A DNA stretch of 64,000 bases from an archaeon. Its GTDB lineage: Archaea; Thermoproteota; Nitrososphaeria; Nitrososphaerales; Gagatemarchaeaceae. Positions 1 through 64,000 of this stretch are shown here, in pieces. Under the pieces are notes generated by a model that was not told where the DNA came from, did not search any database, and saw only the letters and a list, made by a program, of their open reading frames with translations. A program made the translations under genes and the position numbers. The stretch covers positions 310,001-374,000 of the forward strand of contig JAKAUC010000009.1 in assembly GCA_021827865.1 (NCBI GenBank), written 5' to 3'. Every line of letters begins with the position of its first letter. Within the stretch, counting starts at the first letter, position 1.

Positions 1-18
1 GGAACGGGAGATTGGAAT

Positions 19-168
19 CTACTTCAGCTTACCAATCCTGAAGATGGCCTTGCCGCACGAGGCGCAGATGCCCTTGATCGCGGGGCGGCCGTTCTTCAGT
101 TTGATTTGCTTGGGATTCTTGATCTCCCGATTTTTCTTCTTCTCGTACACGCAGTATCCGGTTACCAC
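19..168 (-). CDS. DUF5679-like small zinc-ribbon protein
   Basis: A 49-residue protein if read from the GTG at 168. It has a YCVYEKKK opening, a conserved KNGRPAIKG centre and a C-x-x-C pair (CASC) before a FRIG ending. This matches my memory of the small archaeal DUF5679 family, whose function is unknown and which probably binds a metal. A longer reading from an ATG at 222 exists. However, a strong TATA box lies at 203-213, between that ATG and the gene, and predicts a transcript start near 180. The short form is therefore preferred. Here the first pair is C-x-x-E rather than C-x-x-C, so at most three cysteines are available. A paralogue is present at 44263-44403. Confidence 0.7.
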   Translation of the reverse strand: MVTGYCVYEKKKNREIKNPKQIKLKNGRPAIKGICASCGKAIFRIGKLK

Positions 169-202
169 TGCGATTTGCCTCGGCAGCCAATCCGAGCAGT
201 TT

Positions 203-213
203 GCTATATAAAC
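203..213 (-). promoter_or_regulatory. TATA box of the DUF5679-like gene
   Basis: The leftward strand reads GTTTATATAGC, a near-consensus archaeal TATA box. It sits about 40 nt before the GTG at 168 and downstream of the alternative ATG at 222, so it decides the start choice. Confidence 0.6.
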
Positions 214-222
214 CTGAGCCAA

Positions 223-546
223 CGGGGCTCAAATTGAGGTTTTTTCGGTTCTGGGGCGGTTTTGGGGGCGAATTGGGATTCTAACGCCTAGGTACCGAAG
301 CAGAAGAGTTCCAGAATCTTCGAGATTCGGCGGCTTCGGGCATCTCCTACCGTCTCGCATTTCTGATTTCGACAATCGCGGCGCGGCCCGTGGGAGCGAG
401 TCGCCTGGCGCAGCCTTGGCCGCGGGCCGATTTACAACCAAGGAACCATATTCTTGGCTCGCAGCTCTGGAGGAGCAAGATTCCACACCCTACGATTCGA
501 TTATAGGGCGACGGGGGCCGGGGGCGTCCCGCGATTGATCCGCTCC
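223..546. other. Intergenic region, no gene recognised
   Basis: About 324 bases between the DUF5679-like gene and the MFS transporter. I see no convincing coding frame or RNA. A short perfect hairpin (GAATCT, TCG, AGATTC) lies near 312-326. A weak TATA-like ATTATAG near 500 could drive the transporter. Confidence 0.4.
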
Positions 547-1716
547 ATGCAGAGCCGGCGTGCCCTCGGGTCGCTGGTCGTCGCCCGGGCCATCTACGCG
601 ATCAACTGGGTCAACGTCGGCGCGATCTTCTACCTGATGGGGCCGGACCTCAGGGCGGGGGTGACGGGGCTCGGGCTCGTCACCGCGACGTTCTACCTTG
701 GCCTCGGGCTGCTGCAGGTCCCGGGCGGGTTGCTCGCAGCCAGGTGGGGACCAAAGAGGGTCGTGGTGGTCGGGATATTCCTCTCCTCGTCCGCGGTCCT
801 CGCCACGTCCGTCGCCGCGGGCGTCGTCGAAGTCGCTGTCCTCAGGTTCGTCGTCGGGTCGGGGATGGCCTTCGTGTTCGCACCTTCTGTCATCATAATC
901 GCGGGGCTGCTCCGCGGAGGCAAGTCCGGGATGGGGGTCGGGGTGATGAACTCCGCCTTCGATATCGGGGGAATCGCAGGCATATTCGGCTGGGTGGTCC
1001 TCGCGACGGTGACCGGCTGGAGGCCGAGCCTGCTGCTGGCTGGGGTCATGGGGTTGGCGACCGGGGTCCTCGTGGCTCTCTTCGTCCCCGGGGCGGCCGT
1101 GGGGAAGGTCCCCAGGGTGGACAGGAAGGCGCTCCGAGCTGTGATCCGCGACAGGCAGCTGATCCTCCTTGGGCTGGGGACGGTGGGGTTCGGGGTGGCG
1201 GCCACGGACATCGCCGGGTTCATGACCCTCTACGGTGTGAAGTCGCTCTCCGCTTCAGGGGCCCTCGCCAGCGGGGTGACGTCCCTGGTCTACGTCGTCC
1301 CCATCTTCACTTCGCTCTGGGGAGGGCGCGCCTTCGACGTCCTCTCGAAGCACAGGATGGTGATGGTCGCGTCCCTGGCGGGGAGCGCCGCCGCCCTCGC
1401 CCTGGCCGCCTACCCGTCGGTGCCGGCCGCAGCCGTCTGCTCGGGGCTGGGGGGCCTGGTGTCCGGGATCGGCTACACCTTCGCCTTCGCGGGGGCGAGG
1501 GAGCTCAACAGGGCGGGGAAGGAGTACGAGAGCCTGGCGGTGGCCTGGGTCAACAGCCTGTCCCTGACCGGGTCGTTCTTCCCCCCGATATTCTTCTCCT
1601 ACCTGGTCGACGGGTACGGCTACCAGGCGGGATGGCTCTGGAGCGGGGCGCTCACCCTGGTGTTCGTGGTGCCTGTCCTGCTCATGGTGGAGAGCTGGCG
1701 GCCTAGAGCGGCGTAG
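547..1716 (+). CDS. Major facilitator superfamily transporter
   Basis: A 389-residue polytopic membrane protein with about twelve hydrophobic spans. It has the loop pattern of MFS carriers, including a positively charged inter-span segment AARWGPKR in the first half (the MFS loop 2-3 position). The substrate cannot be read from the sequence. The start at ATG 547 is chosen because the 31 residues that an upstream GTG would add are not MFS-like. The last 14 bases overlap the end of the convergent diiron gene. It has no operon partner. Confidence 0.85.
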   Translation: MQSRRALGSLVVARAIYAINWVNVGAIFYLMGPDLRAGVTGLGLVTATFYLGLGLLQVPGGLLAARWGPKRVVVVGIFLSSSAVLATSVAAGVVEVAVLRFVVGSGMAFVFAPSVIIIAGLLRGGKSGMGVGVMNSAFDIGGIAGIFGWVVLATVTGWRPSLLLAGVMGLATGVLVALFVPGAAVGKVPRVDRKALRAVIRDRQLILLGLGTVGFGVAATDIAGFMTLYGVKSLSASGALASGVTSLVYVVPIFTSLWGGRAFDVLSKHRMVMVASLAGSAAALALAAYPSVPAAAVCSGLGGLVSGIGYTFAFAGARELNRAGKEYESLAVAWVNSLSLTGSFFPPIFFSYLVDGYGYQAGWLWSGALTLVFVVPVLLMVESWRPRAA

Positions 1717-2686
1717 CGATTATCTCGTCGCCCTTGTTCACGCTCACTTCGAGCCCCGCCAGGCCTATCTCCTTGATCTCCGGGACGGGTATCCCCAGCT
1801 CCTCTATCTTCGACCTGTGGCGTGATATGGCCTTCAGCCAGGCGTCGGACCTGTCCTCCACTTTGGGGACGCCCAGCCCGGACCTGGCGGCCAGCTCCTC
1901 GAGCTTCTGGTCGTACTCGAAGAAGTCCTCGGGGAGCTTCCAGAAGTCGCTCATCGGCTTGAAGAGCAGCGGGGAGAGGTAGATGAAGCCGTGCTTGAGC
2001 TGCCTGGAGATCTTCGACTTGTCGTCCTTGCTCATCCTCTCCGCGAGCCGCTCGAGCATGGCCAGGGTGCCCGTGAGGTGGCGGGACTCGTCCCTGGTGA
2101 TGCTCTTGAACGCGGTCGCGTAGACCTTGTTGGTGGACCTCTCCCCCACCTCCTTGAAGATGAGCTGGGCGCCGATCTCGGCGAAGAAGAAGCTCGAGAA
2201 TATCAGCTCCAGCGGGTACTTCCCCCAGGCCTGGTTGAAGGCGCTCCAGTAGCGGGCGCCGTTCTCGTAGAGGGCCATGATGTTCCGGTGTGCCTTTTCC
2301 TCGAGCTGGGACTTGGGCTTGAACCTGTAGGGGAAGTTGGGGCAGACCCGGGCGCAGGCCCTGCGGCACACCTCGTCGTGCCTGCATTCGTCGAAGGCCA
2401 CGGCGGACAGGAACTTCTTGGTCGGGTCCTCGAACTGGTGCGTGGCGGCCTGGACGGCCGCGGCCCCGAAGGCTCCTATCCCCGACTTCTCGAAGAGCGC
2501 GAGCTTGGAGAGCCAGTATGCCTGGGCCACCCCCTCGTCCGAGGAGAAGTTCTTGGCGTCGCACTCGTCCCAGGGGAGGTCGGCCGGGGCCCAGTTCTGG
2601 GGGAACCAGAGGTCGTAGGTCCTCAGGAGTGTCTCGGAGACGACGTCCCAGTTCCCCGGGAAGACGTTCCCTTCGTCGGTGCTCAT
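1703..2686 (-). CDS. Ferritin-like diiron-carboxylate protein (R2-like)
   Basis: A 327-residue all-helical protein with two E-x-x-H pairs (E100/H103 in DECRH and E200/H203 in DESRH) plus single glutamates at about E66 and E170. This is the full ligand set of a ribonucleotide-reductase-R2 or R2lox-type diiron centre. No large reductase subunit is nearby and I see no clear tyrosyl-radical position. It could equally be an R2-like oxidase, an AurF-like N-oxygenase or a true R2. A TATA-like AGTAATAG near 2711-2719 fits a short or absent leader. It converges on the MFS gene. Confidence 0.75.
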   Translation of the reverse strand: MSTDEGNVFPGNWDVVSETLLRTYDLWFPQNWAPADLPWDECDAKNFSSDEGVAQAYWLSKLALFEKSGIGAFGAAAVQAATHQFEDPTKKFLSAVAFDECRHDEVCRRACARVCPNFPYRFKPKSQLEEKAHRNIMALYENGARYWSAFNQAWGKYPLELIFSSFFFAEIGAQLIFKEVGERSTNKVYATAFKSITRDESRHLTGTLAMLERLAERMSKDDKSKISRQLKHGFIYLSPLLFKPMSDFWKLPEDFFEYDQKLEELAARSGLGVPKVEDRSDAWLKAISRHRSKIEELGIPVPEIKEIGLAGLEVSVNKGDEIIATPL

Positions 2687-2786
2687 GGCCCTACGGGGGG
2701 CCGGGCCGCGCTATTACTCTTGCCTTGGGGGGTCCCCGGGCGCCCCGTGCAACGCATAATTATCGTCAACGGCGAGGCGCCCTCGC

Positions 2787-2893
2787 GGTGGGGTGGCGGA
2801 GCGGTTACGCGTGCGCCTGCAGTGACGGCCGTCAGTGAGCGCATTCACATGGGTCCGAAAGCGGCGGTGCCGCCGTGAGTCCCATCCCCACCT
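2787..2893 (+). tRNA. tRNA-Cys(GCA) with two predicted introns
   Basis: The acceptor stem is a perfect 7 bp: 2787-2793 (GGTGGGG) pairs with 2886-2892 (CCCCACC). The discriminator is T at 2893, and U73 is the classical identity base of tRNA-Cys. The D-arm is 2796-2810. The anticodon stem TGCGC (2812-2816) pairs with GCGCA (2839-2843), and the anticodon GCA is at 2819-2821. A 15-nt insert at 2823-2837, canonical position 37/38, must be removed. The T stem ATGGG (2849-2853) pairs with CCCAT (2881-2885), but 27 nt separate them, so about 20 nt (roughly 2860-2879, near position 59/60) is a second intron that folds as a 5-bp GC hairpin. T-loop position 55 would be C instead of U. CCA is not encoded. 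A TATA-like ATAATTAT at 2756-2763 lies about 25 nt upstream. Confidence 0.88.
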
Positions 2894-3041
2894 TCTGATT
2901 TGGAATAGGAACCCTGGCCGAGGGGGTCGCTGGGAAGGAGTGACTCCCACCCTCCCTCGGACCCCGCCAGCATGTCCCCATCGAACCGACGGCTGACAGT
3001 GCGAGGCGGACGGCCGCGCCTTCGCCGCCGCCCACTCGTCC

Positions 3042-5210
3042 CTACACGAACAGGGCGAAGAGGACTATGGCGGAGATGAACACTATGGAGATGGTGTTCA
3101 GGACCTTGATCAGCGAGTTGATGGCCGGGCCGGCGGTGTCCTTGAACGGGTCGCCCACCGTGTCCCCCATCACGGCCGCGGCGTGGACCGGGGTCTTCTT
3201 CCCGCCGTAGTTCCCGAGCTCGATGTACTTCTTCGCGTTGTCCCAGGCAGCCCCGCCGTTGGTCATCATGAAGGCCAGGAAGACCCCGGACGCGACGCTG
3301 CCGATGAGGAGGCCGCCGAGGGCCAGCGGGCCGAGGATGAACCCTACCACCAGCGGCGTGGCCACTGCGAGGAGGGCGGGCTTTGCGAGCTCCCTCAGCG
3401 CGGCCGTGGTGCTGATGCCGACGCACCTGGCGTAGTCAGGCTTCGCCGTCCCCTCCATGATCCCGGGTATCTCCTTGAACTGGCGCCTTACCTCGTTCAC
3501 CATCTTGATGGCCGCCCGGCCGACGGCCTGGATCAGGAAGCTCGAGAAGTAGAACGGCAGCAGGGCTCCTATGAAGATGCCTATCACCACCCTCGGGTCG
3601 CTCAGGGCGAAGGTGAGGGTCGCCCCCTGGGCGAGGCCGTACTTCGCGAAGAGGTCGTGCTGCGCGATGAGCGTGTTAGCCTCGTCCTGGAAGGCGAAGA
3701 AGAGGGCCACCGCGGCCAGGGCCGCGGACATCACCGCGAAGGCCTTGGTGGTCGCCTTGGTGGTGTTCCCGACCGCGTCGAGCTCGTCGGTCACCTCCCT
3801 CACCCCCGCCTCCAGCCCCGCCATCTCGACGATGCCGTTGGCGTTGTCGGTGATCGGGCCGAAGGAGTCTATCGACATTATCACGCCGGTGAGCGAGAGC
3901 TCGGCCATGGCCGCCACCGCCGTGCTGTAGACCCCGACGAGTATCCTCGACGACTCGGCCACGGTCGAGGGGGTGGCGTAGTACCCTATGAAATAGGAAA
4001 TGAGTATCGCGAGCACAAGGACCACGGCAGAGGGCGCCGTGCTCTGGAGCCCCGTGGAGAAGCCCGCGAGGAAGTTGGTCGCGGCCCCGGTCTGGCTGGC
4101 CTCGGCCACGAACTTCACCGGCTTGTAGTTGTAGGACGTGAAGTAGTCGGCCACCCTCTCGATGGCCACCACGACGACGATGCCCACTATCGAGCTGGCC
4201 AGCAGGGACCACCCCAGCGAGCTCCCCTTGAAGACGTACTCGCTGGCCACGGCGTCTATGGCCACGGCGATCACGGCGGAGATCAGCAGGGACGTGTTGA
4301 GCGCGCCCATGGGGTTCTTCGAGATGCTCTTCCTGATGTAGAGCCCCCCGAGGATCGACCCGACGATCCCCGAAGCGCCGAGGAGGAGCGGGAAGACGAA
4401 GAGCTGGTCGGCCGTCATGAGCGAAGCGAGGGAGCCGAAGGCCGAGCTCCCAGATGTGATGAGGGCCGCGAGGATGAGGGCCGCGACGGAGATCACGACG
4501 AAGGACTCGTAGATGTCGGCCCCCATGCCGGCGCAGTCACCTACGTTGTCCCCCACGTTGTCAGCGATGACAGCCGGGTTGCGCGGGTCGTCCTCTGGGA
4601 TCCCCGCCTCGGTCTTCCCCACCAGGTCGGCCCCGACGTCGGCCGCCTTCGTGTAGATGCCTCCGGAGACCCTCATGAACATGGCGATCAGAGAAGCGCC
4701 GAACCCGAGCCCGGCCAGGATCGCCGGGGTGGTGACTATGACCCCCTGGAAGACTATGTAGAAGAGCGAGACCCCGAGCAGCCCGAACCCCACCACCGCC
4801 ATCCCCATGACCCCCCCTCCCCTGAAGGCGACGGTCAGCGCGCTCCCCAGCCCCTTCCGTGCGGCCTCGGCGGTCCTGGAGCTGGTGCGGACGGTCATCG
4901 CCATGCCCACGTACCCAGCCAGCGCCGAGAGGAACGCCCCGACCAGGAACCCCGCGGCCGTGGCCCCGTTGGTCTTCAGCGGGATGTCGATGAAGACGAA
5001 GATCAGAACGGCGATGACCGCGGCGATGGGGGTTATCACCCTGTACTCCCTCCTGAGGAACTCGTCGGCCCCCTGCCTCACGGCGGTGGATATCTCGACC
5101 ATCTTGGCGTTCCCCTGGTCCTGCTTCCTGACCGAGTACACCAGGTAGAGGGCGTAGAGGAGCGCGACCCCGGAGCCGCCGACCGCGAGGTAGCCGTAGT
5201 CGAAAGCCAA
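3042..5210 (-). CDS. hppA: Membrane-bound proton-pumping pyrophosphatase
   Basis: A 722-residue integral membrane protein of the usual family length, with about 16 spans. It couples pyrophosphate hydrolysis to ion pumping. The catalytic segment lies at about residues 191-236 with the DNVGDNVGDCAG hallmark. The determinant of potassium dependence, GNTTKATTK at about 481-489, has lysine at 485. In this family that lysine goes with potassium-independent, proton-pumping enzymes. The gene is monocistronic and precedes, with its own short gap, the deoxyhypusine synthase gene on the same strand. Confidence 0.97.
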   Translation of the reverse strand: MAFDYGYLAVGGSGVALLYALYLVYSVRKQDQGNAKMVEISTAVRQGADEFLRREYRVITPIAAVIAVLIFVFIDIPLKTNGATAAGFLVGAFLSALAGYVGMAMTVRTSSRTAEAARKGLGSALTVAFRGGGVMGMAVVGFGLLGVSLFYIVFQGVIVTTPAILAGLGFGASLIAMFMRVSGGIYTKAADVGADLVGKTEAGIPEDDPRNPAVIADNVGDNVGDCAGMGADIYESFVVISVAALILAALITSGSSAFGSLASLMTADQLFVFPLLLGASGIVGSILGGLYIRKSISKNPMGALNTSLLISAVIAVAIDAVASEYVFKGSSLGWSLLASSIVGIVVVVAIERVADYFTSYNYKPVKFVAEASQTGAATNFLAGFSTGLQSTAPSAVVLVLAILISYFIGYYATPSTVAESSRILVGVYSTAVAAMAELSLTGVIMSIDSFGPITDNANGIVEMAGLEAGVREVTDELDAVGNTTKATTKAFAVMSAALAAVALFFAFQDEANTLIAQHDLFAKYGLAQGATLTFALSDPRVVIGIFIGALLPFYFSSFLIQAVGRAAIKMVNEVRRQFKEIPGIMEGTAKPDYARCVGISTTAALRELAKPALLAVATPLVVGFILGPLALGGLLIGSVASGVFLAFMMTNGGAAWDNAKKYIELGNYGGKKTPVHAAAVMGDTVGDPFKDTAGPAINSLIKVLNTISIVFISAIVLFALFV

Positions 5211-5246
5211 TCGAACGGTGCGCCTTTGAAGTTCCCCTTAAAAGAA

Positions 5247-6206
5247 TTAAGGAGTCTGCGGCTTCTTGCGCCTGGTCAGCCCGTAGGACACGATGAAAGG
5301 GAGGACGGTGGTCACCTCGGCGTCTATGCTCGCCTGCCTGGCCTTGACCTTCACCTTCCCCCAGGACACGGCCTCCCTGATGCGTGCGCCGCTGAGGGAG
5401 CCGTCGGTCTCCTGGGCGGTCGAGACGTAGCAGGCCCAGTCCAGGCCCCCCCTGAATTGGGCCCACCAGATCGTGTGGTGCTTGGAGATCCCTCCCCCCA
5501 GGACCAGGGCGCCTGTCTCCTTCGCGTCAGAGAATATGTCAGAGAGGCGCCTCTCGTCCCCGATCAGGTCCATCTGGAAGTCCCTGTGGCTCTCGGCGAA
5601 GAGCCAGGCCTGGCTCCCCACGGCCCCGTCGGTGATCCCGGGGACGAAGACGGGCACCCCCTTCTTCTGCGCCCAGTAGAGAAGCGACCGCTCCGACGCG
5701 AGGTCCCTGCCTATCTCGGCGGCGAGCTCTTCCGTGGTGACCGACCTCCGCTCGCGGTAGATCCGGCCGAAGAGTGGCTGCATCCTCTTCTCGATCAGCG
5801 GGCCGTAGTCCTCGAGGGGGACGAGGACGTTCCCCAGCCGGTGGTACCCCGCCTTCTTCAGCCGGGCGTCGTCCATTTCGAAGCTCCCAACGTAGTAGTC
5901 CCCGAGGGTCCTGGCGATGTCGTGGTCCAGGGTGCCGCAGGTCGTGATTATCGCGTCCACCATCCCCTCCTTCACCATGTCGATCAGGACGCCCCTCAGG
6001 CCGGTGGCGACAACGGCCGCAGGGAACGAAAGGAACTTCACGCACCCCTCCCTGGAGCACATGGCTCCGTAGGTGGAGGCGACCTCGAAGAGGTTCCGCC
6101 CCATGAAGCCGCCCCCCCGGCCCATCCCCTCCAGGAGGGTCGCAAGGTCGGCGGAAGGGGAGACGTGGTAGTCCCGGACCTTCTCCAGCCCTGGGATTCC
6201 TGCCAT
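5247..6206 (-). CDS. dys: Deoxyhypusine synthase
   Basis: A 319-residue enzyme that transfers the aminobutyl group of spermidine to a lysine of aIF5A, the first step in making hypusine. The active-site lysine is K242 in GGGISKHH, matching the invariant KHH segment of eukaryotic and archaeal enzymes. The start is the ATG at 6206, giving MAGIPGLEKV. Longer upstream readings are GC-rich noise. An AT-rich GGTTAAAATC segment around 6228-6237 lies about 25 nt upstream and could be its TATA box, and possibly also that of the divergent tfb. Confidence 0.95.
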   Translation of the reverse strand: MAGIPGLEKVRDYHVSPSADLATLLEGMGRGGGFMGRNLFEVASTYGAMCSREGCVKFLSFPAAVVATGLRGVLIDMVKEGMVDAIITTCGTLDHDIARTLGDYYVGSFEMDDARLKKAGYHRLGNVLVPLEDYGPLIEKRMQPLFGRIYRERRSVTTEELAAEIGRDLASERSLLYWAQKKGVPVFVPGITDGAVGSQAWLFAESHRDFQMDLIGDERRLSDIFSDAKETGALVLGGGISKHHTIWWAQFRGGLDWACYVSTAQETDGSLSGARIREAVSWGKVKVKARQASIDAEVTTVLPFIVSYGLTRRKKPQTP

Positions 6207-6369
6207 GGGTCGTTCCGCCAGGGCTTGCGATTTTAACCGTTCTGGGGCCAGTTTCGGGGCGCGTGTCCCTCCCCGCCCGCAGGGGCTCCGCCCGAGCGAC
6301 GGCCGCGACCCTCCCCCGGGACCCCGACGCCCCGGCGGACCCAAGGCCCCGCCCCGCCAGGGGACGGGC

Positions 6370-7311
6370 ATGCAGTCCCTGGAAACTGAGTCTTGCCCCG
6401 ACTGCTCTGTCCCCCTCCTCGACGCCGGGGACGAGCTCGCCTGCCCGAGCTGCGGGTTGGTGAAGGAGAAGGCGGTTTTGTACGCCGGACCTGGGTCGAA
6501 CCCCGGCCCCCGCCTCGGCCCCCAGCCCCTGGGGAGCTTCATGGGGACCATGTGGGGGACCAGGGCGGAGCGGTCCACCAGCGGGATCGCCGGCTCGAAG
6601 CGGAGCTACGGCTACCTCAAGACCGTGTCTGACTTCACGGGGAGGGAGAAGGGGTCCGAAGTGGAGTGCGCGAAGCTGATCGAGAGGGTGTCCGAGAAGC
6701 TCGCCCTCCCGAGGTTCGTCGGGATCCAGGCAGCGACCATAGCCAGGAAGGTGCTGGGCTCCGCGCGGACCAAGCGGAGGATGACAGTAGCCGAGGTCTC
6801 GGCCTACTCCCTCGTGGCCGCCTGCAGGATAGAAGGGGTGACTTCGTCGAACGTGAGGGAGATACTCTCCGCCCACGCTGCCCTCGGCCGGAAGGTGACC
6901 ACGTCATCCATCATACAGCTCAGCCTGGCCTCCCCCGTGAAGACATTCGCCAAGGGGCCCGAGGACTATGTGACCAGAGTCCTGGCGAGGCTGTCGCTGA
7001 ACCCGGGCCTGGACGCGAGGCTGGAGAAGGCCGGGGTCCCCAAGGCCGCATACTTCAACGCGGTCCGCTCCCTCGCCCTCGAACTGCTGTCCTGCTGCGA
7101 CAGGGTCTCCCTGGCCGGGAGGAGGCCGTGCGCCCTGGCCGCCTCCGCGGTGTATTCTGCAGAGGCCGCCCTGTCTGTGGCCGAGGCCAGGAGGCGGAGG
7201 GTGACCCAGAGGGAGATGGCCGAGTGCGGGGGGACGTCTGAGTATACCATCAGGGAGCAGTGCGCCATGTTCTTCACCCCTTCCCTGGCGAAGCTGGCTC
7301 GGCGACGCTGA
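6370..7311 (+). CDS. tfb: Transcription initiation factor B (TFB)
   Basis: A 313-residue TFIIB homologue that bridges TBP-bound promoters and RNA polymerase. The N-terminal zinc ribbon has C9, C12, C25 and C28, followed by a B-linker (around GTMWGTRAERST) and two cyclin-like repeats. The second repeat is about 205-310, with a helix-turn-helix-like end. The ATG at 6370 gives the expected short N-terminus. The two cyclin folds look divergent, so this may be one of several TFBs. The 3' end overlaps the convergent pilin-like gene by 38 bases. Confidence 0.93.
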   Translation: MQSLETESCPDCSVPLLDAGDELACPSCGLVKEKAVLYAGPGSNPGPRLGPQPLGSFMGTMWGTRAERSTSGIAGSKRSYGYLKTVSDFTGREKGSEVECAKLIERVSEKLALPRFVGIQAATIARKVLGSARTKRRMTVAEVSAYSLVAACRIEGVTSSNVREILSAHAALGRKVTTSSIIQLSLASPVKTFAKGPEDYVTRVLARLSLNPGLDARLEKAGVPKAAYFNAVRSLALELLSCCDRVSLAGRRPCALAASAVYSAEAALSVAEARRRRVTQREMAECGGTSEYTIREQCAMFFTPSLAKLARRR

Positions 7312-8083
7312 CCCGCCACCCGTAGGAGAATCTCACGGCGAACTTCGAGGAGAGCCCCTGGATCCCCGCCTGGGAGAGGTGGACCTCGAAGCTCACAGAG
7401 CAGGCCGGGGCCGCGGAGACGGAGTACGAAAGGGAGAGGGCGAACCCCTCGTCCAAGGCGGAGCGGGCCTGGCTGCGGAGGGCGGCGGCCGCCTCCTCTC
7501 CGAGCGCCCCCGAGGAGCAGTTGGCAGCTGGGAGGGACAGCGCCCCGGCGACCGCCGCGGCGGCCGCTTCGCAGCTGGAGACGGCCGCCCGGAGCCGGAG
7601 GCCCAGGTGGACGTAGTGCGCCTCGGCCTTGGCGAAGGACACCCCGGGCCCCTCTGAGCCGGTGGAGTCGAAGCGCAGGAGGATGTTGACGTCCCCGGGG
7701 ACAGACCCCTCCAGGGGGGAGAGAGCGGAGAGGTTGTCCGCCACGGAGGAGGGGCCGCCCACTTCGGCGTGGACTGAAAGGTAGACCCCGCCCGAGGCCT
7801 GGACGTCCGACAGGGCGGCGACCCCCCGGGCCACCACGGAGGAGGCTGTGGGACACCAGAGCGGGGCGGAGGCGAGCATGGCCTCCGCGCCTAGGAGGAC
7901 GTCGGCGCCTCCGGCCGATTCCAGGACCAGGAACTGCTGGTACATGGCGTCCGAGGCGTCCCCCTCCGAGTAGAGGACGGCCCTGTCCTGCGAGGCCACG
8001 TACACCGCGAGGTCGCAGACCAGCAGGGCCGAGAAGACGACCGCCGCGACCATGGTCGCGCCTACGGCTCGTCGCTTGACCAT
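7274..8083 (-). CDS. Pilin-operon protein with N-terminal membrane anchor
   Basis: A 269-residue protein with one N-terminal hydrophobic span (about residues 11-31, after the basic MVKRR) and a large Ala/Ser-rich extracytoplasmic part. No family is recognised. It is the last gene of a leftward, overlapping set of single-span small proteins opposite the secretion ATPase. This suggests a minor pilin, a pseudopilin or an assembly factor. It starts at ATG 8083, inside the upstream gene (22-base overlap), consistent with translational coupling. Confidence 0.7.
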   Translation of the reverse strand: MVKRRAVGATMVAAVVFSALLVCDLAVYVASQDRAVLYSEGDASDAMYQQFLVLESAGGADVLLGAEAMLASAPLWCPTASSVVARGVAALSDVQASGGVYLSVHAEVGGPSSVADNLSALSPLEGSVPGDVNILLRFDSTGSEGPGVSFAKAEAHYVHLGLRLRAAVSSCEAAAAAVAGALSLPAANCSSGALGEEAAAALRSQARSALDEGFALSLSYSVSAAPACSVSFEVHLSQAGIQGLSSKFAVRFSYGWRVSVAEPASPGKG

Positions 8084-8424
8084 GCTTCGACCGTCACCTG
8101 GAGCTGGGCCAGGCGGAAAGAGAGTGAAGCGCTGACCGCGCCGGCAGGGGGACCGCTCCCGCACGTGGCCCCGCCCACGGCGGCGAGCAGGTGGACGGTG
8201 GAGTTGGAAAGGCCCGCGATGTAGGAGCAGACGGAGGAGGGCGGGGTGCCGAGGAACCAGCCCATCCCCTTCGCGTCGATGAGCCCCGCCACCCTGTCCC
8301 TGAGCTCGGCCTTCGCCGCCAGGGCGCTGGCCTGAAGGTCGCCTGCCCTCGGTGTCCAGAGGAGGACGCCGGTGATCGCCGAGACGCCCACCAGGGCCGC
8401 CACGGCTATGTCGATGTACCTCAA
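8062..8424 (-). CDS. Small single-span pilin-operon protein
   Basis: A 120-residue protein with an N-terminal hydrophobic helix (about residues 6-24, IAVAALVGVSAITGVLL) and a soluble domain containing a few cysteines. It starts at TTG 8424, which overlaps the stop of the preceding small ORF. It overlaps the next gene by 22 bases. There is no recognised family. The topology resembles pseudopilins or Tad-type minor pilins, but no class III cleavage motif is clear. Confidence 0.65.
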   Translation of the reverse strand: MRYIDIAVAALVGVSAITGVLLWTPRAGDLQASALAAKAELRDRVAGLIDAKGMGWFLGTPPSSVCSYIAGLSNSTVHLLAAVGGATCGSGPPAGAVSASLSFRLAQLQVTVEAWSSDEP

Positions 8425-8501
8425 CTGGGGAGCAGCTCCGGGAGGAGAACCGCCAGGGCGAGGAGCGCCAGGGTGATCAGGACGGCGTACATGATCGCCA
8501 C
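8421..8501 (-). CDS. Possible 26-residue membrane peptide
   Basis: A short ORF fills the gap between two pilin-operon genes. It starts at GTG 8501 (or ATG 8492) and its stop overlaps the TTG start of the next gene. The product is almost entirely hydrophobic (MYAVLITLALLALAVLLPEL). The exact overlap and membrane-helix composition favour a real small protein. GC-rich sequence also yields hydrophobic frames by chance. Confidence 0.4.
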   Translation of the reverse strand: MAIMYAVLITLALLALAVLLPELLPS

Positions 8502-8514
8502 GTCGACGTAGGTC

Positions 8515-8754
8515 TCAACCTCGGACGACGCTGGTCACCTCCACCCTCCCTCCTACGAGCTGGGCCAAGTAGGGCTCGGTGGGGACGAGGATAATCGACG
8601 GGACTGGGTAGTCGGTCCTGAAGGTGAGGAGGCCCTGGCCGTCGTTGACGCTCACCGAGCTTCCGGCCAGGACCAGCTCGTCGGCGGAAGCCGAGGACCC
8701 GTAGGAGAAGGCTATCTTCACGCCGGGGCTCAGCGAGTCCAGGACGGCCCTCAC
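8515..8754 (-). CDS. Pilin-operon protein, 5' end unclear
   Basis: The minimal frame runs from GTG 8754 (79 residues). The same frame continues upstream with coding character to about 8883. It encodes a strongly hydrophobic segment (GAYLAAAAALLLVLTPAI) like the N-terminal anchors of its neighbours. No ATG, GTG or TTG occurs in this extension as far as the end of the upstream gene. The real protein is probably about 120 residues and starts at a non-standard codon, or the 5' end carries a sequence change. The family is not recognised. The position implies a minor pilin or assembly role. Confidence 0.6.
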   Translation of the reverse strand: MRAVLDSLSPGVKIAFSYGSSASADELVLAGSSVSVNDGQGLLTFRTDYPVPSIILVPTEPYLAQLVGGRVEVTSVVRG

Positions 8755-8899
8755 CCCGTCGGCGTACCGCCAGTCCGCGCCCTCGCGGGAGGCCCGGGCG
8801 GCCGCCGAAATGGCTGGGGTGAGGACGAGGAGCAGCGCGGCCGCCGCGGCGAGGTAGGCTCCCCAGGAACCCTGGGCGCTGACGGACGACGCGGGCGCG

Positions 8900-9259
8900 C
8901 TACCCCACCTCCATGGACAGGCCGGAGCCGTTCCTGCTGAACACGACCTCGTGGGTCCCGCCCGGGACCGAAAGGTCGAAGCTGCACGGGGCGGAGAGGT
9001 GCTCCAAGGCGACCCGGCTCCCCGAAGCGAAGGCGAGGACGCCCCCCTCGCAGCTGATGGTCGAGGGCGGGAGGGCCACGGCGGCCCTGGAGGTGCCGTT
9101 GGTCAGGGCCTCCATCGCCAGGGCGGAGACCGCGGAAGACGCGGCCCTGAACTGCACCCCCGTGACGAAGCCGGAGAAGGACACGTAGGTGGCCGCGGAG
9201 CCGGCGACGAAGAGCGACGAGACCATCACCACGAGGCAGTACTCGAGTATCTCGGTCAT
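8900..9259 (-). CDS. Pilin-like single-span protein
   Basis: A 119-residue protein starting MTEILEYCLVV, with a hydrophobic helix at about residues 8-28 followed by a beta-rich extracytoplasmic domain. It is the first gene of the leftward pilus arm, and a TATA-like CGTTAAATC (9281-9289) lies about 22 nt upstream of its ATG. The topology and context resemble archaeal FlaF/FlaG-like or minor pilin proteins, but sequence identity to a family is not visible to me. Confidence 0.65.
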   Translation of the reverse strand: MTEILEYCLVVMVSSLFVAGSAATYVSFSGFVTGVQFRAASSAVSALAMEALTNGTSRAAVALPPSTISCEGGVLAFASGSRVALEHLSAPCSFDLSVPGGTHEVVFSRNGSGLSMEVG

Positions 9260-9280
9260 CCGCAGAACAGGGGGACGGCG

Positions 9281-9311
9281 GATTTAACGGGCAACCTTGG
9301 CTGTTTTATTC
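9281..9311. promoter_or_regulatory. Divergent promoters of the pilus locus
   Basis: CGTTAAATC on the leftward strand (9281-9289) and TTTTATTC on the rightward strand (9304-9311) are TATA-like boxes. Each lies about 22-30 nt before the first gene of its arm. They would coordinate expression of the minor-pilin arm and the ATPase/pilin arm. Confidence 0.5.
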
Positions 9312-9338
9312 CCCGGGCGCACTGTCTGTGGAGGCAGC

Positions 9339-10784
9339 GTGGGACCCCGGCTCACCAGATCGTTCCTGAGGGCGGTGCGCAAGCCCGAACCAGCCAGCGA
9401 CCCCCCTCCCCTGCTGGTGGAGCTCTTCGGGAGGCCGGACTGGAGGGAGAGGCCCGACGGGGGGTCGTTCCCGTTCACCTACAGGGTGTCCGGGGAGAGC
9501 TCGACGCCGTTCTACGAGGTCGGGTGCGCTCTCCCGCCCCAGGCGGTCGCGGCCCTGAGGGTGGTGGTGAGGGAAGTCTCAGACGACCTCGACCCCAGGG
9601 AGGTGGACCCGCTCACCTTCGCCCGGCTCGTCGACGTGCTGGCCCAGGCCGCGGCCAGGAGGCTTGCGGCCGCAGGGATGCGGCACCGCATCAGGGAGCT
9701 CTCGGAGCTGGCGGCCTACGAAGCGGTGGGCCTCTCGAGGGTCCTCGCCCTGGCCAAGGACCAGAAGGTGACGGAGTTCTATGCCGACTCCGATTCGACG
9801 CCGGTCTACCTCGACCACCTGGAGGCGGGCAGGTGCGAGTCAGGCATCGTCCTGACCGAGAGGGAGAGGAACGCCCTGGAGACCCACCTTGACACCTTCA
9901 GCGGGTATACCCTGGACTTCAGGACCCCGTCCCTGAAGAACGACCTCTCCATCGGCGGGGCGATACTCAGGGTCTCCGTCGACCTCGAGCCGGTAGCCGT
10001 GAACCGCTTCGCCCTGGACGTGCGGAGGCTGAACGTCTCGACGCTCACCCTCCCCCAGCTCATAGGGATGGGCCTGGTCTCAGAGGAGGCTGCCGCCCTG
10101 CTTGTGGGGTGGCTGGAGGCCGGAGGGAACGTGACGATAGTGGGCGAGACGGGGACCGGGAAGACTACGCTGCTCAACGCTCTTGACGAGCAGGTGGACA
10201 AGAGGCTGCGGCGCCTCTACATCGAGGACGCCGTGGAGACCAGGGACATGCTCGCGGAGGGGTACCATCAGATGAAGGTGAAGGTCGACCCCTACGACCG
10301 TGGGGAGGGGTCCGAGAGGACGAAGGAGTCGGAGATAGTGAAGGCGCTGCACAGGTCCCCGGACATCGTCATACTGAGCGAGATACAGTCCGAGGGGCAC
10401 AGCAGGGCGTTCTTCCAGGCCCTGGCGTCGGGGGCGAGGGGGGTGCAGACGTTCCACGCGTCTACCATAGAGCAGGCGGTGAGGCGCTGGCTGACCATGC
10501 ACCATGTGTCGGAGCAGAGCCTGCTGGACCTGGGGGTCATGATACAGATGGCCAGGCCCGACAGGCTGAGGCAGGAGAGGTACGTGCACAGGATTGTCGA
10601 GGTCACCCAGGACGGCGGCTCGCCGAGGATCAAAGAGATCTACATGCGGGACCGCGACCACAGGCTGAGGAACGTGGCCGGCCCGGGCTGGCCCAGGCCC
10701 CCGGACGGGGTGCCGGCCGAGAGCCTCGGCGTGAAGGTCTCGCTGGCGTCGGACAGGATAGCGCGGGGGATCCGCGCGGGTTGA
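9339..10784 (+). CDS. Type II/IV secretion (pilus assembly) ATPase
   Basis: A 481-residue GspE/VirB11/TadA-superfamily ATPase that powers assembly of type IV pilus-like fibres at the cytoplasmic face. Walker A GETGTGKTT is at about residues 269-277. A VILSEI Walker B-like strand, the Asp-box region and the conserved GVQTFHAST segment (His box) follow. Start: GTG 9339 lies just downstream of the transcript start expected from the TATA-like box at 9304-9311. A TTG at 9297 would precede that box. It overlaps the next gene by 4 bases (TTGA). Confidence 0.92.
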   Translation: MGPRLTRSFLRAVRKPEPASDPPPLLVELFGRPDWRERPDGGSFPFTYRVSGESSTPFYEVGCALPPQAVAALRVVVREVSDDLDPREVDPLTFARLVDVLAQAAARRLAAAGMRHRIRELSELAAYEAVGLSRVLALAKDQKVTEFYADSDSTPVYLDHLEAGRCESGIVLTERERNALETHLDTFSGYTLDFRTPSLKNDLSIGGAILRVSVDLEPVAVNRFALDVRRLNVSTLTLPQLIGMGLVSEEAAALLVGWLEAGGNVTIVGETGTGKTTLLNALDEQVDKRLRRLYIEDAVETRDMLAEGYHQMKVKVDPYDRGEGSERTKESEIVKALHRSPDIVILSEIQSEGHSRAFFQALASGARGVQTFHASTIEQAVRRWLTMHHVSEQSLLDLGVMIQMARPDRLRQERYVHRIVEVTQDGGSPRIKEIYMRDRDHRLRNVAGPGWPRPPDGVPAESLGVKVSLASDRIARGIRAG

Positions 10785-11479
10785 AGTTCGAGTCCCTCGA
10801 CCGCTTCCGGCTCTCCGCCTGGAGGGTCGCGTCCGTCGGCCTCGCTACCTCGTCCGCGTCCTGGCTCCTCGCGGACTTCGCCTTCGGGGGAGCCCTCGGG
10901 AGCGCCAGCACCCTGGTCCTGTTCGTCCTGGCCGCGGCGGTCTTCTACATCGTGGTCACCACCCCGAGGCGCCTGTTGGACAGGCAGCGGGTGAACCAGG
11001 CGAGGGAGGCCGTCCTCCTCGCCTCCTCGTCGAAGGCCCTGCTGGAGGTGACCATGTCGAGGTCAAGGTCGGTGCTGCTCCTCCGCCCCAGGGACGGCGC
11101 CCTGGCTGCGGCCGTGGGTCGAGCGTCGAAGCTTCTCCTGCTCGGGGAGAGCGCCGGGCGTGCGGTCGGGGAGGCGTCGGAAGGCCTGGCCTCGTACACC
11201 GCCGCTGCGGCTCTGAGGGGGCTGGCCCAGCCCAGGAAGATGGGGGCCGAGCCGGACGACGAAGAGGCTCGGGGGCTGGCGGGGTCGGCGGCGCTCAGCA
11301 GGGAGACCAAGGTCCCTGTGTTCATGACGGTGTCGTTCTTCGCCCCGATCATGCTCCTCCTCTACGCTGTCCTTTCCCACACCTACGGCGCCGGGAGGCT
11401 CGCGGAGCTGGCGGCGTTCGAGCTGATCGTCCTCGACCTGGCGTTCTACCTCAGCTCCCCAGGCGGGCCGGCGGGGTGA
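10781..11479 (+). CDS. TadC/GspF-like pilus platform membrane protein, first copy
   Basis: A 232-residue membrane protein with two N-terminal spans (about residues 18-65), a helical cytoplasmic part and two C-terminal spans (about 180-225). This is the layout of half-size archaeal TadC/GspF platform proteins that anchor the assembly ATPase. It starts at TTG 10781, overlapping the ATPase stop (TTGA), and overlaps the next gene by 4 bases (GTGA). The assignment rests mainly on topology and on its place directly after the ATPase. Confidence 0.7.
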   Translation: MKFESLDRFRLSAWRVASVGLATSSASWLLADFAFGGALGSASTLVLFVLAAAVFYIVVTTPRRLLDRQRVNQAREAVLLASSSKALLEVTMSRSRSVLLLRPRDGALAAAVGRASKLLLLGESAGRAVGEASEGLASYTAAAALRGLAQPRKMGAEPDDEEARGLAGSAALSRETKVPVFMTVSFFAPIMLLLYAVLSHTYGAGRLAELAAFELIVLDLAFYLSSPGGPAG

Positions 11480-12108
11480 GGGCCGAGCTCGACGCGATGC
11501 ACTCCCTCGGCAGGGCGCTGAAGTCGGCGGGGGAGGGAAAGGGCCTGGCCAGGTCGGTCGCCGAGGAGCTGCGCACGGCGGGCCCCCTGGGGGAGGAGGG
11601 GGCGAGGCGCATCCTGCTCGGCCATCCCCTGGCCAGGGCGCTCCGTCCGCTGATGGAAGGCGGCGGGGAGGAGGTCTCGATGCTGGCGTCCCTCCTCGTC
11701 TCCGCCCCCAGGAGCAGCGCCCCCCTGGTCGGAAGGAGCGGCGAGGCCCTCGCCGTCACCCTTGAGCGCTGGGTGAAGGCCAGGGAGAACGAGGTCCTCG
11801 AGCAGAAGGTGATGAGGTTCAGGAGCCTGGTCACGTCGGCGGTGCTCGGGGGGGTGATGGGGATGCTGGCAGCCCTTGGCCCCATGGTGGGGGGGATCGG
11901 CCTCGGCATAGGCATCGGCGCCGGGACCGGGGGGACGGGGGCCCTGGTCTACGGGGCGGCCGCGCTGACCGCGCTGGGCTCAGGGATGCTCGGGGCGTAC
12001 ATGTCGGGGAGGAGGTTCTTCGTTAACGTCGCCCTCTCGCTGGCGGTCTTCGCGGCCATATCTGCCGCCGCCGCTCCCCTGGCCGCCCTCCCCTCTGTCG
12101 CGATGTAG
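11476..12108 (+). CDS. TadC/GspF-like pilus platform membrane protein, second copy
   Basis: A 210-residue protein with an N-terminal soluble helical domain and three C-terminal hydrophobic segments (about residues 118-205), several glycine-rich. With the preceding gene it would form the inner-membrane platform; archaeal Tad-like systems often have two such proteins. Start GTG 11476 overlaps the preceding stop. The family assignment is by context and topology. Confidence 0.68.
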   Translation: MRAELDAMHSLGRALKSAGEGKGLARSVAEELRTAGPLGEEGARRILLGHPLARALRPLMEGGGEEVSMLASLLVSAPRSSAPLVGRSGEALAVTLERWVKARENEVLEQKVMRFRSLVTSAVLGGVMGMLAALGPMVGGIGLGIGIGAGTGGTGALVYGAAALTALGSGMLGAYMSGRRFFVNVALSLAVFAAISAAAAPLAALPSVAM

Positions 12109-12140
12109 GGCGTTAAATATCGAACCCGGACTATGCGGAC

Positions 12141-12350
12141 ATGAAAATCGGTCGCAGGCTGGGTCGGAGCAGGAGGGGGGTGCAGCTCATCGAGGAGGCG
12201 CTGCTGATCTCCGTGGCCCTGGTGGCTCTCTCCCTGTTGGTGGGCGGGATCGAGTCGATCCTGAAGCAGAGCTCGGCGTACACCTCCAACGTCTGGAACT
12301 CCATCACCAACTCGCTCAACGGCATCTTCGGCTCCCTGTTCCACTGGTGA
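12141..12350 (+). CDS. Archaeal class III type IV pilin
   Basis: A 69-residue prepilin. A basic leader ends in RRG (residues 11-13) and is followed directly by VQLIEEALLIS, with the conserved glutamate at +5 of the predicted mature protein. A hydrophobic assembly helix comes next (about residues 18-38), then a short Ser/Asn-rich head. This is the classic prepilin-peptidase substrate pattern, and a matching peptidase is encoded at 35433-36050. A TATA box TTAAATAT at 12113-12120 places the transcript start at or next to the ATG, so the pilin has its own promoter inside the operon, fitting a need for more pilin than ATPase. Confidence 0.9.
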   Translation: MKIGRRLGRSRRGVQLIEEALLISVALVALSLLVGGIESILKQSSAYTSNVWNSITNSLNGIFGSLFHW

Positions 12351-12356
12351 AGCTCC

Positions 12357-14093
12357 GTGCACCCCGCCCGAGAGCTGGCGTCGCAGGTGGCCTGGAGGCT
12401 GAGGCCCCAGGCCGGCCTGGGCATCGAAGAGATGAAGGTCGCCGACGGCAAGTACGTAGCCTCGGTGGACGGGACTAAGACGAGGAGCATGGCGCTGTTC
12501 AGGGTGGGCGTCCCCGACGTGGCAGAGGACCCGAGGGTGGACTACTCGGCCGCCCTGAAGACGACGCTGCAGCAGCAGAGGATGAAGGGGCTCTTCGAGG
12601 GCCTCAGGAGGGCCGGGCTCCCCTTCGTCTACGTCATGCTGATGAACGAATCCGAGGCCAAGGGCGAGGCGCCCCCGGTCCTCGAGTTCGACCTGGTGGT
12701 CGGGACCTGGGTGGACGGCAAGAAGAAGGAGGACCAGAGCCAGGCCCTCGAGCAGAGGGCGAGCATACTCTCGGCGGCCGTGAGCGTGGCCCTCCCCACG
12801 GCCAACGTGGAGAGGCTCCTGAGGAAGGACCTGGTCGGGTTCATGAAGTCGATGCTCCTCCCCGGGGGGAGGGCCCTCCCCCAGAGCGGGTCGCCCACAG
12901 CGACCGGCGCCCTCTGCACCTTCGACGAGATGTCCCCCCTCTCTGCCAGCCTGGAGAGGGCGCCTGACTTTTACATCCCCAACGCGGCCGAGTCGGGGCA
13001 GGACGGGCTCCTCCTCGGGTCGCTGAAGTCGGGGGGGAGGGAGTATCACGAGCTCAGGCTCCAGCTGGACGACCTGAGGAGGCACGTGAGCGTCCTCGGC
13101 ATGACGGGGTCAGGCAAGTCCACGACCGCTGGGATCATAGTGAGGCAGGCGGCTGAGGTCGGGCTCCCGGTGATGATCCTGGACTGGCACAACGAGTTCG
13201 GAGGGACGGCCCGGTCGGTCGGGGGGAAGGTGGTGGCCCCCGGGAAGGACGACTTTTCGCTGAATCCCCTGGAAGGTGGTCCCGACACGGACCCCGCCGA
13301 GCACATCGCCATGGTCTCAGACATCTTCTCCGACATCTACCACTTCACCCACCCCCAGGCGTACATGTTCCGCAACGCCCTCCAGAAGCGGCTTTCGGAG
13401 ATGTCGTCGGACGAGGTACCGACGATCTCGGCCCTGGTGAAGACGATCGAGGCTTACCCCCTGAGGTCTGCCTACGACAACGAGACCAAGGTGGCGCTGC
13501 TGCGGAGGCTGGTCCCGCTCTCCGAGGGTCAGTCTGGGAGGGCCCTGGGAGGCTCCGGGCCCCTCAAGCTCGAGGAGCTGCTCGGGACAGTCGTCTGCGT
13601 CGAGCTCGGGCATCTCAGGGACGTCCAGTCCAGGGCGGTCTTCTGCGACGTCCTTCTGAAGATGGTCTACGAAGAGAAGGTGAAGCGGAAGGGCCCCCTG
13701 GACCACATGACCGTCGTAGAGGAGGCGCGGAACATCGCGCCGGCCAGGAGGCCCGAGGACCCGCCGACCGTCGGGGAGCGGATGATATCTGAACTCAGAA
13801 AGTTCGGGGAGGCGATGATGTTCGTCGCCCAGTTCCCGAGCCACGTCGCCGCCGAAGTGGTCAAGAACTCGGGGACCAAGGTAGTCCACAGGCTCGCCTG
13901 GCCCGACGACGTGTCCCTCATCGGAGACTCCCTGGGGCTGAACCAGAAGCAGCGGGAGCACCTGACGAGGCTGAGGGTCGGCGAGGCCGTGGTGGGGCTC
14001 TCCCGGGTCCAGAAGCCCATGCTGGTCCAGGTGGCTCCCGACGAGGCTCAGCCGGGCGGGAGCAGCGACCTCAGCTTCGCGGCGGAGTCGTAG
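12357..14093 (+). CDS. HerA/FtsK-family ATPase in pilus locus
   Basis: A 578-residue protein with a family-unclear N-terminal half and a C-terminal HerA-type (DUF87) ATPase. Walker A GMTGSGKST is at about residues 248-256 and a Walker B-like MTVVEEARN at about 456-464. HerA-family hexamers translocate DNA or act with NurA in repair, but no NurA is present here. Its GTG start 6 bases after the pilin stop suggests co-transcription with the pilus genes. A role in DNA transfer or uptake, or as a second pilus motor, is inference only. The 3' end overlaps the convergent kinase gene by 46 bases. Confidence 0.85.
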   Translation: MHPARELASQVAWRLRPQAGLGIEEMKVADGKYVASVDGTKTRSMALFRVGVPDVAEDPRVDYSAALKTTLQQQRMKGLFEGLRRAGLPFVYVMLMNESEAKGEAPPVLEFDLVVGTWVDGKKKEDQSQALEQRASILSAAVSVALPTANVERLLRKDLVGFMKSMLLPGGRALPQSGSPTATGALCTFDEMSPLSASLERAPDFYIPNAAESGQDGLLLGSLKSGGREYHELRLQLDDLRRHVSVLGMTGSGKSTTAGIIVRQAAEVGLPVMILDWHNEFGGTARSVGGKVVAPGKDDFSLNPLEGGPDTDPAEHIAMVSDIFSDIYHFTHPQAYMFRNALQKRLSEMSSDEVPTISALVKTIEAYPLRSAYDNETKVALLRRLVPLSEGQSGRALGGSGPLKLEELLGTVVCVELGHLRDVQSRAVFCDVLLKMVYEEKVKRKGPLDHMTVVEEARNIAPARRPEDPPTVGERMISELRKFGEAMMFVAQFPSHVAAEVVKNSGTKVVHRLAWPDDVSLIGDSLGLNQKQREHLTRLRVGEAVVGLSRVQKPMLVQVAPDEAQPGGSSDLSFAAES

Positions 14094-14605
14094 TTCAGGG
14101 TCCAGTCGATGCGCGGCCCGCCCTTTCCCCCCTCTGAGAGCATGGCCACGGCGGCCGCCGCCCTGGCGGGGGTGGTGGACGTCGCGTCGAGGTCAAAGGC
14201 AACGGGGCCGAAGGCCTCGTGGGCCTCGGAGGAGACGAGGCCGATGAGCTCAGCCTCCAGGTTCTCTCTGACCTTCGCCGGCGGGTATCCCCTGGCGGCG
14301 AGCCTCCCTTTCAGGACGCCGGGCTCGCACCTGAGGACCACCACCCTCTCCGCCAGCCGAGGGTCGAGGACAGCCGGGAGCAGGTGCCCGTAGAGGACCG
14401 AGGGCCTGGGGACAAGCGAGGAGACCGCACGGCGGAGGCGCCCGGCGTCCACCTCGAACTCGTCCCCCTTCGCCTTCGCGAAGCCGTGAGCCAGGGCGAG
14501 CTCGTTGATCCCGAAGCACCCGACCCCGAGGAGGTCGGCGGCCAGAGGGGCGACAGACTTCTTGCCGGTACCCGGGGTCCCGGTCACCCCGAGGATTCCT
14601 TTCAA
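14048..14605 (-). CDS. AK6-type adenylate kinase (Fap7/hCINAP family)
   Basis: A 185-residue P-loop kinase. GTPGTGKKS is at residues 9-17 and an INELA motif follows, both typical of archaeal AK6 proteins, which act in late small-subunit ribosome maturation and have adenylate kinase activity. The length fits the family (about 170-190). The start is taken at TTG 14605 because the conserved KGILGVTGTPG opening follows immediately and upstream sequence is unrelated. It lies 20 bases downstream of msrA on the same strand. Confidence 0.85.
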   Translation of the reverse strand: MKGILGVTGTPGTGKKSVAPLAADLLGVGCFGINELALAHGFAKAKGDEFEVDAGRLRRAVSSLVPRPSVLYGHLLPAVLDPRLAERVVVLRCEPGVLKGRLAARGYPPAKVRENLEAELIGLVSSEAHEAFGPVAFDLDATSTTPARAAAAVAMLSEGGKGGPRIDWTLNYDSAAKLRSLLPPG

Positions 14606-14625
14606 TGCCCCCACCAGGCGCCAGC

Positions 14626-15183
14626 TCAGGCGGGTGGGACCTGGGCCGCCTTCAGCTTGGCCTTCCAGTGGGCCCTGAACTTCGCGAGCTTCGGGGCGAT
14701 GACCGCCTGGCAGTAGGGCTTGGACGGGTTGCGCCTGAAGTACTCGCGGTGAAAGTCCTCGGCGGGGTAGAACGCATCCAGCGGCGCCACCTCCGTGACG
14801 ATGGGATTCCGGAAGGCCTTCTCCTCCGTGAGCTCCCTGATGATGGCGTCGGCTTCGGCCCTCTGTTTTTCGTCGGAGTAGAAGATCACGGACCGGTACT
14901 GGGTCCCCACGTCTGCCCCCTGCCTGTTGAGGGTGGTCGGGTCGTGGGTAGAGAAGAACACCTCGAGCAGGTCCCTGTAGCTTATGGCGGCGGGGTCGAA
15001 GGTCACCTGGGCGACCTCTGCGTGCCCGGTGGCGTCGGTGCAGACGTCGTCGTAGGAAGGGTTGGGCTCCGTCCCCCCGGCGTAGCCGGGGACCACGCTG
15101 CGGACCCCCTGCAGCTCTGAGAATACAGCCTCGGAGCACCAGAAGCAGCCGCTCCCGAAGGTGGCGGTCTCGGACGCAGACAT
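14626..15183 (-). CDS. msrA: Peptide methionine sulfoxide reductase A
   Basis: A 185-residue MsrA that reduces methionine-S-sulfoxide in proteins. The catalytic GCFWC motif is at residues 12-16, with a resolving cysteine near the C-terminus (KPYCQ). The ATG at 15183 is chosen over an upstream GTG at 15231 because the TATA-like CTTTAATC (about 15205-15213) lies about 25 nt before it, implying a leaderless transcript. It is followed by the AK6 gene. Confidence 0.95.
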   Translation of the reverse strand: MSASETATFGSGCFWCSEAVFSELQGVRSVVPGYAGGTEPNPSYDDVCTDATGHAEVAQVTFDPAAISYRDLLEVFFSTHDPTTLNRQGADVGTQYRSVIFYSDEKQRAEADAIIRELTEEKAFRNPIVTEVAPLDAFYPAEDFHREYFRRNPSKPYCQAVIAPKLAKFRAHWKAKLKAAQVPPA

Positions 15184-15208
15184 CGGGCTCAGCGCGTGGC
15201 TCCCCGGA

Positions 15209-16168
15209 TTAAAGCTTGCAGGAGAGCCCACCCGCCACCCTGAGGGCCCCGCCGTTCAGGTCGATCACCGCCCCTCTCATCCCCGCCCAGGCCGGGACCT
15301 GCCAGGGGAACTTGGCGGACAGGCCGTCCCCCTCGGCCGTGAGCTTCGCCGGGACCATCTCCCCCGGGAGCTGGACGTGGAGGTCCTTCGGCGCCACCGG
15401 CTGCCTGTAGAAGGGGGACTTCGTGAACTCGAAGGGGAGCGAGTCGGACAGGGCCAGGGACCCGTCGTCGAGCCAATGGCTCCTTTCGAGGTCCTTGGGC
15501 TCGACCCCCCGCAGGGAAAGCCCGACCCTGATCCCCCGCCCGGCGGACTCGAAGTCGACGTCGTTCACCTGAATCCCCTTCACGTCGGCCCTGAGGTCGG
15601 GCGGGCCTGGGACGGGGCGGAGCTGGTCGTGTATGGAGACCGCGCCGGAGAGGACGAAGCCCAGCGCCACGGTCCCGACCCCCTTCACGCTGAACGCCCT
15701 GTCTATGTAGACAAGGGTCCTCCCCCCGGGGAAGTCGTCTCTGGGGACCACCGCGCCGAGGTCGATGGCCGATGAGCCGGACTGGCGCTCCTCCTGGCGG
15801 AACCCCGCCACCGACGTCCCCTTCAGAGCTGCAACTGCTGCGGCGGGGGAGACGGCCCCGTCAAGGAGCTCGATGGTCCCACGGAGGCCGAAGGCCCCGA
15901 TCAGTATCGCGAGCTCGCCGTCGGGGGCAGCCAGGCGCCCCGAGCCCGGGAAGAAGTAGAGAGCGTGGTCCGCGATGGAGGCGATCCTGGCGTAGCCCTG
16001 GACTCTTTCTGGGTAGTCAGCCGTGTCGAGGAATGAGCAGCGCCTCCCCCCTTCCGTCCTGGAGAAGACCGCCATCCCCTCGGCCTCGCTCTTCTTCGCG
16101 ACCGACGCTTCGAAGGCGGCCTTGACCCCCGGGTCAGCCCCGAAGACGCCGACTGTGATCCCGTCCAT
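15209..16168 (-). CDS. Degenerate EF-Tu/SelB-like translational GTPase
   Basis: A 319-residue protein with the domain order of an elongation-factor GTPase. The G domain has decayed: the P-loop position reads GADPGVKA (about residues 10-17) instead of G-x4-G-K-S/T. A DTADYPE remnant stands where DxPG is expected, and no NKxD is seen. Domain 2 is well kept (VKGVGTVALGFVLSG, about 165-180), followed by a third beta domain. It resembles the archaeal EF1A/SelB-like proteins thought not to hydrolyse GTP. Its role is unknown. Confidence 0.75.
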   Translation of the reverse strand: MDGITVGVFGADPGVKAAFEASVAKKSEAEGMAVFSRTEGGRRCSFLDTADYPERVQGYARIASIADHALYFFPGSGRLAAPDGELAILIGAFGLRGTIELLDGAVSPAAAVAALKGTSVAGFRQEERQSGSSAIDLGAVVPRDDFPGGRTLVYIDRAFSVKGVGTVALGFVLSGAVSIHDQLRPVPGPPDLRADVKGIQVNDVDFESAGRGIRVGLSLRGVEPKDLERSHWLDDGSLALSDSLPFEFTKSPFYRQPVAPKDLHVQLPGEMVPAKLTAEGDGLSAKFPWQVPAWAGMRGAVIDLNGGALRVAGGLSCKL

Positions 16169-16238
16169 CCGTCCGCCCCGCGCCGAAGGGGAATCTTATG
16201 TGTTGCCGGCCGCGGAGCCAGGGCGCCCCTGGCCGGTG

Positions 16239-17972
16239 CTAGTCCCCGTACTCCTTCAGGGCCCTGCGCAGGACGGCCGCGCACTTCCCTATGGCCGAAG
16301 AGCCGAACCCCCACTCGACCCCGGCGGCGCCGAAGAGCTCGGGGAGGGGCCTCGAAGCTCCCAGCGATAGGGCCCCCTTGTAAGCGTCGATGGCGTCTTC
16401 CCTGTCGTCCGCGTAGCGCGCCCAGACCCCCAGTGCGCCGGTGAGGGCTATGCCGTACTCGATGTAGTAGAAGGGGGCCTCGTACAGGTGGAGCTGCCTC
16501 TGCCAGCGGTACGCCCGGCTGGGTTCGACCCCCTCGTAGCTCTCGAGCCCGCAGAACCTGTCCAGTGTGGCGAGCCAAGCGCGGGCGCGTTCCTCCGCCG
16601 AGTGGTCGGGGTGGTTGTACACCCAGTGCTGGAATGCGTCTATGGTCGCGATCCAGGCGAGCAGTTTGACGTTGGCCGCTGCCTCCTCCCAGTTGGAGCG
16701 CCTGGCACAATCCGCGTCGTAGAAGACGCCGTCGTAGTGAACCCCGGAGATGATCTCCATGGACATCGAAGCCACCTCGGCGAACTCGAGCGGGAGGCTG
16801 GCGCCGGCGTTGAAGAACGGGAGCCTGCTCTTCCGCATGAGGAAGGTGTGGAAGCTGTGCCCGGCCTCGTGCAGCAGGGTCCTCACGTCGCCGTCCCGCT
16901 TCGCCGCGTTCATGAATATGAACGGCAGCCTCAGCTCGGCGAGCTCGTCCTGGTATCCCCCCGGGGCCTTCCCCTTCCTGCTGTCAAGGTCCAGGAGCTC
17001 GAGCCCCGTCATCTTCTCGAAGTAGCCGGAGAGCTCTCCGTCGACGCCGGCCACCACCCTCCTGGCGCCGCGGACCAGGCCGTCGACGTCGGTGAAAGGG
17101 GAGAGCGGAGGCCTCCCCCCGGGGTCGACGCTGAGGTCCCAGGGCCTCAGGACGTCCAGCTTCATCTTCTCCCTCCTCGACCTGTCTATCTCCCTGCTGA
17201 GGGGGACTATCTGCTCCTCCACCGCCTCGTGGAACCTGACGCAGTCGCCGGGGGAGTAGTCGAACCTGTTCTTCCTCACGAAGGCGTAGTCTTCGTAGTT
17301 GCCGTAGCCCGCGTTCTTCGCCTCGCCGTCCCTCAGCTTCACCATCTGGCCGTAGAGGTCGTCGAGGGCGGCCCTGTCCCTGAGAGCCCTCCCGCTGGCG
17401 AGTCGCCAGGCCTCCTCCCTGACGCCGCGGTCCGTCTCCTCGAGGAACTTCGCCATCTGCTGCAGGGTCCTCTCCTCGCCGCGGTACTGGACCGTCATGG
17501 CGCCCATGGTCCTCTGGTACCTCTGGGCGAGGGTTGAGTCCTGCCTCTCCAGCTCGACGTTCTCGACCTTGAAGGTCCTGACAGCCGCGTCCCTCCGCCG
17601 GTCCTCCAGGGCGAAGGTGGAGGGCGGGAGCTCCCCCCTGAACCGCGACGACGCGTACTTCTTCAGGAGCTCGAAGGACGCGACCTTGATCTTCGGCTCG
17701 AGCCCCTCCACGTAGTCCTCGTAGGCCTTCGTGAACTCGGGGTTGTCGGTCTGCCTCGTGCTGTTGATGTAGCGGATCGTCCTCTGCTCGTAGAGGTAGG
17801 CGTCGAACTCGGACCCGTCGAGGATCCACTTCTCGAGCTCAGCGGGGCCGGGGATCTCCCTCGAAGAGAGCTCGTCGTACACCTTCGAGATGTCCCCCCA
17901 GTCGAACCGGATGCCGTCCGGGACGTACTCGCGCCTGAACTCCTTCGGCAGCTTCCCGTAGTCGAACACCAC
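16239..17972 (-). CDS. pepF: M3 family oligoendopeptidase F
   Basis: A 577-residue metallopeptidase with the zinc-binding HEAGH at residues 368-372 and the third-ligand glutamate region downstream. It degrades short peptides in the cytoplasm. Start: GTG 17972 gives MVFDYGKLPKEF, which looks like the family N-terminus. An ATG at 18062 would add 30 low-complexity residues. The frame stays open upstream to 18407, but that part is antisense to nothing and overlaps the giant surface gene, so it is excluded. Confidence 0.92.
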   Translation of the reverse strand: MVFDYGKLPKEFRREYVPDGIRFDWGDISKVYDELSSREIPGPAELEKWILDGSEFDAYLYEQRTIRYINSTRQTDNPEFTKAYEDYVEGLEPKIKVASFELLKKYASSRFRGELPPSTFALEDRRRDAAVRTFKVENVELERQDSTLAQRYQRTMGAMTVQYRGEERTLQQMAKFLEETDRGVREEAWRLASGRALRDRAALDDLYGQMVKLRDGEAKNAGYGNYEDYAFVRKNRFDYSPGDCVRFHEAVEEQIVPLSREIDRSRREKMKLDVLRPWDLSVDPGGRPPLSPFTDVDGLVRGARRVVAGVDGELSGYFEKMTGLELLDLDSRKGKAPGGYQDELAELRLPFIFMNAAKRDGDVRTLLHEAGHSFHTFLMRKSRLPFFNAGASLPLEFAEVASMSMEIISGVHYDGVFYDADCARRSNWEEAAANVKLLAWIATIDAFQHWVYNHPDHSAEERARAWLATLDRFCGLESYEGVEPSRAYRWQRQLHLYEAPFYYIEYGIALTGALGVWARYADDREDAIDAYKGALSLGASRPLPELFGAAGVEWGFGSSAIGKCAAVLRRALKEYGD

Positions 17973-18115
17973 GTCTTCCCCGGGCTTCGCCCCTGAGATA
18001 ACTATGCCTCGCGGAAGGGGGTCCGCTCGGGGCGAGGCGCCCAGGGCGCTTGGAGGGTTCATCTCCCGAGGGCTGTGGAGCAGCTTACCTGCAGGGCCGC
18101 CTGCATCTCCCAGCC

Positions 18116-21100
18116 CTAGGGCGCCCTCCGCCTCTTCGCCAGGGCGAGGACGACGAGGGTCCCCAGCACCAGCGCGACCACGACTGCCCCGAGGTAGACG
18201 GCTGTTGCCCCGGGGGCGCCTTCTGGGGGATGAGAGGCCGAAGAGGTGGAGCCAGCGGAGGTGGTCGACTGGGCCGTAGTGGACGACTGCGAGGTGAACG
18301 ACTGCGAAGTGGATGGGGTCTGGGTGGTTGTGCTGGTGACGATGGTCAGCGGGGACCCGACGGCGAAGGGGGTGCCGGAAAGGGCGGATACAGGGACTTG
18401 CCCGCATATCCCGTCAGGCGTGACGACTACGCCCGAAGCCTCGACCCAAGAAGCTCCGTCCCAGTACTCCATCTCGGCGTCGGTGGCGAGCCCCTTCGAT
18501 GTTATGCAGACCTTCGCGGTCCCGGAGGCGAGGCCCGTGACCTTCACGTCGTAGTAGTTCACCCCTGTCAGGTCAGGCAGGGCCGCCCCCGAGGGGGGCG
18601 AGGAGCCACCGCCCCTGGTGGTGACGTTGACCAGGGTCCCTGTCGGAGCGGTGGAGCCGGTTATCTCGACGAAGATCCCGGTGGAGGTCTCGTTGACCGA
18701 GGCGGAGCCGGAGAGGACGACGACCTGGCAGTCCTCCCCCGCGGCTGCGGCGCAGGCGGGAGCCAGCGGGGCGAAGGCGGCGGTGATGGTGCCGTAGGTC
18801 GTGACGTTCACCGAGACCGAAGGAGCATCGGGCGCTGACACCGACAGGCCCGCCGAGGCGCTCCAGGAGACGAAGGCGTAGCCCGCGGATGGGACGGCGG
18901 AGAGCGAAAGCATGGAGCCGGCGTCGAACCACCCTCCGGAGGGAGAGACCGACCCCGAGCCGGCGGGGCTGACGCCGACGGACACGAGATACTGGGGGGC
19001 GAAGAGCACGGAGACGGCGGCCTGGGAGGGCACGGCCACGCTCCCGGAAGCCACCGCAGCCTCGTACCTGACCCCCGGGACGCTCCCTGGGACGGCAGGG
19101 ACGCTCCAGCCCCCCGTCCCCGAGGGGACGCCGGAGAACGATATCGATGACGACGTCGACGTCAGGGTCACCCCCTCGAAGGTCGCCTGCCATGCCGTCC
19201 CCGCCGGGAGACCCGTCTCGGTGACAGCGACCCTGTAGGCCGATGTGGACACCGACACCAGGGCGAAGGCGGCTGTCTCGTTGACCGGGCCGGACATGGT
19301 CACCGGGGCCGGGTCGGCGGAGCCCGTGTAGGACCAGGCTCCTGTGCCTGTCCAGCCAGAGAAGGACGACCCCGTCGAGGCCGTGGCCGTGAGTGAAAGC
19401 AGGGAACCGGCGTCGAACCACCCTCCGGAGGGAGAGACCGACCCCGAGCCTGAGACCGCCTCCGCGAGGCGGTACTGGGTGACGAAGGCCCCGGTGACCG
19501 TGCCACCGGCCGAAGGAGCGGACACTATCCCCGACATGGCGGTGGCCCCCGACCCTGAAGTCGAGCTCCAGGCGTACTGCTTGCCTGGGGACGTCGTCGG
19601 GACGGCGACGCTCCAGGAGTAGGTGTGGGCTGAGCCGGGGAGCCAGCTGAAGGTCGCCGGGAGCTCGGAGGCGGAGTAGGAGACCCCGTCGACAGTGAGC
19701 GCGACCCCGGTCGAGTCCGAGGAGACCCCGGTGGCGGCGAAGGTCACAGAGACCGGCTGGGCGCCGAGGAGTATGGGGGTGCCGGTGAGGTCTGCCACGG
19801 GGACCGTCCCACAGAGGAGGTCGGGGGCTGTGAACGTGATTGGAGTCGCGTCGACCCAGGAGGAGGTGCCGGCGTCGTAGTACTGCATGCTGGAGTACTG
19901 GGTCGCGGAGGGGTTCTCGATGCAGACCTGGGCGGTCCCGTCTGTGATCCCTGTTACGTGCACGTCGTAGTACCCCACCGAGGTGAGTATCGAGCCTGCC
20001 GTCCCCGAGGGCTGCGAGCCCAGGACGGTGGTGGTGATCGTCGTGCTTGTCCCGTCGGTGGCCGTGGAGCCGCTGATGTCGACAGAGACACCGGTGACCC
20101 CGGAGTCGTTGGCGGAGGCGGAACCCCCTGTGGTCTGGGCCACGGTGGACAGGGTGGCGGTGACCACGAACTGGGCAGAGGCGACGATGGCAGGGGTGGC
20201 GGCCGTCGACTCCAGGACGAAGTAGAACGGGCCGGCCGGGGAGGCGCTGGCGGGGACCGTGGCCGTGGATGACACTGAGCCGCTGCCGTCCGATGACACG
20301 TCGACGACCGCTATCCCCTGCTGGGCGCAGGTCTTGGTCAAGGTGGGGCTGAAGCAGTAGGCGTACTGGACCGACGGCTGGAGCCCGCCGGCGGCCAGTG
20401 AGAAGGTGGAGCCCACCTGACCCGAAGACGCGCCCAGGGACATGGTCGGCGTCACCGTGTAGGGCTGAGACGTGAGGAAGACCGGGACCGTGGGGTAGCT
20501 CGGGGGCGGGTAGACCAGCATCGAGACCGCCACGTAGTAGACCCCGCCTGAGTCAGACGACGGCACTGCGAGGGTTGTGGACCCGGGGATGGCACCCCCC
20601 GAGGTCGAGGAGAAGGTGCCGTAGGGGGACGCGCAGGCCCTGAGGTTGGAGCTGGAGATGCAGTACTCGTAGGCCTGGTCCGGCGAGTAGCCGGTCCCGG
20701 TGAGGGTGATCGAGGACCCGGGCGGGCCCTGGGACGCGGATATCGATAGGCCGGGGGAGGCGACGTCGTAGGATGCGTAGCCGACGAGCTGCGGGCCCAG
20801 GCTCAGGACAAGATAGTAGGTCCCGGGGGCGTTGTCCGATGGGAGCCGGGCGGTCACCCCGCCGGGGAGCTTGCCGGAGCCGCCGCTGACGTAGGCCCCG
20901 GAGTAGCCTGGCCCGTCAGGGTAGGAGAACACCACCGCCATGGCTAGGCCCGCCCTCGCCGTCAGCATCGGAGGGGCAGCGGCCCACATGCCGACGTTGG
21001 GGTTGAAGGTCTCGACTGCGGCGGTGTACCCGCTGAGGGTCTTCCCCCCGGCCGCGTAGATCAAGCCGTCGGCTTCGGCGGACGCCAGGCCGGCGGTGGG

Positions 21101-24100
21101 TGCCATGAGCGACGGGCCGGCGGCCCAGAGGTTCGTGGCCGGGTCGTAGACCTGCATGAGAGAGCTCGGGGAGCCCCCGGCCAAGGCGCCGCCGAAGGAG
21201 TACAGGAGCCCGCCGTCTGGCGAGGCTGCGAGCCAGGACGTAGTGGAGGTGGGCTGCGCGATGGGGGGGCAGATGGACTGGCCGCTCCAGCAGTTGGCGG
21301 CCACGGTGTAGGCCGTTGCCCGCGCCCCGCCGACCCCCCCGACCGAGTAGACCTTCCCCCCGAGGTAGGCGCCCGCCGCCGCCGTCACCGCCTGTGGGAT
21401 GCTGGCCGCGGAGGGGCTGCACGTCGCCTGGGCGGTCCAGCAGTTCTGGGCCGGGTAGAAGATGTCCAGGGTCGACACGGGGCCGGAGCCGCCGTCCCCG
21501 CCGAAGGCGAACCCGGTCGTCCCGTTGGAAGCTGAAGCCAGCCCTGCGACCGCGCTGGGCAGGACCGAGGTGGTGGTCCATAGGTTGGAGGCAGGATTGT
21601 AGACCTGGGTGTAGTCCACGGGGTTCCCCGCGCTGTCGGTCCCGCCGACCACGTAGACCATCCCGCCTATGCTGAAGGCGGTGGCGTTGGTGACAGCCAC
21701 AGGGAGGCCAGCCACCGCGGCCCAGGCGCCCGTTGCCGGGTCGAAGGCCTCGACGGTGCTCAGGGCCGGGGAGTTTGCGTTCTGCCCCCCTATCGCGTAG
21801 ATAGTCGGCTGGCACCCCTGGGTCGGGGGACCGGACGCGCCGTAGGCCATGCACGTGTCGTACTCGACGCCGGGGGCGAGGCCGCTGGCCGCCAAGGAGA
21901 GCGGGGTCCCGGCCGACCCCGACGTCGGGGTGACGGTGACCGCCGCGGTGGTGACCGTGAAGAGGGCGGACGCCACGACGAGGCCTGTGGCTGCTCCGCT
22001 GACCACGAACAGCCCGGTGGCGCTCCCCGCAGGGACGGCGAAGGCGACAATCTCGAGCACGCCGGGGTTGGCGATAATCACCTGGGTGCTGTGGGCCGAG
22101 GAGCAGGCGTTGGGGGACGAGGTCACCCCTGACTCGAAGCAGTAGTAGTAGTTCTCCCCGGAGGAGTAGTTGGCCCCTGAGAGGGAGACGGGGGTCCCGC
22201 TCGGCCCGAAGGTCGGGGCGGGGACCAGGGTCGGGACCCCGAAGCCGCCGGTTACCTTGCCGGACGCGTCGGCGTAGACGTAGGTGGAGCCGGCCCACTG
22301 GTTGCCGATGACCAGCGAAGTCGTGTTCGCGGTCCACTGCAGGAAGTCGGCGGGCGCCGTCGGCGTGGCCGCGATGTCCACCTGGGCCGTGGCGTTCTCC
22401 CACAGGTCCCCGTTGAGGGTGACGGTCCCGCTCCCGGTGGAGGCGAAGTCGATGAGGTACTGGTGGTAGTATGTCACGTCGATGGTGGCTGGGGACGAGA
22501 TGGTCCCCGAGGCGGAGAGCGCGTACCACCTTTCGCTGGAGGTGGAGCCGGTGAGGGGTTCGGTGGCAGCGTAGGTGACGCCGGCGTTGAACCAGGCGAC
22601 CTTGGTGGACGGCGAGGGAGGGAGGGTCACTGACGAGGTCCCGGTCAGGTTCCCCGCCGTGAAGTTGGGGGCGGCTGGGGAGCCCCCGCCGGTGACGGAG
22701 TAGCTCAGGATGAGCTGGAACTGCTTGTAGTAGTAGATCGGGTTGTCCACGGCGTTGGCGGCGTCGACCGCCCAGGTCAGCTGGCCGTTGGAGACGGTCG
22801 CCGAGGATTTGGCCAACCACCGGATCCCGGTCCCGCCCGAGATTTGGAGAGGGGCGGCGGCCGTCGTCCCCCTGAGGGCCCATATGGTCTGCGGGGCGGA
22901 GCTGAGGTCGACGGTGGCGGCCGAGGGGTTCCCGTTGACGCTCCCCCCGCCGGGGATGGTCGAATAGCTCAGCACGACGGCAGTGGCGGGGGCGCCCCCC
23001 ACCGCGGAGTACTGGACTGTCTGCGCGAGGAGGTCGTAGTAGTACAGGGTGGGGTTGAGCTGAGTCCCCTGGACGGTCAACCCCACGGCGGCGCAGGCGG
23101 GGTCGATGCACCACTCCTCCGATGTGGTGGAGCCGCTGGAGCCCCCGGAGACAGAGAGCCCGCCGGCCCCGCTCCCCGCGTCCATCCACTCGCTCAGGTT
23201 CTGGGTGCACTGCTGCGCCTGGTGGGACCCGCCCAGGGAGGTGTAGGTGATCGTGAAGCAGTTGGGGGAGGAGATGAGAGCGCTCGATCCGGCCGGGAGG
23301 AGGCTGAGGGTGGTGTGCCACTGCTCGTAGTATCCCACCACGACTGCGGCCGAGGCGGTCGCGGTCCCGGAGGGGGTCCCGGTGTAGAACCTCTCGGAGC
23401 TCCCTGAGCCTGCCAGCGGGTTGGTGGCCGACCAGACGCTCCCGGAGTCGACCCAGAGGGCGGCCGCAGTGGTTGTCAGGGCGACGGTCGCCGGGGATCC
23501 GTCGGAGGTGTAGCCGAAGGTCGGAGCCGAGAAGCCGGCGGGGAGGGCGGACGCGGAGCCGTCGACGCTGGCGGAGTAGCTCACGGAGAGGGAGTACTCC
23601 TTGGTGAACGCGATGGTGACCGCGGACCCTGCAGGGACCGTGGTTGAGCCGCTGCCTGGGCCTGGGGCGTAGCGGCACCCGGTCCCGCAGCTCACGGCAA
23701 GGACGGTCCAGGAGTAGGTCCCCACGGAGAGGTCCCCGGTGGCCAGCGAAGACGAAGTCGAGGACAGGGGCGCACCGTTGAAGGTGAGGCTCCAGCTGGT
23801 GCTCGCCGGGAGGCCGGTCTCCGTGAAGGTCACTGCCCCCGAGGTCACGGTGAACTGGGCGAAGGCGAGGGCGGGGCCCGACTTCGACAGCATCACGACG
23901 TAGTAGGTGCCGACGGCGGTGCCGGCCGGGACGGTGATGGTGCAGGGGGTAGCCGTCCCCCCCGACGGGGTGACCGCGCAGGACGCCACCGCTCCGTTCC
24001 CGTCGGTGGTGACCGTCCCCGAGGGATAGGAGCCGGAGCAGGAAGACGGAGCTGTGCTGACGCAGATGTCGAACTGCGAGCTGGCTGTGAATCCGCTCCC

Positions 24101-26746
24101 TGTCACCAGGGTGGAGGTCCCCGCCGGGCCGGAGGCAGGGTTGAGCGCGATCGAGGGGAGGCCGAAGACAGCGGTTATGGTCCCGGAAGCGCCGATGGTG
24201 GCGGTGGTGGAGGCGGACGATTGGCCGGCGAAGGTGATCGAGCCTGTCGAAGCGCTCCAGCCTGTGAAGGCGTAGCCGGAGTTGGCGGTCGCCGATATCG
24301 CGAGGGACGATGCGTTCTCCCACACCGCGGTCCCGGACGGCGTCGTCGCCCCCCCTGCGCCGGGGCTGACGGCGAAGGTGACCTGGTACTGGTGGTAGTA
24401 TTCGACGGGGGCGTCGACCGGGCTCGCTCCGCCCGCGACCCAGACCGCGGAGCCGCCGGAGACGGTGGCGGTCGAGGAGACGACGGCCCACTCCTCCCCT
24501 GTCCCTCCGGCGAGGGCGTCAGGGATGGACACAGCGGTGCCTCTCAGAGCGTAGATCACGGAGGGCGCGGCGGAAGGGTTGTAGAGCGACAGGGGGACCG
24601 TCGCGGACAAGGGGGAGTCGCCCGAGGGCGGGGACGTCCCGTAGGTGAAGACCGAGGGGGCGGTGGAATATGTCATGGACGGAGCGGAGGGGGAACCACC
24701 GTCGACGACCTGGTAGACCGAAGACTCTGCGATGAGGTCGTAGTAGTAGAAGCTGGCAGACACCGGGCTCGCCCCGACGCTGATGACGGCTCCGTCCCCG
24801 CAGAGGTTGCCCAGGGCGGCGGGGCCCGTGAGGCACCACATCTCGCCGGGGGTGGACGCCGATGTGGCCGCGGATATCGTGACGGTGGTCGACTGGTCGA
24901 CCGTGAGGAGCAGCGGGGAGCCGACGTAGTCGGCCGTTGCCGTGGCCCCGCCCGATGTGTATGTGATAGTGAAGAAGTTGGTGGGGCTGAGGGCGGTGCT
25001 CCCTGCAGAGTCTGGGGTCAGCGCGATGGAGACCTGGGTCTGTGAAGGGGCCGAAGAGGCGAAGGATGCGGTTATGGTCCCTGTCCCGTCGATGGTGGCG
25101 GTGGTGGAGGCGGACGATTGGCCGGCGAAGGTGATCGAGCCTGTCGAAGCGCTCCAGCCTGTGAAGGCGTAGCCGGAGTTGGCGGTCGCCGATATCGCGA
25201 TCCCAGGGGTGCCGGCGTCCTCCCAGACGCTGGTCCCCGAGGGTGCCGTGGACCCGCCGGCGGACGGGCTCGAGGCGAACGTGATCTGGTACTGGTGCTG
25301 GAAGTTCATGGGGTTGTCGATCTGGTCGGCCGACGTGACCGTCCACTGGCCGACGGGGACCTGGCCGACTACGGCGAGGGCTGCCGCCGCCGACGACAGG
25401 ACCCACTGCTCCCCGGTCCCTGCGCCGCCGAGGTACTCGTTCACGGTCGCAGTCGTCCCCTTCAGTATGTGGAAATCGAAGGCTGGGGTGTTGGGGAGGA
25501 CCTGGCCCCCGATGCCAGGGGAGCCTATCGTGAGAGGCGCGTCGGAGGAGCCCGCGGTGCTCGGGGCGGTGGTGTACGACACTGATGGGGACTGTGGGGG
25601 CGACGGAGGGGTGTAGGAGCCGCCTCCCAGAAGGGAGTAGGCGACCGGCTCCGTGAGGAGCTCATAGTAGTAGTACGTCTGGGTGGCGCCGGACGCCCCT
25701 GCGCTGAATGTGGTGACCTGGCAGGCGCTGGCAGAGAAGGAGAGGCACCACTGGTCCCCGGAGGTCGACGCGGAGGTGGTCCCGGATATCTGGACGTTGG
25801 TGTTCGCGTCCGCCTGGAAGCTCAGGGGGCTCCCGACGTAGTCCGCTGTGGTGGAGAGCCCCGAGTAGGTGTAGGTGACCGTGAAGAAGTTCGAGGCGCC
25901 GACCGGGGCTGACTGCGCGTCGGCCGTGAGAGTCAGAGAAACTGTGACCTTGGTCGTCGACATCGTGAACGTGGAAGAAACGGCGTCGCCGACGTCGTCG
26001 AAGGCTGTGACGACGGGGAGGGTCTGGGCGGTGCTCGGGACCGCGAAGGAGCATCCGTTGGAAGCAGGAAGTACTCCAAGGCTCCCGCTGGTGCTGCTCG
26101 TGATGCAGCTGCCGCTGGTGCTGACCGAGCTCCCGGCGAAGTCGACCGAAATCGGGGCGCCCGCTGCGAACCCGGAGCCGCTGACTGTCACGGTGGCGCC
26201 GGCCAGCCCGGAGGAGGGGCTCAGGGTCAGGGTCACGGTCCCCGACACCGTCAGGACGAAGTTCCCGGCGCTCGCCAGGTTGTTGCTGTCGCCGCCGTAG
26301 GTGGCGGTGATCGTCGGGGTCCCGGCGACGGAGTCAGAATACGACACGGAACAGGACCCGCTGGACAGGGTGCACGCCAGGGACGAGCCGAAGCTGACCC
26401 CGAACGAGAAGGTCCCCGTGGAGCTCGAGGAGGTGAATGTCACCGTCCCTGTGGGGGAGCTGCCGGAGACGACGGCCTGACAGTTCGTGGCCGAGCCGGT
26501 CGAGCCCGACGGGACAGGGGTGGTCCCCGGAGAGCAGGAGACCGAGGTGCTGGTGGCGCCCTGGGCGAGGGGGGATAGCTTCGACTGGACTGAACCTGTC
26601 CCGGGGGCGGGGGCGGAGCTGGCCTGGGCCACGCGAGCGGAGCCGGGGACCGAGGAGACGAGCGGGGAGATCGTGCTGACGATGAAGAGCGCCGCGAGGA
26701 CGAACGCCTGGGCGCGGGCGGGACGCCGGATGTTCACCCTCGTCAT
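18116..26746 (-). CDS. Giant cell-surface repeat protein with Kelch propeller
   Basis: A 2,876-residue secreted, membrane-anchored protein. A basic N-terminus and hydrophobic segment form a signal peptide (about residues 1-43). A very Ser/Thr/Gly-rich body follows, with many beta-sandwich repeats: InlB-B-like units containing GYAFTGWSASTGS (about 516-549 and 816-849), VTETGLPAGT-type units, SPSGGWFDAGS units and IPT/TIG-like units (FxxTVTS endings). A Kelch-like beta-propeller lies at about 1644-1940 (repeated YxxGG, FDPATGAW and VYNPASNLW). The end is a Ser/Thr linker and a C-terminal span (about 2849-2870) followed by KRRRAP. This is the architecture of an archaeal S-layer-associated adhesin. 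It has no operon partners. Serines and threonines are probably heavily glycosylated, perhaps by the cluster at 36-43 kb. Confidence 0.88.
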   Translation of the reverse strand: MTRVNIRRPARAQAFVLAALFIVSTISPLVSSVPGSARVAQASSAPAPGTGSVQSKLSPLAQGATSTSVSCSPGTTPVPSGSTGSATNCQAVVSGSSPTGTVTFTSSSSTGTFSFGVSFGSSLACTLSSGSCSVSYSDSVAGTPTITATYGGDSNNLASAGNFVLTVSGTVTLTLSPSSGLAGATVTVSGSGFAAGAPISVDFAGSSVSTSGSCITSSTSGSLGVLPASNGCSFAVPSTAQTLPVVTAFDDVGDAVSSTFTMSTTKVTVSLTLTADAQSAPVGASNFFTVTYTYSGLSTTADYVGSPLSFQADANTNVQISGTTSASTSGDQWCLSFSASACQVTTFSAGASGATQTYYYYELLTEPVAYSLLGGGSYTPPSPPQSPSVSYTTAPSTAGSSDAPLTIGSPGIGGQVLPNTPAFDFHILKGTTATVNEYLGGAGTGEQWVLSSAAAALAVVGQVPVGQWTVTSADQIDNPMNFQHQYQITFASSPSAGGSTAPSGTSVWEDAGTPGIAISATANSGYAFTGWSASTGSITFAGQSSASTTATIDGTGTITASFASSAPSQTQVSIALTPDSAGSTALSPTNFFTITYTSGGATATADYVGSPLLLTVDQSTTVTISAATSASTPGEMWCLTGPAALGNLCGDGAVISVGASPVSASFYYYDLIAESSVYQVVDGGSPSAPSMTYSTAPSVFTYGTSPPSGDSPLSATVPLSLYNPSAAPSVIYALRGTAVSIPDALAGGTGEEWAVVSSTATVSGGSAVWVAGGASPVDAPVEYYHQYQVTFAVSPGAGGATTPSGTAVWENASSLAISATANSGYAFTGWSASTGSITFAGQSSASTTATIGASGTITAVFGLPSIALNPASGPAGTSTLVTGSGFTASSQFDICVSTAPSSCSGSYPSGTVTTDGNGAVASCAVTPSGGTATPCTITVPAGTAVGTYYVVMLSKSGPALAFAQFTVTSGAVTFTETGLPASTSWSLTFNGAPLSSTSSSLATGDLSVGTYSWTVLAVSCGTGCRYAPGPGSGSTTVPAGSAVTIAFTKEYSLSVSYSASVDGSASALPAGFSAPTFGYTSDGSPATVALTTTAAALWVDSGSVWSATNPLAGSGSSERFYTGTPSGTATASAAVVVGYYEQWHTTLSLLPAGSSALISSPNCFTITYTSLGGSHQAQQCTQNLSEWMDAGSGAGGLSVSGGSSGSTTSEEWCIDPACAAVGLTVQGTQLNPTLYYYDLLAQTVQYSAVGGAPATAVVLSYSTIPGGGSVNGNPSAATVDLSSAPQTIWALRGTTAAAPLQISGGTGIRWLAKSSATVSNGQLTWAVDAANAVDNPIYYYKQFQLILSYSVTGGGSPAAPNFTAGNLTGTSSVTLPPSPSTKVAWFNAGVTYAATEPLTGSTSSERWYALSASGTISSPATIDVTYYHQYLIDFASTGSGTVTLNGDLWENATAQVDIAATPTAPADFLQWTANTTSLVIGNQWAGSTYVYADASGKVTGGFGVPTLVPAPTFGPSGTPVSLSGANYSSGENYYYCFESGVTSSPNACSSAHSTQVIIANPGVLEIVAFAVPAGSATGLFVVSGAATGLVVASALFTVTTAAVTVTPTSGSAGTPLSLAASGLAPGVEYDTCMAYGASGPPTQGCQPTIYAIGGQNANSPALSTVEAFDPATGAWAAVAGLPVAVTNATAFSIGGMVYVVGGTDSAGNPVDYTQVYNPASNLWTTTSVLPSAVAGLASASNGTTGFAFGGDGGSGPVSTLDIFYPAQNCWTAQATCSPSAASIPQAVTAAAGAYLGGKVYSVGGVGGARATAYTVAANCWSGQSICPPIAQPTSTTSWLAASPDGGLLYSFGGALAGGSPSSLMQVYDPATNLWAAGPSLMAPTAGLASAEADGLIYAAGGKTLSGYTAAVETFNPNVGMWAAAPPMLTARAGLAMAVVFSYPDGPGYSGAYVSGGSGKLPGGVTARLPSDNAPGTYYLVLSLGPQLVGYASYDVASPGLSISASQGPPGSSITLTGTGYSPDQAYEYCISSSNLRACASPYGTFSSTSGGAIPGSTTLAVPSSDSGGVYYVAVSMLVYPPPSYPTVPVFLTSQPYTVTPTMSLGASSGQVGSTFSLAAGGLQPSVQYAYCFSPTLTKTCAQQGIAVVDVSSDGSGSVSSTATVPASASPAGPFYFVLESTAATPAIVASAQFVVTATLSTVAQTTGGSASANDSGVTGVSVDISGSTATDGTSTTITTTVLGSQPSGTAGSILTSVGYYDVHVTGITDGTAQVCIENPSATQYSSMQYYDAGTSSWVDATPITFTAPDLLCGTVPVADLTGTPILLGAQPVSVTFAATGVSSDSTGVALTVDGVSYSASELPATFSWLPGSAHTYSWSVAVPTTSPGKQYAWSSTSGSGATAMSGIVSAPSAGGTVTGAFVTQYRLAEAVSGSGSVSPSGGWFDAGSLLSLTATASTGSSFSGWTGTGAWSYTGSADPAPVTMSGPVNETAAFALVSVSTSAYRVAVTETGLPAGTAWQATFEGVTLTSTSSSISFSGVPSGTGGWSVPAVPGSVPGVRYEAAVASGSVAVPSQAAVSVLFAPQYLVSVGVSPAGSGSVSPSGGWFDAGSMLSLSAVPSAGYAFVSWSASAGLSVSAPDAPSVSVNVTTYGTITAAFAPLAPACAAAAGEDCQVVVLSGSASVNETSTGIFVEITGSTAPTGTLVNVTTRGGGSSPPSGAALPDLTGVNYYDVKVTGLASGTAKVCITSKGLATDAEMEYWDGASWVEASGVVVTPDGICGQVPVSALSGTPFAVGSPLTIVTSTTTQTPSTSQSFTSQSSTTAQSTTSAGSTSSASHPPEGAPGATAVYLGAVVVALVLGTLVVLALAKRRRAP
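18918..18961. repeat. 44-bp exact repeat, partner at 19407-19450
   Basis: Identical to 19407-19450, offset 489 bp (163 codons). It encodes the SPSGGWFDAGS unit of the giant surface protein. The offset is a whole number of codons, as expected for in-frame module duplication. Confidence 0.85.
24193..24303. repeat. 111-bp exact repeat, partner at 25090-25200
   Basis: Identical to 25090-25200, offset exactly 897 bp (299 codons). It encodes the GYAFTGWSASTGS unit of the surface protein. Flanking sequence is similar but not identical, so this looks like an old in-frame duplication of a 299-residue block with recent homogenisation of its centre. Confidence 0.88.
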
Positions 26747-26958
26747 CTTCGGGCGCCGTCCGACGCAGAATCAGAAAGGGCGACATGCATAGGAGGGGGG
26801 GACTGAGCGGGCCCATGGCACCCGCTGCCCACGGGGGGGTCTGGCCGCAATCGCGTGGGATGGCCGGCGAGTCAAGATAACCCAGCACCAAGGCCTTCCA
26901 TCAAGAACCGACAAACAAAGGCTTAGATAGGGAATTTAGCAAAATCCTGGTTTGCAGA

Positions 26959-27966
26959 TTGGACAGAGTGGACATCGGCATCCTGCGCTGGTTCCTCCAG
27001 GGCCATATGACTGCCCCCTTCAGGGCCGAGGTCCGTCCCAACATCAAGCTCCTTTCGAAGAAGCTCGGGGTGACCGACGAGACTGTCCGCAACAGGATGC
27101 GCAGGCTATTCGAGACAGGGGTCCTGAACGGGATCGTCGCTCAGCCGAACCCGGCGGTCCTCGGGATGCAGGCGGCGGCGTTCGGGTTCTACGTCCCCCC
27201 CGGGGCTTCGAGGCCCAAGCTCGCTAGGAGCCTGGCCCTGGTCGAGGGGATGTTGGTCGTCGCCACCCACCTCGACGGGATGATAGGCGTGGTCTTCATG
27301 CACGAAGGAGGGGCGTCCTTGGAGAGGAAGCTGGAGCTGATAAAGGAGATGACGGGTGCGACATCCAGCGTCTTCACGGAGGTGGTCTTCCCTGCATGCG
27401 ACCTCCAACTCAAGAGGGCCGACTGGGAGATACTCGCCGCCCTGAGGCCTGACGCGTCGCAGTCGTACGGGGAGATTGGGAAGAAGACAGGGTTGTCGGC
27501 GAAGACGGTCAAGAGGAGGCTGGACAGGATGGTGTCCGGAAGGGCGGTGTTCACCATCGCGCTGCACGAAGTCAGGGCAGTCCACGGGGCCCTGGAGGCG
27601 AACCTGGTGGTCAATTACGAGCCGGGCGCGGACAGGTCGGCGGTGGACTCGGAGATCCTGAGGGCCCTGGAAGACCGCCTTTTCTACGCAGGCGTTTGGG
27701 CCAGGTACAGCGCCTATGCGATAAGCCTCCCCAACCTCTCGGCGGCGGAGGCAGCCGAGGCTGAGGTGAAGCGCATACGCGGGGTGAAGGACGCGAAGGC
27801 GAGCATCATGGAGGAGAGGCTCGAGCTCTACGACTCGCTGGATGAGCTGATCGCCAGGAAGGCCAGACGGTCGGAGGGGAACGCCGCGGCCGCGAAAGGC
27901 CAGAAGCCCCGGAGGAGGCCGCAGAAGGCTCAGAAGAAGCGCAACGCCGTCGCGAGGACGGCGTAG
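26959..27966 (+). CDS. AsnC/Lrp-like regulator with two winged-helix domains
   Basis: A 335-residue protein with two helix-turn-helix units, one at about residues 30-52 (LSKKLGVTDETVRNRMRRL) and one at about 175-195 (YGEIGKKTGLSAKTVKRRL). Each is followed by a ligand-binding-like alpha/beta stretch. It ends in a long Lys/Arg/Ala tail that may bind nucleic acid. Two-HTH AsnC-type regulators are common in Thaumarchaeota. The start is TTG 26959, with GTG 26968 as an alternative. An interrupted ribbon-helix-helix ORF begins 21 bases after its stop. Confidence 0.8.
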   Translation: MDRVDIGILRWFLQGHMTAPFRAEVRPNIKLLSKKLGVTDETVRNRMRRLFETGVLNGIVAQPNPAVLGMQAAAFGFYVPPGASRPKLARSLALVEGMLVVATHLDGMIGVVFMHEGGASLERKLELIKEMTGATSSVFTEVVFPACDLQLKRADWEILAALRPDASQSYGEIGKKTGLSAKTVKRRLDRMVSGRAVFTIALHEVRAVHGALEANLVVNYEPGADRSAVDSEILRALEDRLFYAGVWARYSAYAISLPNLSAAEAAEAEVKRIRGVKDAKASIMEERLELYDSLDELIARKARRSEGNAAAAKGQKPRRRPQKAQKKRNAVARTA

Positions 27967-27987
27967 ACCCCGATCACGGGGAAGCCG

Positions 27988-28122
27988 ATGCAGAAGCGGT
28001 ATAACGTCGCCATGACGGAAGAGATGGAGAAGCGCTTGGAGGTGGAGCGAAAGAAACGCGCGCTAGACTCGATACCGTAGACGATAAGATACATACTGAG
28101 CGAGTATCTCGCAAGGAACTAA
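27988..28122 (+). pseudogene. Ribbon-helix-helix ORF interrupted by in-frame TAG
   Basis: ATG 27988 opens a frame reading MQKRYNVAMTEEMEKRL and on to LDSIP, then TAG at 28078-28080, then TIRYILSEYLARN and TAA at 28120. Read through the TAG, the 44-codon product has the complete pattern of a small ribbon-helix-helix DNA-binding protein: an N-terminal strand, helix A, a turn, and helix B with I-R-x-I-L-x-x-Y-L. A GAG to TAG change (Glu to stop) would account for it. It is probably a nonsense pseudogene or assembly variant. Recoding is unlikely because TAG ends many genes here. Its last 4 bases overlap the end of the convergent membrane gene. Confidence 0.7.
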
Positions 28123-28880
28123 GCGTTCCTTGGATATGGAGGTGAGGCCTCCTCCTTGTAATATTGCGAGAACCCTAGTTTCTCGACCAATGGCTTTAGA
28201 TTCGTCTGTTTGTCGTCAGCAATCAAAGTCAAACTTGCCTTTGAGAGGTCGCAATCTTTGGCCCCGCCGAAGTTAGGGATTTCAGCGAGGAGTAGATAGC
28301 GCTCTTGGACTGGAGCGTCCCGAGTAGTCCTCCCCCAGATTATCACGTTGAACAGGAATCTGAGAGTGGTGGTCGGTTCAATCTCTTTAGAAGACAGAGA
28401 GAATACCAATTCGGAGGGACTGCCCAAAACATCTGATTCGCCCAAGCTCTCGTCGAAGAGAGAAATTGCAAATAATTCCCTAGTCCGTCCGATTGCCGCG
28501 AAATAGATAGTCAAAGCGTCAAATGCCGGATACAGGTCAGCTTCGGTCGAGTGTTCGACACCCTCGTCATACCATTCGAGTTTGTCTCTATGCATTATTC
28601 CATGCGACAGAATGGGAACGAGTTTGTCACCAATGACGAGTAAAGGGCTGTTGACCGACACAGAATTGATGACACCGAGTAATGGAGTCTTTCCCCCGTT
28701 AAGGATTCTGATACCGATGCTTAGGGTATCCCCGCTGGTAGCGAGTGCTTCGCGGATACCGACTCTCGGTCTGTCTCGCCATCTGTAATATCGTTCAAGT
28801 AACGATTCAGCCAAGAGTATTCCCACCACACCGAGGAGAAGCCCCGGAATCTGACCAGCCCAATAATCGAAGACGCTCAT
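28119..28880 (-). CDS. Membrane-anchored protein of unknown function, AT-richer
   Basis: A 253-residue protein with one N-terminal hydrophobic span (about residues 11-27, PGLLLGVVGILLAESLL), a basic stretch (RYYRWRDRPR), and a soluble domain with alternating beta strands that I do not recognise. Base composition and codon choice are clearly more AT-rich than the neighbours, so recent acquisition is plausible. It is divergent from tbp and sits next to a 9-bp inverted repeat. Confidence 0.75.
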   Translation of the reverse strand: MSVFDYWAGQIPGLLLGVVGILLAESLLERYYRWRDRPRVGIREALATSGDTLSIGIRILNGGKTPLLGVINSVSVNSPLLVIGDKLVPILSHGIMHRDKLEWYDEGVEHSTEADLYPAFDALTIYFAAIGRTRELFAISLFDESLGESDVLGSPSELVFSLSSKEIEPTTTLRFLFNVIIWGRTTRDAPVQERYLLLAEIPNFGGAKDCDLSKASLTLIADDKQTNLKPLVEKLGFSQYYKEEASPPYPRNA

Positions 28881-28938
28881 CTGTTACGTCCCTGTGGATG
28901 GAATCGGAGGGGTCGGGTGTCCATACCCAACGTAACAG
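28881..28938. promoter_or_regulatory. 9-bp inverted repeat between divergent genes
   Basis: CTGTTACGT at 28881-28889 and its exact complement ACGTAACAG at 28930-28938 flank 40 bp. The left copy abuts the start codon of the leftward membrane gene. The right copy lies about 30 bp upstream of the tbp TATA box. It could be a regulator site controlling the pair. Confidence 0.4.
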
Positions 28939-28964
28939 TTCCATTCTCGATAGTATTTATACCC

Positions 28965-28972
28965 TTTATATA
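28965..28972 (+). promoter_or_regulatory. TATA box of tbp
   Basis: TTTATATA, preceded by a second AT-rich box (ATTTATAC, about 28954-28961). The expected transcript start about 26 nt downstream falls at the TTG start codon (28997), so the mRNA would be essentially leaderless. Confidence 0.75.
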
Positions 28973-28996
28973 CCTACAGGATTCGCCCAACACGGA

Positions 28997-29554
28997 TTGC
29001 CACAGACAAAGGCAATAGTCAGCATAGAGAACGTAGTCGCGTCAGCGTCAATCAACCAGACAGTCGACCTCAACCTGATCACCAAGAACTTCGTCACCGT
29101 CGAGTACCACCCCGACCAGTTCCCCGGCCTGGTCTTCAGGCTTAGGAACCCCAAGACGGCCACCCTGATCTTCAGCTCGGGGAAGATGGTCTGCACCGGC
29201 GCCAAGTCCGAAGAGCAGGCCAGGAAGGCGGTCGAGGAGGTAGTCAGGCAGCTGAAGAAGGGCAAGATACCCATCAAGAACGAGGCGGTGGTAGAGATAC
29301 AGAACATCGTAGCGTCAGCGAGCCTCGGGGGGAAGGTTCACCTCGAAGAGGCTGCAAGGGTACTACCAAAGTCGATGTACGAGCCAGAGCAGTTCCCGGG
29401 CCTTATCCACAGGATGGCGGACCCGAAGACAGTGATCCTGCTCTTCGCCTCGGGGAAGCTCGTCTGCACCGGCGCAAAGAAGGAGAGCGAAGTCTACCGC
29501 GCGGTCAACAACCTGCACGTGACACTCGAAGAGAAGAACCTCATGGTGTACTGA
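28997..29554 (+). CDS. tbp: TATA-box-binding protein
   Basis: A 185-residue TBP made of two imperfect direct repeats (about residues 3-90 and 92-183). Each contains the FPGL-x-x-R segment and the SGK-x-V-C-T-G-A-K motif (SGKMVCTGAK, SGKLVCTGAK) that forms the DNA-binding saddle. The upstream frame is open to 28745, but TTG 28997 starts right at the repeat and at the predicted transcript start. It works with TFB (6370-7311). Confidence 0.97.
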   Translation: MPQTKAIVSIENVVASASINQTVDLNLITKNFVTVEYHPDQFPGLVFRLRNPKTATLIFSSGKMVCTGAKSEEQARKAVEEVVRQLKKGKIPIKNEAVVEIQNIVASASLGGKVHLEEAARVLPKSMYEPEQFPGLIHRMADPKTVILLFASGKLVCTGAKKESEVYRAVNNLHVTLEEKNLMVY

Positions 29555-29584
29555 GAGGTTCTCCTCCCCAATTTCTCTCCGGCC

Positions 29585-30073
29585 TCAGAGCATCTTCTCC
29601 ATGTAGAGCAGGTCATGGTACCTGCCGTCGACCAGCAGCTCCTTCTGGGCCCTCATCTGCGCCACGAACCCCTCCCTTTCGTACAGCCGGACCGCGGGGC
29701 GCATCTCGGGGTTGACGCTCAGCTGGACCTTGACGACCCCCCCGTGCTTCCTTAGCCTGTCCAGGGCCGCCTTCAGCAGCCCCCCTCCTGCCCCCTTCCC
29801 TCGGGCGGAGCGGCGGACGTAGACGCTGTAGATGTGGGCGACGTGCTTGGTCTTCGCCCTGTCGCTGACGGCGAAGCTGATCATCCCCACTGGGGCGTCC
29901 CCCTCCAGGGCGAAGATCATGGTCCCGATGCGCCGCCGCCAGTCCTCCTCTTTCAATGCCTGCTCCTCTTCGTAGGAGCTGCCGAAGGCAGCCGGCTCTT
30001 CCTTCAGCGCCTCGAGGCGCAGGTCCCTGAATTCCTGCCACCTCTCCCCGGGGAGCTCGGCTACCTTGAACAA
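29585..30073 (-). CDS. GNAT family N-acetyltransferase
   Basis: A 162-residue acetyl-CoA-dependent transferase. The acetyl-CoA loop is in VRRSARGKGAGGGLL (about residues 86-100), followed by an N-x-x-x-x-x-A-V-x-L-Y-E-x-x-G-F motif (VRLYEREGF). The substrate is unknown. It starts at TTG 30073, 1 base after the pyrE stop, so the two are co-transcribed. Confidence 0.85.
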   Translation of the reverse strand: MFKVAELPGERWQEFRDLRLEALKEEPAAFGSSYEEEQALKEEDWRRRIGTMIFALEGDAPVGMISFAVSDRAKTKHVAHIYSVYVRRSARGKGAGGGLLKAALDRLRKHGGVVKVQLSVNPEMRPAVRLYEREGFVAQMRAQKELLVDGRYHDLLYMEKML

Positions 30074-30074
30074 C

Positions 30075-30710
30075 TCAGGACCGGCGCCGCGGGGGCTGCT
30101 TCTTCCCCACCGACTGCGTGATCGCCTTCATGTTCTCGTCGGTGATCAGCTCCATCGAGTGGAGCAGGTCCGCGAGCTCGAGGATGTCGGTCGCCGCGTG
30201 CAGGGTGATCCCCCTCTTGCTGAGCTTCTCCCTGGCTCCCTCGAGCCTGTCCACGAGGACGACGGCCGAGGTCACCTTCCCCCCTTCATCCTCCACCGCG
30301 TCGGCCGCGGCGAGGATCGTCCTCCCGGACGTCGTGATTTCGTCCACCACTACGACGTTCCACCCCGGCCTCACCTCCCCCTCGACCAGCCTCTCGTTTT
30401 CGTGCTTCCCCAACCTGGTGTAGACCATCGGCTTCCCGAGGGCGACTGCCATGGGGGACGCGAAGAGGAGCCCCGTCACAGGGACCGCGCAGAGGGCGTC
30501 CGCCCTGGGCGCCTTCTTCGACACCAGCTCCGACAGGGCCTCCACCGCCATCCCGTAGGCGCCAGGGTAGCTCGCGAGCCCCCTGAGGTCGACGTAGTAG
30601 GAGCTGTACCCGCCATCAGGGAGCGTGAAGGTCCCGAACTGCAGCGCCCCCGCCTTGACCAAGCCCTCGGCAAGCTCGCCGAGGCGACCGCTACGCCTCT
30701 TCCAGGCCAT
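30075..30710 (-). CDS. pyrE: Orotate phosphoribosyltransferase
   Basis: A 211-residue PyrE making orotidine monophosphate in pyrimidine synthesis. The PRPP-binding motif is VVVVDEITTSGRT (about residues 118-130), with an upstream substrate hood (PDGGYSSYYVDLR). The ATG at 30710 lies about 23 nt after a TATA-like element (30733-30740). It is followed by a GNAT gene with a 1-base gap. Confidence 0.95.
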   Translation of the reverse strand: MAWKRRSGRLGELAEGLVKAGALQFGTFTLPDGGYSSYYVDLRGLASYPGAYGMAVEALSELVSKKAPRADALCAVPVTGLLFASPMAVALGKPMVYTRLGKHENERLVEGEVRPGWNVVVVDEITTSGRTILAAADAVEDEGGKVTSAVVLVDRLEGAREKLSKRGITLHAATDILELADLLHSMELITDENMKAITQSVGKKQPPRRRS

Positions 30711-30732
30711 GGGAGTGCGTCCTACGTTTTTG

Positions 30733-30740
30733 CTTAAAAA
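30733..30740. promoter_or_regulatory. Shared bidirectional TATA element, pyrE / LarA-like gene
   Basis: CTTAAAAA on the plus strand (TTTTTAAG on the minus). It lies 23 bases from the pyrE ATG and 25 bases from the TTG of the rightward gene, so one AT-rich element is correctly spaced for leaderless transcription in both directions. Confidence 0.5.
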
Positions 30741-30764
30741 CTAACCCAGCGAGAACCTACGGGA

Positions 30765-31865
30765 TTGCCTGAACTCTGGATCCCCTACGGGGGGGTGGAG
30801 ACCCTGGTCACGATACAGGCGGAGAACCTCGGGTCAGTGGCTGAGCCCTCCCCCGAAGGCGCCAACCTCGACATGGAGCGGGTCGCCGAGCTCGCGAAGA
30901 GCTCGGCCAGCGTCTTCGTCTGCGATGCGGCCCCGGCGACCCTCGAGGTCCTGAGGGGGCTGGTCCCCTTGCTTGGCGAACATCAGGGCCTAGGGTTCTA
31001 TTCCCCCGCCCCCAAGCGGATAGAGGGGGCCCTCCCCGATCTCAAGGGGAAGATCACCACGCTCCCTCCCCCCATCCCCACAGGCGAAGGGGAGGAGCCC
31101 GTATACGCTTCAGAGCTTACGTCGACCGGCGCGAAGCTGTTCGTCGGGACAGCCAGGCCGGACCCCCTCTTCGGCATCGTGGACGCCAGGGTGGAGGCAT
31201 GCCTCGGGTGGGTCGCCAGGTCCAGGGCCGCGGCCGCCCGCTCGCGGAAAGAGATGGAACCCACCCCCTTCCAGAAGACCGCGGCCTACGACGTTGCCGA
31301 GGGTATCGCCAGGGAGATCCCCGAGTCGAAGTTCCTGACGGTCGTCCCCCGCGGAGGCAAGCCCCGGACCGTGCTGGAGGACGCCCCCTTCGACGCCGTG
31401 AAGAACTCATTCGCGAAGGCCCAGATGCAGCAGGGGAGGGGGATGATCGTGGGGGCAGGGGGGCGCGGATACGACGACACCCTCTCTTCCGCAATCCGGG
31501 GGGTCTGGAACGTGATCGAGGGGGCGAGGAAGTCCGGCGCCATCCTCCTGATAGCCGAGTGCTCCGAGGGGATAGGCTCGACCGCCCTCGAGATGATGGT
31601 CACCGGGAGGCTGGCCGAGGGGGAGCGCAGGAGGGAGAGGTACGTGGAGGGGATTGAGGAGGTCCACTACCTGAGCAAGCTGAAGGACGAGTACGACGTC
31701 CTCCTGCTCTCAGGGCTCCCCGAGACCTACGCCCGGTCGAAGCTGGGCCTGGCCACGGCCAGGGGCTCAGGGGAAGCTGTTGGGAGGCTGCTTAACAAGG
31801 TGGGCCGCTCGGGGAAGATCAACGTGGTCCCCAGGGCGGCCGAGTGCCAGGTAGAGCTAGGGTAG
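30765..31865 (+). CDS. LarA-like (DUF2088) domain protein
   Basis: A 366-residue protein resembling lactate-racemase LarA family members. It has an N-terminal P-Y-G-G segment and a C-terminal half with GAGGRGYDDTLSSA and LIAECSEGIGS patterns. The histidines and lysine that hold the nickel-pincer cofactor in true LarA are not evident in the expected places, so racemase activity is doubtful. TTG 30765 follows the TATA element at 30733 by the leaderless distance. The end overlaps the convergent M50-like gene by 9 bases. Confidence 0.6.
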   Translation: MPELWIPYGGVETLVTIQAENLGSVAEPSPEGANLDMERVAELAKSSASVFVCDAAPATLEVLRGLVPLLGEHQGLGFYSPAPKRIEGALPDLKGKITTLPPPIPTGEGEEPVYASELTSTGAKLFVGTARPDPLFGIVDARVEACLGWVARSRAAAARSRKEMEPTPFQKTAAYDVAEGIAREIPESKFLTVVPRGGKPRTVLEDAPFDAVKNSFAKAQMQQGRGMIVGAGGRGYDDTLSSAIRGVWNVIEGARKSGAILLIAECSEGIGSTALEMMVTGRLAEGERRRERYVEGIEEVHYLSKLKDEYDVLLLSGLPETYARSKLGLATARGSGEAVGRLLNKVGRSGKINVVPRAAECQVELG

Positions 31866-32975
31866 AGGGAGGGTCCCCAGGTTGTGGGGGATCGGGAGGC
31901 ACAGGATCGCGACCAGGATTATCGCGACCAGGAGCCATCGCCTCGACCGCGAGAGGCCGGACACATCGTCCAGCAGCTTCGGCTGGGACGGGCGCCCGAC
32001 GAGGACCAAGCCGAGCAGTGCGACCCCCCAGTAGGTCGGGGTGTCGATGGCCAGGAGCGCGAAGACGCTCAGGTAGGCTGCCGCCTTGGCCGCCCTGGAG
32101 GAGAGGGCGACGGTGGCGAGGAGGCCTCCGTCGTAGAACGCGAGCGGGAGGGAGCAGAGGAAGACCATGATGAAACCTATGGTGGCCGCGTCCGCTATGG
32201 GGGAAACCGCCACGTAGCCCGAGGGGACCGAGTGCACGAAGGGGGAGAGCGCCGAGTAGACTCCGAGCTGGATCAGGTTGGGGTTGATGGTCACGGTGGT
32301 GTTCGCCAGGGCCGTCTGCGAGAAGGGCACGGCCGACTGCACGGAGGTCACCGTCCCCAGGGCGAAGAGCAGAACGGTGAGCCCGAGCATGGCCAGCGGC
32401 CCGGCGACCACCGTGTCGAAGAGGCTGTCCCGGTTGAGGGCCGGGTCCCGCTGGGACGACGCGAACCCCCAGGACGGGGTGAACGGAGGGAGGACGGGGA
32501 TCCCTGGGATGAGGTAGCTGCTGGCGTGCCCCGCGTCCCTGTTACTTGCGACGAAGCGCTGGCCGAGCTCGTGGGCGCCGAGGATGACCGCCATGGTCCC
32601 GCCGTAGGCGATGAACGAGAGGTAGGGCGAGACCCCCGGGATGAGCGCCTGATAGACCTCCTGCTGCAGTATGGCGGAAAAGACGATGGCGGCGAGGGTG
32701 AAGAAGAGGAGGAACGCGGGGAGCCGCGAGAGCTTCCGCGGGGCCTGATCCGCCTTCCTGAGGACCAGGACGCACTCCTCGGCGGCGCCGGTCAGTTCTG
32801 GCCTGAAGCCGAGGGCCCCGGCCTTCCGCTTGAGCTCGACGAACTTGGACTTCGTGGAGGCGTCGTAGACGACCTGGAACTCGAGCTCGCCGTCCGGGAG
32901 GACGAAGTGCTGCTTGACCTCGAAGAGGCTTCTGACCAGCTGCTCTGTGCCTTCGGGGGGAGAGGACAAGCTCAC
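31857..32975 (-). CDS. M50/site-2-protease-like membrane protein with HELGQ motif
   Basis: A 372-residue polytopic membrane protein with a soluble N-terminal domain (about residues 1-80) and 6-8 spans. It has the layout of archaeal M50 proteases: a GAHELG segment at 133-138, a PYxIPGIP-like motif (SSYLIPGIP) and a late F-Y-D-G-G segment that supplies the third zinc ligand. The canonical HExxH is HELGQ here (H135, E136, Q139), so one zinc histidine is lost. It is either a pseudoprotease or a variant metal site. GTG start, with TATA-like GTTTATTATC at 32994-33003. Confidence 0.8.
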   Translation of the reverse strand: MSLSSPPEGTEQLVRSLFEVKQHFVLPDGELEFQVVYDASTKSKFVELKRKAGALGFRPELTGAAEECVLVLRKADQAPRKLSRLPAFLLFFTLAAIVFSAILQQEVYQALIPGVSPYLSFIAYGGTMAVILGAHELGQRFVASNRDAGHASSYLIPGIPVLPPFTPSWGFASSQRDPALNRDSLFDTVVAGPLAMLGLTVLLFALGTVTSVQSAVPFSQTALANTTVTINPNLIQLGVYSALSPFVHSVPSGYVAVSPIADAATIGFIMVFLCSLPLAFYDGGLLATVALSSRAAKAAAYLSVFALLAIDTPTYWGVALLGLVLVGRPSQPKLLDDVSGLSRSRRWLLVAIILVAILCLPIPHNLGTLPLP

Positions 32976-33226
32976 CCCCGCCCTGCCGTTCCGATAATAA
33001 ACACATCAGCCCCGACTGCCACGCCGAGGGTCCTCGGCGCGGATTCGCCAGCCGGGGTCAGGCGGACGGACGCCTTCCTCTCGCGGCCCGAGGCCTCCTG
33101 GCCCGCCGCGAAGCTCCCGGCGGGCGGAGGGAGGAGCATTTCCCAGCCGCGCGACCGCGATGGCGGGCGCTTCGGCCTGGCTTCCAGGAAGCTTTAATCG
33201 GCCGTCGCGGATGAGTTCTCACTGGC

Positions 33227-33730
33227 TTGCAGAAGGCCGTGGTCGCAAGGACTGGAGGATACGAGATAAGGCGCTGCGACAGGGACGACGTCCCCGCTGT
33301 CATGCAGATCAACGAGGAGACCCTCCCCGAGCACTACTCCGACTACTTCTACTACGACATCCTCGCGGAGTTCCCCGAGTCCTTCCTGGTGGCCGAGATA
33401 GATGGAGGGGTGGTCGGGTACGTCATGGGGCGCATGGAGTACGGCTTCTCCCATCTCAGGAAGCTGGGTCTGGCGAGGAAGGGGCACATCGTGTCAGTCG
33501 CCGTGAAGGAGCCGCACCGGGGGAAGGGGGTCGGCTCGCTCCTGCTGAAGACGTCCCACGAGGCCATGGTTGTGAGGGGCGGGACGGAGTGCTACCTCGA
33601 GGTCCGCGTCTCCAACGTCGAGGCCATCAACCTCTACCAGAGGCTGGGCTACAAGACGTCGGGGCGCCTGGAGGGATACTACAAGGACGGAGAGGCGGCC
33701 CTCGTGATGGCCATTCCGCTGGAGAAATGA
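33227..33730 (+). CDS. GNAT protein N-terminal acetyltransferase (RimI/Ard1-like)
   Basis: A 167-residue acetyltransferase with VSVAVKEPHRGKGVGSLLL (acetyl-CoA-binding Q/R-x-x-G-x-G/A variant) and the C-terminal LEVRVSNVEAINLYQRLGY motif typical of RimI/Naa10 enzymes. These acetylate protein N-termini. TTG 33227 follows a TATA-like GCTTTAATC (33190-33198). The stop overlaps the DNA ligase ATG (ATGA). Confidence 0.88.
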   Translation: MQKAVVARTGGYEIRRCDRDDVPAVMQINEETLPEHYSDYFYYDILAEFPESFLVAEIDGGVVGYVMGRMEYGFSHLRKLGLARKGHIVSVAVKEPHRGKGVGSLLLKTSHEAMVVRGGTECYLEVRVSNVEAINLYQRLGYKTSGRLEGYYKDGEAALVMAIPLEK

Positions 33731-35388
33731 AGAGCGCTCCATTCCTTGGGCTGGCGGAGGCCCTCGAGCGGGTCAGGGGGACCCCCAGCAAGAAGGAGAA
33801 GGTCGCGGTGGTCTCTTCGTACCTCAGGGGGCTCGGGCCAGTGGACGCGACCGTCGCCGCGCGAATAGCCTCTGGAAGGGCGTCGGAGCGCGGGAGCAAG
33901 GACGAGGCCCAGGTGGGATACTCAACCCTCCTGGACGTGCTGCGGGAGGTCACCGGCGCCTCCGAAGGCGACGTCTCGAAGTCCTACCTGAAGCATGGGG
34001 ACCTCGGGGAGGTGGCTGAGGAACTACTGGCGGACAAGAAGGCGCAGACCCTCTTCGCCGAAGAGCTGACCCTCGGGGACCTCGACGAAGCGTTCGCGCG
34101 ACTGCGCTCGGCCAAGGGGCATGGCTCCGCCTCCGCCAAGAAGGGGACAGTGAAGTCGCTCCTGCTGGCCGCGACCCCCCTCGAAGGGAAGTATCTCGTG
34201 AAGGCGCTCACGGGGGAGATGAGGACCGGGCTGGTCACCGGCCTCCTCGAGGAGGCCATAGCCGCGGCCTACGGTCTGTCCAAGGAGGAGGCGGCCAGGG
34301 CGCACATGGTCCTGGGGGACATCGGGGCCTTCGCCGGGAGGGCCGCGGCCGGGACAGCCGCTTCGGTCAGGATCCAGCCGTTCAGGCCTGTCAACTTCAT
34401 GCTCGCCGAGCCCTTCGCCACCGCCCATGAGATCTCGGAGCGCTTCGGGAGGACGGTGTACGCCGAGTACAAGTACGACGGGGTCAGGGCCCAGGTCCAC
34501 AGGTCTGGGGGGGACGTCAGGGTCTACTCCCGGAGGCTCGAGGAGATCACGTCGAGCTTCCCTGAGATCGTCGCGTCGTTCCGGGGGGCGCCGGGGGACT
34601 TCATCCTCGACGGCGAGGCTGTCCCCTTCGCAGGCGGCCGCCCCCTCCCGTTCCAGCTCCTGCAGAGGAGGCTCAGGAGGATGGAGGACTTCGAAGAGGC
34701 CGCGAAGAAGGCCCCGGTCACCTACTTCGCCTTCGACATACTCTTCCGCGAGGGTGAGGAGACCGTTAGCCTCCCCCTCTCTGAAAGGCGCAGGCTCCTC
34801 AGGGAGGTCGTAGCGGGGACCCCCGCGCGGCTTGCCGAGTCGTCCGACGTCCGGAGCGAGGAGGAGGTCCAGGCCGCCTTCCGGCGGAGCCGGGAGCTCG
34901 GGTATGAAGGGCTCGTCGTGAAGGACCCGGCGGGCCCCTACGCCATGGGGAAGCGCGGGGGCGGATGGGCGAAGCTGAAGGAGGAGCTGGACACACTGGA
35001 CGTGGTGATAGTCGCGGCGGAGTACGGCCACGGGAAGAGGGCGGGGGTCATCTCGGACTACACCTTCGCGGTGCGGGACGGCGGGGAGCTGAAGACTGTC
35101 GGCAAGGCGTACAGCGGCCTGACGGACAAGGAGATCGACGAGATGACGCGCAGGCTGAAGGAGATCACCGTGAAGGACTTCGGCTACCGGCGACAGGTGA
35201 GGCCCGAGATCGTCGTGGAGGTCGCCTTCGACAGCGTCCAGCGGAGCGGCAGGCACGACTCGGGGTACGCCCTCAGGTTCCCGAGGATTAAGAGGATAAG
35301 GACCGACAAGGGGCCCTCGGACATCGACGGCATAGGGGAGGTCGAGAGGATCTTCAGCGGCCAGAAGCTGAAGGTGGACGAGGCCTAG
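33727..35388 (+). CDS. lig: ATP-dependent DNA ligase
   Basis: A 553-residue archaeal/eukaryotic type ligase. It has an N-terminal helical DNA-binding domain (about residues 1-220), the adenylation domain with active-site lysine K249 in EYKYDGVR, motif III-like FILDGEAV, motif IV EGLVVK, motif V WAKLK and a C-terminal OB fold. It seals nicks in replication and repair. ATG 33727 overlaps the preceding acetyltransferase stop by 4 bases. Confidence 0.97.
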   Translation: MKSAPFLGLAEALERVRGTPSKKEKVAVVSSYLRGLGPVDATVAARIASGRASERGSKDEAQVGYSTLLDVLREVTGASEGDVSKSYLKHGDLGEVAEELLADKKAQTLFAEELTLGDLDEAFARLRSAKGHGSASAKKGTVKSLLLAATPLEGKYLVKALTGEMRTGLVTGLLEEAIAAAYGLSKEEAARAHMVLGDIGAFAGRAAAGTAASVRIQPFRPVNFMLAEPFATAHEISERFGRTVYAEYKYDGVRAQVHRSGGDVRVYSRRLEEITSSFPEIVASFRGAPGDFILDGEAVPFAGGRPLPFQLLQRRLRRMEDFEEAAKKAPVTYFAFDILFREGEETVSLPLSERRRLLREVVAGTPARLAESSDVRSEEEVQAAFRRSRELGYEGLVVKDPAGPYAMGKRGGGWAKLKEELDTLDVVIVAAEYGHGKRAGVISDYTFAVRDGGELKTVGKAYSGLTDKEIDEMTRRLKEITVKDFGYRRQVRPEIVVEVAFDSVQRSGRHDSGYALRFPRIKRIRTDKGPSDIDGIGEVERIFSGQKLKVDEA

Positions 35389-35432
35389 GCGGTCTCTGCT
35401 CCTTATATCCGCGCCGCTGCCTGGGAGGCCGG

Positions 35433-36050
35433 TTGTACGCGGAGCTCCTCATCGCCGCTTCCTTGGCGGTCGCGGCGTACCAGGACGTCAAGGACAGGGC
35501 TGTGAGCGACATCGTCTGGGTCCCGGCCGCGGCCGCGGTGGCCCTGACGCTCTATTCGCTCTACGCGTCGGGGGGCGGGGGCCTGGAGTTCTACCTCGTG
35601 AAGCTCGTGCTGATAGGGGGGCTTGCGCTGGGGTTCACCTTCCTCGGTGGGATCGGCCAGGCCGACGGGATTGCCATAGCGGCGGTGGCCGCTGACCCAT
35701 ACTTCCTCTCCCCGCTGGCGCCCCTCCTCGGCGCGGCTGTGGTCGCCGGGGTGCACATCGCCTACGAGTTCGCCAGAGGGAACGCCGGAAGGAGGAAGAC
35801 GATCCCCATGGCGCAGTTCCTGAGGGAGCAGCGGTGGATCCCCAAGGCCATCGTGTCGGGCGAGGCCAGGACCGAAGTGAGCAGGGACGTCAACGTCGCC
35901 AGGGACGAGGTGGAGGCGTCGGGGAAGCCGGACGCCATGGTGGAGGTGAGCTACGGGGTCCCCACGGTCGCCTACCTCGGGATAGGTTTCGCCGCCTACG
36001 TCGCCTACATGCTTCTGTTCAGTTACGCGGCCTTCGCGGCCCTGCCCTAG
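35433..36050 (+). CDS. Class III prepilin peptidase (A24 family)
   Basis: A 205-residue membrane aspartic protease. The two catalytic aspartates are in AYQDVKDR (D18) and GGIGQADG (D78, the GxGxAD form of GxGD). It has about six hydrophobic segments, with a soluble loop between about residues 115 and 175. It should cleave the leader of the pilin at 12141-12350. A TATA box CTTATATC (35402-35409) lies about 25 nt before the TTG start. It is encoded far from the pilus locus, as often in archaea. Confidence 0.85.
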   Translation: MYAELLIAASLAVAAYQDVKDRAVSDIVWVPAAAAVALTLYSLYASGGGGLEFYLVKLVLIGGLALGFTFLGGIGQADGIAIAAVAADPYFLSPLAPLLGAAVVAGVHIAYEFARGNAGRRKTIPMAQFLREQRWIPKAIVSGEARTEVSRDVNVARDEVEASGKPDAMVEVSYGVPTVAYLGIGFAAYVAYMLLFSYAAFAALP

Positions 36051-36099
36051 GCGGCGCACTGACAGGTTAAATCAGCAGTGCGGAGAGCCGGAGGGGCCA

Positions 36100-36690
36100 A
36101 TGACGTTTGTAGCCCTCGAAGGATTCTCGGGGACTGGCAAGACCTCCCTCGCGGTCAGGATGGAGGAGATGGGGTGGCTGCGCCTGCAGGAGTCAGCCCA
36201 CGCCGTCAACTCGGACATCCCGGTGGCGGACAGGGCGGACACCGCTGCCGACTACAGCCTGCTGGGGGCGACCATGACCTACAGCTCTATCATATCGAAG
36301 CAGAGGTGGAAGAGGAACATCGTCTCCGAAGGGTACCTGATTTCAGACCTGGCCTATGCGAAGATAAGGATGGAGCTGGGGAAGAGCGCCGCCTACCCGA
36401 AGATGTTCACCATGGTGAAGGGGATACTCTCGGAGCCGGCCCTCAGGCCAGACCTCTACATCCTCCTGAAGGCCGCGGACGAGACGATAAGCAGCAGGCA
36501 GCTGGTGAAGAACGAGAGGGAAAAGAACCTCACTGAGTTCTTCAGGACGAGGTACTACACCGCGCTGTCGGAGATACACCAAGAGCTGGGGGAGGGCGAG
36601 GTCGAGATCGTGAAGACAGAGTCTGACATCGACGCCACCCTGAAGGACATCGTCGGCATCATTGAGAAGCGCAAGGTGGTCACGGCCTGA
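36100..36690 (+). CDS. P-loop kinase, thymidylate-kinase-like
   Basis: A 196-residue P-loop NTPase. Walker A is GFSGTGKTS (about residues 8-16), with an R/K-rich lid-like region near residue 140 (KNEREKN). It resembles deoxynucleoside/thymidylate kinases, but the substrate is not evident. A TATA-like TTAAATC (36067-36073) precedes ATG 36100. It is translationally coupled to the following IMPase gene. Confidence 0.7.
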   Translation: MTFVALEGFSGTGKTSLAVRMEEMGWLRLQESAHAVNSDIPVADRADTAADYSLLGATMTYSSIISKQRWKRNIVSEGYLISDLAYAKIRMELGKSAAYPKMFTMVKGILSEPALRPDLYILLKAADETISSRQLVKNEREKNLTEFFRTRYYTALSEIHQELGEGEVEIVKTESDIDATLKDIVGIIEKRKVVTA

Positions 36691-37520
36691 CCCCGAAGGA
36701 GTGGGAGACGTTCCTCCTCGGAGCGACGCAGGAGGTCCAAGGGCGGCTGTCGCCTCTGGCCGCCAGAGGGGGCCGCGGCAGGGTCGTGGGGGTCGGCGCC
36801 GCCGGGGACAGGACGATCTACGCGGACAGGCTGGCTGAGGTCATCCTCCTGAAGAGGCTGGGCGAGGTCGATGGGGTGCGGGTCCTCAGCGAGGAGGCGG
36901 GGGACGCCGGGGACCCGGACGGGAGCACGCTGGCGGTGGTGGACCCGCTCGACGGCTCCTCGAACTTCGAGCGAGGGATACCGTTCTACTGCACCTCGGT
37001 CGCCGTCGCAGAGGGCGGGACCCTTGACGGGATCCTAGCCGGGGTGGTGAGGGACCTGGTCACCGGGGACGCCTACTCCGCCAGGAGGGGGGGTGGGGCC
37101 AGGAAGAACGGGAAGCCCATCAGGACCAGCAGGGCGGTCAGGGCCGCCGAGGCGGTGGTGGGGGTGGACCTGAGCAGGGGGCCCCCGGGCCTGGCCCAGG
37201 GCATCGCGCCCCTGCTCGGTGGGATCAAGAGGCAGGTGCACCTCGGGGCCAACGCCCTCGAGCTCTGCTTCCTCGCCGAGGGGAAGACCGACGCCTTCGT
37301 TGACCTGAGGGGGACGATGAGGATAACTGACTTCGCTGCCGCCTACCTCGTGGCGTCAGAGGCGGGGGCGGTGGTCACCGACGGCCGAGGAGGGAAGCTC
37401 TCCCCGGAGTTCGACCTCAGGCACAGGTTCAGCTTCGTGGCGTCGGGGAACGGCTCCATCCACGGAGAGGTCCTGGAGCTATGCGGCGGGTGGGCGAGGA
37501 AGGGGGCCGGGCGGAGCTGA
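36687..37520 (+). CDS. Archaeal IMPase/FBPase family phosphatase with apparent CTG start
   Basis: A sugar-phosphate phosphatase of about 277 residues with the metal-binding EEAG and DPLDGSSNF motifs, and a late catalytic Asp in ITDFAAAY. It could dephosphorylate inositol-1-phosphate or fructose-1,6-bisphosphate. The coding frame clearly includes an N-terminal helix beginning LTPKEWETFL. The only possible start there is CTG 36687, overlapping the preceding stop (CTGA). The first canonical start, GTG 36786, would remove 33 residues including that helix. The 3' end overlaps the next gene. Confidence 0.85.
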   Translation: MTPKEWETFLLGATQEVQGRLSPLAARGGRGRVVGVGAAGDRTIYADRLAEVILLKRLGEVDGVRVLSEEAGDAGDPDGSTLAVVDPLDGSSNFERGIPFYCTSVAVAEGGTLDGILAGVVRDLVTGDAYSARRGGGARKNGKPIRTSRAVRAAEAVVGVDLSRGPPGLAQGIAPLLGGIKRQVHLGANALELCFLAEGKTDAFVDLRGTMRITDFAAAYLVASEAGAVVTDGRGGKLSPEFDLRHRFSFVASGNGSIHGEVLELCGGWARKGAGRS

Positions 37521-38617
37521 GGGTCACCATAGTCCTGGGGACCAGGCCGCAGATAATCAAGAGCGCCCCGGTCTTCCAAGCCTTCGTCAGGGCCGGGGTC
37601 GAATGCGACATAATCAACACGGGCCAGCACTACGACTACGAGATGAACCGCGGTTTCTTCAAGGAGCTCGACCTGCCGGACCCGTCCGCGGACCTCAACG
37701 TCGGCCAGGGGACCCCGAGCGAACAGGTCTCCGCCATAGTCGGGAGGCTCGGGAAGGAGTTCGCTGCGAGGAAGCCGGACCTCGCGGTGGTCCCCGGTGA
37801 CACCAACTCGGCCCTGGCGGCCGGGGTGGCGTGCTCGAAGTCGGGGGTACCGTCGGCCCACCTGGAGGCTGGGTGCCGCTCGGGAGACGCGCGGATGGCC
37901 GAGGAGGTCAACAGGAGGGTCCTGGACCATGCTTCCCAGGTCCTGCTCTGCCCGACCGCCGGCTGCGTGGGGAACGTGAGGTCGGAGAAGGTGCTCGCCG
38001 AGTCCATCACCAACGTCGGGGACACGATGTACGACTCCCTCCTCAGGTTCATCCCTTCGGTCGACAGGACGGACGCGGCGGCCGCCCACGGCCTCGAAGA
38101 CGGCGGGTACGCGTTCATGACGTTGCACCGGGCGGAGACCGCGGACGACCCGGGCACCCTGAAGGAGGTGCTCCGCACGGTCAGCGGGCTCGGGGTCCCG
38201 GTGGCGTTCAGCGTCCACCCCCGGACCAGGGAGCGAATGAGGGAGTTCGGCATTGAGCCCGGGCCCGCAGTGGAGCTCCTCGGTCCCCTCCCCTACGTGG
38301 AGACGCTTTCCCTCGTGAAGAGGTCGAGGTTCGTGGTGACGGACTCCGGCGGGCTGCAGAAGGAGGCGTACTGGCTCGGAAAGCCTGTCCTCGTCGCCAG
38401 GGAGTCCACCGAGTGGGGCGAGATAGTGAAGACGGGGGCGGCGTTCCTGGTGGGGACCAGCGCATCAGGGATCAGGTCCGGGTTCAGGAAGGTCGCAGGG
38501 GTGAAGAAGGGGGCGTTCAGCTCTTCGAGGAGGATTTTCGGGAGCGGAAACGCTTCTGAAAACGCAGCCCGAGCCGTCATGAGGTACCTCGCCCGCGCCG
38601 CCAAGGGGACCCGTTGA
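37481..38617 (+). CDS. wecB: UDP-N-acetylglucosamine 2-epimerase
   Basis: An up-to-378-residue WecB-type epimerase converting UDP-GlcNAc to UDP-ManNAc for surface glycans. Evidence: VLGTRPQIIKSAP opening, NTGQHYDYEMN, HLEAGCRSG and the TDSGGLQKEA segment near the end. The ATG at 37481 adds 12 unusual residues. The family-like N-terminus begins LRVTIVLGTRP at CTG 37517, which overlaps the IMPase stop (CTGA), so the true start may be there. The stop overlaps the next glycosyltransferase (TTGA). Confidence 0.93.
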   Translation: MRRVGEEGGRAELRVTIVLGTRPQIIKSAPVFQAFVRAGVECDIINTGQHYDYEMNRGFFKELDLPDPSADLNVGQGTPSEQVSAIVGRLGKEFAARKPDLAVVPGDTNSALAAGVACSKSGVPSAHLEAGCRSGDARMAEEVNRRVLDHASQVLLCPTAGCVGNVRSEKVLAESITNVGDTMYDSLLRFIPSVDRTDAAAAHGLEDGGYAFMTLHRAETADDPGTLKEVLRTVSGLGVPVAFSVHPRTRERMREFGIEPGPAVELLGPLPYVETLSLVKRSRFVVTDSGGLQKEAYWLGKPVLVARESTEWGEIVKTGAAFLVGTSASGIRSGFRKVAGVKKGAFSSSRRIFGSGNASENAARAVMRYLARAAKGTR

Positions 38618-39768
38618 CCCCCGACGGAAAGACAGCCACGGTCCGCCGCAGGATAGTGATGCTCCTTTCGAACCCGGCGACCTTCGACCAGAGGCCGCTC
38701 AAGGAGGCGCACACCCTGGCGAGGGCCGGGTGGCCGGTGACCATACTCGCGTGGGACAGGGAGCTCGAGACGCGGTCGGACTCGGTCTTCGGCGACGGCC
38801 TTGTGGTCAAGCGCATGAGGGTGGGGGCGGGCCACGGGACCCCGTTCCTTACCCTCCCGAAGCTGCTCCTCTTCTACCTGTGGTGCGTCGCCCACCTGGC
38901 GTTCTCTGACGCCGGCGCGATCCACTGCCATGACGTCGACACACTCCCCCCCGGCATCGCGGCCAGGGCGCTCAGGCTCGGCCGGCCTAGGCTGGTCTAC
39001 GACATGCACGACCTCCCCGAGGCGTTCCTCAGGTTCTTCCCTCTGAGCAGGTACACCCAGGCCGTCGCCCTGGCCGTCGCGAGGAGGTCAGCCGAAGCGG
39101 TCCTGATCGTGAACGAGAAATTCGTGGGGCACCTCGGGAGGCTCGGGTTCAGGAGGTCGAAGCTGGTGGTGATAATGAATGCGCCCCCGGCGGCGAGCGG
39201 GAGGAAGGGGAAGGACCGCGGGGAGGGGTTCGGCGTCCTGTACTACGGATGGCTGGGCGAGGAGAGGGGGGTGAAGCTCCTCCTCGAGGCGGTGGAGGGG
39301 CTGGGCGGGGTGACTCTCACCCTGGCCGGGAGGGGGGAGCTGGAGGGGGCGGTGAGGAAGGCTGCAGCGGCAGACCCTGCCGTGAGGTTCCTCGGGTGGC
39401 TGAAGATGGAGGAGCTGAGCCCCGTGATACGCGAGGCGGACCTCATCCCGTCCCTCTACGAGCCGAGGACGCGGAACGCTGTCCTGGCCACCCCGGGGAA
39501 GCTCCTTACCGCCATGTCGCTGTCCATACCCACCCTGGTCCCCGCCGGGACCTACCAGGCCGAGATCGTCGAGGAGTACGGATGCGGCATGGTGGTGGAC
39601 TGGAAGAGCGCGAGCGAGGTGAGGGGGGCCATCCGAAGGCTCGCGGACGACAGGGGCCTCTACGAGAGGCTCTCAGCAGCGTCCTACGAGGCTTTCGTGT
39701 CTTCGTTCAGCTGGGAGGTCATGGAGTCGAGGCTCCTCGAGATGTACGGCAGGATGCTCATTTCCTGA
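38614..39768 (+). CDS. Glycosyltransferase, GT4-like
   Basis: A 384-residue GT-B glycosyltransferase with an acceptor-binding N-terminal domain (HCHDVDTLPP) and a nucleotide-sugar C-terminal domain (YYGWLGEERGVKLLLEA, then an E-x7-E-like PSLYEPRTRN region). It probably adds a sugar made with the help of the adjacent epimerase. It overlaps wecB by 4 bases (TTGA) and converges on the next glycosyltransferase by 11 bases. Confidence 0.85.
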   Translation: MTPDGKTATVRRRIVMLLSNPATFDQRPLKEAHTLARAGWPVTILAWDRELETRSDSVFGDGLVVKRMRVGAGHGTPFLTLPKLLLFYLWCVAHLAFSDAGAIHCHDVDTLPPGIAARALRLGRPRLVYDMHDLPEAFLRFFPLSRYTQAVALAVARRSAEAVLIVNEKFVGHLGRLGFRRSKLVVIMNAPPAASGRKGKDRGEGFGVLYYGWLGEERGVKLLLEAVEGLGGVTLTLAGRGELEGAVRKAAAADPAVRFLGWLKMEELSPVIREADLIPSLYEPRTRNAVLATPGKLLTAMSLSIPTLVPAGTYQAEIVEEYGCGMVVDWKSASEVRGAIRRLADDRGLYERLSAASYEAFVSSFSWEVMESRLLEMYGRMLIS

Positions 39769-40552
39769 GCAACCCCTCGTAGACTTCGTGCCACCTCGCG
39801 GCTACAGCCGCCGGGTCGTTCTCCTGGGGGAGGCCCACGGCCACGGTCCCCTCGCTGTCGACCACCCTGCATCCGCAGGCGAGGGCCTCGAGCCCGGTCC
39901 TGCTCAGGGCGGGGAGGACGGCCCCGGTCGGGCTCCGCTTCACGTCGATGTAGTAGGCGTAGGACCCGAGGACTTTCGGCATCTCCGCGTGGCTGACCTC
40001 CCCCCTGCGCAGCCAGGCGAGGGTCAGGCCGAGCTTCTTCGCCAGCGCTTCGGCTTCGGCGTCGGCGCCGTAGTGGAAAGAGAGGGCTGCCCCCTGGGCG
40101 GCCGGGGCCAGGCCTCGCCTGAATGAGTCGGTGTCGACCGGGTTGGGGACTGACACCGCCCCGGGGGGAGCGCCGTCGAGAAGATAGGGGGCTGCGACCG
40201 CCACCATGTCGGCCCTCCCCCAGCGCCGCTTCTTCTCCGGCCACCTCCCTTCGATGTCGGTCCCATGGTAGTGCATGACGACAGGGACGCGGTGAAGGCG
40301 CTTGATCCAGGGTACGACCCTGTCGAGTGAGTGGACGTGGACGACGTCTGCGCCCCCGGACATCCGCAGGGCCCTCAGGAAGAACCTCGCGGCGCCGTCG
40401 CCGTAGGCCGTGCCGTAGGTGGTCAGCCCGGTCCGGTCCGCCGCCTTCCGGGTGATCACCGTGCTTTCCGAGTGGAACGCTCTGTCGGCGAACTTCGCGA
40501 TGACGCTGGCCACGCCAGCCGTGTTCCAGACGTGGAGGACGCGAAGCGCCAC
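39758..40552 (-). CDS. Glycosyltransferase, GT-B fold
   Basis: A 264-residue, rather short GT4-like protein. It has an N-terminal VLHVWNTAGVASV glycine-rich opening, HVHSLD, MHYHGTDIEG and a PNPVDTDSF segment typical of GT4 enzymes, then a shortened donor domain (ALSRTGLEALACGC). GTG start, with a TATA-like ACTTATCC about 24 nt upstream. It is part of the surface-glycan cluster. Confidence 0.8.
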   Translation of the reverse strand: MALRVLHVWNTAGVASVIAKFADRAFHSESTVITRKAADRTGLTTYGTAYGDGAARFFLRALRMSGGADVVHVHSLDRVVPWIKRLHRVPVVMHYHGTDIEGRWPEKKRRWGRADMVAVAAPYLLDGAPPGAVSVPNPVDTDSFRRGLAPAAQGAALSFHYGADAEAEALAKKLGLTLAWLRRGEVSHAEMPKVLGSYAYYIDVKRSPTGAVLPALSRTGLEALACGCRVVDSEGTVAVGLPQENDPAAVAARWHEVYEGLLRK

Positions 40553-40689
40553 AGGGAGCCTTGACCGCCGAGAATGGATAAGTCTTCCAGAGCTGACGAA
40601 GCCGGCGGGGCCAGGGCATCGCCGCTGCGCCGTGAAAGGAGACCGGCCCGAAAAAACGCTTTAACAGTTGGGGGGCGGAAGCGCTCCGG

Positions 40690-42000
40690 GTGCAGGAGAA
40701 CCACAACGCCGCCCTGATAGTCCTTGACACCCTGAGGGAGGACTTCTCGGGCGGGCTGGAGGCGCTGAAAGCCAGGGGCTTCGTGAAATACGAGAACGCC
40801 GTTTCCACTTCCCCCTGGACCCTGCCCTCCCACGTGTCGATGTTCACCGGGGAGCTGCCGTCGTCGCACCTGGTCCACGAGTCCCGGGGGCTCCACATGT
40901 CGAACATCGCGCAACACTCGAAGTCCAGGCTCGGCGCCTCGGAGGCCAACATACTTCGGGTGCTGAAGTCCAGAGGCTACACCAGTTACTGTCACACCTG
41001 CAACCCCTTCATCTCGCCCGCCTTCGGTTTCGAATTCGACGTGCACCGCGAATACAGGTCGATGATCGAGATGACGGACGTCAGGCAGCGCATCGGTTCG
41101 CAGAAGACGCCTGCGTCGAAAGCCCTCGCGCTGCTCAGGGGGGGCGACCTGTCCCTGCTCCTGCGGCTGCTCAGGCGCCGGGCTGCGAAGCGAGCGTACA
41201 GCGCCCTCGGGAGGCCCGTCCTCGACAAGGGGTCGAAGATGGCGCTGACCCAGCTGAGAGCGGGCGAGCTCCGCGCGCCGTTCTTCATCTACGTGAACAT
41301 CATGGAGGCCCACGAGCCGTACAGGTGGGGGGAGCCCATGGACGTGACCCGGCTCTCCATCCTCGCGCGGCAGGTCAGGAACCCCGGATGGAAGGAGCGC
41401 TACGAGCGCAACGCCGCGCTGGCCGTCGAGAGGGGGTTGGAGGCCGTGCGAGCCATCGAGAGATACGACCCGCTGGTGGTGGTCACGTCGGACCACGGCC
41501 AGCTCCTGGGCGAGGGAGGGAGGTACGGCCACGGGTACTTCCTCGACGAGTCTCTGCTCAGGGCTCCGCTGTACGTCAGGTTCCCCTCGGGGGTCGACCC
41601 CCCCGCCCAGGAGGGGGGGTGCGTCAGCCTGAAGGACGTCAGGGCCATCATCGCGCGGGCGATGGACGCCGCCCCTGTCAAGGTGGGCGGAAAGGCGGCG
41701 ATGGCCGAGAGCTTCGGCCCGCACGTTGATCTGAGCCCGTACCTCGGCGCAGACGCAGATGCGGAGCTGAGGAGGCTCTACGCCACCCGGAGAAGGGTAT
41801 TCTCAAAGGAGGGGAGCGTCGTCTACAACTCGTCCACCGGCGTCGCCGAGGAGGCCTCCGGCGGCATAGGAGAGGAGGAAGCGCGCGAACTGGCGGCGAT
41901 GGCGGCCAGTGTCAGGGAGGCTCCGGCGCCGGTCGTAGGGATGACCGCTGAGGAGGAGACGGAGCTCACGGAGCGCCTCTCCAAGCTGGGATACGAATAG
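40690..42000 (+). CDS. Sulfatase / alkaline-phosphatase superfamily protein
   Basis: A 436-residue protein with the sulfatase-superfamily N-terminal ALIVLDTLREDF metal motif, STSPWTLPSHVSMFTG at the nucleophile region, and the TSDHGQLLGEGG second metal motif. The nucleophile position holds Ser or Thr rather than a C-x-P-x-R formylglycine signature, so a phosphodiesterase or phosphoglycerol-transferase-like role is more likely. It has no membrane spans. GTG 40690 follows the TATA-like GCTTTAACAG. It probably modifies surface glycans. Confidence 0.8.
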   Translation: MQENHNAALIVLDTLREDFSGGLEALKARGFVKYENAVSTSPWTLPSHVSMFTGELPSSHLVHESRGLHMSNIAQHSKSRLGASEANILRVLKSRGYTSYCHTCNPFISPAFGFEFDVHREYRSMIEMTDVRQRIGSQKTPASKALALLRGGDLSLLLRLLRRRAAKRAYSALGRPVLDKGSKMALTQLRAGELRAPFFIYVNIMEAHEPYRWGEPMDVTRLSILARQVRNPGWKERYERNAALAVERGLEAVRAIERYDPLVVVTSDHGQLLGEGGRYGHGYFLDESLLRAPLYVRFPSGVDPPAQEGGCVSLKDVRAIIARAMDAAPVKVGGKAAMAESFGPHVDLSPYLGADADAELRRLYATRRRVFSKEGSVVYNSSTGVAEEASGGIGEEEARELAAMAASVREAPAPVVGMTAEEETELTERLSKLGYE

Positions 42001-42018
42001 GCGAGCCCAAGCGAGGGG

Positions 42019-43503
42019 TCAAGGGAGGAGCAGGTCCCACACCCTGGCGAACCGCTCCCTCGACCCCCTATCCACGGCGGCCAGGGCCCCGAAGTAGACC
42101 ATGCCTCCGACAGCCACCACCACCGCCAACCTGAGCCCGAAGACGATGGTAGGCATCGGGGTCGGGAGGAGCAGCGGGGCGAGCAGCCGGACGGAGGCGC
42201 CCATGGCCAGCGCACATCCGACGTAGAAGGCCAGGGGCCTGAGGGTCCCCTTGAAGGAGGCGGCCCCTAGCCTCCGGCCCTTGACCGCGACGAGTATGAC
42301 CGTCAGCACGAGCTGGGACGCGGCCCAGTAGGCGATCACGGTCTCCGGGGACGCCGAGGCCACGCCACCCCAGTAGACGATCAGGGCGACCGATGAGAGG
42401 TAGACCGCGCTGTAGACCAGGTTCGCCACTGGGACGAAGAAGAGGTTGCTCCTGACGAGCCGCTTGAACCTGTCCTCGACCGCCAGGTCGGACCTCTCCC
42501 GCCCCATGAGGGACCTGTCGAGGACGGTGCTTACGGCGCCGGCCAGGACGGAGAAGGCGAGGATCACCAGGGGCCCTGCCGTGCCGACGTAGCTCTTCGA
42601 GAGTAGATAGAGGAGCTCAGGGGCGAGGGCAGCCGCGCCGACCGCCATGGGGACCCCGAAGAGCATCATGAAATCGAAGAGGGTGGCTATCATCCTGTCC
42701 CCGGCCCCGCGGAGGAGGAGCGGGTAGAGGGCATAGGAGAGATAGCTGCTGTAGCCCACGATCATCGCCACCGAGAACGCCGCCTGGTAGTATCCGACAA
42801 GGACGGTTCCCGAGATCAGGAACGCGATGTAGGTGTCTGCTATGCCCACGACGTAGGGGGCCGAGTTCATCGCGGGGAGCCACGCGTCCCTGAGCCAGCC
42901 CTTCAGCCTGCCGACCGAGGGGGGGCCTGACATGGTCCCCCTGGCGTAGTACAGCCCCGCCACCCCAAGGACCAGGTTGGACACAGCGAGGGCGGCGAAG
43001 GCGCCCGCGATCCCTACCCTGAAGACGAAGAGGAGCGGATAGACGACGGCGAGCTTGGAGAGCTCCCCGGCCAGGAGGACGTAGCCCGTCGCCTCTGGGT
43101 CGTGGGCGAGGAGGAGCGAGTTCACTCCGGAGTAGAAGTAATTCACCGGGACCAGCGACAGGGCGAGGACGAAGAGTCCGAGGGAGCCTGTGATGGCGCT
43201 CTGCCTGACTACAGCCAGCGCCGAGAAGACCGCGATCCCCACGACGGTGAGGAGGAGGCTGCCGAGGAGGGCCGTCTTCCCTACGGTCTCCCCCCTCGCG
43301 GTCTGCCTCGACGACCAATAGTTCACGGCCCCGAGGGGGTAGGTGGAGAAGGCGACGAGGTCGGCGACCACCTCCAGGAGGCCGAACTGCGAGGTGCTGA
43401 GCGTGTGGGTGACCATCACGATGAAGAGGAGGCCGGTGAATATGCTGACTAGCCTCGCGCCGAAGACGACGATCCCCGCCCTGTGGGGGGCTATGGGAGG
43501 CAC
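42019..43503 (-). CDS. Polysaccharide flippase (Wzx/MATE-like)
   Basis: A 494-residue integral membrane protein with about 14 hydrophobic spans. The opening resembles RfbX/Wzx lipid-linked oligosaccharide flippases (LSTSQFGLLEVVADLVAFS). It would move glycan precursors across the membrane and fits the surrounding epimerase and glycosyltransferases. It starts at GTG 43503. A TATA-like element near 43590-43600 is the nearest promoter candidate. Confidence 0.85.
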   Translation of the reverse strand: MPPIAPHRAGIVVFGARLVSIFTGLLFIVMVTHTLSTSQFGLLEVVADLVAFSTYPLGAVNYWSSRQTARGETVGKTALLGSLLLTVVGIAVFSALAVVRQSAITGSLGLFVLALSLVPVNYFYSGVNSLLLAHDPEATGYVLLAGELSKLAVVYPLLFVFRVGIAGAFAALAVSNLVLGVAGLYYARGTMSGPPSVGRLKGWLRDAWLPAMNSAPYVVGIADTYIAFLISGTVLVGYYQAAFSVAMIVGYSSYLSYALYPLLLRGAGDRMIATLFDFMMLFGVPMAVGAAALAPELLYLLSKSYVGTAGPLVILAFSVLAGAVSTVLDRSLMGRERSDLAVEDRFKRLVRSNLFFVPVANLVYSAVYLSSVALIVYWGGVASASPETVIAYWAASQLVLTVILVAVKGRRLGAASFKGTLRPLAFYVGCALAMGASVRLLAPLLLPTPMPTIVFGLRLAVVVAVGGMVYFGALAAVDRGSRERFARVWDLLLP

Positions 43504-43634
43504 TACGGAGCGAACACCCTGGCCGCTTTGACCCCGGAGTCAGACCCTCTGCTCGGAATCAATGACTGGGGCGACCCGGACGCCTTTGGTATAATATCGT
43601 TCCACTGCGGGTCATGCCCGCTGGAGAAGGGAGC

Positions 43635-43892
43635 CTAGGACGGCTTCGTCTCCGGAGGCTTCTCCGTGGAAGCCGCGGGCTGCTCCGGGATGTCGGTGAT
43701 CGGCTCTGGAGGCGGCGTGGTGGCCATGGTGTACCCGATCCACGCGAGGATGGCGAGGAGGACCAGGACGGCGACGAAGGCGGTGATCTCCAACACGATG
43801 AGTGGGAAGTAGAAGATAAGCAGGCCGTAGACGATAATTCCGATAACGCTGCCTGCGAAGATTCCGCCGCCAATCGCCCTATCGTTGGCCAT
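43635..43892 (-). CDS. Small membrane protein with Pro/Glu-rich tail
   Basis: An 85-residue protein with two closely spaced hydrophobic segments (about residues 9-32 and 34-56) and a Pro/Thr/Glu-rich C-terminal tail. No family is recognised. A TATA-like CGTTATATCT lies about 30 nt upstream of the ATG, so it is an independent unit. Confidence 0.65.
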   Translation of the reverse strand: MANDRAIGGGIFAGSVIGIIVYGLLIFYFPLIVLEITAFVAVLVLLAILAWIGYTMATTPPPEPITDIPEQPAASTEKPPETKPS

Positions 43893-44262
43893 GAAACGCG
43901 CGTCCGCTCCGAAGGCGAAGATATAACGGTTGTGGGACTCTTAGGATGGAAGCCCTTTCGCTTTCTCAGCGACGGTCCTGGCCGACAGGCCCCCCCAGAC
44001 ATTTCGCCGTTCAGGCGGGCGACGATTTCTTTCGCCACGGCTCGGTGGTCGCCGCCCTTCCACCAGCCTCGGCCCGGGCGGGCTGGGGAGGAAGTCTGTG
44101 GCGTGCAGGAAATCCGACGAAGGAGGCTTTCGTGTGGGGCAAGAAAACAGTTCCCGGGGCGCACCGGCGCCGGCGACCAGGTTCGGGAGCGCAAAGGCAC
44201 ACCCCGAGCCCGCTCGCGAAGCCAGGGCCCCCGGTATGGAGCCTGCGGGCGAAGGGACGGCT
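43893..44262. other. Intergenic region with possible gene remnant
   Basis: About 370 bases with no intact gene. On the leftward strand a frame reading AVAKEIVARLNGEMSGG is followed, after a run of seven G, by LSARTVAEKAKGLPS and a stop in another frame. One added G would join them. This may be the decayed end of a gene or chance. Confidence 0.3.
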
Positions 44263-44403
44263 CTACTTCCCGGTGATCCGGAACAGGGTGGTCCCGCAGG
44301 ACGGGCACTTGCCTCTGATGGCATGTCGCCCGTTCTTGAAGGTGACTTCCTTCGGCGAGGCTATTTCCCTGCTCTTTTTCTCTTTGACGCAGTAGGCGTT
44401 CAT
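44263..44403 (-). CDS. DUF5679-like small zinc-ribbon protein, paralogue
   Basis: A 46-residue protein beginning MNAYCVKEKKSREI, with a KNGRHAIRG centre and KCPSCG before FRITGK. It is clearly a paralogue of the protein at 19-168, sharing the YCV-x-EKK-x-REI opening, the KNGR-x-AI core and the C-x-x-C-G end. Both have glutamate where a second cysteine of a C-x-x-C might be expected. It probably binds a metal. The function is unknown. A palindromic ATGATATCAT about 26 nt upstream may act as the TATA element. Confidence 0.72.
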   Translation of the reverse strand: MNAYCVKEKKSREIASPKEVTFKNGRHAIRGKCPSCGTTLFRITGK

Positions 44404-44646
44404 GGCCCGTAAACCGGGTGGAGCATGATATCATGGCCTAGGCCGCATGAATTCAACCATTATGATAACGTGTTTTGACAAAAACGCGGCTGCTCGGAGG
44501 CGCTCTCCGGTCACAGGGACCGGGCGGACCAGGCTCGGCGAGGGCCCTGCACGCGCCTGCACGCGCCTGCCCGCGGCTAACCTGCGCTCGGAGAGGGCGC
44601 GCCAGAGGCTCAAGGCTAATCAGGGGGGCCGGTTCCCTCGCTGCAG

Positions 44647-45102
44647 ATGGAAGGCGCGGGCGGCGCCGCGATCAGGCCCCGGAAGATGGACGTCGAGGCG
44701 CTGCTGGGGACCCTGGTGAAGGAGCATGGGGTGATGAGGGGAGCGATCGGGCGGGCGAAGGACGCAGCGGCCAGGGGCGACCTCCACGCCGTCAGCGCTG
44801 AGCTCCGCGGCATCGACCCGCTCTTCAGGCAGCACGTGGCGGACGAGGAGGCGCAGATCCTCGGCCTCCTGGTGGGAGAGCTGGGGCGGGAGAGGGCGGC
44901 AGAGGCGATCAGGATCTTCCAGCAGCACAGGCCCATCTACCAGCTCATGCTGAAGGTGAGGGAACTTGCCTCGAGGCCTTCGGAGGGGCTGCGAGAAAGC
45001 GAGGCCGAGCTGGCGGAGCTCTTCGAACTGCACGCCAGGGCCGAGGAGTCAGCGGTGTTCCCCAGGGCCGCTTCTCTGGGCGCGGCTAGGCGCCCTTCTT
45101 GA
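44647..45102 (+). CDS. Hemerythrin-like (HHE) domain protein
   Basis: A 151-residue helical-bundle protein with histidine and acidic ligands spaced as in hemerythrin HHE domains: KEHGVMR, FRQHVADEE, QQHRP and LHARAEES. It probably binds a diiron centre to sense or store oxygen or handle reactive species. It starts at ATG 44647, or perhaps ATG 44686. It overlaps the convergent thioesterase gene by 17 bases. Confidence 0.8.
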   Translation: MEGAGGAAIRPRKMDVEALLGTLVKEHGVMRGAIGRAKDAAARGDLHAVSAELRGIDPLFRQHVADEEAQILGLLVGELGRERAAEAIRIFQQHRPIYQLMLKVRELASRPSEGLRESEAELAELFELHARAEESAVFPRAASLGAARRPS

Positions 45103-45568
45103 CCATGTACCAGGTGCCAAGGGACTTCGCGCAGAGCTTCCCTTCGGCGTCCCTGACCTCGCCTTCGGCCGTGGCCACCCTCCCCCCTGCCCTCACCACC
45201 CTGCCCAGGACGACGAAGGGTCCCTTGGACAGTGGCTCCAGGAAGTTCACCTTCAACTCCATGGTCAGCTGATCCGTGCCGGGGTTGACAGTCATGACAG
45301 CTATGCCGCAGGCGTTGTCGAGGGAGTACATGACTATCCCGCCGTGGACCATCCCGCCCCTCCTGGCGACCGCCCTGCTGAATGGGAACCTGAGCTCCGC
45401 GCTCCCCTCCCCGACCTTGACGACTTCGTAGCCGACGGCCCTGAAGAGCTCGCTGTCCATGGCCATGGCCTTCTGCACCTCTGCCTCCACGTCCGCCCGC
45501 GCCTTCCTGGCGGCCGCGAAGAGTCCCTTGAAGCTCCCTGCCTGCTCGAGGAGTCTGTCGAAGCTCAC
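45086..45568 (-). CDS. PaaI-like hotdog-fold thioesterase
   Basis: A 160-residue protein with the PaaI/ComA signature GGMVHGGIVMYSLDNACG (about residues 71-88) and the hotdog strand order. It probably hydrolyses an acyl-CoA. A TATA-like AATGGTTAAACGG at about 45592-45604 lies about 25 nt upstream of its ATG. Confidence 0.85.
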   Translation of the reverse strand: MSFDRLLEQAGSFKGLFAAARKARADVEAEVQKAMAMDSELFRAVGYEVVKVGEGSAELRFPFSRAVARRGGMVHGGIVMYSLDNACGIAVMTVNPGTDQLTMELKVNFLEPLSKGPFVVLGRVVRAGGRVATAEGEVRDAEGKLCAKSLGTWYMVKKGA

Positions 45569-45732
45569 GTCGTGGGGCGGCCCCGAGCGGACCGTTTAAC
45601 CATTGTAGGGGCGCCGACCCCCTGCAGGGCCCTCCCGTCCGCGTCCTCGGCTGGAGGGGTGCGCTTATCTAAGGTGGGCCCGGCTCCGATTTCGTCGCCC
45701 ATGGACAGCGCGCTCCCCCCGAGGGCTCAGAA

Positions 45733-46662
45733 ATGATGATCGAGACCAAGGACCTCACAAAGAAGTTCGGCGCCCTCACCGCCGTCGAAGGGGTGACCCT
45801 CAGTGTGGCGGAGGGGGAAGTGTTCGGGTTCCTCGGACCGAACGGAGCGGGAAAGACGACGACCGTGAGGATGCTCTGCTCCCTGATATCGAGGACAAGC
45901 GGTGAGGCGCGGATCGGAGGGTACGACGTCGGCGACGACGAGGGCTCGCTCAGGGCCAGGAAGATGATAGGCCTGGTCTCGGACAACGTCGGGCTCTACG
46001 AGGTCCTCAGCGCCTACAGGAACCTCGAGATCTACGGGAGGCTCTACGGGGTACCGGAGGCGAGGAGGAGGGAGAACATAGAGAAGCTGCTCACGATGCT
46101 CGGGCTGTGGGAGAAGAGGGACGTGGCCGCCGGGACCTTCTCCAAGGGGATGAAGCAGAAGCTGGCCGTGGCCAGGGCCCTGGTCCACGACCCCGAGGTG
46201 GTGTTCATGGACGAGCCGACGGCCAACCTCGACCCGGAATCGGCAAAGACAGTCAGAGAGTTCATCCTCGAGCTCAAGAAGGAAAGGAGGACCATATTCC
46301 TGAACACCCACAACCTGGACGAAGCCGAGAGGGTCTGCGACAGGATAGCCATACTGAACACCAGGCTGATGGCGACGGGGACCCCGGGAGAACTGGAGAG
46401 CATGGTGGGGGGGAAGAAGGTGGTAGTCGAGCTCGCCCGGCCGAGCGAGGCGGTGGTCGCGGCCCTGAACGAGAGATACGCCGGGTTCACCGTGGCCCCG
46501 GGTGGGACGAGGCTGACCTTCGCCCCCTCCGACCCCGACGGTCAGATACCTGACGTCGTCGAGGCCGTAGTCAGGGCGGGGGGTCGGGTCAGGTACGCTG
46601 GGGTGGAAGGGTCGTCGCTGGAGTCGACGTACCTTCAGCTGGTCAAGGGGGAAGCCAGATGA
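45733..46662 (+). CDS. ABC transporter ATP-binding protein
   Basis: A 309-residue ABC-2-type exporter ATPase. Walker A is GPNGAGKTT (about residues 37-45), the signature is FSKGMKQKL (in place of LSGGQ), and Walker B is VVFMDEPTANLDP. A C-terminal domain of about 80 residues follows, as in DrrA/Nod-type ATPases. The substrate is unknown. The stop overlaps the permease ATG (ATGA), so they form an operon. Confidence 0.92.
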   Translation: MMIETKDLTKKFGALTAVEGVTLSVAEGEVFGFLGPNGAGKTTTVRMLCSLISRTSGEARIGGYDVGDDEGSLRARKMIGLVSDNVGLYEVLSAYRNLEIYGRLYGVPEARRRENIEKLLTMLGLWEKRDVAAGTFSKGMKQKLAVARALVHDPEVVFMDEPTANLDPESAKTVREFILELKKERRTIFLNTHNLDEAERVCDRIAILNTRLMATGTPGELESMVGGKKVVVELARPSEAVVAALNERYAGFTVAPGGTRLTFAPSDPDGQIPDVVEAVVRAGGRVRYAGVEGSSLESTYLQLVKGEAR

Positions 46663-47405
46663 GGCTCTCCCAGGCGTGGATAGTTGCCACCAAGGAATTC
46701 GCCACGTTCTCCAAGAAGAAGAACATAATCTACTCGGTGTTCATCGTCCCCCTGGTCGTTTCGGTCGCTTTCCCCGCGATTATCTGGTACGCCCAGCACC
46801 GCGGCCGCGCCGCCATAGCGTCGCCGGCTGAGCTCGTGCTGCTCCTCCCGACGTTCAGCTTCTTCTTTCTGATCCTCGCCGGATTCACCCCGGCGACCAT
46901 AGCGTCCTACAGCCTGGTGGGCGAGAAGCTCGAGAAGAGCCTGGAGCCCCTTCTGGCGACACCTACCACCGACGGTGAGATACTGTTCGGCAAGTGGCTT
47001 GCAGCTTTCGTCCCGCCGATGGGCGCCATCCTCGTCGGCTCGGCGGTCTACATGGGGCTGATGGACGCTTTCACCCATGCTGCCCTGGGATACTACTACT
47101 ACCCCAACTGGAACGCGGCCGTCCTCCTCTTCCTGGAGGTCCCGCTGGCCGTGGTGATGAGCGTGGAGTGGAACGTCTTCGTCTCGTCACGGGTGAGCGA
47201 CGTGAGGATTGCGCAGCAGGTCGGGGCGCTGCTGATACTCCCCTTCGCGGGGATCTACGTCGGCGGTGAGATGGGCCTGGTCACCCTGGGGGACGTCAGC
47301 ACATCCATGTACATCGCTGGGGCCCTGGCCATCATCGACCTGCTCCTCCTGTACGTCGTGGGGGAGACGTTCCAGAGGGATCTGATCCTGACGAAGTGGA
47401 AGTAG
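46659..47405 (+). CDS. ABC-2 type transporter permease
   Basis: A 248-residue permease with about six membrane spans and the ABC-2 intracellular E-K-x-x-x-x-L-E-P-L-L-A-T-P segment (EKLEKSLEPLLATP). It pairs with the ATPase immediately upstream (4-base overlap). Confidence 0.88.
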   Translation: MRLSQAWIVATKEFATFSKKKNIIYSVFIVPLVVSVAFPAIIWYAQHRGRAAIASPAELVLLLPTFSFFFLILAGFTPATIASYSLVGEKLEKSLEPLLATPTTDGEILFGKWLAAFVPPMGAILVGSAVYMGLMDAFTHAALGYYYYPNWNAAVLLFLEVPLAVVMSVEWNVFVSSRVSDVRIAQQVGALLILPFAGIYVGGEMGLVTLGDVSTSMYIAGALAIIDLLLLYVVGETFQRDLILTKWK

Positions 47406-47416
47406 GGGGTGAAGCG

Positions 47417-47578
47417 ATGAACTGGAGAATGAAGCAGAGGTTCCTGGCGATGGGAGGGATCATCTCGGTCCTCAGCCTCGGGCTGATGGCCGCCAGGGGG
47501 GCCGATGCGCCATTGGAAGGGCTGTTCGGCCTGGGGCTGGTCCTGCTGCTGCTGGGCGCGTTGTGGAAGAAGTCCTAG
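47417..47578 (+). CDS. Small membrane protein of the ABC operon
   Basis: A 53-residue protein with two hydrophobic stretches (about residues 13-28 and 38-50). It begins at ATG 47417 with a purine-rich GGGGGTGA ribosome-binding site, 11 bases after the permease stop. It may be an accessory subunit of the exporter. No family is recognised. Confidence 0.6.
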   Translation: MNWRMKQRFLAMGGIISVLSLGLMAARGADAPLEGLFGLGLVLLLLGALWKKS

Positions 47579-47716
47579 GCCCCGCCCGTGGGCGCATCCC
47601 GTTATCCTCGGGGTCGCCCCGACGGCCGTCCCAGCATTCAGGCGGACGAAGGCGCAGGTGGAGCCGAAGGGAACCCGTTTCTAACCCCGGGTCCGACGGA
47701 CCGACGGTGAGGATCG

Positions 47717-47890
47717 ATGGTCTGGCAGACGCTTGTTGCCCACTTCAGGGACGGGACGTCTGACAGGCTGGACACAGCCGACCCCGACGCCGCTGCCGTC
47801 GCCACCACGGCATGGAGGCTCGACCCCCGGACCGTGAAGATAACGAGGCAAGTAGGAGACCTGCCCTTGGAAGTAGTCTACTCGGCCTGA
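47717..47890 (+). CDS. Small hypothetical protein
   Basis: A 57-residue soluble ORF beginning MVWQTLVAHFRDG and ending LEVVYSA, too short for most callers. Its composition is protein-like (mixed charged and hydrophobic, no low complexity). A weak AT-rich box near 47675-47685 precedes it. No family is recognised. Confidence 0.5.
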   Translation: MVWQTLVAHFRDGTSDRLDTADPDAAAVATTAWRLDPRTVKITRQVGDLPLEVVYSA

Positions 47891-47967
47891 GGCCCCCGGC
47901 GGAGGTCGCCCGTCTCCCTCCCTGGCTCACGCTAGGGGATGAGGAAAAGGGGAAAGGATGCGGCGCC

Positions 47968-49293
47968 CTAGGCCTTCGCCGCTACTTTCTCGACGGCGCC
48001 CTTCTGGGTGACCTGCTGGATGATCCCCGCAGCCACCGTAGAGCCGGAGTCGCGGAGCGCGAACCTTCCGAGCTCTGGGTATTCCTTGAAGGTCTCGGCC
48101 ACGATGGGCCTCAGAGGGGTGATCTTCACGATCGCCGAGTCCCCTGTCTTGAGGGTCTTGGGCTTCTCCTCCGTCGGCTGGCCGGTCCTCGGGTCAATCT
48201 TTGCCACAAGCTCGCTGATGGTGGCGGCGGTCTGGCTCGTCGCGAGGTGCATCACTGGGGTGTACCCTGCGGCGATTGCGGTCGGGTGGAAGACCACGAT
48301 GATCTGAGCCTGGAACTCCTTGGCGATGGTCGGGGGTGCGCTCGGGGGCCCAAGCACTGACCCGCGCTTGAAGTCGCCCTTGGCGACGCCCCTCAGGTTG
48401 AAACCGATGTTGTCCCCGGCTGCGGCCTCCTGCATCTGGGTGTGGTGAGTCTCGATGGACTTCACTTCTGCCGTGAGGCCCTCGGGCATGATCATCACGG
48501 GGTCGCCGACCCTCATCTTCCCCGTCTCGACGCGGCCCACCGGGACTGTCCCTACCCCGGTGATGGTGTAGACGTCCTGGACCGGAAGGCGGAGCGGCTT
48601 GTCGATCGGCTTCGGGGGCTCTACGAACTCGTCCAGCGCCTGGAGGAGGATCGGGCCCTTGTACCATGGCATGTTATCCGAACCCTTCACCAAGTTCTCG
48701 CCGGTCCAGCCGGAGACCGGTACGAAGCGTATCTTGGAGACGTTGTACCCGACGGTCTTCAGCAGGTTCTCGATGTCCTGCTTCGCCTCGTTGTAGCGCT
48801 GCTCTGAGTACTTTACAGTCTGGTCGTCCATCTTGTTGACGCAGACCACGAGCTGCGAGACGCCGAGGGTCCTGAGGAGGAATGCGTGCTCCCTGGCCTG
48901 GCCTCCTGAAGCGAGGGCCGCGTCAGCCTCCCCCTTCTTCGCGGAGACTACGAGGACGGCCGCGTCAGCCTCTGAGGCGCCGGTGATCATGTTCTTGATG
49001 AAGTCCTTGTGCCCGGGCGCGTCGATGAGCGTGTAGAAGTACTTCGGAGTCTCGAAGCGCTGGAAGGCGAGGTCGATGGTGACACCGCGCTCCCTTTCGT
49101 CTTTCAGCTGGTCAAGCACCCATGCGTACTTGAAAGAGTCGCCCGCTCCGGTCTTCTCCGACTCCTTCGCGAACTCCTCGATCATCCTATTGTCGACGAC
49201 GCCAAGGTCGAACAGGAAGTGTCCCATGGTAGTGGACTTGCCGTTGTCCACGTGCCCGGTCACTATCAGGTTCAGGTGAGGCTTATCGGCCAT
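47968..49293 (-). CDS. tuf: Translation elongation factor 1A
   Basis: A 441-residue aEF1A delivering aminoacyl-tRNA to the ribosome. G1 is GHVDNGKST, G3 is DAPGHKDF and G4 is NKMD, followed by two beta-barrel domains ending in KVAAKA. Length and motifs are those of the archaeal/eukaryotic factor. A near-perfect TATA box (49333-49341) lies about 45 nt upstream of the ATG, so unlike most genes here it would have a leader of about 20 nt. Confidence 0.98.
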   Translation of the reverse strand: MADKPHLNLIVTGHVDNGKSTTMGHFLFDLGVVDNRMIEEFAKESEKTGAGDSFKYAWVLDQLKDERERGVTIDLAFQRFETPKYFYTLIDAPGHKDFIKNMITGASEADAAVLVVSAKKGEADAALASGGQAREHAFLLRTLGVSQLVVCVNKMDDQTVKYSEQRYNEAKQDIENLLKTVGYNVSKIRFVPVSGWTGENLVKGSDNMPWYKGPILLQALDEFVEPPKPIDKPLRLPVQDVYTITGVGTVPVGRVETGKMRVGDPVMIMPEGLTAEVKSIETHHTQMQEAAAGDNIGFNLRGVAKGDFKRGSVLGPPSAPPTIAKEFQAQIIVVFHPTAIAAGYTPVMHLATSQTAATISELVAKIDPRTGQPTEEKPKTLKTGDSAIVKITPLRPIVAETFKEYPELGRFALRDSGSTVAAGIIQQVTQKGAVEKVAAKA

Positions 49294-49332
49294 ACTAAAT
49301 CAGACCTTACAATAAAATGACCCTGTTTCAGC

Positions 49333-49341
49333 GTATATAAG
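49333..49341 (-). promoter_or_regulatory. TATA box of elongation factor 1A
   Basis: Reads CTTATATAC on the leftward strand. The predicted transcript start is near 49313, giving a leader of about 20 nt before the ATG at 49293. Confidence 0.7.
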
Positions 49342-49434
49342 CGTAGCGTAGCATGAAACGCGGAGCGGCCTCTCCGGCCCGGTTGGGAAGCACGACGGCA
49401 GAGGTTAAACAGCCTCGAAACGGGGAGGGGCACG

Positions 49435-49848
49435 TTGAGCAACCCAAACGACTGGAACACTGGAGTCATCACGGAGTTCCGAAAGAACCACGGGAAGGTG
49501 GGCGGAAACTTCGAAGGCGCGCCGATTCTCCTAATCCACCACACTGGGGCGAAGACCCGCAGGGTGAGGGTCAACCCGGTGATGTACCTCAAGGACGGGG
49601 GCCGCTACCTCGTCTTCGCGTCGAAGGGAGGGGCAGAGACCAACCCTGACTGGTACCACAACCTGATCGCCCACCCGGAAGTGGAGATTGAGGTCGGGGA
49701 CGAGAAGATCAGCGTCCGCGCCAGCGAGGTCAAGGGGGAGGAGAGGGATCGCGTCTACGCCAAGCAGGCCGCTCTTTATCCGCAGTTTGCCGAATACCAG
49801 AGGAAGACCAAGCGGAAGATCCCCGTCGTAGAGTTCAAGCCGAGGTAG
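49435..49848 (+). CDS. F420-type deazaflavin-dependent nitroreductase family protein
   Basis: A 137-residue split-barrel protein of the Ddn/DUF385 family. It has GAPILLIHHTGAKTRR-type strands followed by the conserved N-P-D-W-Y-H-N-L segment (NPDWYHNLIAHP), which contacts coenzyme F420. It probably reduces quinones or other acceptors with reduced F420. The substrate is unknown. TTG 49435 follows the TATA-like GGTTAAACAG (about 49403-49412), leaderless. Confidence 0.88.
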   Translation: MSNPNDWNTGVITEFRKNHGKVGGNFEGAPILLIHHTGAKTRRVRVNPVMYLKDGGRYLVFASKGGAETNPDWYHNLIAHPEVEIEVGDEKISVRASEVKGEERDRVYAKQAALYPQFAEYQRKTKRKIPVVEFKPR

Positions 49849-50003
49849 CCGGCCGCGGCGGGGCTGACGGCGAGGGCAGCCTTGGCGCAGCGCCCAGGGT
49901 GGGGCTGGCCCGCGGGGAAAGGAATGGGTCGCATGGCCGGTCAACACACCCCCCCGAGGACGGCGACCACTACGCTTATTCAGAATCGCCCGGGGTTGGA
50001 GGC

Positions 50004-50828
50004 GTGAACAGGGCCATCGACTGCCACATCCACCTCTCGCGGAGGCCCGACGACCTGCTGCGGCGCTATGCCGAGCTCAACGGGCTGAAGTACTCTCTGG
50101 ACGAGCTCCTGGGGGAGATGCGCGAGAGCGGGGTCGAGCGCGGGCTGCTGCTGAGCCCTCCGATGGAGTCCGGCGGGATCCTGCCCAACGAAGAGGTTCT
50201 TGCGCTGTGCCGGGAGAGCCGAGGGATCCTCTCCCCGGTCATCACCGTCGAGCCGACCAGGAGGGAGGCGAAGGCGGCCCTGGGCCTCGCCGAGGAGAAC
50301 AGGAGCGAGGTGAAGGGGTTCAAGGTGAGGCTCGGATATGTCGACGCGGCCGCGGAGAGCCCGGTCTTCGAAGGCATCTACGACTACGCCGAAGCCCAAG
50401 GGCTCCCTGTGATGTTCCACACGGGGGACACCGCGACCAGCGACGGCGACCTGGCCCGGTCCCACCCGCTTACCCTCGACGCGCTGGCCAACAGACGAGA
50501 GGAGCTGAAGATAGTCATCTGCCACTTCGGGAACCCTTGGATGGAAGACACCGCGGAGCTGATCTACAAGCACCCCAAGGTCTACGCCGACATCTCGGGG
50601 CTGACGACCGGGGGAGGAGCCTATTCAGGGAAGCTCGCGGCCCTCTTGGCAAGGAAGCTCAGCGAGGCTGTGTACTTCGCAGGCGGGGGGGAGAAGGTCC
50701 TCTTCGGGACCGACTATCCGGTGACACGGCACCGGCACGCCTTCGAGCTGGTGAGCCTGATGGACGCGGACGAATCTGACAAGGAGCGGATCCTCTGGCG
50801 CAACTCGAAGGAGGTCTTCGGGCTCTGA
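50004..50828 (+). CDS. Amidohydrolase-2 family metal-dependent hydrolase
   Basis: A 274-residue TIM-barrel hydrolase with the N-terminal DCHIHL metal motif, MFHTGD, ICHFGNPW and FGTDYPV near the end. It is typical of amidohydrolase-2/decarboxylase-like enzymes with unassigned substrates. GTG 50004 is chosen because a TATA-like CGCTTATTC (about 49972-49980) lies 25-30 nt upstream. The longer frame from 49899 is not family-like. The stop overlaps a possible CTG start of the next gene. Confidence 0.82.
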   Translation: MNRAIDCHIHLSRRPDDLLRRYAELNGLKYSLDELLGEMRESGVERGLLLSPPMESGGILPNEEVLALCRESRGILSPVITVEPTRREAKAALGLAEENRSEVKGFKVRLGYVDAAAESPVFEGIYDYAEAQGLPVMFHTGDTATSDGDLARSHPLTLDALANRREELKIVICHFGNPWMEDTAELIYKHPKVYADISGLTTGGGAYSGKLAALLARKLSEAVYFAGGGEKVLFGTDYPVTRHRHAFELVSLMDADESDKERILWRNSKEVFGL

Positions 50829-50854
50829 GCGAGGGCTCTGCCGTCATAGTAGAG

Positions 50855-51313
50855 GTGCCTCAGGCGTCCAGGCACACCATCGAGCCGATTCTTGAAGAGA
50901 GCTTCGAGGGGCTTTACCTGAGGCACTCCATGAGGACACTGAAGGAGATAGAGACGGTCAGGGCCGCGATGCTGGCCGGCGCGCCTGTCGGGGCGATAAT
51001 GGTGAAGAAGCTGGAGCCCGGGGTCGGATACGTCTACTACGTCGCCGTCGCCAGGTCGCACCGGGAGAAGGGGATAGCGGCCATGCTCCTGGAGGACGCC
51101 ATAGAGAAGTTCAGGTCTGAGGGGATCGAAGACGCCTACGCCAGCGTCGAAGAGGAGAACGTCGCGTCGGGGGGGCTCTTCGCCGCCCAGGGGTTCTCCA
51201 AGACGAGCTTCGCGGAAGTGGCGAAGCGGTTTGGTGCGCTGCGTGCGGTGAACATGTACAGGGTGATGATGGTCGTCCCCGGCGAGGCCCTGCTCCACAG
51301 GCGCCTCGCGTAG
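50855..51313 (+). CDS. GNAT family acetyltransferase
   Basis: A 152-residue GNAT protein with AVARSHREKGIAAMLLEDAI (acetyl-CoA loop) and a GLFAAQGF motif. From GTG 50855 the usual first beta strand is missing. The frame upstream encodes SAVIVEVPQ, which would supply it. The only start there is CTG 50825, overlapping the amidohydrolase stop (CTGA), so the protein may be 162 residues. The substrate is unknown. Confidence 0.8.
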   Translation: MPQASRHTIEPILEESFEGLYLRHSMRTLKEIETVRAAMLAGAPVGAIMVKKLEPGVGYVYYVAVARSHREKGIAAMLLEDAIEKFRSEGIEDAYASVEEENVASGGLFAAQGFSKTSFAEVAKRFGALRAVNMYRVMMVVPGEALLHRRLA

Positions 51314-51394
51314 CCAGGCCCAGGGGTGCGGCAGGCTGAAAGCAGCGCGTCGGGGAACGATATAACTACCTCAGAAGCACCCGCGAGGCTGGCC

Positions 51395-52645
51395 ATGGAA
51401 TCCGACCCCTTGGAAAGGGTGGCTCTCGCTGTAGACGAGAAGGCCCGGAAGATGCAAGAATTCTTCGCGGACATGCTCAGGGTGAACGCTGTCAACCCCA
51501 GGATGGGTGGGCCCGGAGAGAGGGAGAGGGCCGCGTTCCTGGAGAAGTTCCTCAAAGAGAACGGTTTCGCGGTTACGCGGGTCGACGTGAAGGACCCCGG
51601 CGCCCCCGGAGGGGTGAGGCCCAGCATATCGGCGAAGCTGGGCGGGAGAGACAAAGGCCGCAACCTGTGGTACATCTCGCACATGGACACGGTCCCCGAA
51701 GGGAGCAGGGACCTCTGGAAGACTGACCCGTTCGAGCCGGTGGTCAAGGAAGGCAAGATCTTTGCCAGGGGGGCCGAGGACAACGGCCAGTCCCTGGTCG
51801 CGTCACTCTACGCGCTGCTCGCTCTCAAGGAGGTAGGCGCCGACCTCCCCTTCAACGTGGGGGTCTGGTTCGTGGCTGACGAAGAGTTCGGGAGCGACTA
51901 CGGAATCAAGGCGCTGCTGGAGAGGGGGCTGTTCAAGGAGACCGACCTGGTGGTCGTCCCGGACGCTGGGACGCCGACCGGGGGGGACATCGAGATAGCC
52001 GAGAAGGGGCTGCTGTGGATGAAGGTGACCACGGAGGGGAAGCAGGTCCACGCCAGCCTCCCGAAGAAGGGGCTCAACGCCCACAGGATCGGGATGAGGC
52101 TCGCCCTGGAGCTGGACGACGCCCTCAATGGGAAGTACACGAAGAGGAACGGGCTCTACGACTACCCCGTCTCGTCCTTCGAGCCCACGAAGGTTGAGCC
52201 CAACGTGGGGAACATCAACACCATCCCGGGCGTAGACGTCTTCTACTTCGACTGCAGGGTGCTCCCCGAGTACCACCTCGAGGCAGTGGTTCGGGACATG
52301 GAAGCGACGGCCCGGCGGGTCGAGAAGAGGTACGGGGCAAAAGTCAGATTCGAGAAGGTGCAGATGGAGGCCGCTGGCCCGGCGACAGACACCGATAGCG
52401 AGGTAGCGGCGCTCCTGAAGAGGGCCGTCTCGGCCGTGGCCGGCGTGAAGCCGAGGTTCACCGGGATCGGAGGGCAGACGGTGGGGAACCTCTTCAGGAA
52501 GGAAGGGATACCCACCGCCGTGTGGAGCACCATCGACGACGTCCCCCACGAGCCCAACGAGTACTCCAGGCTGGCGAACCTCGTCAACGACGCCAAGGTC
52601 TTCGCGTCAGCTCCGCTCCTCGCGAAACAACCCCGAAGGGACTGA
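51395..52645 (+). CDS. M20 family metallopeptidase (ArgE/DapE-like)
   Basis: A 416-residue zinc exopeptidase/deacylase. It has the metal ligands in ISHMDTVPEG, the ARGAEDNGQS bridge-aspartate region, the catalytic ADEEFGS and a late histidine (VPHEPNEY), with the usual dimerisation domain between. It may act on dipeptides or N-acyl amino acids. ATG 51395 follows the TATA-like GATATAAC (about 51359-51366). Confidence 0.9.
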   Translation: MESDPLERVALAVDEKARKMQEFFADMLRVNAVNPRMGGPGERERAAFLEKFLKENGFAVTRVDVKDPGAPGGVRPSISAKLGGRDKGRNLWYISHMDTVPEGSRDLWKTDPFEPVVKEGKIFARGAEDNGQSLVASLYALLALKEVGADLPFNVGVWFVADEEFGSDYGIKALLERGLFKETDLVVVPDAGTPTGGDIEIAEKGLLWMKVTTEGKQVHASLPKKGLNAHRIGMRLALELDDALNGKYTKRNGLYDYPVSSFEPTKVEPNVGNINTIPGVDVFYFDCRVLPEYHLEAVVRDMEATARRVEKRYGAKVRFEKVQMEAAGPATDTDSEVAALLKRAVSAVAGVKPRFTGIGGQTVGNLFRKEGIPTAVWSTIDDVPHEPNEYSRLANLVNDAKVFASAPLLAKQPRRD

Positions 52646-52815
52646 GGCCATTCTCGTTCCGCGGCTCCCCGCTGCAGCCCCGGCCCTGACCCGGCCCCCA
52701 GCCGGAGCGGCCTCGTCGTTGAGAATGGTGGGTGGGCCGTCGCCAGAGCCATGGCTACTTTGACCCGGTCAGGATCTGCGGCGGCGTGGGATCTCTGCCT
52801 GCGCTCTTCCTGCCT

Positions 52816-53073
52816 GTGCCGAGCGTCGGTGGGCTACTTGCCCTGGCGCGGTTCGTGCTCACCCTCATCGCTGCGAGATGTGTTTCGGAGAACCAGAAGG
52901 GCGCCGAGCTATGGAAGGACATGCTGGTCTCGATGGTGACAGCCATTGGTGGCGTTCTGGCCGGGTCCTCCCTGCTGAGCGGCGCCCTCAGGTCCATGCA
53001 GCTGAGCGACCTCAACTTCGCTGACTTCGGCCGAAGATTCAACCCATCGACCGTGCCGCCGAGGACTGGATAG
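52816..53073 (+). pseudogene. Probable frameshifted small membrane protein
   Basis: GTG 52816 opens an 85-residue frame with two hydrophobic helices (VPSVGGLLALARFVLTLIA and MLVSMVTAIGGVLAGSSLL). Around 53035 the coding pattern moves to another frame that reads PIDRAAEDWIGLISWAVAGM and a further helix, then runs into the end of the convergent ATPase gene. This looks like a three-helix membrane protein broken by a small indel and lacking its natural end. The family is unknown. Confidence 0.4.
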
Positions 53074-53185
53074 GCCTCATCTCCTGGGCGGTAGCTGGCA
53101 TGGCAGTGACGTGGATTCTCATGACAGAGCCTCCTTCTCCATCAACGCCAATCCGGCGGTTCAGGTGCCGGGGGGGGCTCCTAGC

Positions 53186-55045
53186 TCATCGGGCCCTCAG
53201 CGCGTTGAGGATCACGGCGACGTCGAGGACCTCCTGCAGCATCGCGCCGACGGCCGGCTCGATATAGCCGAGGCTTGCCACCGCCATGAGGGCGAGGCTC
53301 CCTCCCATCCCGAAGTAGATGCTCTGCTTGGCTATCCGGAGCATCCTCTGCCCGATGGCCATCCCATCCCCGACCTTTGTGATGTCGTCGACCAGCAGAA
53401 CCACGTCGGCGGCTTCTGCGGAGATCCCGGTGCCGTGGGCTCCCATCGCCACCCCGACCGTCGCCGTGGCGAGAGCAGGGGCGTCGTTTATCCCGTCACC
53501 CACCATGATAGACGGGCCGTACTCGGCAGTCAGCCGCTTCACCTCCTGCACCTTCTGCTCCGGGAGGAGGTCAGCCGCGACCCTCTCGATCCCCGCCTCC
53601 CTGGCTATGATTGACGCGTTCGTCCTGTTGTCTCCGGTCAGCATCACCGTGTGCTGGACCCCCATCTCTCTCAGCTTCTGGACGAGGAAGGGGACGCCGG
53701 GACGGAGCTGGTCGCTGAAGACGATGACCCCCGCTGGCTCCCCTCCCACGGCGACGAAGGACACCAGGCTCCCCCTCCGCTGGGCGTACCTGAGCGCTGG
53801 CGCAGAGAGGGCGCCGAAGGCGCCGCCGAGGCATCCCTCGACGTACGCCTGCGAGCCGACAAGGACGTCCTTCCCTTCGACCACGCCTCTCACCCCCTGG
53901 CCCGGGGATTCGCTCACGTCCGTCGCGGGCGATAGGGCCCCCACCCTCTCCCTCCCCGCCTTCACCATTGATACGGCAACTGGATGGGACGACAGCTGCT
54001 CCAGGCTCGACGCCAGCCTGAGCAACCCCCCTTCGTCCCCATCGAACGCGACCACGCGGTCTATGACCGGGGACTCATAGGTCAGGGTCCCGGTCTTGTC
54101 GAAGATCACCACCTTCCCTCTGCCTATCTGCTCGATGGCCGCCCCGCTCTTGACTATGATGCTCTCCTTGGCGGCCCTGTTGACTCCGCCGATCACGGCG
54201 AGGGGGGTGGCGAGGATCAGCGGACAGGGGGTTGCGACTACGAGGACCGCGAGGAACGAGGAGACAGCGCCTGTGAGAAAGAGGGCAAGGACGGCGACTG
54301 CCAGGGTGATGGGGGTGAACCAGACGGCGTACCTGTCGGCCAGCCTCTGTATGGGTGGGCGCTCCGACTGGGCCCTTTTCACCAAGTCGACTATCTTGGA
54401 GTACTCGCTCTCGCCGCTGACCCGCGAGGCGCGCATCTCGAAGGGGGAGCCGACGTTGACGCTGCCGCTGAGGAGCGTGTCCCCGGCCCGCTTCGGCCTC
54501 GATAGGGGCTCCCCGGTGATGGCGGACTCGTCCACGTCGGCTGACCCGTTCTCAACGGCGCCGTCGACGGGGACTAGGTCCCCGGGGCGCACCACCAGGA
54601 TGTCCCCCACCCTCACGTCCTCGGCCCTCACCTCCTCGATGGCATCTCCCCTCTTGACCCTCGCGGAGCGGGGGGCCCGGGCGATCAGGGCGTCCAAGGA
54701 GGAGGACGCCCTCCTGAAGCCATAGTCGTCTATCGCCTCCCCCCCTGTCTGCATCAGGACGATTATCACCCCCGCGAAGGCCTCGCCCGTGGCGATAGCT
54801 GTGGCGATGGCCAGCATCGCGACGATGTCGGCGGCGAACCTCCCTCTCGCCATTCCGACCAGGGTCTTGACCACCACAGGCGTCCCTCCGACGACCAGGG
54901 CGCCGTACCACACCCACTGGGCGCCCTCGGTGCGGCCGACGAGGAAGGCTGCTCCCCCCACAACGAGGCCTGCGAGAGCGAGCACCGGGAGCGGGTAGGT
55001 GCGGACAACTCTTCCCAGGAAGGGCATGGAGGCCGCGGCGGTCAT
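53186..55045 (-). CDS. P-type cation-transporting ATPase (P1B-like, TPC motif)
   Basis: A 619-residue P-type ATPase with the actuator TGEP, phosphorylated aspartate D316 in DKTGTLT, an SSHP (HP-locus) segment typical of heavy-metal pumps, and GDGINDAPAL. The ion-binding helix has TPCP at about 272-275 instead of the CPC of copper or zinc pumps, and there is no N-terminal metal-binding domain. The transported ion is therefore uncertain. A TATA-like CCTTAATTC about 25-30 nt upstream fits a leaderless start at ATG 55045. Confidence 0.92.
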   Translation of the reverse strand: MTAAASMPFLGRVVRTYPLPVLALAGLVVGGAAFLVGRTEGAQWVWYGALVVGGTPVVVKTLVGMARGRFAADIVAMLAIATAIATGEAFAGVIIVLMQTGGEAIDDYGFRRASSSLDALIARAPRSARVKRGDAIEEVRAEDVRVGDILVVRPGDLVPVDGAVENGSADVDESAITGEPLSRPKRAGDTLLSGSVNVGSPFEMRASRVSGESEYSKIVDLVKRAQSERPPIQRLADRYAVWFTPITLAVAVLALFLTGAVSSFLAVLVVATPCPLILATPLAVIGGVNRAAKESIIVKSGAAIEQIGRGKVVIFDKTGTLTYESPVIDRVVAFDGDEGGLLRLASSLEQLSSHPVAVSMVKAGRERVGALSPATDVSESPGQGVRGVVEGKDVLVGSQAYVEGCLGGAFGALSAPALRYAQRRGSLVSFVAVGGEPAGVIVFSDQLRPGVPFLVQKLREMGVQHTVMLTGDNRTNASIIAREAGIERVAADLLPEQKVQEVKRLTAEYGPSIMVGDGINDAPALATATVGVAMGAHGTGISAEAADVVLLVDDITKVGDGMAIGQRMLRIAKQSIYFGMGGSLALMAVASLGYIEPAVGAMLQEVLDVAVILNALRAR

Positions 55046-55328
55046 CGAGGAGGCACCCGGCCCCGGAGAATTAAGGCCATGATGCGGTTCTCACCCCTGG
55101 GAACGGCCCTGGAGCCGTAGAGCATCGACCCCCGACAGGATTACAACCCAGGGGATGGCCGGGTAGCCGTTCGCCACGTCCACCGCTTCGACCTCCTACT
55201 TCATCATAATACTAATCGTCGCCTTCGTCCTGCTGAGGGTCTCCAGGAGGGTCCTTGCGAGCTACAGAGGGGCCAGGTTCAGCATCTCCAGGACCTACGC
55301 CTACACAGGGGTCTACGTCCTCATAGGG

Positions 55329-55748
55329 GTGGGATTCTCCGCCCTCTCCTACACCGAAGGCGTCCCCTACCTCCTCGCCCTCCCGGAGGGGGTCCTCGCG
55401 GCCGTGGCCGCCGTCGGGTCCTACCTGTACTCTGACAGGAGGATCACATTCTGGAAGGAAGGGGGAGTGCTCTACTTCAGGGGGGGAGTCGCCATCTACG
55501 TGGTCTATCTGGTTGCCCTGGCGGCAAGGCTGGCCCTGGACTCTTTGTTCCTTGGACCCGCAGCCTTCGACGCCGGGACGACCGTGGCGCTGTCGGGAGC
55601 TCCCCTCCTCTCTACCATGGCCACGGACCTTCTTCTCACCTTCGGGGTCGGGCTCCTATTGGGGAGGGCGGTCCGTCTGGCTAAGCGCTATGCGAAGATA
55701 GCAGCCGGTGTGGAAATCCCGGCCTCCCAGCTTCCGGCCCAGAAGTAG
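55329..55748 (+). CDS. Multi-span membrane protein, true 5' end further upstream
   Basis: From GTG 55329 this gives 139 residues with four hydrophobic segments. The same frame is clearly coding upstream to 55167, encoding a further helix (FIIILIVAFVLLRVSRR) and a basic loop. An ATG at 55155 is in frame but its fourth codon is TAG (55164-55166), and no other ATG, GTG or TTG exists between. The loop pattern recalls CcdC/DUF1453-like membrane proteins, but this is tentative. It begins at a non-standard codon or the gene carries a nonsense change. Confidence 0.65.
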   Translation: MGFSALSYTEGVPYLLALPEGVLAAVAAVGSYLYSDRRITFWKEGGVLYFRGGVAIYVVYLVALAARLALDSLFLGPAAFDAGTTVALSGAPLLSTMATDLLLTFGVGLLLGRAVRLAKRYAKIAAGVEIPASQLPAQK

Positions 55749-55839
55749 CAGGGGACCGGAGACAGACCGGCGATGAGTAGCGAAATTCGGGGGCGTGAGT
55801 CGGGTCGAGCTTCCCGCTCCACGCTCTGTGACCTATCGC

Positions 55840-56046
55840 TTAGCTCGAAGACAGGTAGCTCCACATGATGACGCCGACGAGCATCACCAGCGAACCGGCG
55901 AAGCCCGTAATCAGGGCCCCCGCCATGTCAGCGTTCAACCCGAAGTTCTCGATGAACGAGAGCACCGGGGCTCTGACCAGCCAGGCGAAGAAGCCCAGGG
56001 CGTAACCCACGAGCCAGAATCCGAACAGGATGAGTTTTCTTCCCAT
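55840..56046 (-). CDS. Small two-span membrane protein
   Basis: A 68-residue protein with two hydrophobic helices (about residues 5-24 and 42-64) joined by a short loop. It starts at ATG 56046, with a TATA-like GATTTACCG about 30-40 nt upstream. There is no recognised family. It is followed upstream on the same strand by another small membrane ORF. Confidence 0.6.
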   Translation of the reverse strand: MGRKLILFGFWLVGYALGFFAWLVRAPVLSFIENFGLNADMAGALITGFAGSLVMLVGVIMWSYLSSS

Positions 56047-56127
56047 GCTGTTTCGATGGACCCTATCAAGGCCCGAAGTCGGTAAATCGGGACGGGACAG
56101 TATTACTTTACGCCTTTGTTCATTTGT

Positions 56128-56298
56128 TTACAGCAGAAAGCCCAGCGCCGACAGGGCGTAGACCGTCAGGAAGCTGCTCGCCGCGCCGAGGACGACCAGA
56201 ACGACCTCTTCGGCGAGGATCTTCCTGTCGTCGTTGTACCTTTCGCTGACGCAGAAGTTCAGAAGACCGCCGAAAAGCGACCCCGGTTCAGGCGGCAA
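56128..56298 (-). CDS. Small membrane protein (56 residues)
   Basis: TTG 56298 opens a frame beginning MPPEPGSLFGGLLNFCV, with a charged centre (SERYNDDRKILAEE) and a C-terminal hydrophobic helix (VVLVVLGAASSFLTVYALSA). A TATA-like GTTAACTA at about 56326-56333 lies some 30 nt upstream, the usual spacing here, which supports a real gene. No family is recognised. Confidence 0.55.
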   Translation of the reverse strand: MPPEPGSLFGGLLNFCVSERYNDDRKILAEEVVLVVLGAASSFLTVYALSALGFLL

Positions 56299-56380
56299 TG
56301 CGTCTCAGAAAGGGTCGCCCAGGCTAGTTAACGGTTGTGGAGGCTCCGTCCATCGGGCGTTTTGGCGGTCGAGCCGCCGT

Positions 56381-57631
56381 TCAGCGCAGCGACCCCTTCC
56401 ACTGCCGAGGGACGCGCTCCGTGTAGACCACCTCCCTGGCGCCGACGAACTCCGAGAGCCGCTCGATGGTCTCGGCTAGCTCCCTCGAGACTTCGCTCCC
56501 CGCCGGGGCGCCTTTCTCTGCGTGGACCGAGTTGACGTGGAGCACCCCCTTCCGCTTGTCCAGCCAAGGGTCGATGCGCCCTATCAGGCGGTCGCCCCAG
56601 AGGATTGGCAGGACGTAGGTCCCGAACCTACGCTTCTCCTTCGGCAGGAACTGCTCCCTCACGTAGTCGAAGCCGAAGAGCGCCTTCGTCCGGGCGATGC
56701 TGCTGACCAGGTTGTCGAAGGGAGGGAGCAGCGCCATGCGGGGTCGCCAGGCGTCGGACACCGCCGAGCCGAGCAGCGGGAGGTCCCTCTCGTGGATGTA
56801 CCTCGGCCCGTTGCGACCGAGCCCCTCCACGCTGATCCGGCGGATGACGGACTCGCCCTCTAGACTGGCGAGGGTCTTCCGCAGTGTCCTGTAGCGGCCC
56901 CGGGGGAAGTAGTAGTTCACCTCGGAAGCCGTTGCCGTGCCGAGGGCCAGGATAGCCCTCTCGGCCGCCCGGCGCTCGTACTCTCCTTCGGCCAGCGGCG
57001 CCGTCTTCACCCAGCGGGGGAGGAATCCCCCGGTGAGACCCCAGACGTTCCGGCTCCCCTGGTGCCCGACGACCATCACCTCACCGCTCATGTGGAGGTG
57101 GAACATCATCTCCTCGGCGTCGCTCGCGGGCGCCCAGTCCCCCTCGTTCCTCGCTGTCCTGAGGTGCTCTTCGAACTGGCTTACAAGGAGGGGCCCCTTT
57201 GAAAGCGCCCTGAGCATCGCCCGCTTCAGCGCCCTGCGCGAGGCGAGGAACTCCGCGGCCTCCGCGCTCTGAGGCTTCCAAGACCCAGCGAGGGAGCCAG
57301 GGTAGCGCTTCATCAGAGAGGCGTAGATCGGGTAGTCCTCGGTGAGCACGATCGAAGCGAAGGGGAGCCAGTGCTCGAAGAGCTTCTTCTCGTCCCAGAG
57401 GAGCCCCTCGAGGTCTGAGGGCCGGAATCCGCCGAGCCTGGCCCAGATGGAGAGGAGGTGTGAAGGGGCGACCACGGTCACAGGGTCCCACTGGACGTAT
57501 GCCAGGTCCTTCACCAGGGACAGGATGTCGTCCCGGGTAGCTCTCTTCGGCGACCCGCCGACCAGGCGCTGCTTGATGACGGTAAGGCGCCTTGCAGTCT
57601 CGAGGGAGACTGCGATGGCTGCGCCGGTCAA
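56381..57631 (-). CDS. AlkZ/YcaQ-like DNA glycosylase
   Basis: A 416-residue protein of the HTH_42/AlkZ family, built from winged-helix repeats. These enzymes excise bulky alkylated bases and unhook interstrand crosslinks. The catalytic Q-x-D is VQWDPV (Q47, D49), followed by the conserved P-S-H. It is of the YcaQ-like (QxD) type rather than the antibiotic self-resistance QxQ type. TTG 57631 overlaps the preceding stop by 4 bases. Confidence 0.87.
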   Translation of the reverse strand: MTGAAIAVSLETARRLTVIKQRLVGGSPKRATRDDILSLVKDLAYVQWDPVTVVAPSHLLSIWARLGGFRPSDLEGLLWDEKKLFEHWLPFASIVLTEDYPIYASLMKRYPGSLAGSWKPQSAEAAEFLASRRALKRAMLRALSKGPLLVSQFEEHLRTARNEGDWAPASDAEEMMFHLHMSGEVMVVGHQGSRNVWGLTGGFLPRWVKTAPLAEGEYERRAAERAILALGTATASEVNYYFPRGRYRTLRKTLASLEGESVIRRISVEGLGRNGPRYIHERDLPLLGSAVSDAWRPRMALLPPFDNLVSSIARTKALFGFDYVREQFLPKEKRRFGTYVLPILWGDRLIGRIDPWLDKRKGVLHVNSVHAEKGAPAGSEVSRELAETIERLSEFVGAREVVYTERVPRQWKGSLR

Positions 57632-58632
57632 GCGCTGCCTCTCGCCCTTCCCTCAGCTAGGCGGCCCAGCACAGTCAGGGCCCTGAGGGTGATCATCTTG
57701 CTCGGCTTTCCTGCGACCTCCAGCGAGAAGGGGACCGCCGCCTGCTTTGGGTGTGCCCTGTTCCAACCCCCCTGCGGGCTGTCGGGGTCCGGGTTGACAG
57801 AGTCGAGGAGCCACCTGCCGTCCAGCATTCGCTTCTCCTTCAGGACCGAGACCGCGTAGTCCGTCCTTCTGTCGCCGGTGTAGCCCAGCGCTGTGATGAA
57901 GTCGAGGCCGACGAGCAGGTCGTAGTAGTAGTGCACCGGATAGTGGAACCGGTACCAGGGCTCATATCTTTCTCCCTGGCGGTGAAGCTCCCGCTGGAGG
58001 AAGAACTCCGCCCCCTTCTCGACGGCTCCCTTCATCCCCCGGGTCCACTTCTGGCGGGGGTAGACCGCGAAGGCGCTGAGTGGCTCCCAGGAGTCCAAGT
58101 TCCGCCCCCTCGCCCCGTCCCCGTAGTTGAAGCAGGACCACCCCCCGAGCTCCGACTGGTTCTCCACGAACCATTCGAATGCGCTCCTCACGCCGGGGTG
58201 GTCGACGTACCCGAACTTCACCAGTGCCCTGGCGGCGTTGCCTGTGGTGCAGAGGTGACCGCGGTTCGCGCCCCCCTCGCTCGACCCCGCGAAGCCCCCG
58301 TCCTTCGCAGCGAGCCGCTCGATCCACAGCCGGCAAGCCTTGTCAACCTTCGGGTCAGCCTTCGTCAGGCCGAGGTCGGAGAGCACCAGGAGCATCCAGT
58401 TCGTGGCCGTGTACTTCGGATGATAGAGGCTCCGCCCTTCTTCCCAGAATCCCCCCGGCTTCTGCCTGTCCAGTATCTCCTTCGCCCAGCCCCGGGCGGC
58501 GATGGCGGCCCGGGCCGCCCTGGCTTCAGAGCCGCCTTCGGGGACCCCGAGCAGTTCCGTTAGGGCGAGATACCTCACTGCGGGCTGGCTCTCCTCAAGA
58601 AGCCAGGCCACCACCGTGTCTTTCTGGCTCAT
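57628..58632 (-). CDS. Alpha/alpha-barrel (terpenoid-cyclase-like) repeat protein
   Basis: A 334-residue protein made of helical hairpins with repeated G-G-x-W/F motifs (DGGFAGS, LGGWSCF, PQGGWNR), typical of squalene-cyclase/prenyltransferase-type alpha/alpha barrels. No DxDD or DCTA cyclase motif is visible, so a true terpene cyclase is unlikely. The function is unknown. It is coupled to the AlkZ-like gene (TTGA). TATA-like GATATC is near 58650. Confidence 0.75.
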   Translation of the reverse strand: MSQKDTVVAWLLEESQPAVRYLALTELLGVPEGGSEARAARAAIAARGWAKEILDRQKPGGFWEEGRSLYHPKYTATNWMLLVLSDLGLTKADPKVDKACRLWIERLAAKDGGFAGSSEGGANRGHLCTTGNAARALVKFGYVDHPGVRSAFEWFVENQSELGGWSCFNYGDGARGRNLDSWEPLSAFAVYPRQKWTRGMKGAVEKGAEFFLQRELHRQGERYEPWYRFHYPVHYYYDLLVGLDFITALGYTGDRRTDYAVSVLKEKRMLDGRWLLDSVNPDPDSPQGGWNRAHPKQAAVPFSLEVAGKPSKMITLRALTVLGRLAEGRARGSA

Positions 58633-58672
58633 GCCGGAAGCCGCTCTCGAGGATATCTCTTTCGGGCCCGCC

Positions 58673-59371
58673 CTAGGAGAGAGCCACCAGGTCCTCGGCC
58701 GTCTCCCTGGGGTTGGTTATCATCGGCCAGTGCCCGGTCTCGATCTTCTTGTACGGTCCATCCAGATTCCCCCACTTCCCGGCGATGATGTCGTCCACCG
58801 GGTCCCCGCCCAGGGTGCAGAAGACATATGATTCCTTGACCCCATCGTAGTTCTCGGACAGGGTTATGGGGTCCTTCGCGAGTCTTATCGGGAAGGGTGT
58901 GGCCAAGGACATGAACCACTTCCTCTTCGCGCCGACGACGTCCTTGCCTATGGTGTCTATGGTCAGCTCGGTCAGCGGGATCCCCAGCCCGTCCGGGGTG
59001 AGAGAGTGGAACTCTTCCGTCGGGTCGAAGCTCGCCTGAGGGGTCCTGACCCGCTCGGGTCTGGAGGCGTCGAGGTAGATCACTCTCTTCACCCTTTCGT
59101 GGACCCTGTCGGAGACCGCCGCAGCTACCTTCCCCGCGAAGCTGTGGCCTACCAGGACGAAGTCGTCTAGCTCATTGTACTTTATGACATTCAGCACGTC
59201 GGTTACGGCGGTCTCCATCCCGACGTCCCTGGACATGAGGTGGACCCTTTCCCCCATCCCCGTCAGGGTCACCGGGTAGGCTTCGTGGCCCCCCCTCTGA
59301 AGGTAGGCGACTACGTCCTTCCAAGCCCAGGCCCCCAGCCATGCTCCGGGCACCAGCACGTACTTCGTCAT
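58673..59371 (-). CDS. Alpha/beta hydrolase (esterase/hydroxynitrile-lyase-like)
   Basis: A 232-residue alpha/beta hydrolase with nucleophile elbow GHSFAG (about residues 75-80), an oxyanion region VPGAWLGAW, and a late His in ETGHWPM. It resembles plant-type esterases and hydroxynitrile lyases as well as bacterial EstC-like esterases. TATA-like GCTTATGTAG (about 59394-59403) supports the ATG at 59371. Confidence 0.85.
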   Translation of the reverse strand: MTKYVLVPGAWLGAWAWKDVVAYLQRGGHEAYPVTLTGMGERVHLMSRDVGMETAVTDVLNVIKYNELDDFVLVGHSFAGKVAAAVSDRVHERVKRVIYLDASRPERVRTPQASFDPTEEFHSLTPDGLGIPLTELTIDTIGKDVVGAKRKWFMSLATPFPIRLAKDPITLSENYDGVKESYVFCTLGGDPVDDIIAGKWGNLDGPYKKIETGHWPMITNPRETAEDLVALS

Positions 59372-59567
59372 GGCGGCAGTTTGCGCCTCCGACTACATAA
59401 GCGTCCGGGGGCTTTGTGAACCCCTCTGAGGGGGCTGCGCGAAACTGTCCCGCCCCAAGGCTCCCCGGAGGCGCGATGGGGAGCGCCCGCTGGCGTGTCA
59501 ACAAAAAGAGACGCAGGAGAGCGTTGATATACCCGACGCGAGCCCCGATTTCGGCAAGGCCCCAACC

Positions 59568-60668
59568 TTGCCGAGAAGCTTTCTCAGGAAACTCGACGAC
59601 GCCCAGGACGTGTTCACATTCAGGGACTTCATCCTCCTCCCCGGGAGGAGCGAAGTCGAGCCCAGCGGCATAGACCTCTCGGCGAAGCTGACCAAGAACA
59701 TAGGGGTGAAGGTCCCGCTGGTCTCGTCCCCCATGGACTCGGTCACGGAGTGGAGGCTCGCCCTCGAGATGGCTAGGCTGGGTGGGGTGGGAGCCATTCA
59801 TAGGAACATGCCCGTAGAGAGGCAGGTGGAACAGGCGAAGAAGGTGAAGGCGGCCGGAGGGGAGGTCCTGAGCGCGGATGGGAAGGGGAGGCCCCTGGTG
59901 GGGGCGTCCGTCTCCCCCCTTGACGCGGAGAGGTGCAAGGCCTTGGACAGGGTCGTCGACTTCCTGGTCGCGGACGTCGCGCACTTCCACACCTCCAAGG
60001 TCATGGAGGCGGCAAGGAGGGTCATCCCGGACCTGTCTTCGGACTTCATCGCCGGGAACGTTGGGACGAGCCAGGCGGCCTTCGACATCGTCGACGAGCT
60101 CCCGAGGGTCGACGGGTTCAGGGCCGGGATCGGCTCGGGTTCGATCTGCATCACCTCGGAGGTCACCAGGGTGGGGTCTCCGACCCTCTTCGCGGTGGCA
60201 CAGGTGGCCAGCGCCCTGGAGGAGAGGGGCCTGGACATCCCCATCGTCGCCGACGGAGGGATACGGGGGCCCGGGGACGCGGCCCTCGCCTTCGCAGCCG
60301 GCGCTTCGGTGGCCATGCTAGGCTCCATGCTCGCCGGGACCGATGAGTCCCCGAGCGCGCGGGTGACGAAGGGGGGGAAGAGGTACAAGGTCCACAGAGG
60401 GATGGCGAGCGCGGCCGCGCGCAAGGTCAGGTTCGCCATCGACAGGTACAGCGTCCCAGCCAAGGGGCTGGACGAGGGGGTGGAGGCATACGTCCCCTAC
60501 GTCGGGGGGGCGGAGAAGGTCGTGGCCAGGATGGAGAACGGGCTCAGGGCGGCCTTCGGGTACGCCGGGGCGAAGAGCGTGCGCGAGATGTGGACCAAGG
60601 CGGCCTTCGGCTCGGTGAGCGCCGTCGGCGCCACGGAGCTCGGGGCGCACTCCATCGAGGTGAAGTGA
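59568..60668 (+). CDS. guaB: IMP dehydrogenase, without CBS domains
   Basis: A 366-residue IMP dehydrogenase that oxidises IMP to XMP for GMP synthesis. The catalytic cysteine is C194 in GSGSICITSEVT. The substrate-phosphate loop VADGGIRGPGD and the later SAAARK/flap region follow. The usual Bateman (CBS) regulatory module is absent. GMP reductase is an alternative, but the TGATG overlap with GMP synthase strongly favours GuaB. TTG 59568. Confidence 0.9.
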   Translation: MPRSFLRKLDDAQDVFTFRDFILLPGRSEVEPSGIDLSAKLTKNIGVKVPLVSSPMDSVTEWRLALEMARLGGVGAIHRNMPVERQVEQAKKVKAAGGEVLSADGKGRPLVGASVSPLDAERCKALDRVVDFLVADVAHFHTSKVMEAARRVIPDLSSDFIAGNVGTSQAAFDIVDELPRVDGFRAGIGSGSICITSEVTRVGSPTLFAVAQVASALEERGLDIPIVADGGIRGPGDAALAFAAGASVAMLGSMLAGTDESPSARVTKGGKRYKVHRGMASAAARKVRFAIDRYSVPAKGLDEGVEAYVPYVGGAEKVVARMENGLRAAFGYAGAKSVREMWTKAAFGSVSAVGATELGAHSIEVK

Positions 60669-62212
60669 TGGACCAAGACCTGACGGGCGGGATAGCGGTC
60701 CTCGACTTCGGGGGGCAGTACGCCCACCTGATCTGCCGGAGGGTCAGGGGCCTGGGGGTGTACGCCGCCCTGCTCCCGCACGGCACCACGCTGGCGGAGC
60801 TGGAGAGGGCCGGGGTCTCAGGGGTGATCCTCTCCGGAGGCCCGTCGAGCGTCTACGCCCCCGGCGCCCCCCATGCGGACCCGGAGATCTTCGGCGGCAA
60901 GATCCCCATCCTCGGGATCTGCTATGGGTACCAGCTGATGGTGAAGGCTCACGGGGGAGAGGTCGCCGGTGCGGGCAGGAGGGAGTACGGGAGGTCCAGG
61001 GTCAGGGTCACCGAGGCCGGGGGGCTGTTCGAAGGGGTGGACGGAGGGGGGCTCGTGGCCTGGATGAGCCACTCCGACTCGGCGACGAAGATCCCGCCGT
61101 CGATGGAGGTCCTCGCCGCGTCCGATGGGTCCCCCTACGCGGCCGTGAGGCTTTCAGGCGGGGAACAGTATGGGGTCCAGTTCCACCCCGAGGTCTCCCA
61201 CACCGAGAAGGGAGAGAGGCTCCTCTCCAACTTCGTCCTTGGGGTCTGCGGGGCCGAGCGGAAGTGGAGCATGCGGGGCTTCCTCCAAAGGTCGGTGGAG
61301 GAGCTCTCGAAGCTCGACGGGACCGTCCTCTGCGCGGTATCAGGCGGCGTAGACTCCTCGGTGGTGGCGGCGATCCTGTCGAAGGCCGTCGGCGCCAGGC
61401 TCAGGTGCGTCTTCATCGACACCGGCCTCCTCAGAGAGGGGGAGAAGGAGAAGGTCCAGGGGGTCCTCGGAAGGGACCTCGGGCTTCGCGTGACATTCAT
61501 CGACGCCTCGGATAGGTTCCTCGGGGCCCTGGAGGGGGTGGCCGACCCCGAGGAGAAGAGGAGGGCGGTGGGGAAGACCTTCGCGGACGTCTTCGAGGAG
61601 TTCGCGCGTGAGGAGGGACCCTTCGTCCACCTCGCACAGGGGACGCTGTACCCGGACGTGATAGAGAGCGGCAGGTCCACGGGGCCCGCCGCGGTGATCA
61701 AGACCCACCACAACGTCGGAGGGCTCCCCCCGGGGCTCTCGATGCGGACGGTCGAGCCGCTCCGGGAGCTGTACAAGGACGAGGTCAGGGAGCTCGGGGG
61801 GCTCCTCGGACTCCCGGAGTCGGCCCTGAAGAGGCACCCGTTCCCAGGGCCGGGGCTCGCGGTGAGGGTCCTTGGGGAGGTGACCGCGGAGAAGCTCGGC
61901 GTCTGCAGGGGGGCGAGCAGGATAGTGGAGGAGGTTCTGGAGGAGGACGGGGCATACTCCGAGGCCTGGCAGGCCTTCGCCTACGTGGGGGACGACAAGG
62001 TCACGGGGGTCTTGGGGGACGAGAGGAGGTACGGGTTCCAGGTGGTGGTCAAGGTCGTGGAGTCAGTCGACGGGATGACGGCGGATTGGAGCAGGCTCGA
62101 CCTCGGGACATTGGAGAAGATCTCGACCAGGATCACCAACGAGGTGCAGGGAGTTGTGGCGGTCGCCTACAACCTCTCGTCAAAGCCCCCGGCCACCATC
62201 GAGCCCCAGTGA
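60668..62212 (+). CDS. guaA: GMP synthase (glutamine-hydrolysing), fused form
   Basis: A 514-residue GuaA with an N-terminal glutamine amidotransferase (catalytic C85 in GICYGYQ, then HPEVSH), an ATP-pyrophosphatase domain (SGGVDSS P-loop, about 223-229) and a C-terminal dimerisation domain. It makes GMP from XMP. Many archaea split these domains into two genes; here they are one. ATG 60668 shares bases with the guaB stop (TGATG). Confidence 0.97.
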   Translation: MDQDLTGGIAVLDFGGQYAHLICRRVRGLGVYAALLPHGTTLAELERAGVSGVILSGGPSSVYAPGAPHADPEIFGGKIPILGICYGYQLMVKAHGGEVAGAGRREYGRSRVRVTEAGGLFEGVDGGGLVAWMSHSDSATKIPPSMEVLAASDGSPYAAVRLSGGEQYGVQFHPEVSHTEKGERLLSNFVLGVCGAERKWSMRGFLQRSVEELSKLDGTVLCAVSGGVDSSVVAAILSKAVGARLRCVFIDTGLLREGEKEKVQGVLGRDLGLRVTFIDASDRFLGALEGVADPEEKRRAVGKTFADVFEEFAREEGPFVHLAQGTLYPDVIESGRSTGPAAVIKTHHNVGGLPPGLSMRTVEPLRELYKDEVRELGGLLGLPESALKRHPFPGPGLAVRVLGEVTAEKLGVCRGASRIVEEVLEEDGAYSEAWQAFAYVGDDKVTGVLGDERRYGFQVVVKVVESVDGMTADWSRLDLGTLEKISTRITNEVQGVVAVAYNLSSKPPATIEPQ

Positions 62213-62216
62213 GAGC

Positions 62217-63203
62217 ATGGCCAACAGGGGACCCAGGATGAAGCTGGCCGAGCTGCACGTCCACCTCGGCGGTTCGGTGGACCCAGCGGTGATGTGGGAG
62301 ATCGCCCACGCCCAGGGGATCAGGCTCCCCACCAAGGACTACTGGAGGTTCGTCGACATGGTCACGGTGGACGGGTCGAAGGGGAAGACGTTCGAGGAGT
62401 ACCTGGCGCTCTTCCACTGGACGGAGCTCATCCAGTCGAGCCCCCTCGCCATCGAGAGGTCTGTGTACCAGACCATCGCCGGGGCCTACAGGAAGAACAA
62501 CATCACCCTCCTCGAGCTCCGGTTCAACCCCATGAAGAGGAACAGGGGAGGGGAGCAGGACCTGGACCAGATCATGATGGCTGCCGTGAGGGGACTGGAC
62601 AGGGCGTCCCTGGAGTATCCGGTAAGGACCGGTCTGATCGTCTGCCTGGACAGGACCTTCGACCGGAGGCTGAACGAGATACTCGTGGACAAAGCGATCC
62701 TATTCTCCAACAGAGGGGTCGTAGGGATCGACATAGCCGGGCCCGCCAGCAAGGGGTTCAGGTATGCGGACTACGCCGCGACCTTCAGCCGGGCGAGGCG
62801 GGAGGGTCTCGGCCTCACGGTCCACGCCGGGGAGGACGAAGGGCACGAGTCGGTGCGCGAGGTCCTCGAGCGCCTGGAGCCTGACAGGGTGGGCCACGGG
62901 GTGAGGGCCACCGAGGACGAAGGGACCATGGACATGCTCGTGCGGAGCGGCGCCGTCCTCGAGGTCTGCCCGACGTCGAACCTCAGCACCGGGGTGCTGG
63001 GCGGGATGGGCGAGTTGAAGCGCGTCTTCAGGACGCTGAAGTCCCACGGGGCGAAGTTCACAATCAACACCGACGGACCGGAGATGCTGAAGACCAACCT
63101 CCGCAAGGAGATGGACTTCCTTGTGAGGAACGGGATCCTCTCCCCCGCCGAGGCCCAGGAGGCCAACAGGGTGGCGTTCGAGGCCTCCTTCGTCAAGGGC
63201 TGA
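62217..63203 (+). CDS. Adenosine-deaminase-like enzyme, variant metal motif
   Basis: A 328-residue TIM-barrel deaminase with HVHLGG, HAGEDEGHESV, the GHGVRA motif and NTDGPEM near the end. Adenosine deaminases normally have a D-D-P there; this protein has D-G-P, so the second aspartate that contacts the purine is missing and the substrate may differ. It starts at ATG 62217 (or 62238), 4 bases after guaA, in a purine cluster. Confidence 0.85.
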   Translation: MANRGPRMKLAELHVHLGGSVDPAVMWEIAHAQGIRLPTKDYWRFVDMVTVDGSKGKTFEEYLALFHWTELIQSSPLAIERSVYQTIAGAYRKNNITLLELRFNPMKRNRGGEQDLDQIMMAAVRGLDRASLEYPVRTGLIVCLDRTFDRRLNEILVDKAILFSNRGVVGIDIAGPASKGFRYADYAATFSRARREGLGLTVHAGEDEGHESVREVLERLEPDRVGHGVRATEDEGTMDMLVRSGAVLEVCPTSNLSTGVLGGMGELKRVFRTLKSHGAKFTINTDGPEMLKTNLRKEMDFLVRNGILSPAEAQEANRVAFEASFVKG

Positions 63204-63238
63204 CAAACGCAAAGGTTTGAAAGGAGACCCCACCGGGC

Positions 63239-63970
63239 GTGTCGAAGTTGGAGCCAGCGGAGAAGGAGGTCGCGGTCGGGGAGTACAAGGTCAACTACGC
63301 TTCTTTGGGGAACGGCGAGCCTCTCATCCTGCTTCACGGGAGCGAGTCGAAGGAGAGCTGGAGGGTGTGGGAGCCCCTGCTCCCTCTCGGGGACACCTAC
63401 AGGGTCATCGCGCCGGACCTGCTGGGCTACGGGCGCTCCTCGAAGCCCCTGGAGACCCCCGACCACAGGTCCCAGGCGCACATGCTCAAGGACCTGGCGG
63501 ACAGGCTGGGGGTGCAGCGGACGGCCATGCTCGGAGGGGGCTGGGGGGGCCAGGTAGCCATCGAGTTCGCGCTGGAGTGGCCCGACAGCGTCAGCTCCCT
63601 GGTTCTGGTAGCCAGCGCCTATGACACCGAGCAGCTCCCCAGGCTGAAGAAGCTGAGGAAGCCGACCCTGATAATCTACGCCGAAGACGACATGGTCACC
63701 CAGCTGAAGGCGGGGTATCTCCTGAGGGACGCCATTGGCACCTCGAGGCTGGAGGTCCTGGAGCCGGTGGCCAGGGACCCCAGATACGACTTCCGCATGT
63801 CCCACAGGCTCCAGAAGTTCAGGGGCCCGCAGGTGCTGCAGCTGGCCAGGTCCTTCCTCTCCAGGCCCTCGGCCATGGTCGCGGAGCCCCCCGAGCTGGA
63901 GAACGAGCTCCGCGGGCAGGCGCTGAGGAAGGAAGACGAGAAGGACGGGGCCATCTGGAAGAAGAGCTAG
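63239..63970 (+). CDS. Alpha/beta-hydrolase fold protein lacking the nucleophile
   Basis: A 243-residue protein with a clear alpha/beta-hydrolase opening (PLILLHGSES, oxyanion region) and a LLGYGRSSKP loop. The nucleophile elbow, usually G-H-S-x-G-G, reads GGGWGG, and no histidine stands at the usual late catalytic position (RDPRYDFRMS). The triad is lost, so it is probably non-hydrolytic or uses another mechanism. GTG 63239. Confidence 0.82.
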   Translation: MSKLEPAEKEVAVGEYKVNYASLGNGEPLILLHGSESKESWRVWEPLLPLGDTYRVIAPDLLGYGRSSKPLETPDHRSQAHMLKDLADRLGVQRTAMLGGGWGGQVAIEFALEWPDSVSSLVLVASAYDTEQLPRLKKLRKPTLIIYAEDDMVTQLKAGYLLRDAIGTSRLEVLEPVARDPRYDFRMSHRLQKFRGPQVLQLARSFLSRPSAMVAEPPELENELRGQALRKEDEKDGAIWKKS

Positions 63971-64000
63971 CCAGCTCCGCCCCATCCAAGGAAACCACGC

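Follow-up and report, generated by a model that had tools for sequence, protein, structure and literature searches.

The gene at 2787–2893 of the 64-kb window, the whole stretch of DNA analysed here (G000:C13:310001–374000), raises the question of whether a tRNA-Cys interrupted in both its anticodon loop and its T-loop can be a working gene, and the only one of its kind in the genome. Two spliced introns, at positions 37/38 and 59/60, are the best reading of the sequence, and this reading, joined to the explanation that the locus is a single functional gene, is very probably correct. It is well supported because the splice-site pairing is kept and because the genome encodes the processing machinery genes and a conserved TATA-like box. 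The assembly comprises 1.94 Mb in 20 contigs and is 99.24% complete and 7.47% contaminated.

Gene architecture and empty sites

The features assigned to the locus, in window coordinates, are as follows.

2755–2763, plus strand: element resembling a TATA box, CATAATTAT, with its centre 28 nt before the first tRNA nucleotide; putative in function.
2787–2893, plus strand: tRNA-Cys(GCA) gene with two predicted introns, 107 nt; 79.2 bits with the covariance model, joined exons recognised by ARAGORN.
2787–2822, plus strand: exon 1, assigned by pairing and conservation; acceptor 5' strand (2787–2793), D-arm (2796–2810), anticodon stem 5' strand (2812–2816) and loop positions 32–37, with the anticodon GCA at 2819–2821.
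2823–2837, plus strand: predicted intron 1, 15 nt, at position 37/38; missing from G032 and G033; CTG/CAG and a single mismatch make up its central helix.
2838–2859, plus strand: exon 2; A38, anticodon stem 3' strand (2839–2843), variable region (2844–2848), T-stem 5' strand (2849–2853) and T-loop positions 54–59 (TCCGAA).
2860–2879, plus strand: predicted intron 2, 20 nt, inserted into the T-loop at 59/60; eight of the 21 same-genus genes are without it, and 12 distinct introns maintain the splice-site pairing.
2880–2893, plus strand: exon 3; U60, T-stem 3' strand (2881–2885), acceptor 3' strand (2886–2892) and discriminator U73 (2893).

Once both inserts are removed the stems pair fully, as the original prediction had it, and every pair is Watson-Crick (acceptor 7/7, D-stem 3/3, anticodon stem 5/5, T-stem 5/5). 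The two inserts that it described, 15 nt at 37/38 and about 20 nt near 59/60, are located at 2823–2837 and 2860–2879 and have empty counterparts in relatives, and the Cys identity that it read from the GCA anticodon (2819–2821) and U73 (2893) agrees with the call that ARAGORN makes on the joined exons. Intron 2 contains an internal hairpin, GCGGC/GCCGC, and ends directly before U60. Shifting the 37/38 boundary by one base leaves the product unchanged, and the 59/60 position was set by comparison and by the register of the splice site.

Intronless orthologues with the predicted junctions exist for both sites, and the junctions are thereby supported by comparison. The 37/38 insert (15–17 nt) is present in all 21 same-genus tRNA-Cys genes; G032 and G033, which belong to the same family, lack it and read CTGCAGAGCGC uninterrupted, and the site is also empty in G047, G060 and two named contigs. 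The 59/60 insert (20–33 nt) is present in 13 of the 21 genes, and the other eight contain a plain 7-nt T-loop with the sequence TCCGAAT, TCCGAGT or TTCGAAT (the G018 gene was read by eye). Stem mismatches in relatives had been named beforehand as evidence that would count against the gene; none of the stems examined has decayed, and the T-stem changes on both sides, as ATGGG/CCCAT, AAGGG/CCCTT, GTGGG/CCCAC and GAGGG/CCCTC.

The T-loop intron and position 55 among close relatives

What is new here is this tRNA-Cys locus together with the scattered presence of its T-loop intron among close relatives. The closest contrast is G004, whose RpoB is 97.5% identical over 971 residues and whose tRNA-Cys lacks the T-loop insert. 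An RpoB tree was built for 24 genomes from a 971-residue part of the protein, 18 of them labelled (13 with and 5 without the insert); it omits G018 and G020, which have no RpoB match, and G026, which has a partial one, all three being without the insert. Well supported branches of this tree force at least four changes in insert state, and the insert is no more clustered on it than shuffled labels are (171 of 500 shuffles are as low). RpoB was preferred to the neighbouring hppA gene as the basis of a species tree, since in the hppA tree the clade of the window falls in with other families. The hppA gene itself (membrane pyrophosphatase; 3042–5210, minus strand) adjoins the tRNA-Cys gene. Its copies in G000, G004, G022 and G024 agree at 96% within the clade and at 70–73% with the rest, and they group with other families' copies instead of those of the same genus, a pattern that suggests in-place replacement of the gene in the window's clade.

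The T-loop intron may have been gained once and then lost several times, or gained repeatedly. Independent gain in several genomes, for example by intron transposition, would bear solely on the origin of a spliced intron and would not conflict with the main reading. It fits the scattered presence and the repeated changes on the RpoB tree, the widely different insert sequences, and the separate 59/60 insert in another family (G046). However, the insert position is the same throughout, and several inserts share their first bases (AGCG, or CG and then TGG or CGG), as would suit a single gain with several losses; we regard independent gain as rather unlikely, although it deserves serious consideration. 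Within the genus, genomes of high protein identity either carry or lack this T-loop intron, and the natural series that they form bears on the timing of intron turnover.

The T-loop of the window's tRNA-Cys reads U54-C55-C56, not the usual U54-U55-C56, with position 55 at 2855. C55 is found in 17 of the 21 same-genus tRNA-Cys genes, both with and without the T-loop intron, and U55 in those of G018, G022, G024 and G027, so that C and T alternate at this position between close species. In most relatives C55 pairs with a G of the intron's splice-site helix. A broader proposal would have the tRNA-Cys of this genus combine a fast-turnover T-loop intron with loss of the near-universal U55, the mature tRNA either working without pseudouridine 55 or having C55 edited to U after splicing. 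We consider this very unlikely. For C55 as such, tolerance is the only mechanism put forward, with editing as a remote alternative; to our knowledge no such C-to-U editing site at tRNA position 55 is known in archaea.

The idea that C55 is peculiar to the tRNA-Cys gene was rejected, as 118 of the 151 genomes searched in the order contain a match to a C55 T-arm pattern. In the window's genome, C55 also occurs in tRNA-Thr(GGT), tRNA-Val and a tRNA read as Ser(TGA) that ARAGORN calls Ala (L010, L016, L020). Taken alone, the pattern is weak evidence in GC-rich genomes, because the control comes near to it and because some of the stretches that it retrieves are not tRNAs: 23 same-genus genomes give 68 matches against 44 for the reversed-pattern control (2 against 5 in the window's own genome), and among 20 stretches retrieved ARAGORN called 11 tRNAs (8 Lys, 2 Thr, 1 Stop) and made no call in the other nine, several of these clearly not being tRNAs. 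Beyond the family the control count is mostly 0, and two f10 genomes with zero control matches carry C55 in both tRNA-Lys (L203–L207). Another tRNA of the window's genome (L024, 1501–1615, minus strand) parses with G55, its T-loop reading TGCGAAT. A G13-C55 contact is described in a passage on a bacterial tRNA-Pyl (PMC7609411). With a C55 T-loop in several of its tRNAs, this order is informative on the extent to which the tRNA elbow can depart from its textbook form.

Splice sites, copy number and processing

The 59/60 register was tested by pairing T-loop bases 54–57 with the four bases before the intron's last two in 12 distinct inserts (that of G022 equals that of G024). The resulting central helix contains 43 of 48 pairs, against a mean of 22.4 (sd 3.5) for shuffled inserts, none of 5000 shuffles reaching 43, and the count drops to 34 or 25 when the partner is slid by one base. 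The outer four pairs of the insert hairpin likewise reach 43 of 48 (shuffle mean 21.6; best of 5000, 35). A relaxed bulge-helix-bulge pairing at 59/60 is kept across relatives with its peak at the expected register, and its central helix is complete (4/4) in 7 of the 12 distinct introns of the genus. At 37/38, CTG faces CAG or CGG with one mismatch in 19 of 21 sequences (20 same-genus genomes, with G022 omitted as equal to G024, plus G035), and the helix is complete in G018 and G035; the inner part of the window's intron 1 has 8 nt, which leaves no room for a second helix of normal size. Against a strict site of two 3-nt bulges and a 4-bp helix, both of the window's own introns fit in register and form only 3/4 of the helix, with mismatches at C55-U in intron 2 and C35-U in intron 1, and the two sites are accordingly read as relaxed forms. 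The whole precursor fold is not unusually stable (z −1.66), and its unconstrained minimum is not a cloverleaf.

The central-helix mismatch in the window's T-loop site, with splicing predicted here from sequence, could fit a tRNA in which intron 1 is spliced and the T-loop insert is kept as an enlarged loop, but near relatives have an ordinary 7-nt loop at the same spot, the insert varies between 20 and 33 nt while the splice-site pairing stays, and a retained insert would disturb the textbook contact between D-loop and T-loop, which leaves this outcome highly improbable.

A search of the genome for another tRNA-Cys, the check proposed with the original prediction, returned none by covariance model (150 of 2569 candidates), by exon-1 pattern or among Rfam matches. 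The covariance model was built from 10 mature tRNA-Cys sequences that include the window's joined exons, and the score of 79.2 bits (E 7.4e-16) for the window's gene is therefore not fully independent; the next match in the genome scores 47.4 bits, at a place that ARAGORN calls tRNA-Arg. The search scored 150 first-look candidates per genome, and among these, 21 of the 31 same-genus genomes (own included) contain exactly one match of at least 74.8 bits each. The exon-1 pattern, with up to two mismatches, is matched once in each of the same 21 genomes, the window's among them, and nowhere in the other 10. Those 10 also have no tRNA-Cys match by the covariance model, two of them (G008 and G029) being 90% complete, and draft gaps and missed forms cannot be fully told apart as the source of the absence. 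None of the 41 Rfam tRNA matches of the window's genome has a GCA-anticodon arm.

Decay of the locus into a tRNA-Cys pseudogene with drifted-in hairpins, and with a working copy elsewhere, would be in keeping with its being overlooked by simple finders, with an assembly of 20 contigs and 7.47% contamination, and with a model search that scored only part of the first-look candidates. Nevertheless, no other Cys-grade match is present in a genome that is 99% complete, exons and stems are kept in 21 same-genus genomes with two-sided stem changes, and the upstream box is kept in 17 of 24 genes; a pseudogene is scarcely credible on these grounds. An archaeal TATA box is expected at such an upstream position. 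Among 24 aligned genes, the window's own included, 17 have the sequence CATAATTA 32–34 nt upstream of tRNA-Cys, and neither strand of the window contains it anywhere else.

The genome contains two PF01974 splicing-endonuclease genes. Subunit 1 aligns along its length with 3p1z (E 3.3e-43), which we take to be Aeropyrum EndA, and has His where 3ajv has Ala; the alignment is gap-free, Lys included, over a region that is presumably the crenarchaeal-specific loop. Subunit 2 lacks the catalytic His. The predicted catalytic subunit appears to resemble the crenarchaeal kind with relaxed specificity, and such an enzyme is probably needed here, since both central helices have only 3/4 pairs. Crenarchaeal-type endonuclease loops are linked with relaxed substrate recognition in a passage of one paper (PMC12397907), and alpha2beta2 endonucleases with multi-intron and noncanonical tRNA genes in a section of a review that assigns them also to Thaumarchaeota (PMC4090602). 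One PF01139 gene encodes RtcB. The putative CysRS is the 526-aa open frame with the best match to PF01406 (C13:307103–308014, about 4.8 kb from the tRNA-Cys gene and outside the window). The CysRS catalytic family is also matched by two other open frames, of 416 and 419 aa (L235, G000:C9:67154–68017; L236, G000:C3:40837–41703).

In the proposed pathway, the locus would supply its host, a Nitrososphaerales archaeon, with tRNA-Cys as the only functional gene for it, and the upstream TATA-like promoter would give rise to one precursor transcript. Comparative evidence suggests that each insert, together with neighbouring exon bases, would fold into a bulge-helix-bulge-like site; a CAG close to the end of intron 1 would be the partner of loop bases 32–34, and four bases close to the end of intron 2 the partner of loop bases 54–57. 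The two-subunit endonuclease, whose genes are present along with that of RtcB, would then cut both sites and RtcB would join the exons, and the 72-nt tRNA-Cys produced would be charged by CysRS.

Detection, distribution and known systems

The expectation that standard tRNA finders could miss the gene holds for two simple searches, ARAGORN and the Rfam tRNA model. Neither ARAGORN nor Rfam at gathering score finds a tRNA in the window. An Rfam cmscan at the locus gives five matches, all far under their gathering scores, and a whole-genome Rfam tRNA search with E up to 1 gives 41 matches that do not include the locus. ARAGORN calls tRNA-Cys(gca) when both inserts are removed, recognises neither the intact gene nor the gene stripped of its 37/38 insert alone, and misreads the anticodon as Ser, with introns allowed, in a version with only the 37/38 insert. 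The authors of tRNAscan-SE 2.0 describe, in a passage on its design, archaeal models for multiple noncanonical introns (PMC8450103), so that this program may well detect the gene. The Gagatemarchaeaceae genome paper used tRNAscan-SE in archaeal mode, and its main text contains no word starting with "intron" (PMC10640624). An essential gene, one per genome here, is thus invisible to simple tRNA searches, and genomes of the group can appear to be without tRNA-Cys as a result.

The same covariance model was applied to 131 genomes of the order with stricter filters, under which weak matches may be lost, and 114 of them have a match at E 1e-8 or better. Outside the genus, 56 stretches were parsed: 51 longer ones of at least 64 bits, one weaker stretch truncated at the end of a contig, and four short ones. 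This set does not extend to three long matches (G078, G085 and G091, about 50.6 bits) or to a second G091 copy of 69.5 bits. Among the parsed stretches outside the genus, a 59/60 insert occurs only in G046, of family f11. The tRNA-Cys of G046 (L302) has a 20-nt 59/60 intron with an internal hairpin, CATGC/GCATG, and is without the 37/38 intron; that of G034 (L059, 1478–1576) has a 13-nt D-arm insert and a 37/38 intron. A D-loop intron alone is present in tRNA-Cys of eight family f14 genomes, and a variable-loop intron accompanies the 37/38 intron in G044, G058, G068, G076, G083, G089 and G100 of family f9. Judged by these predicted introns, tRNA-Cys often hosts introns in this order, and a tRNA-Cys with two of them is for that reason nothing singular. 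Genomes of family f13 (L298–L300, L303, L304, L306–L309, L314–L316) contain two kinds of GCA-anticodon tRNA, some in multiple copies per assembly. A tRNA-Gly(GCC)-like gene at a contig end (L095, 205–302) has an apparent intron at 53/54 in the T-arm.

The suggestion that such genes are unusual outside Thermoproteales was overstated, as noncanonical introns and multi-intron tRNAs are documented in Thaumarchaeota, in Caldiarchaeum and in the tRNA-Cys of this order. The tRNAscan-SE 2.0 paper counts, in one passage, 107 noncanonical introns in Thaumarchaeota genomes (PMC8450103), and T-arm introns and multi-intron tRNAs are described in part of the Caldiarchaeum report (PMC3293823). In the passages searched, which include those on Thaumarchaeota and Caldiarchaeum and stand outside the intron tables of surveys, this tRNA-Cys 59/60 intron is not mentioned.

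Several known systems can be set beside this locus. The tRNA-Cys genes of other Nitrososphaerales families are also interrupted, some twice (f9 and G034; the D-loop alone in f14), but with the extra intron elsewhere, except in G046 among the parsed stretches. The noncanonical introns of Thaumarchaeota and Caldiarchaeum share a broad lineage with the window's host. According to a passage of a review (PMC4090602), RT-PCR has confirmed an algal tRNA-Cys(GCA) with three introns and a T-arm intron; unlike the present gene, it belongs to a eukaryotic nucleus and its T-arm intron is only 3 nt long, and the two are presumed to be unrelated in origin. The multi-intron tRNAs of Thermoproteales, such as Pyrobaculum, likewise combine canonical and noncanonical introns in one tRNA, with bulge-helix-bulge sites and an alpha2beta2 endonuclease, and the same section of that review places 59/60 among the noncanonical intron positions of some archaeal genomes (PMC4090602). 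They differ in lineage, the host here being a member of the Nitrososphaerales and the twice-interrupted tRNA a tRNA-Cys.
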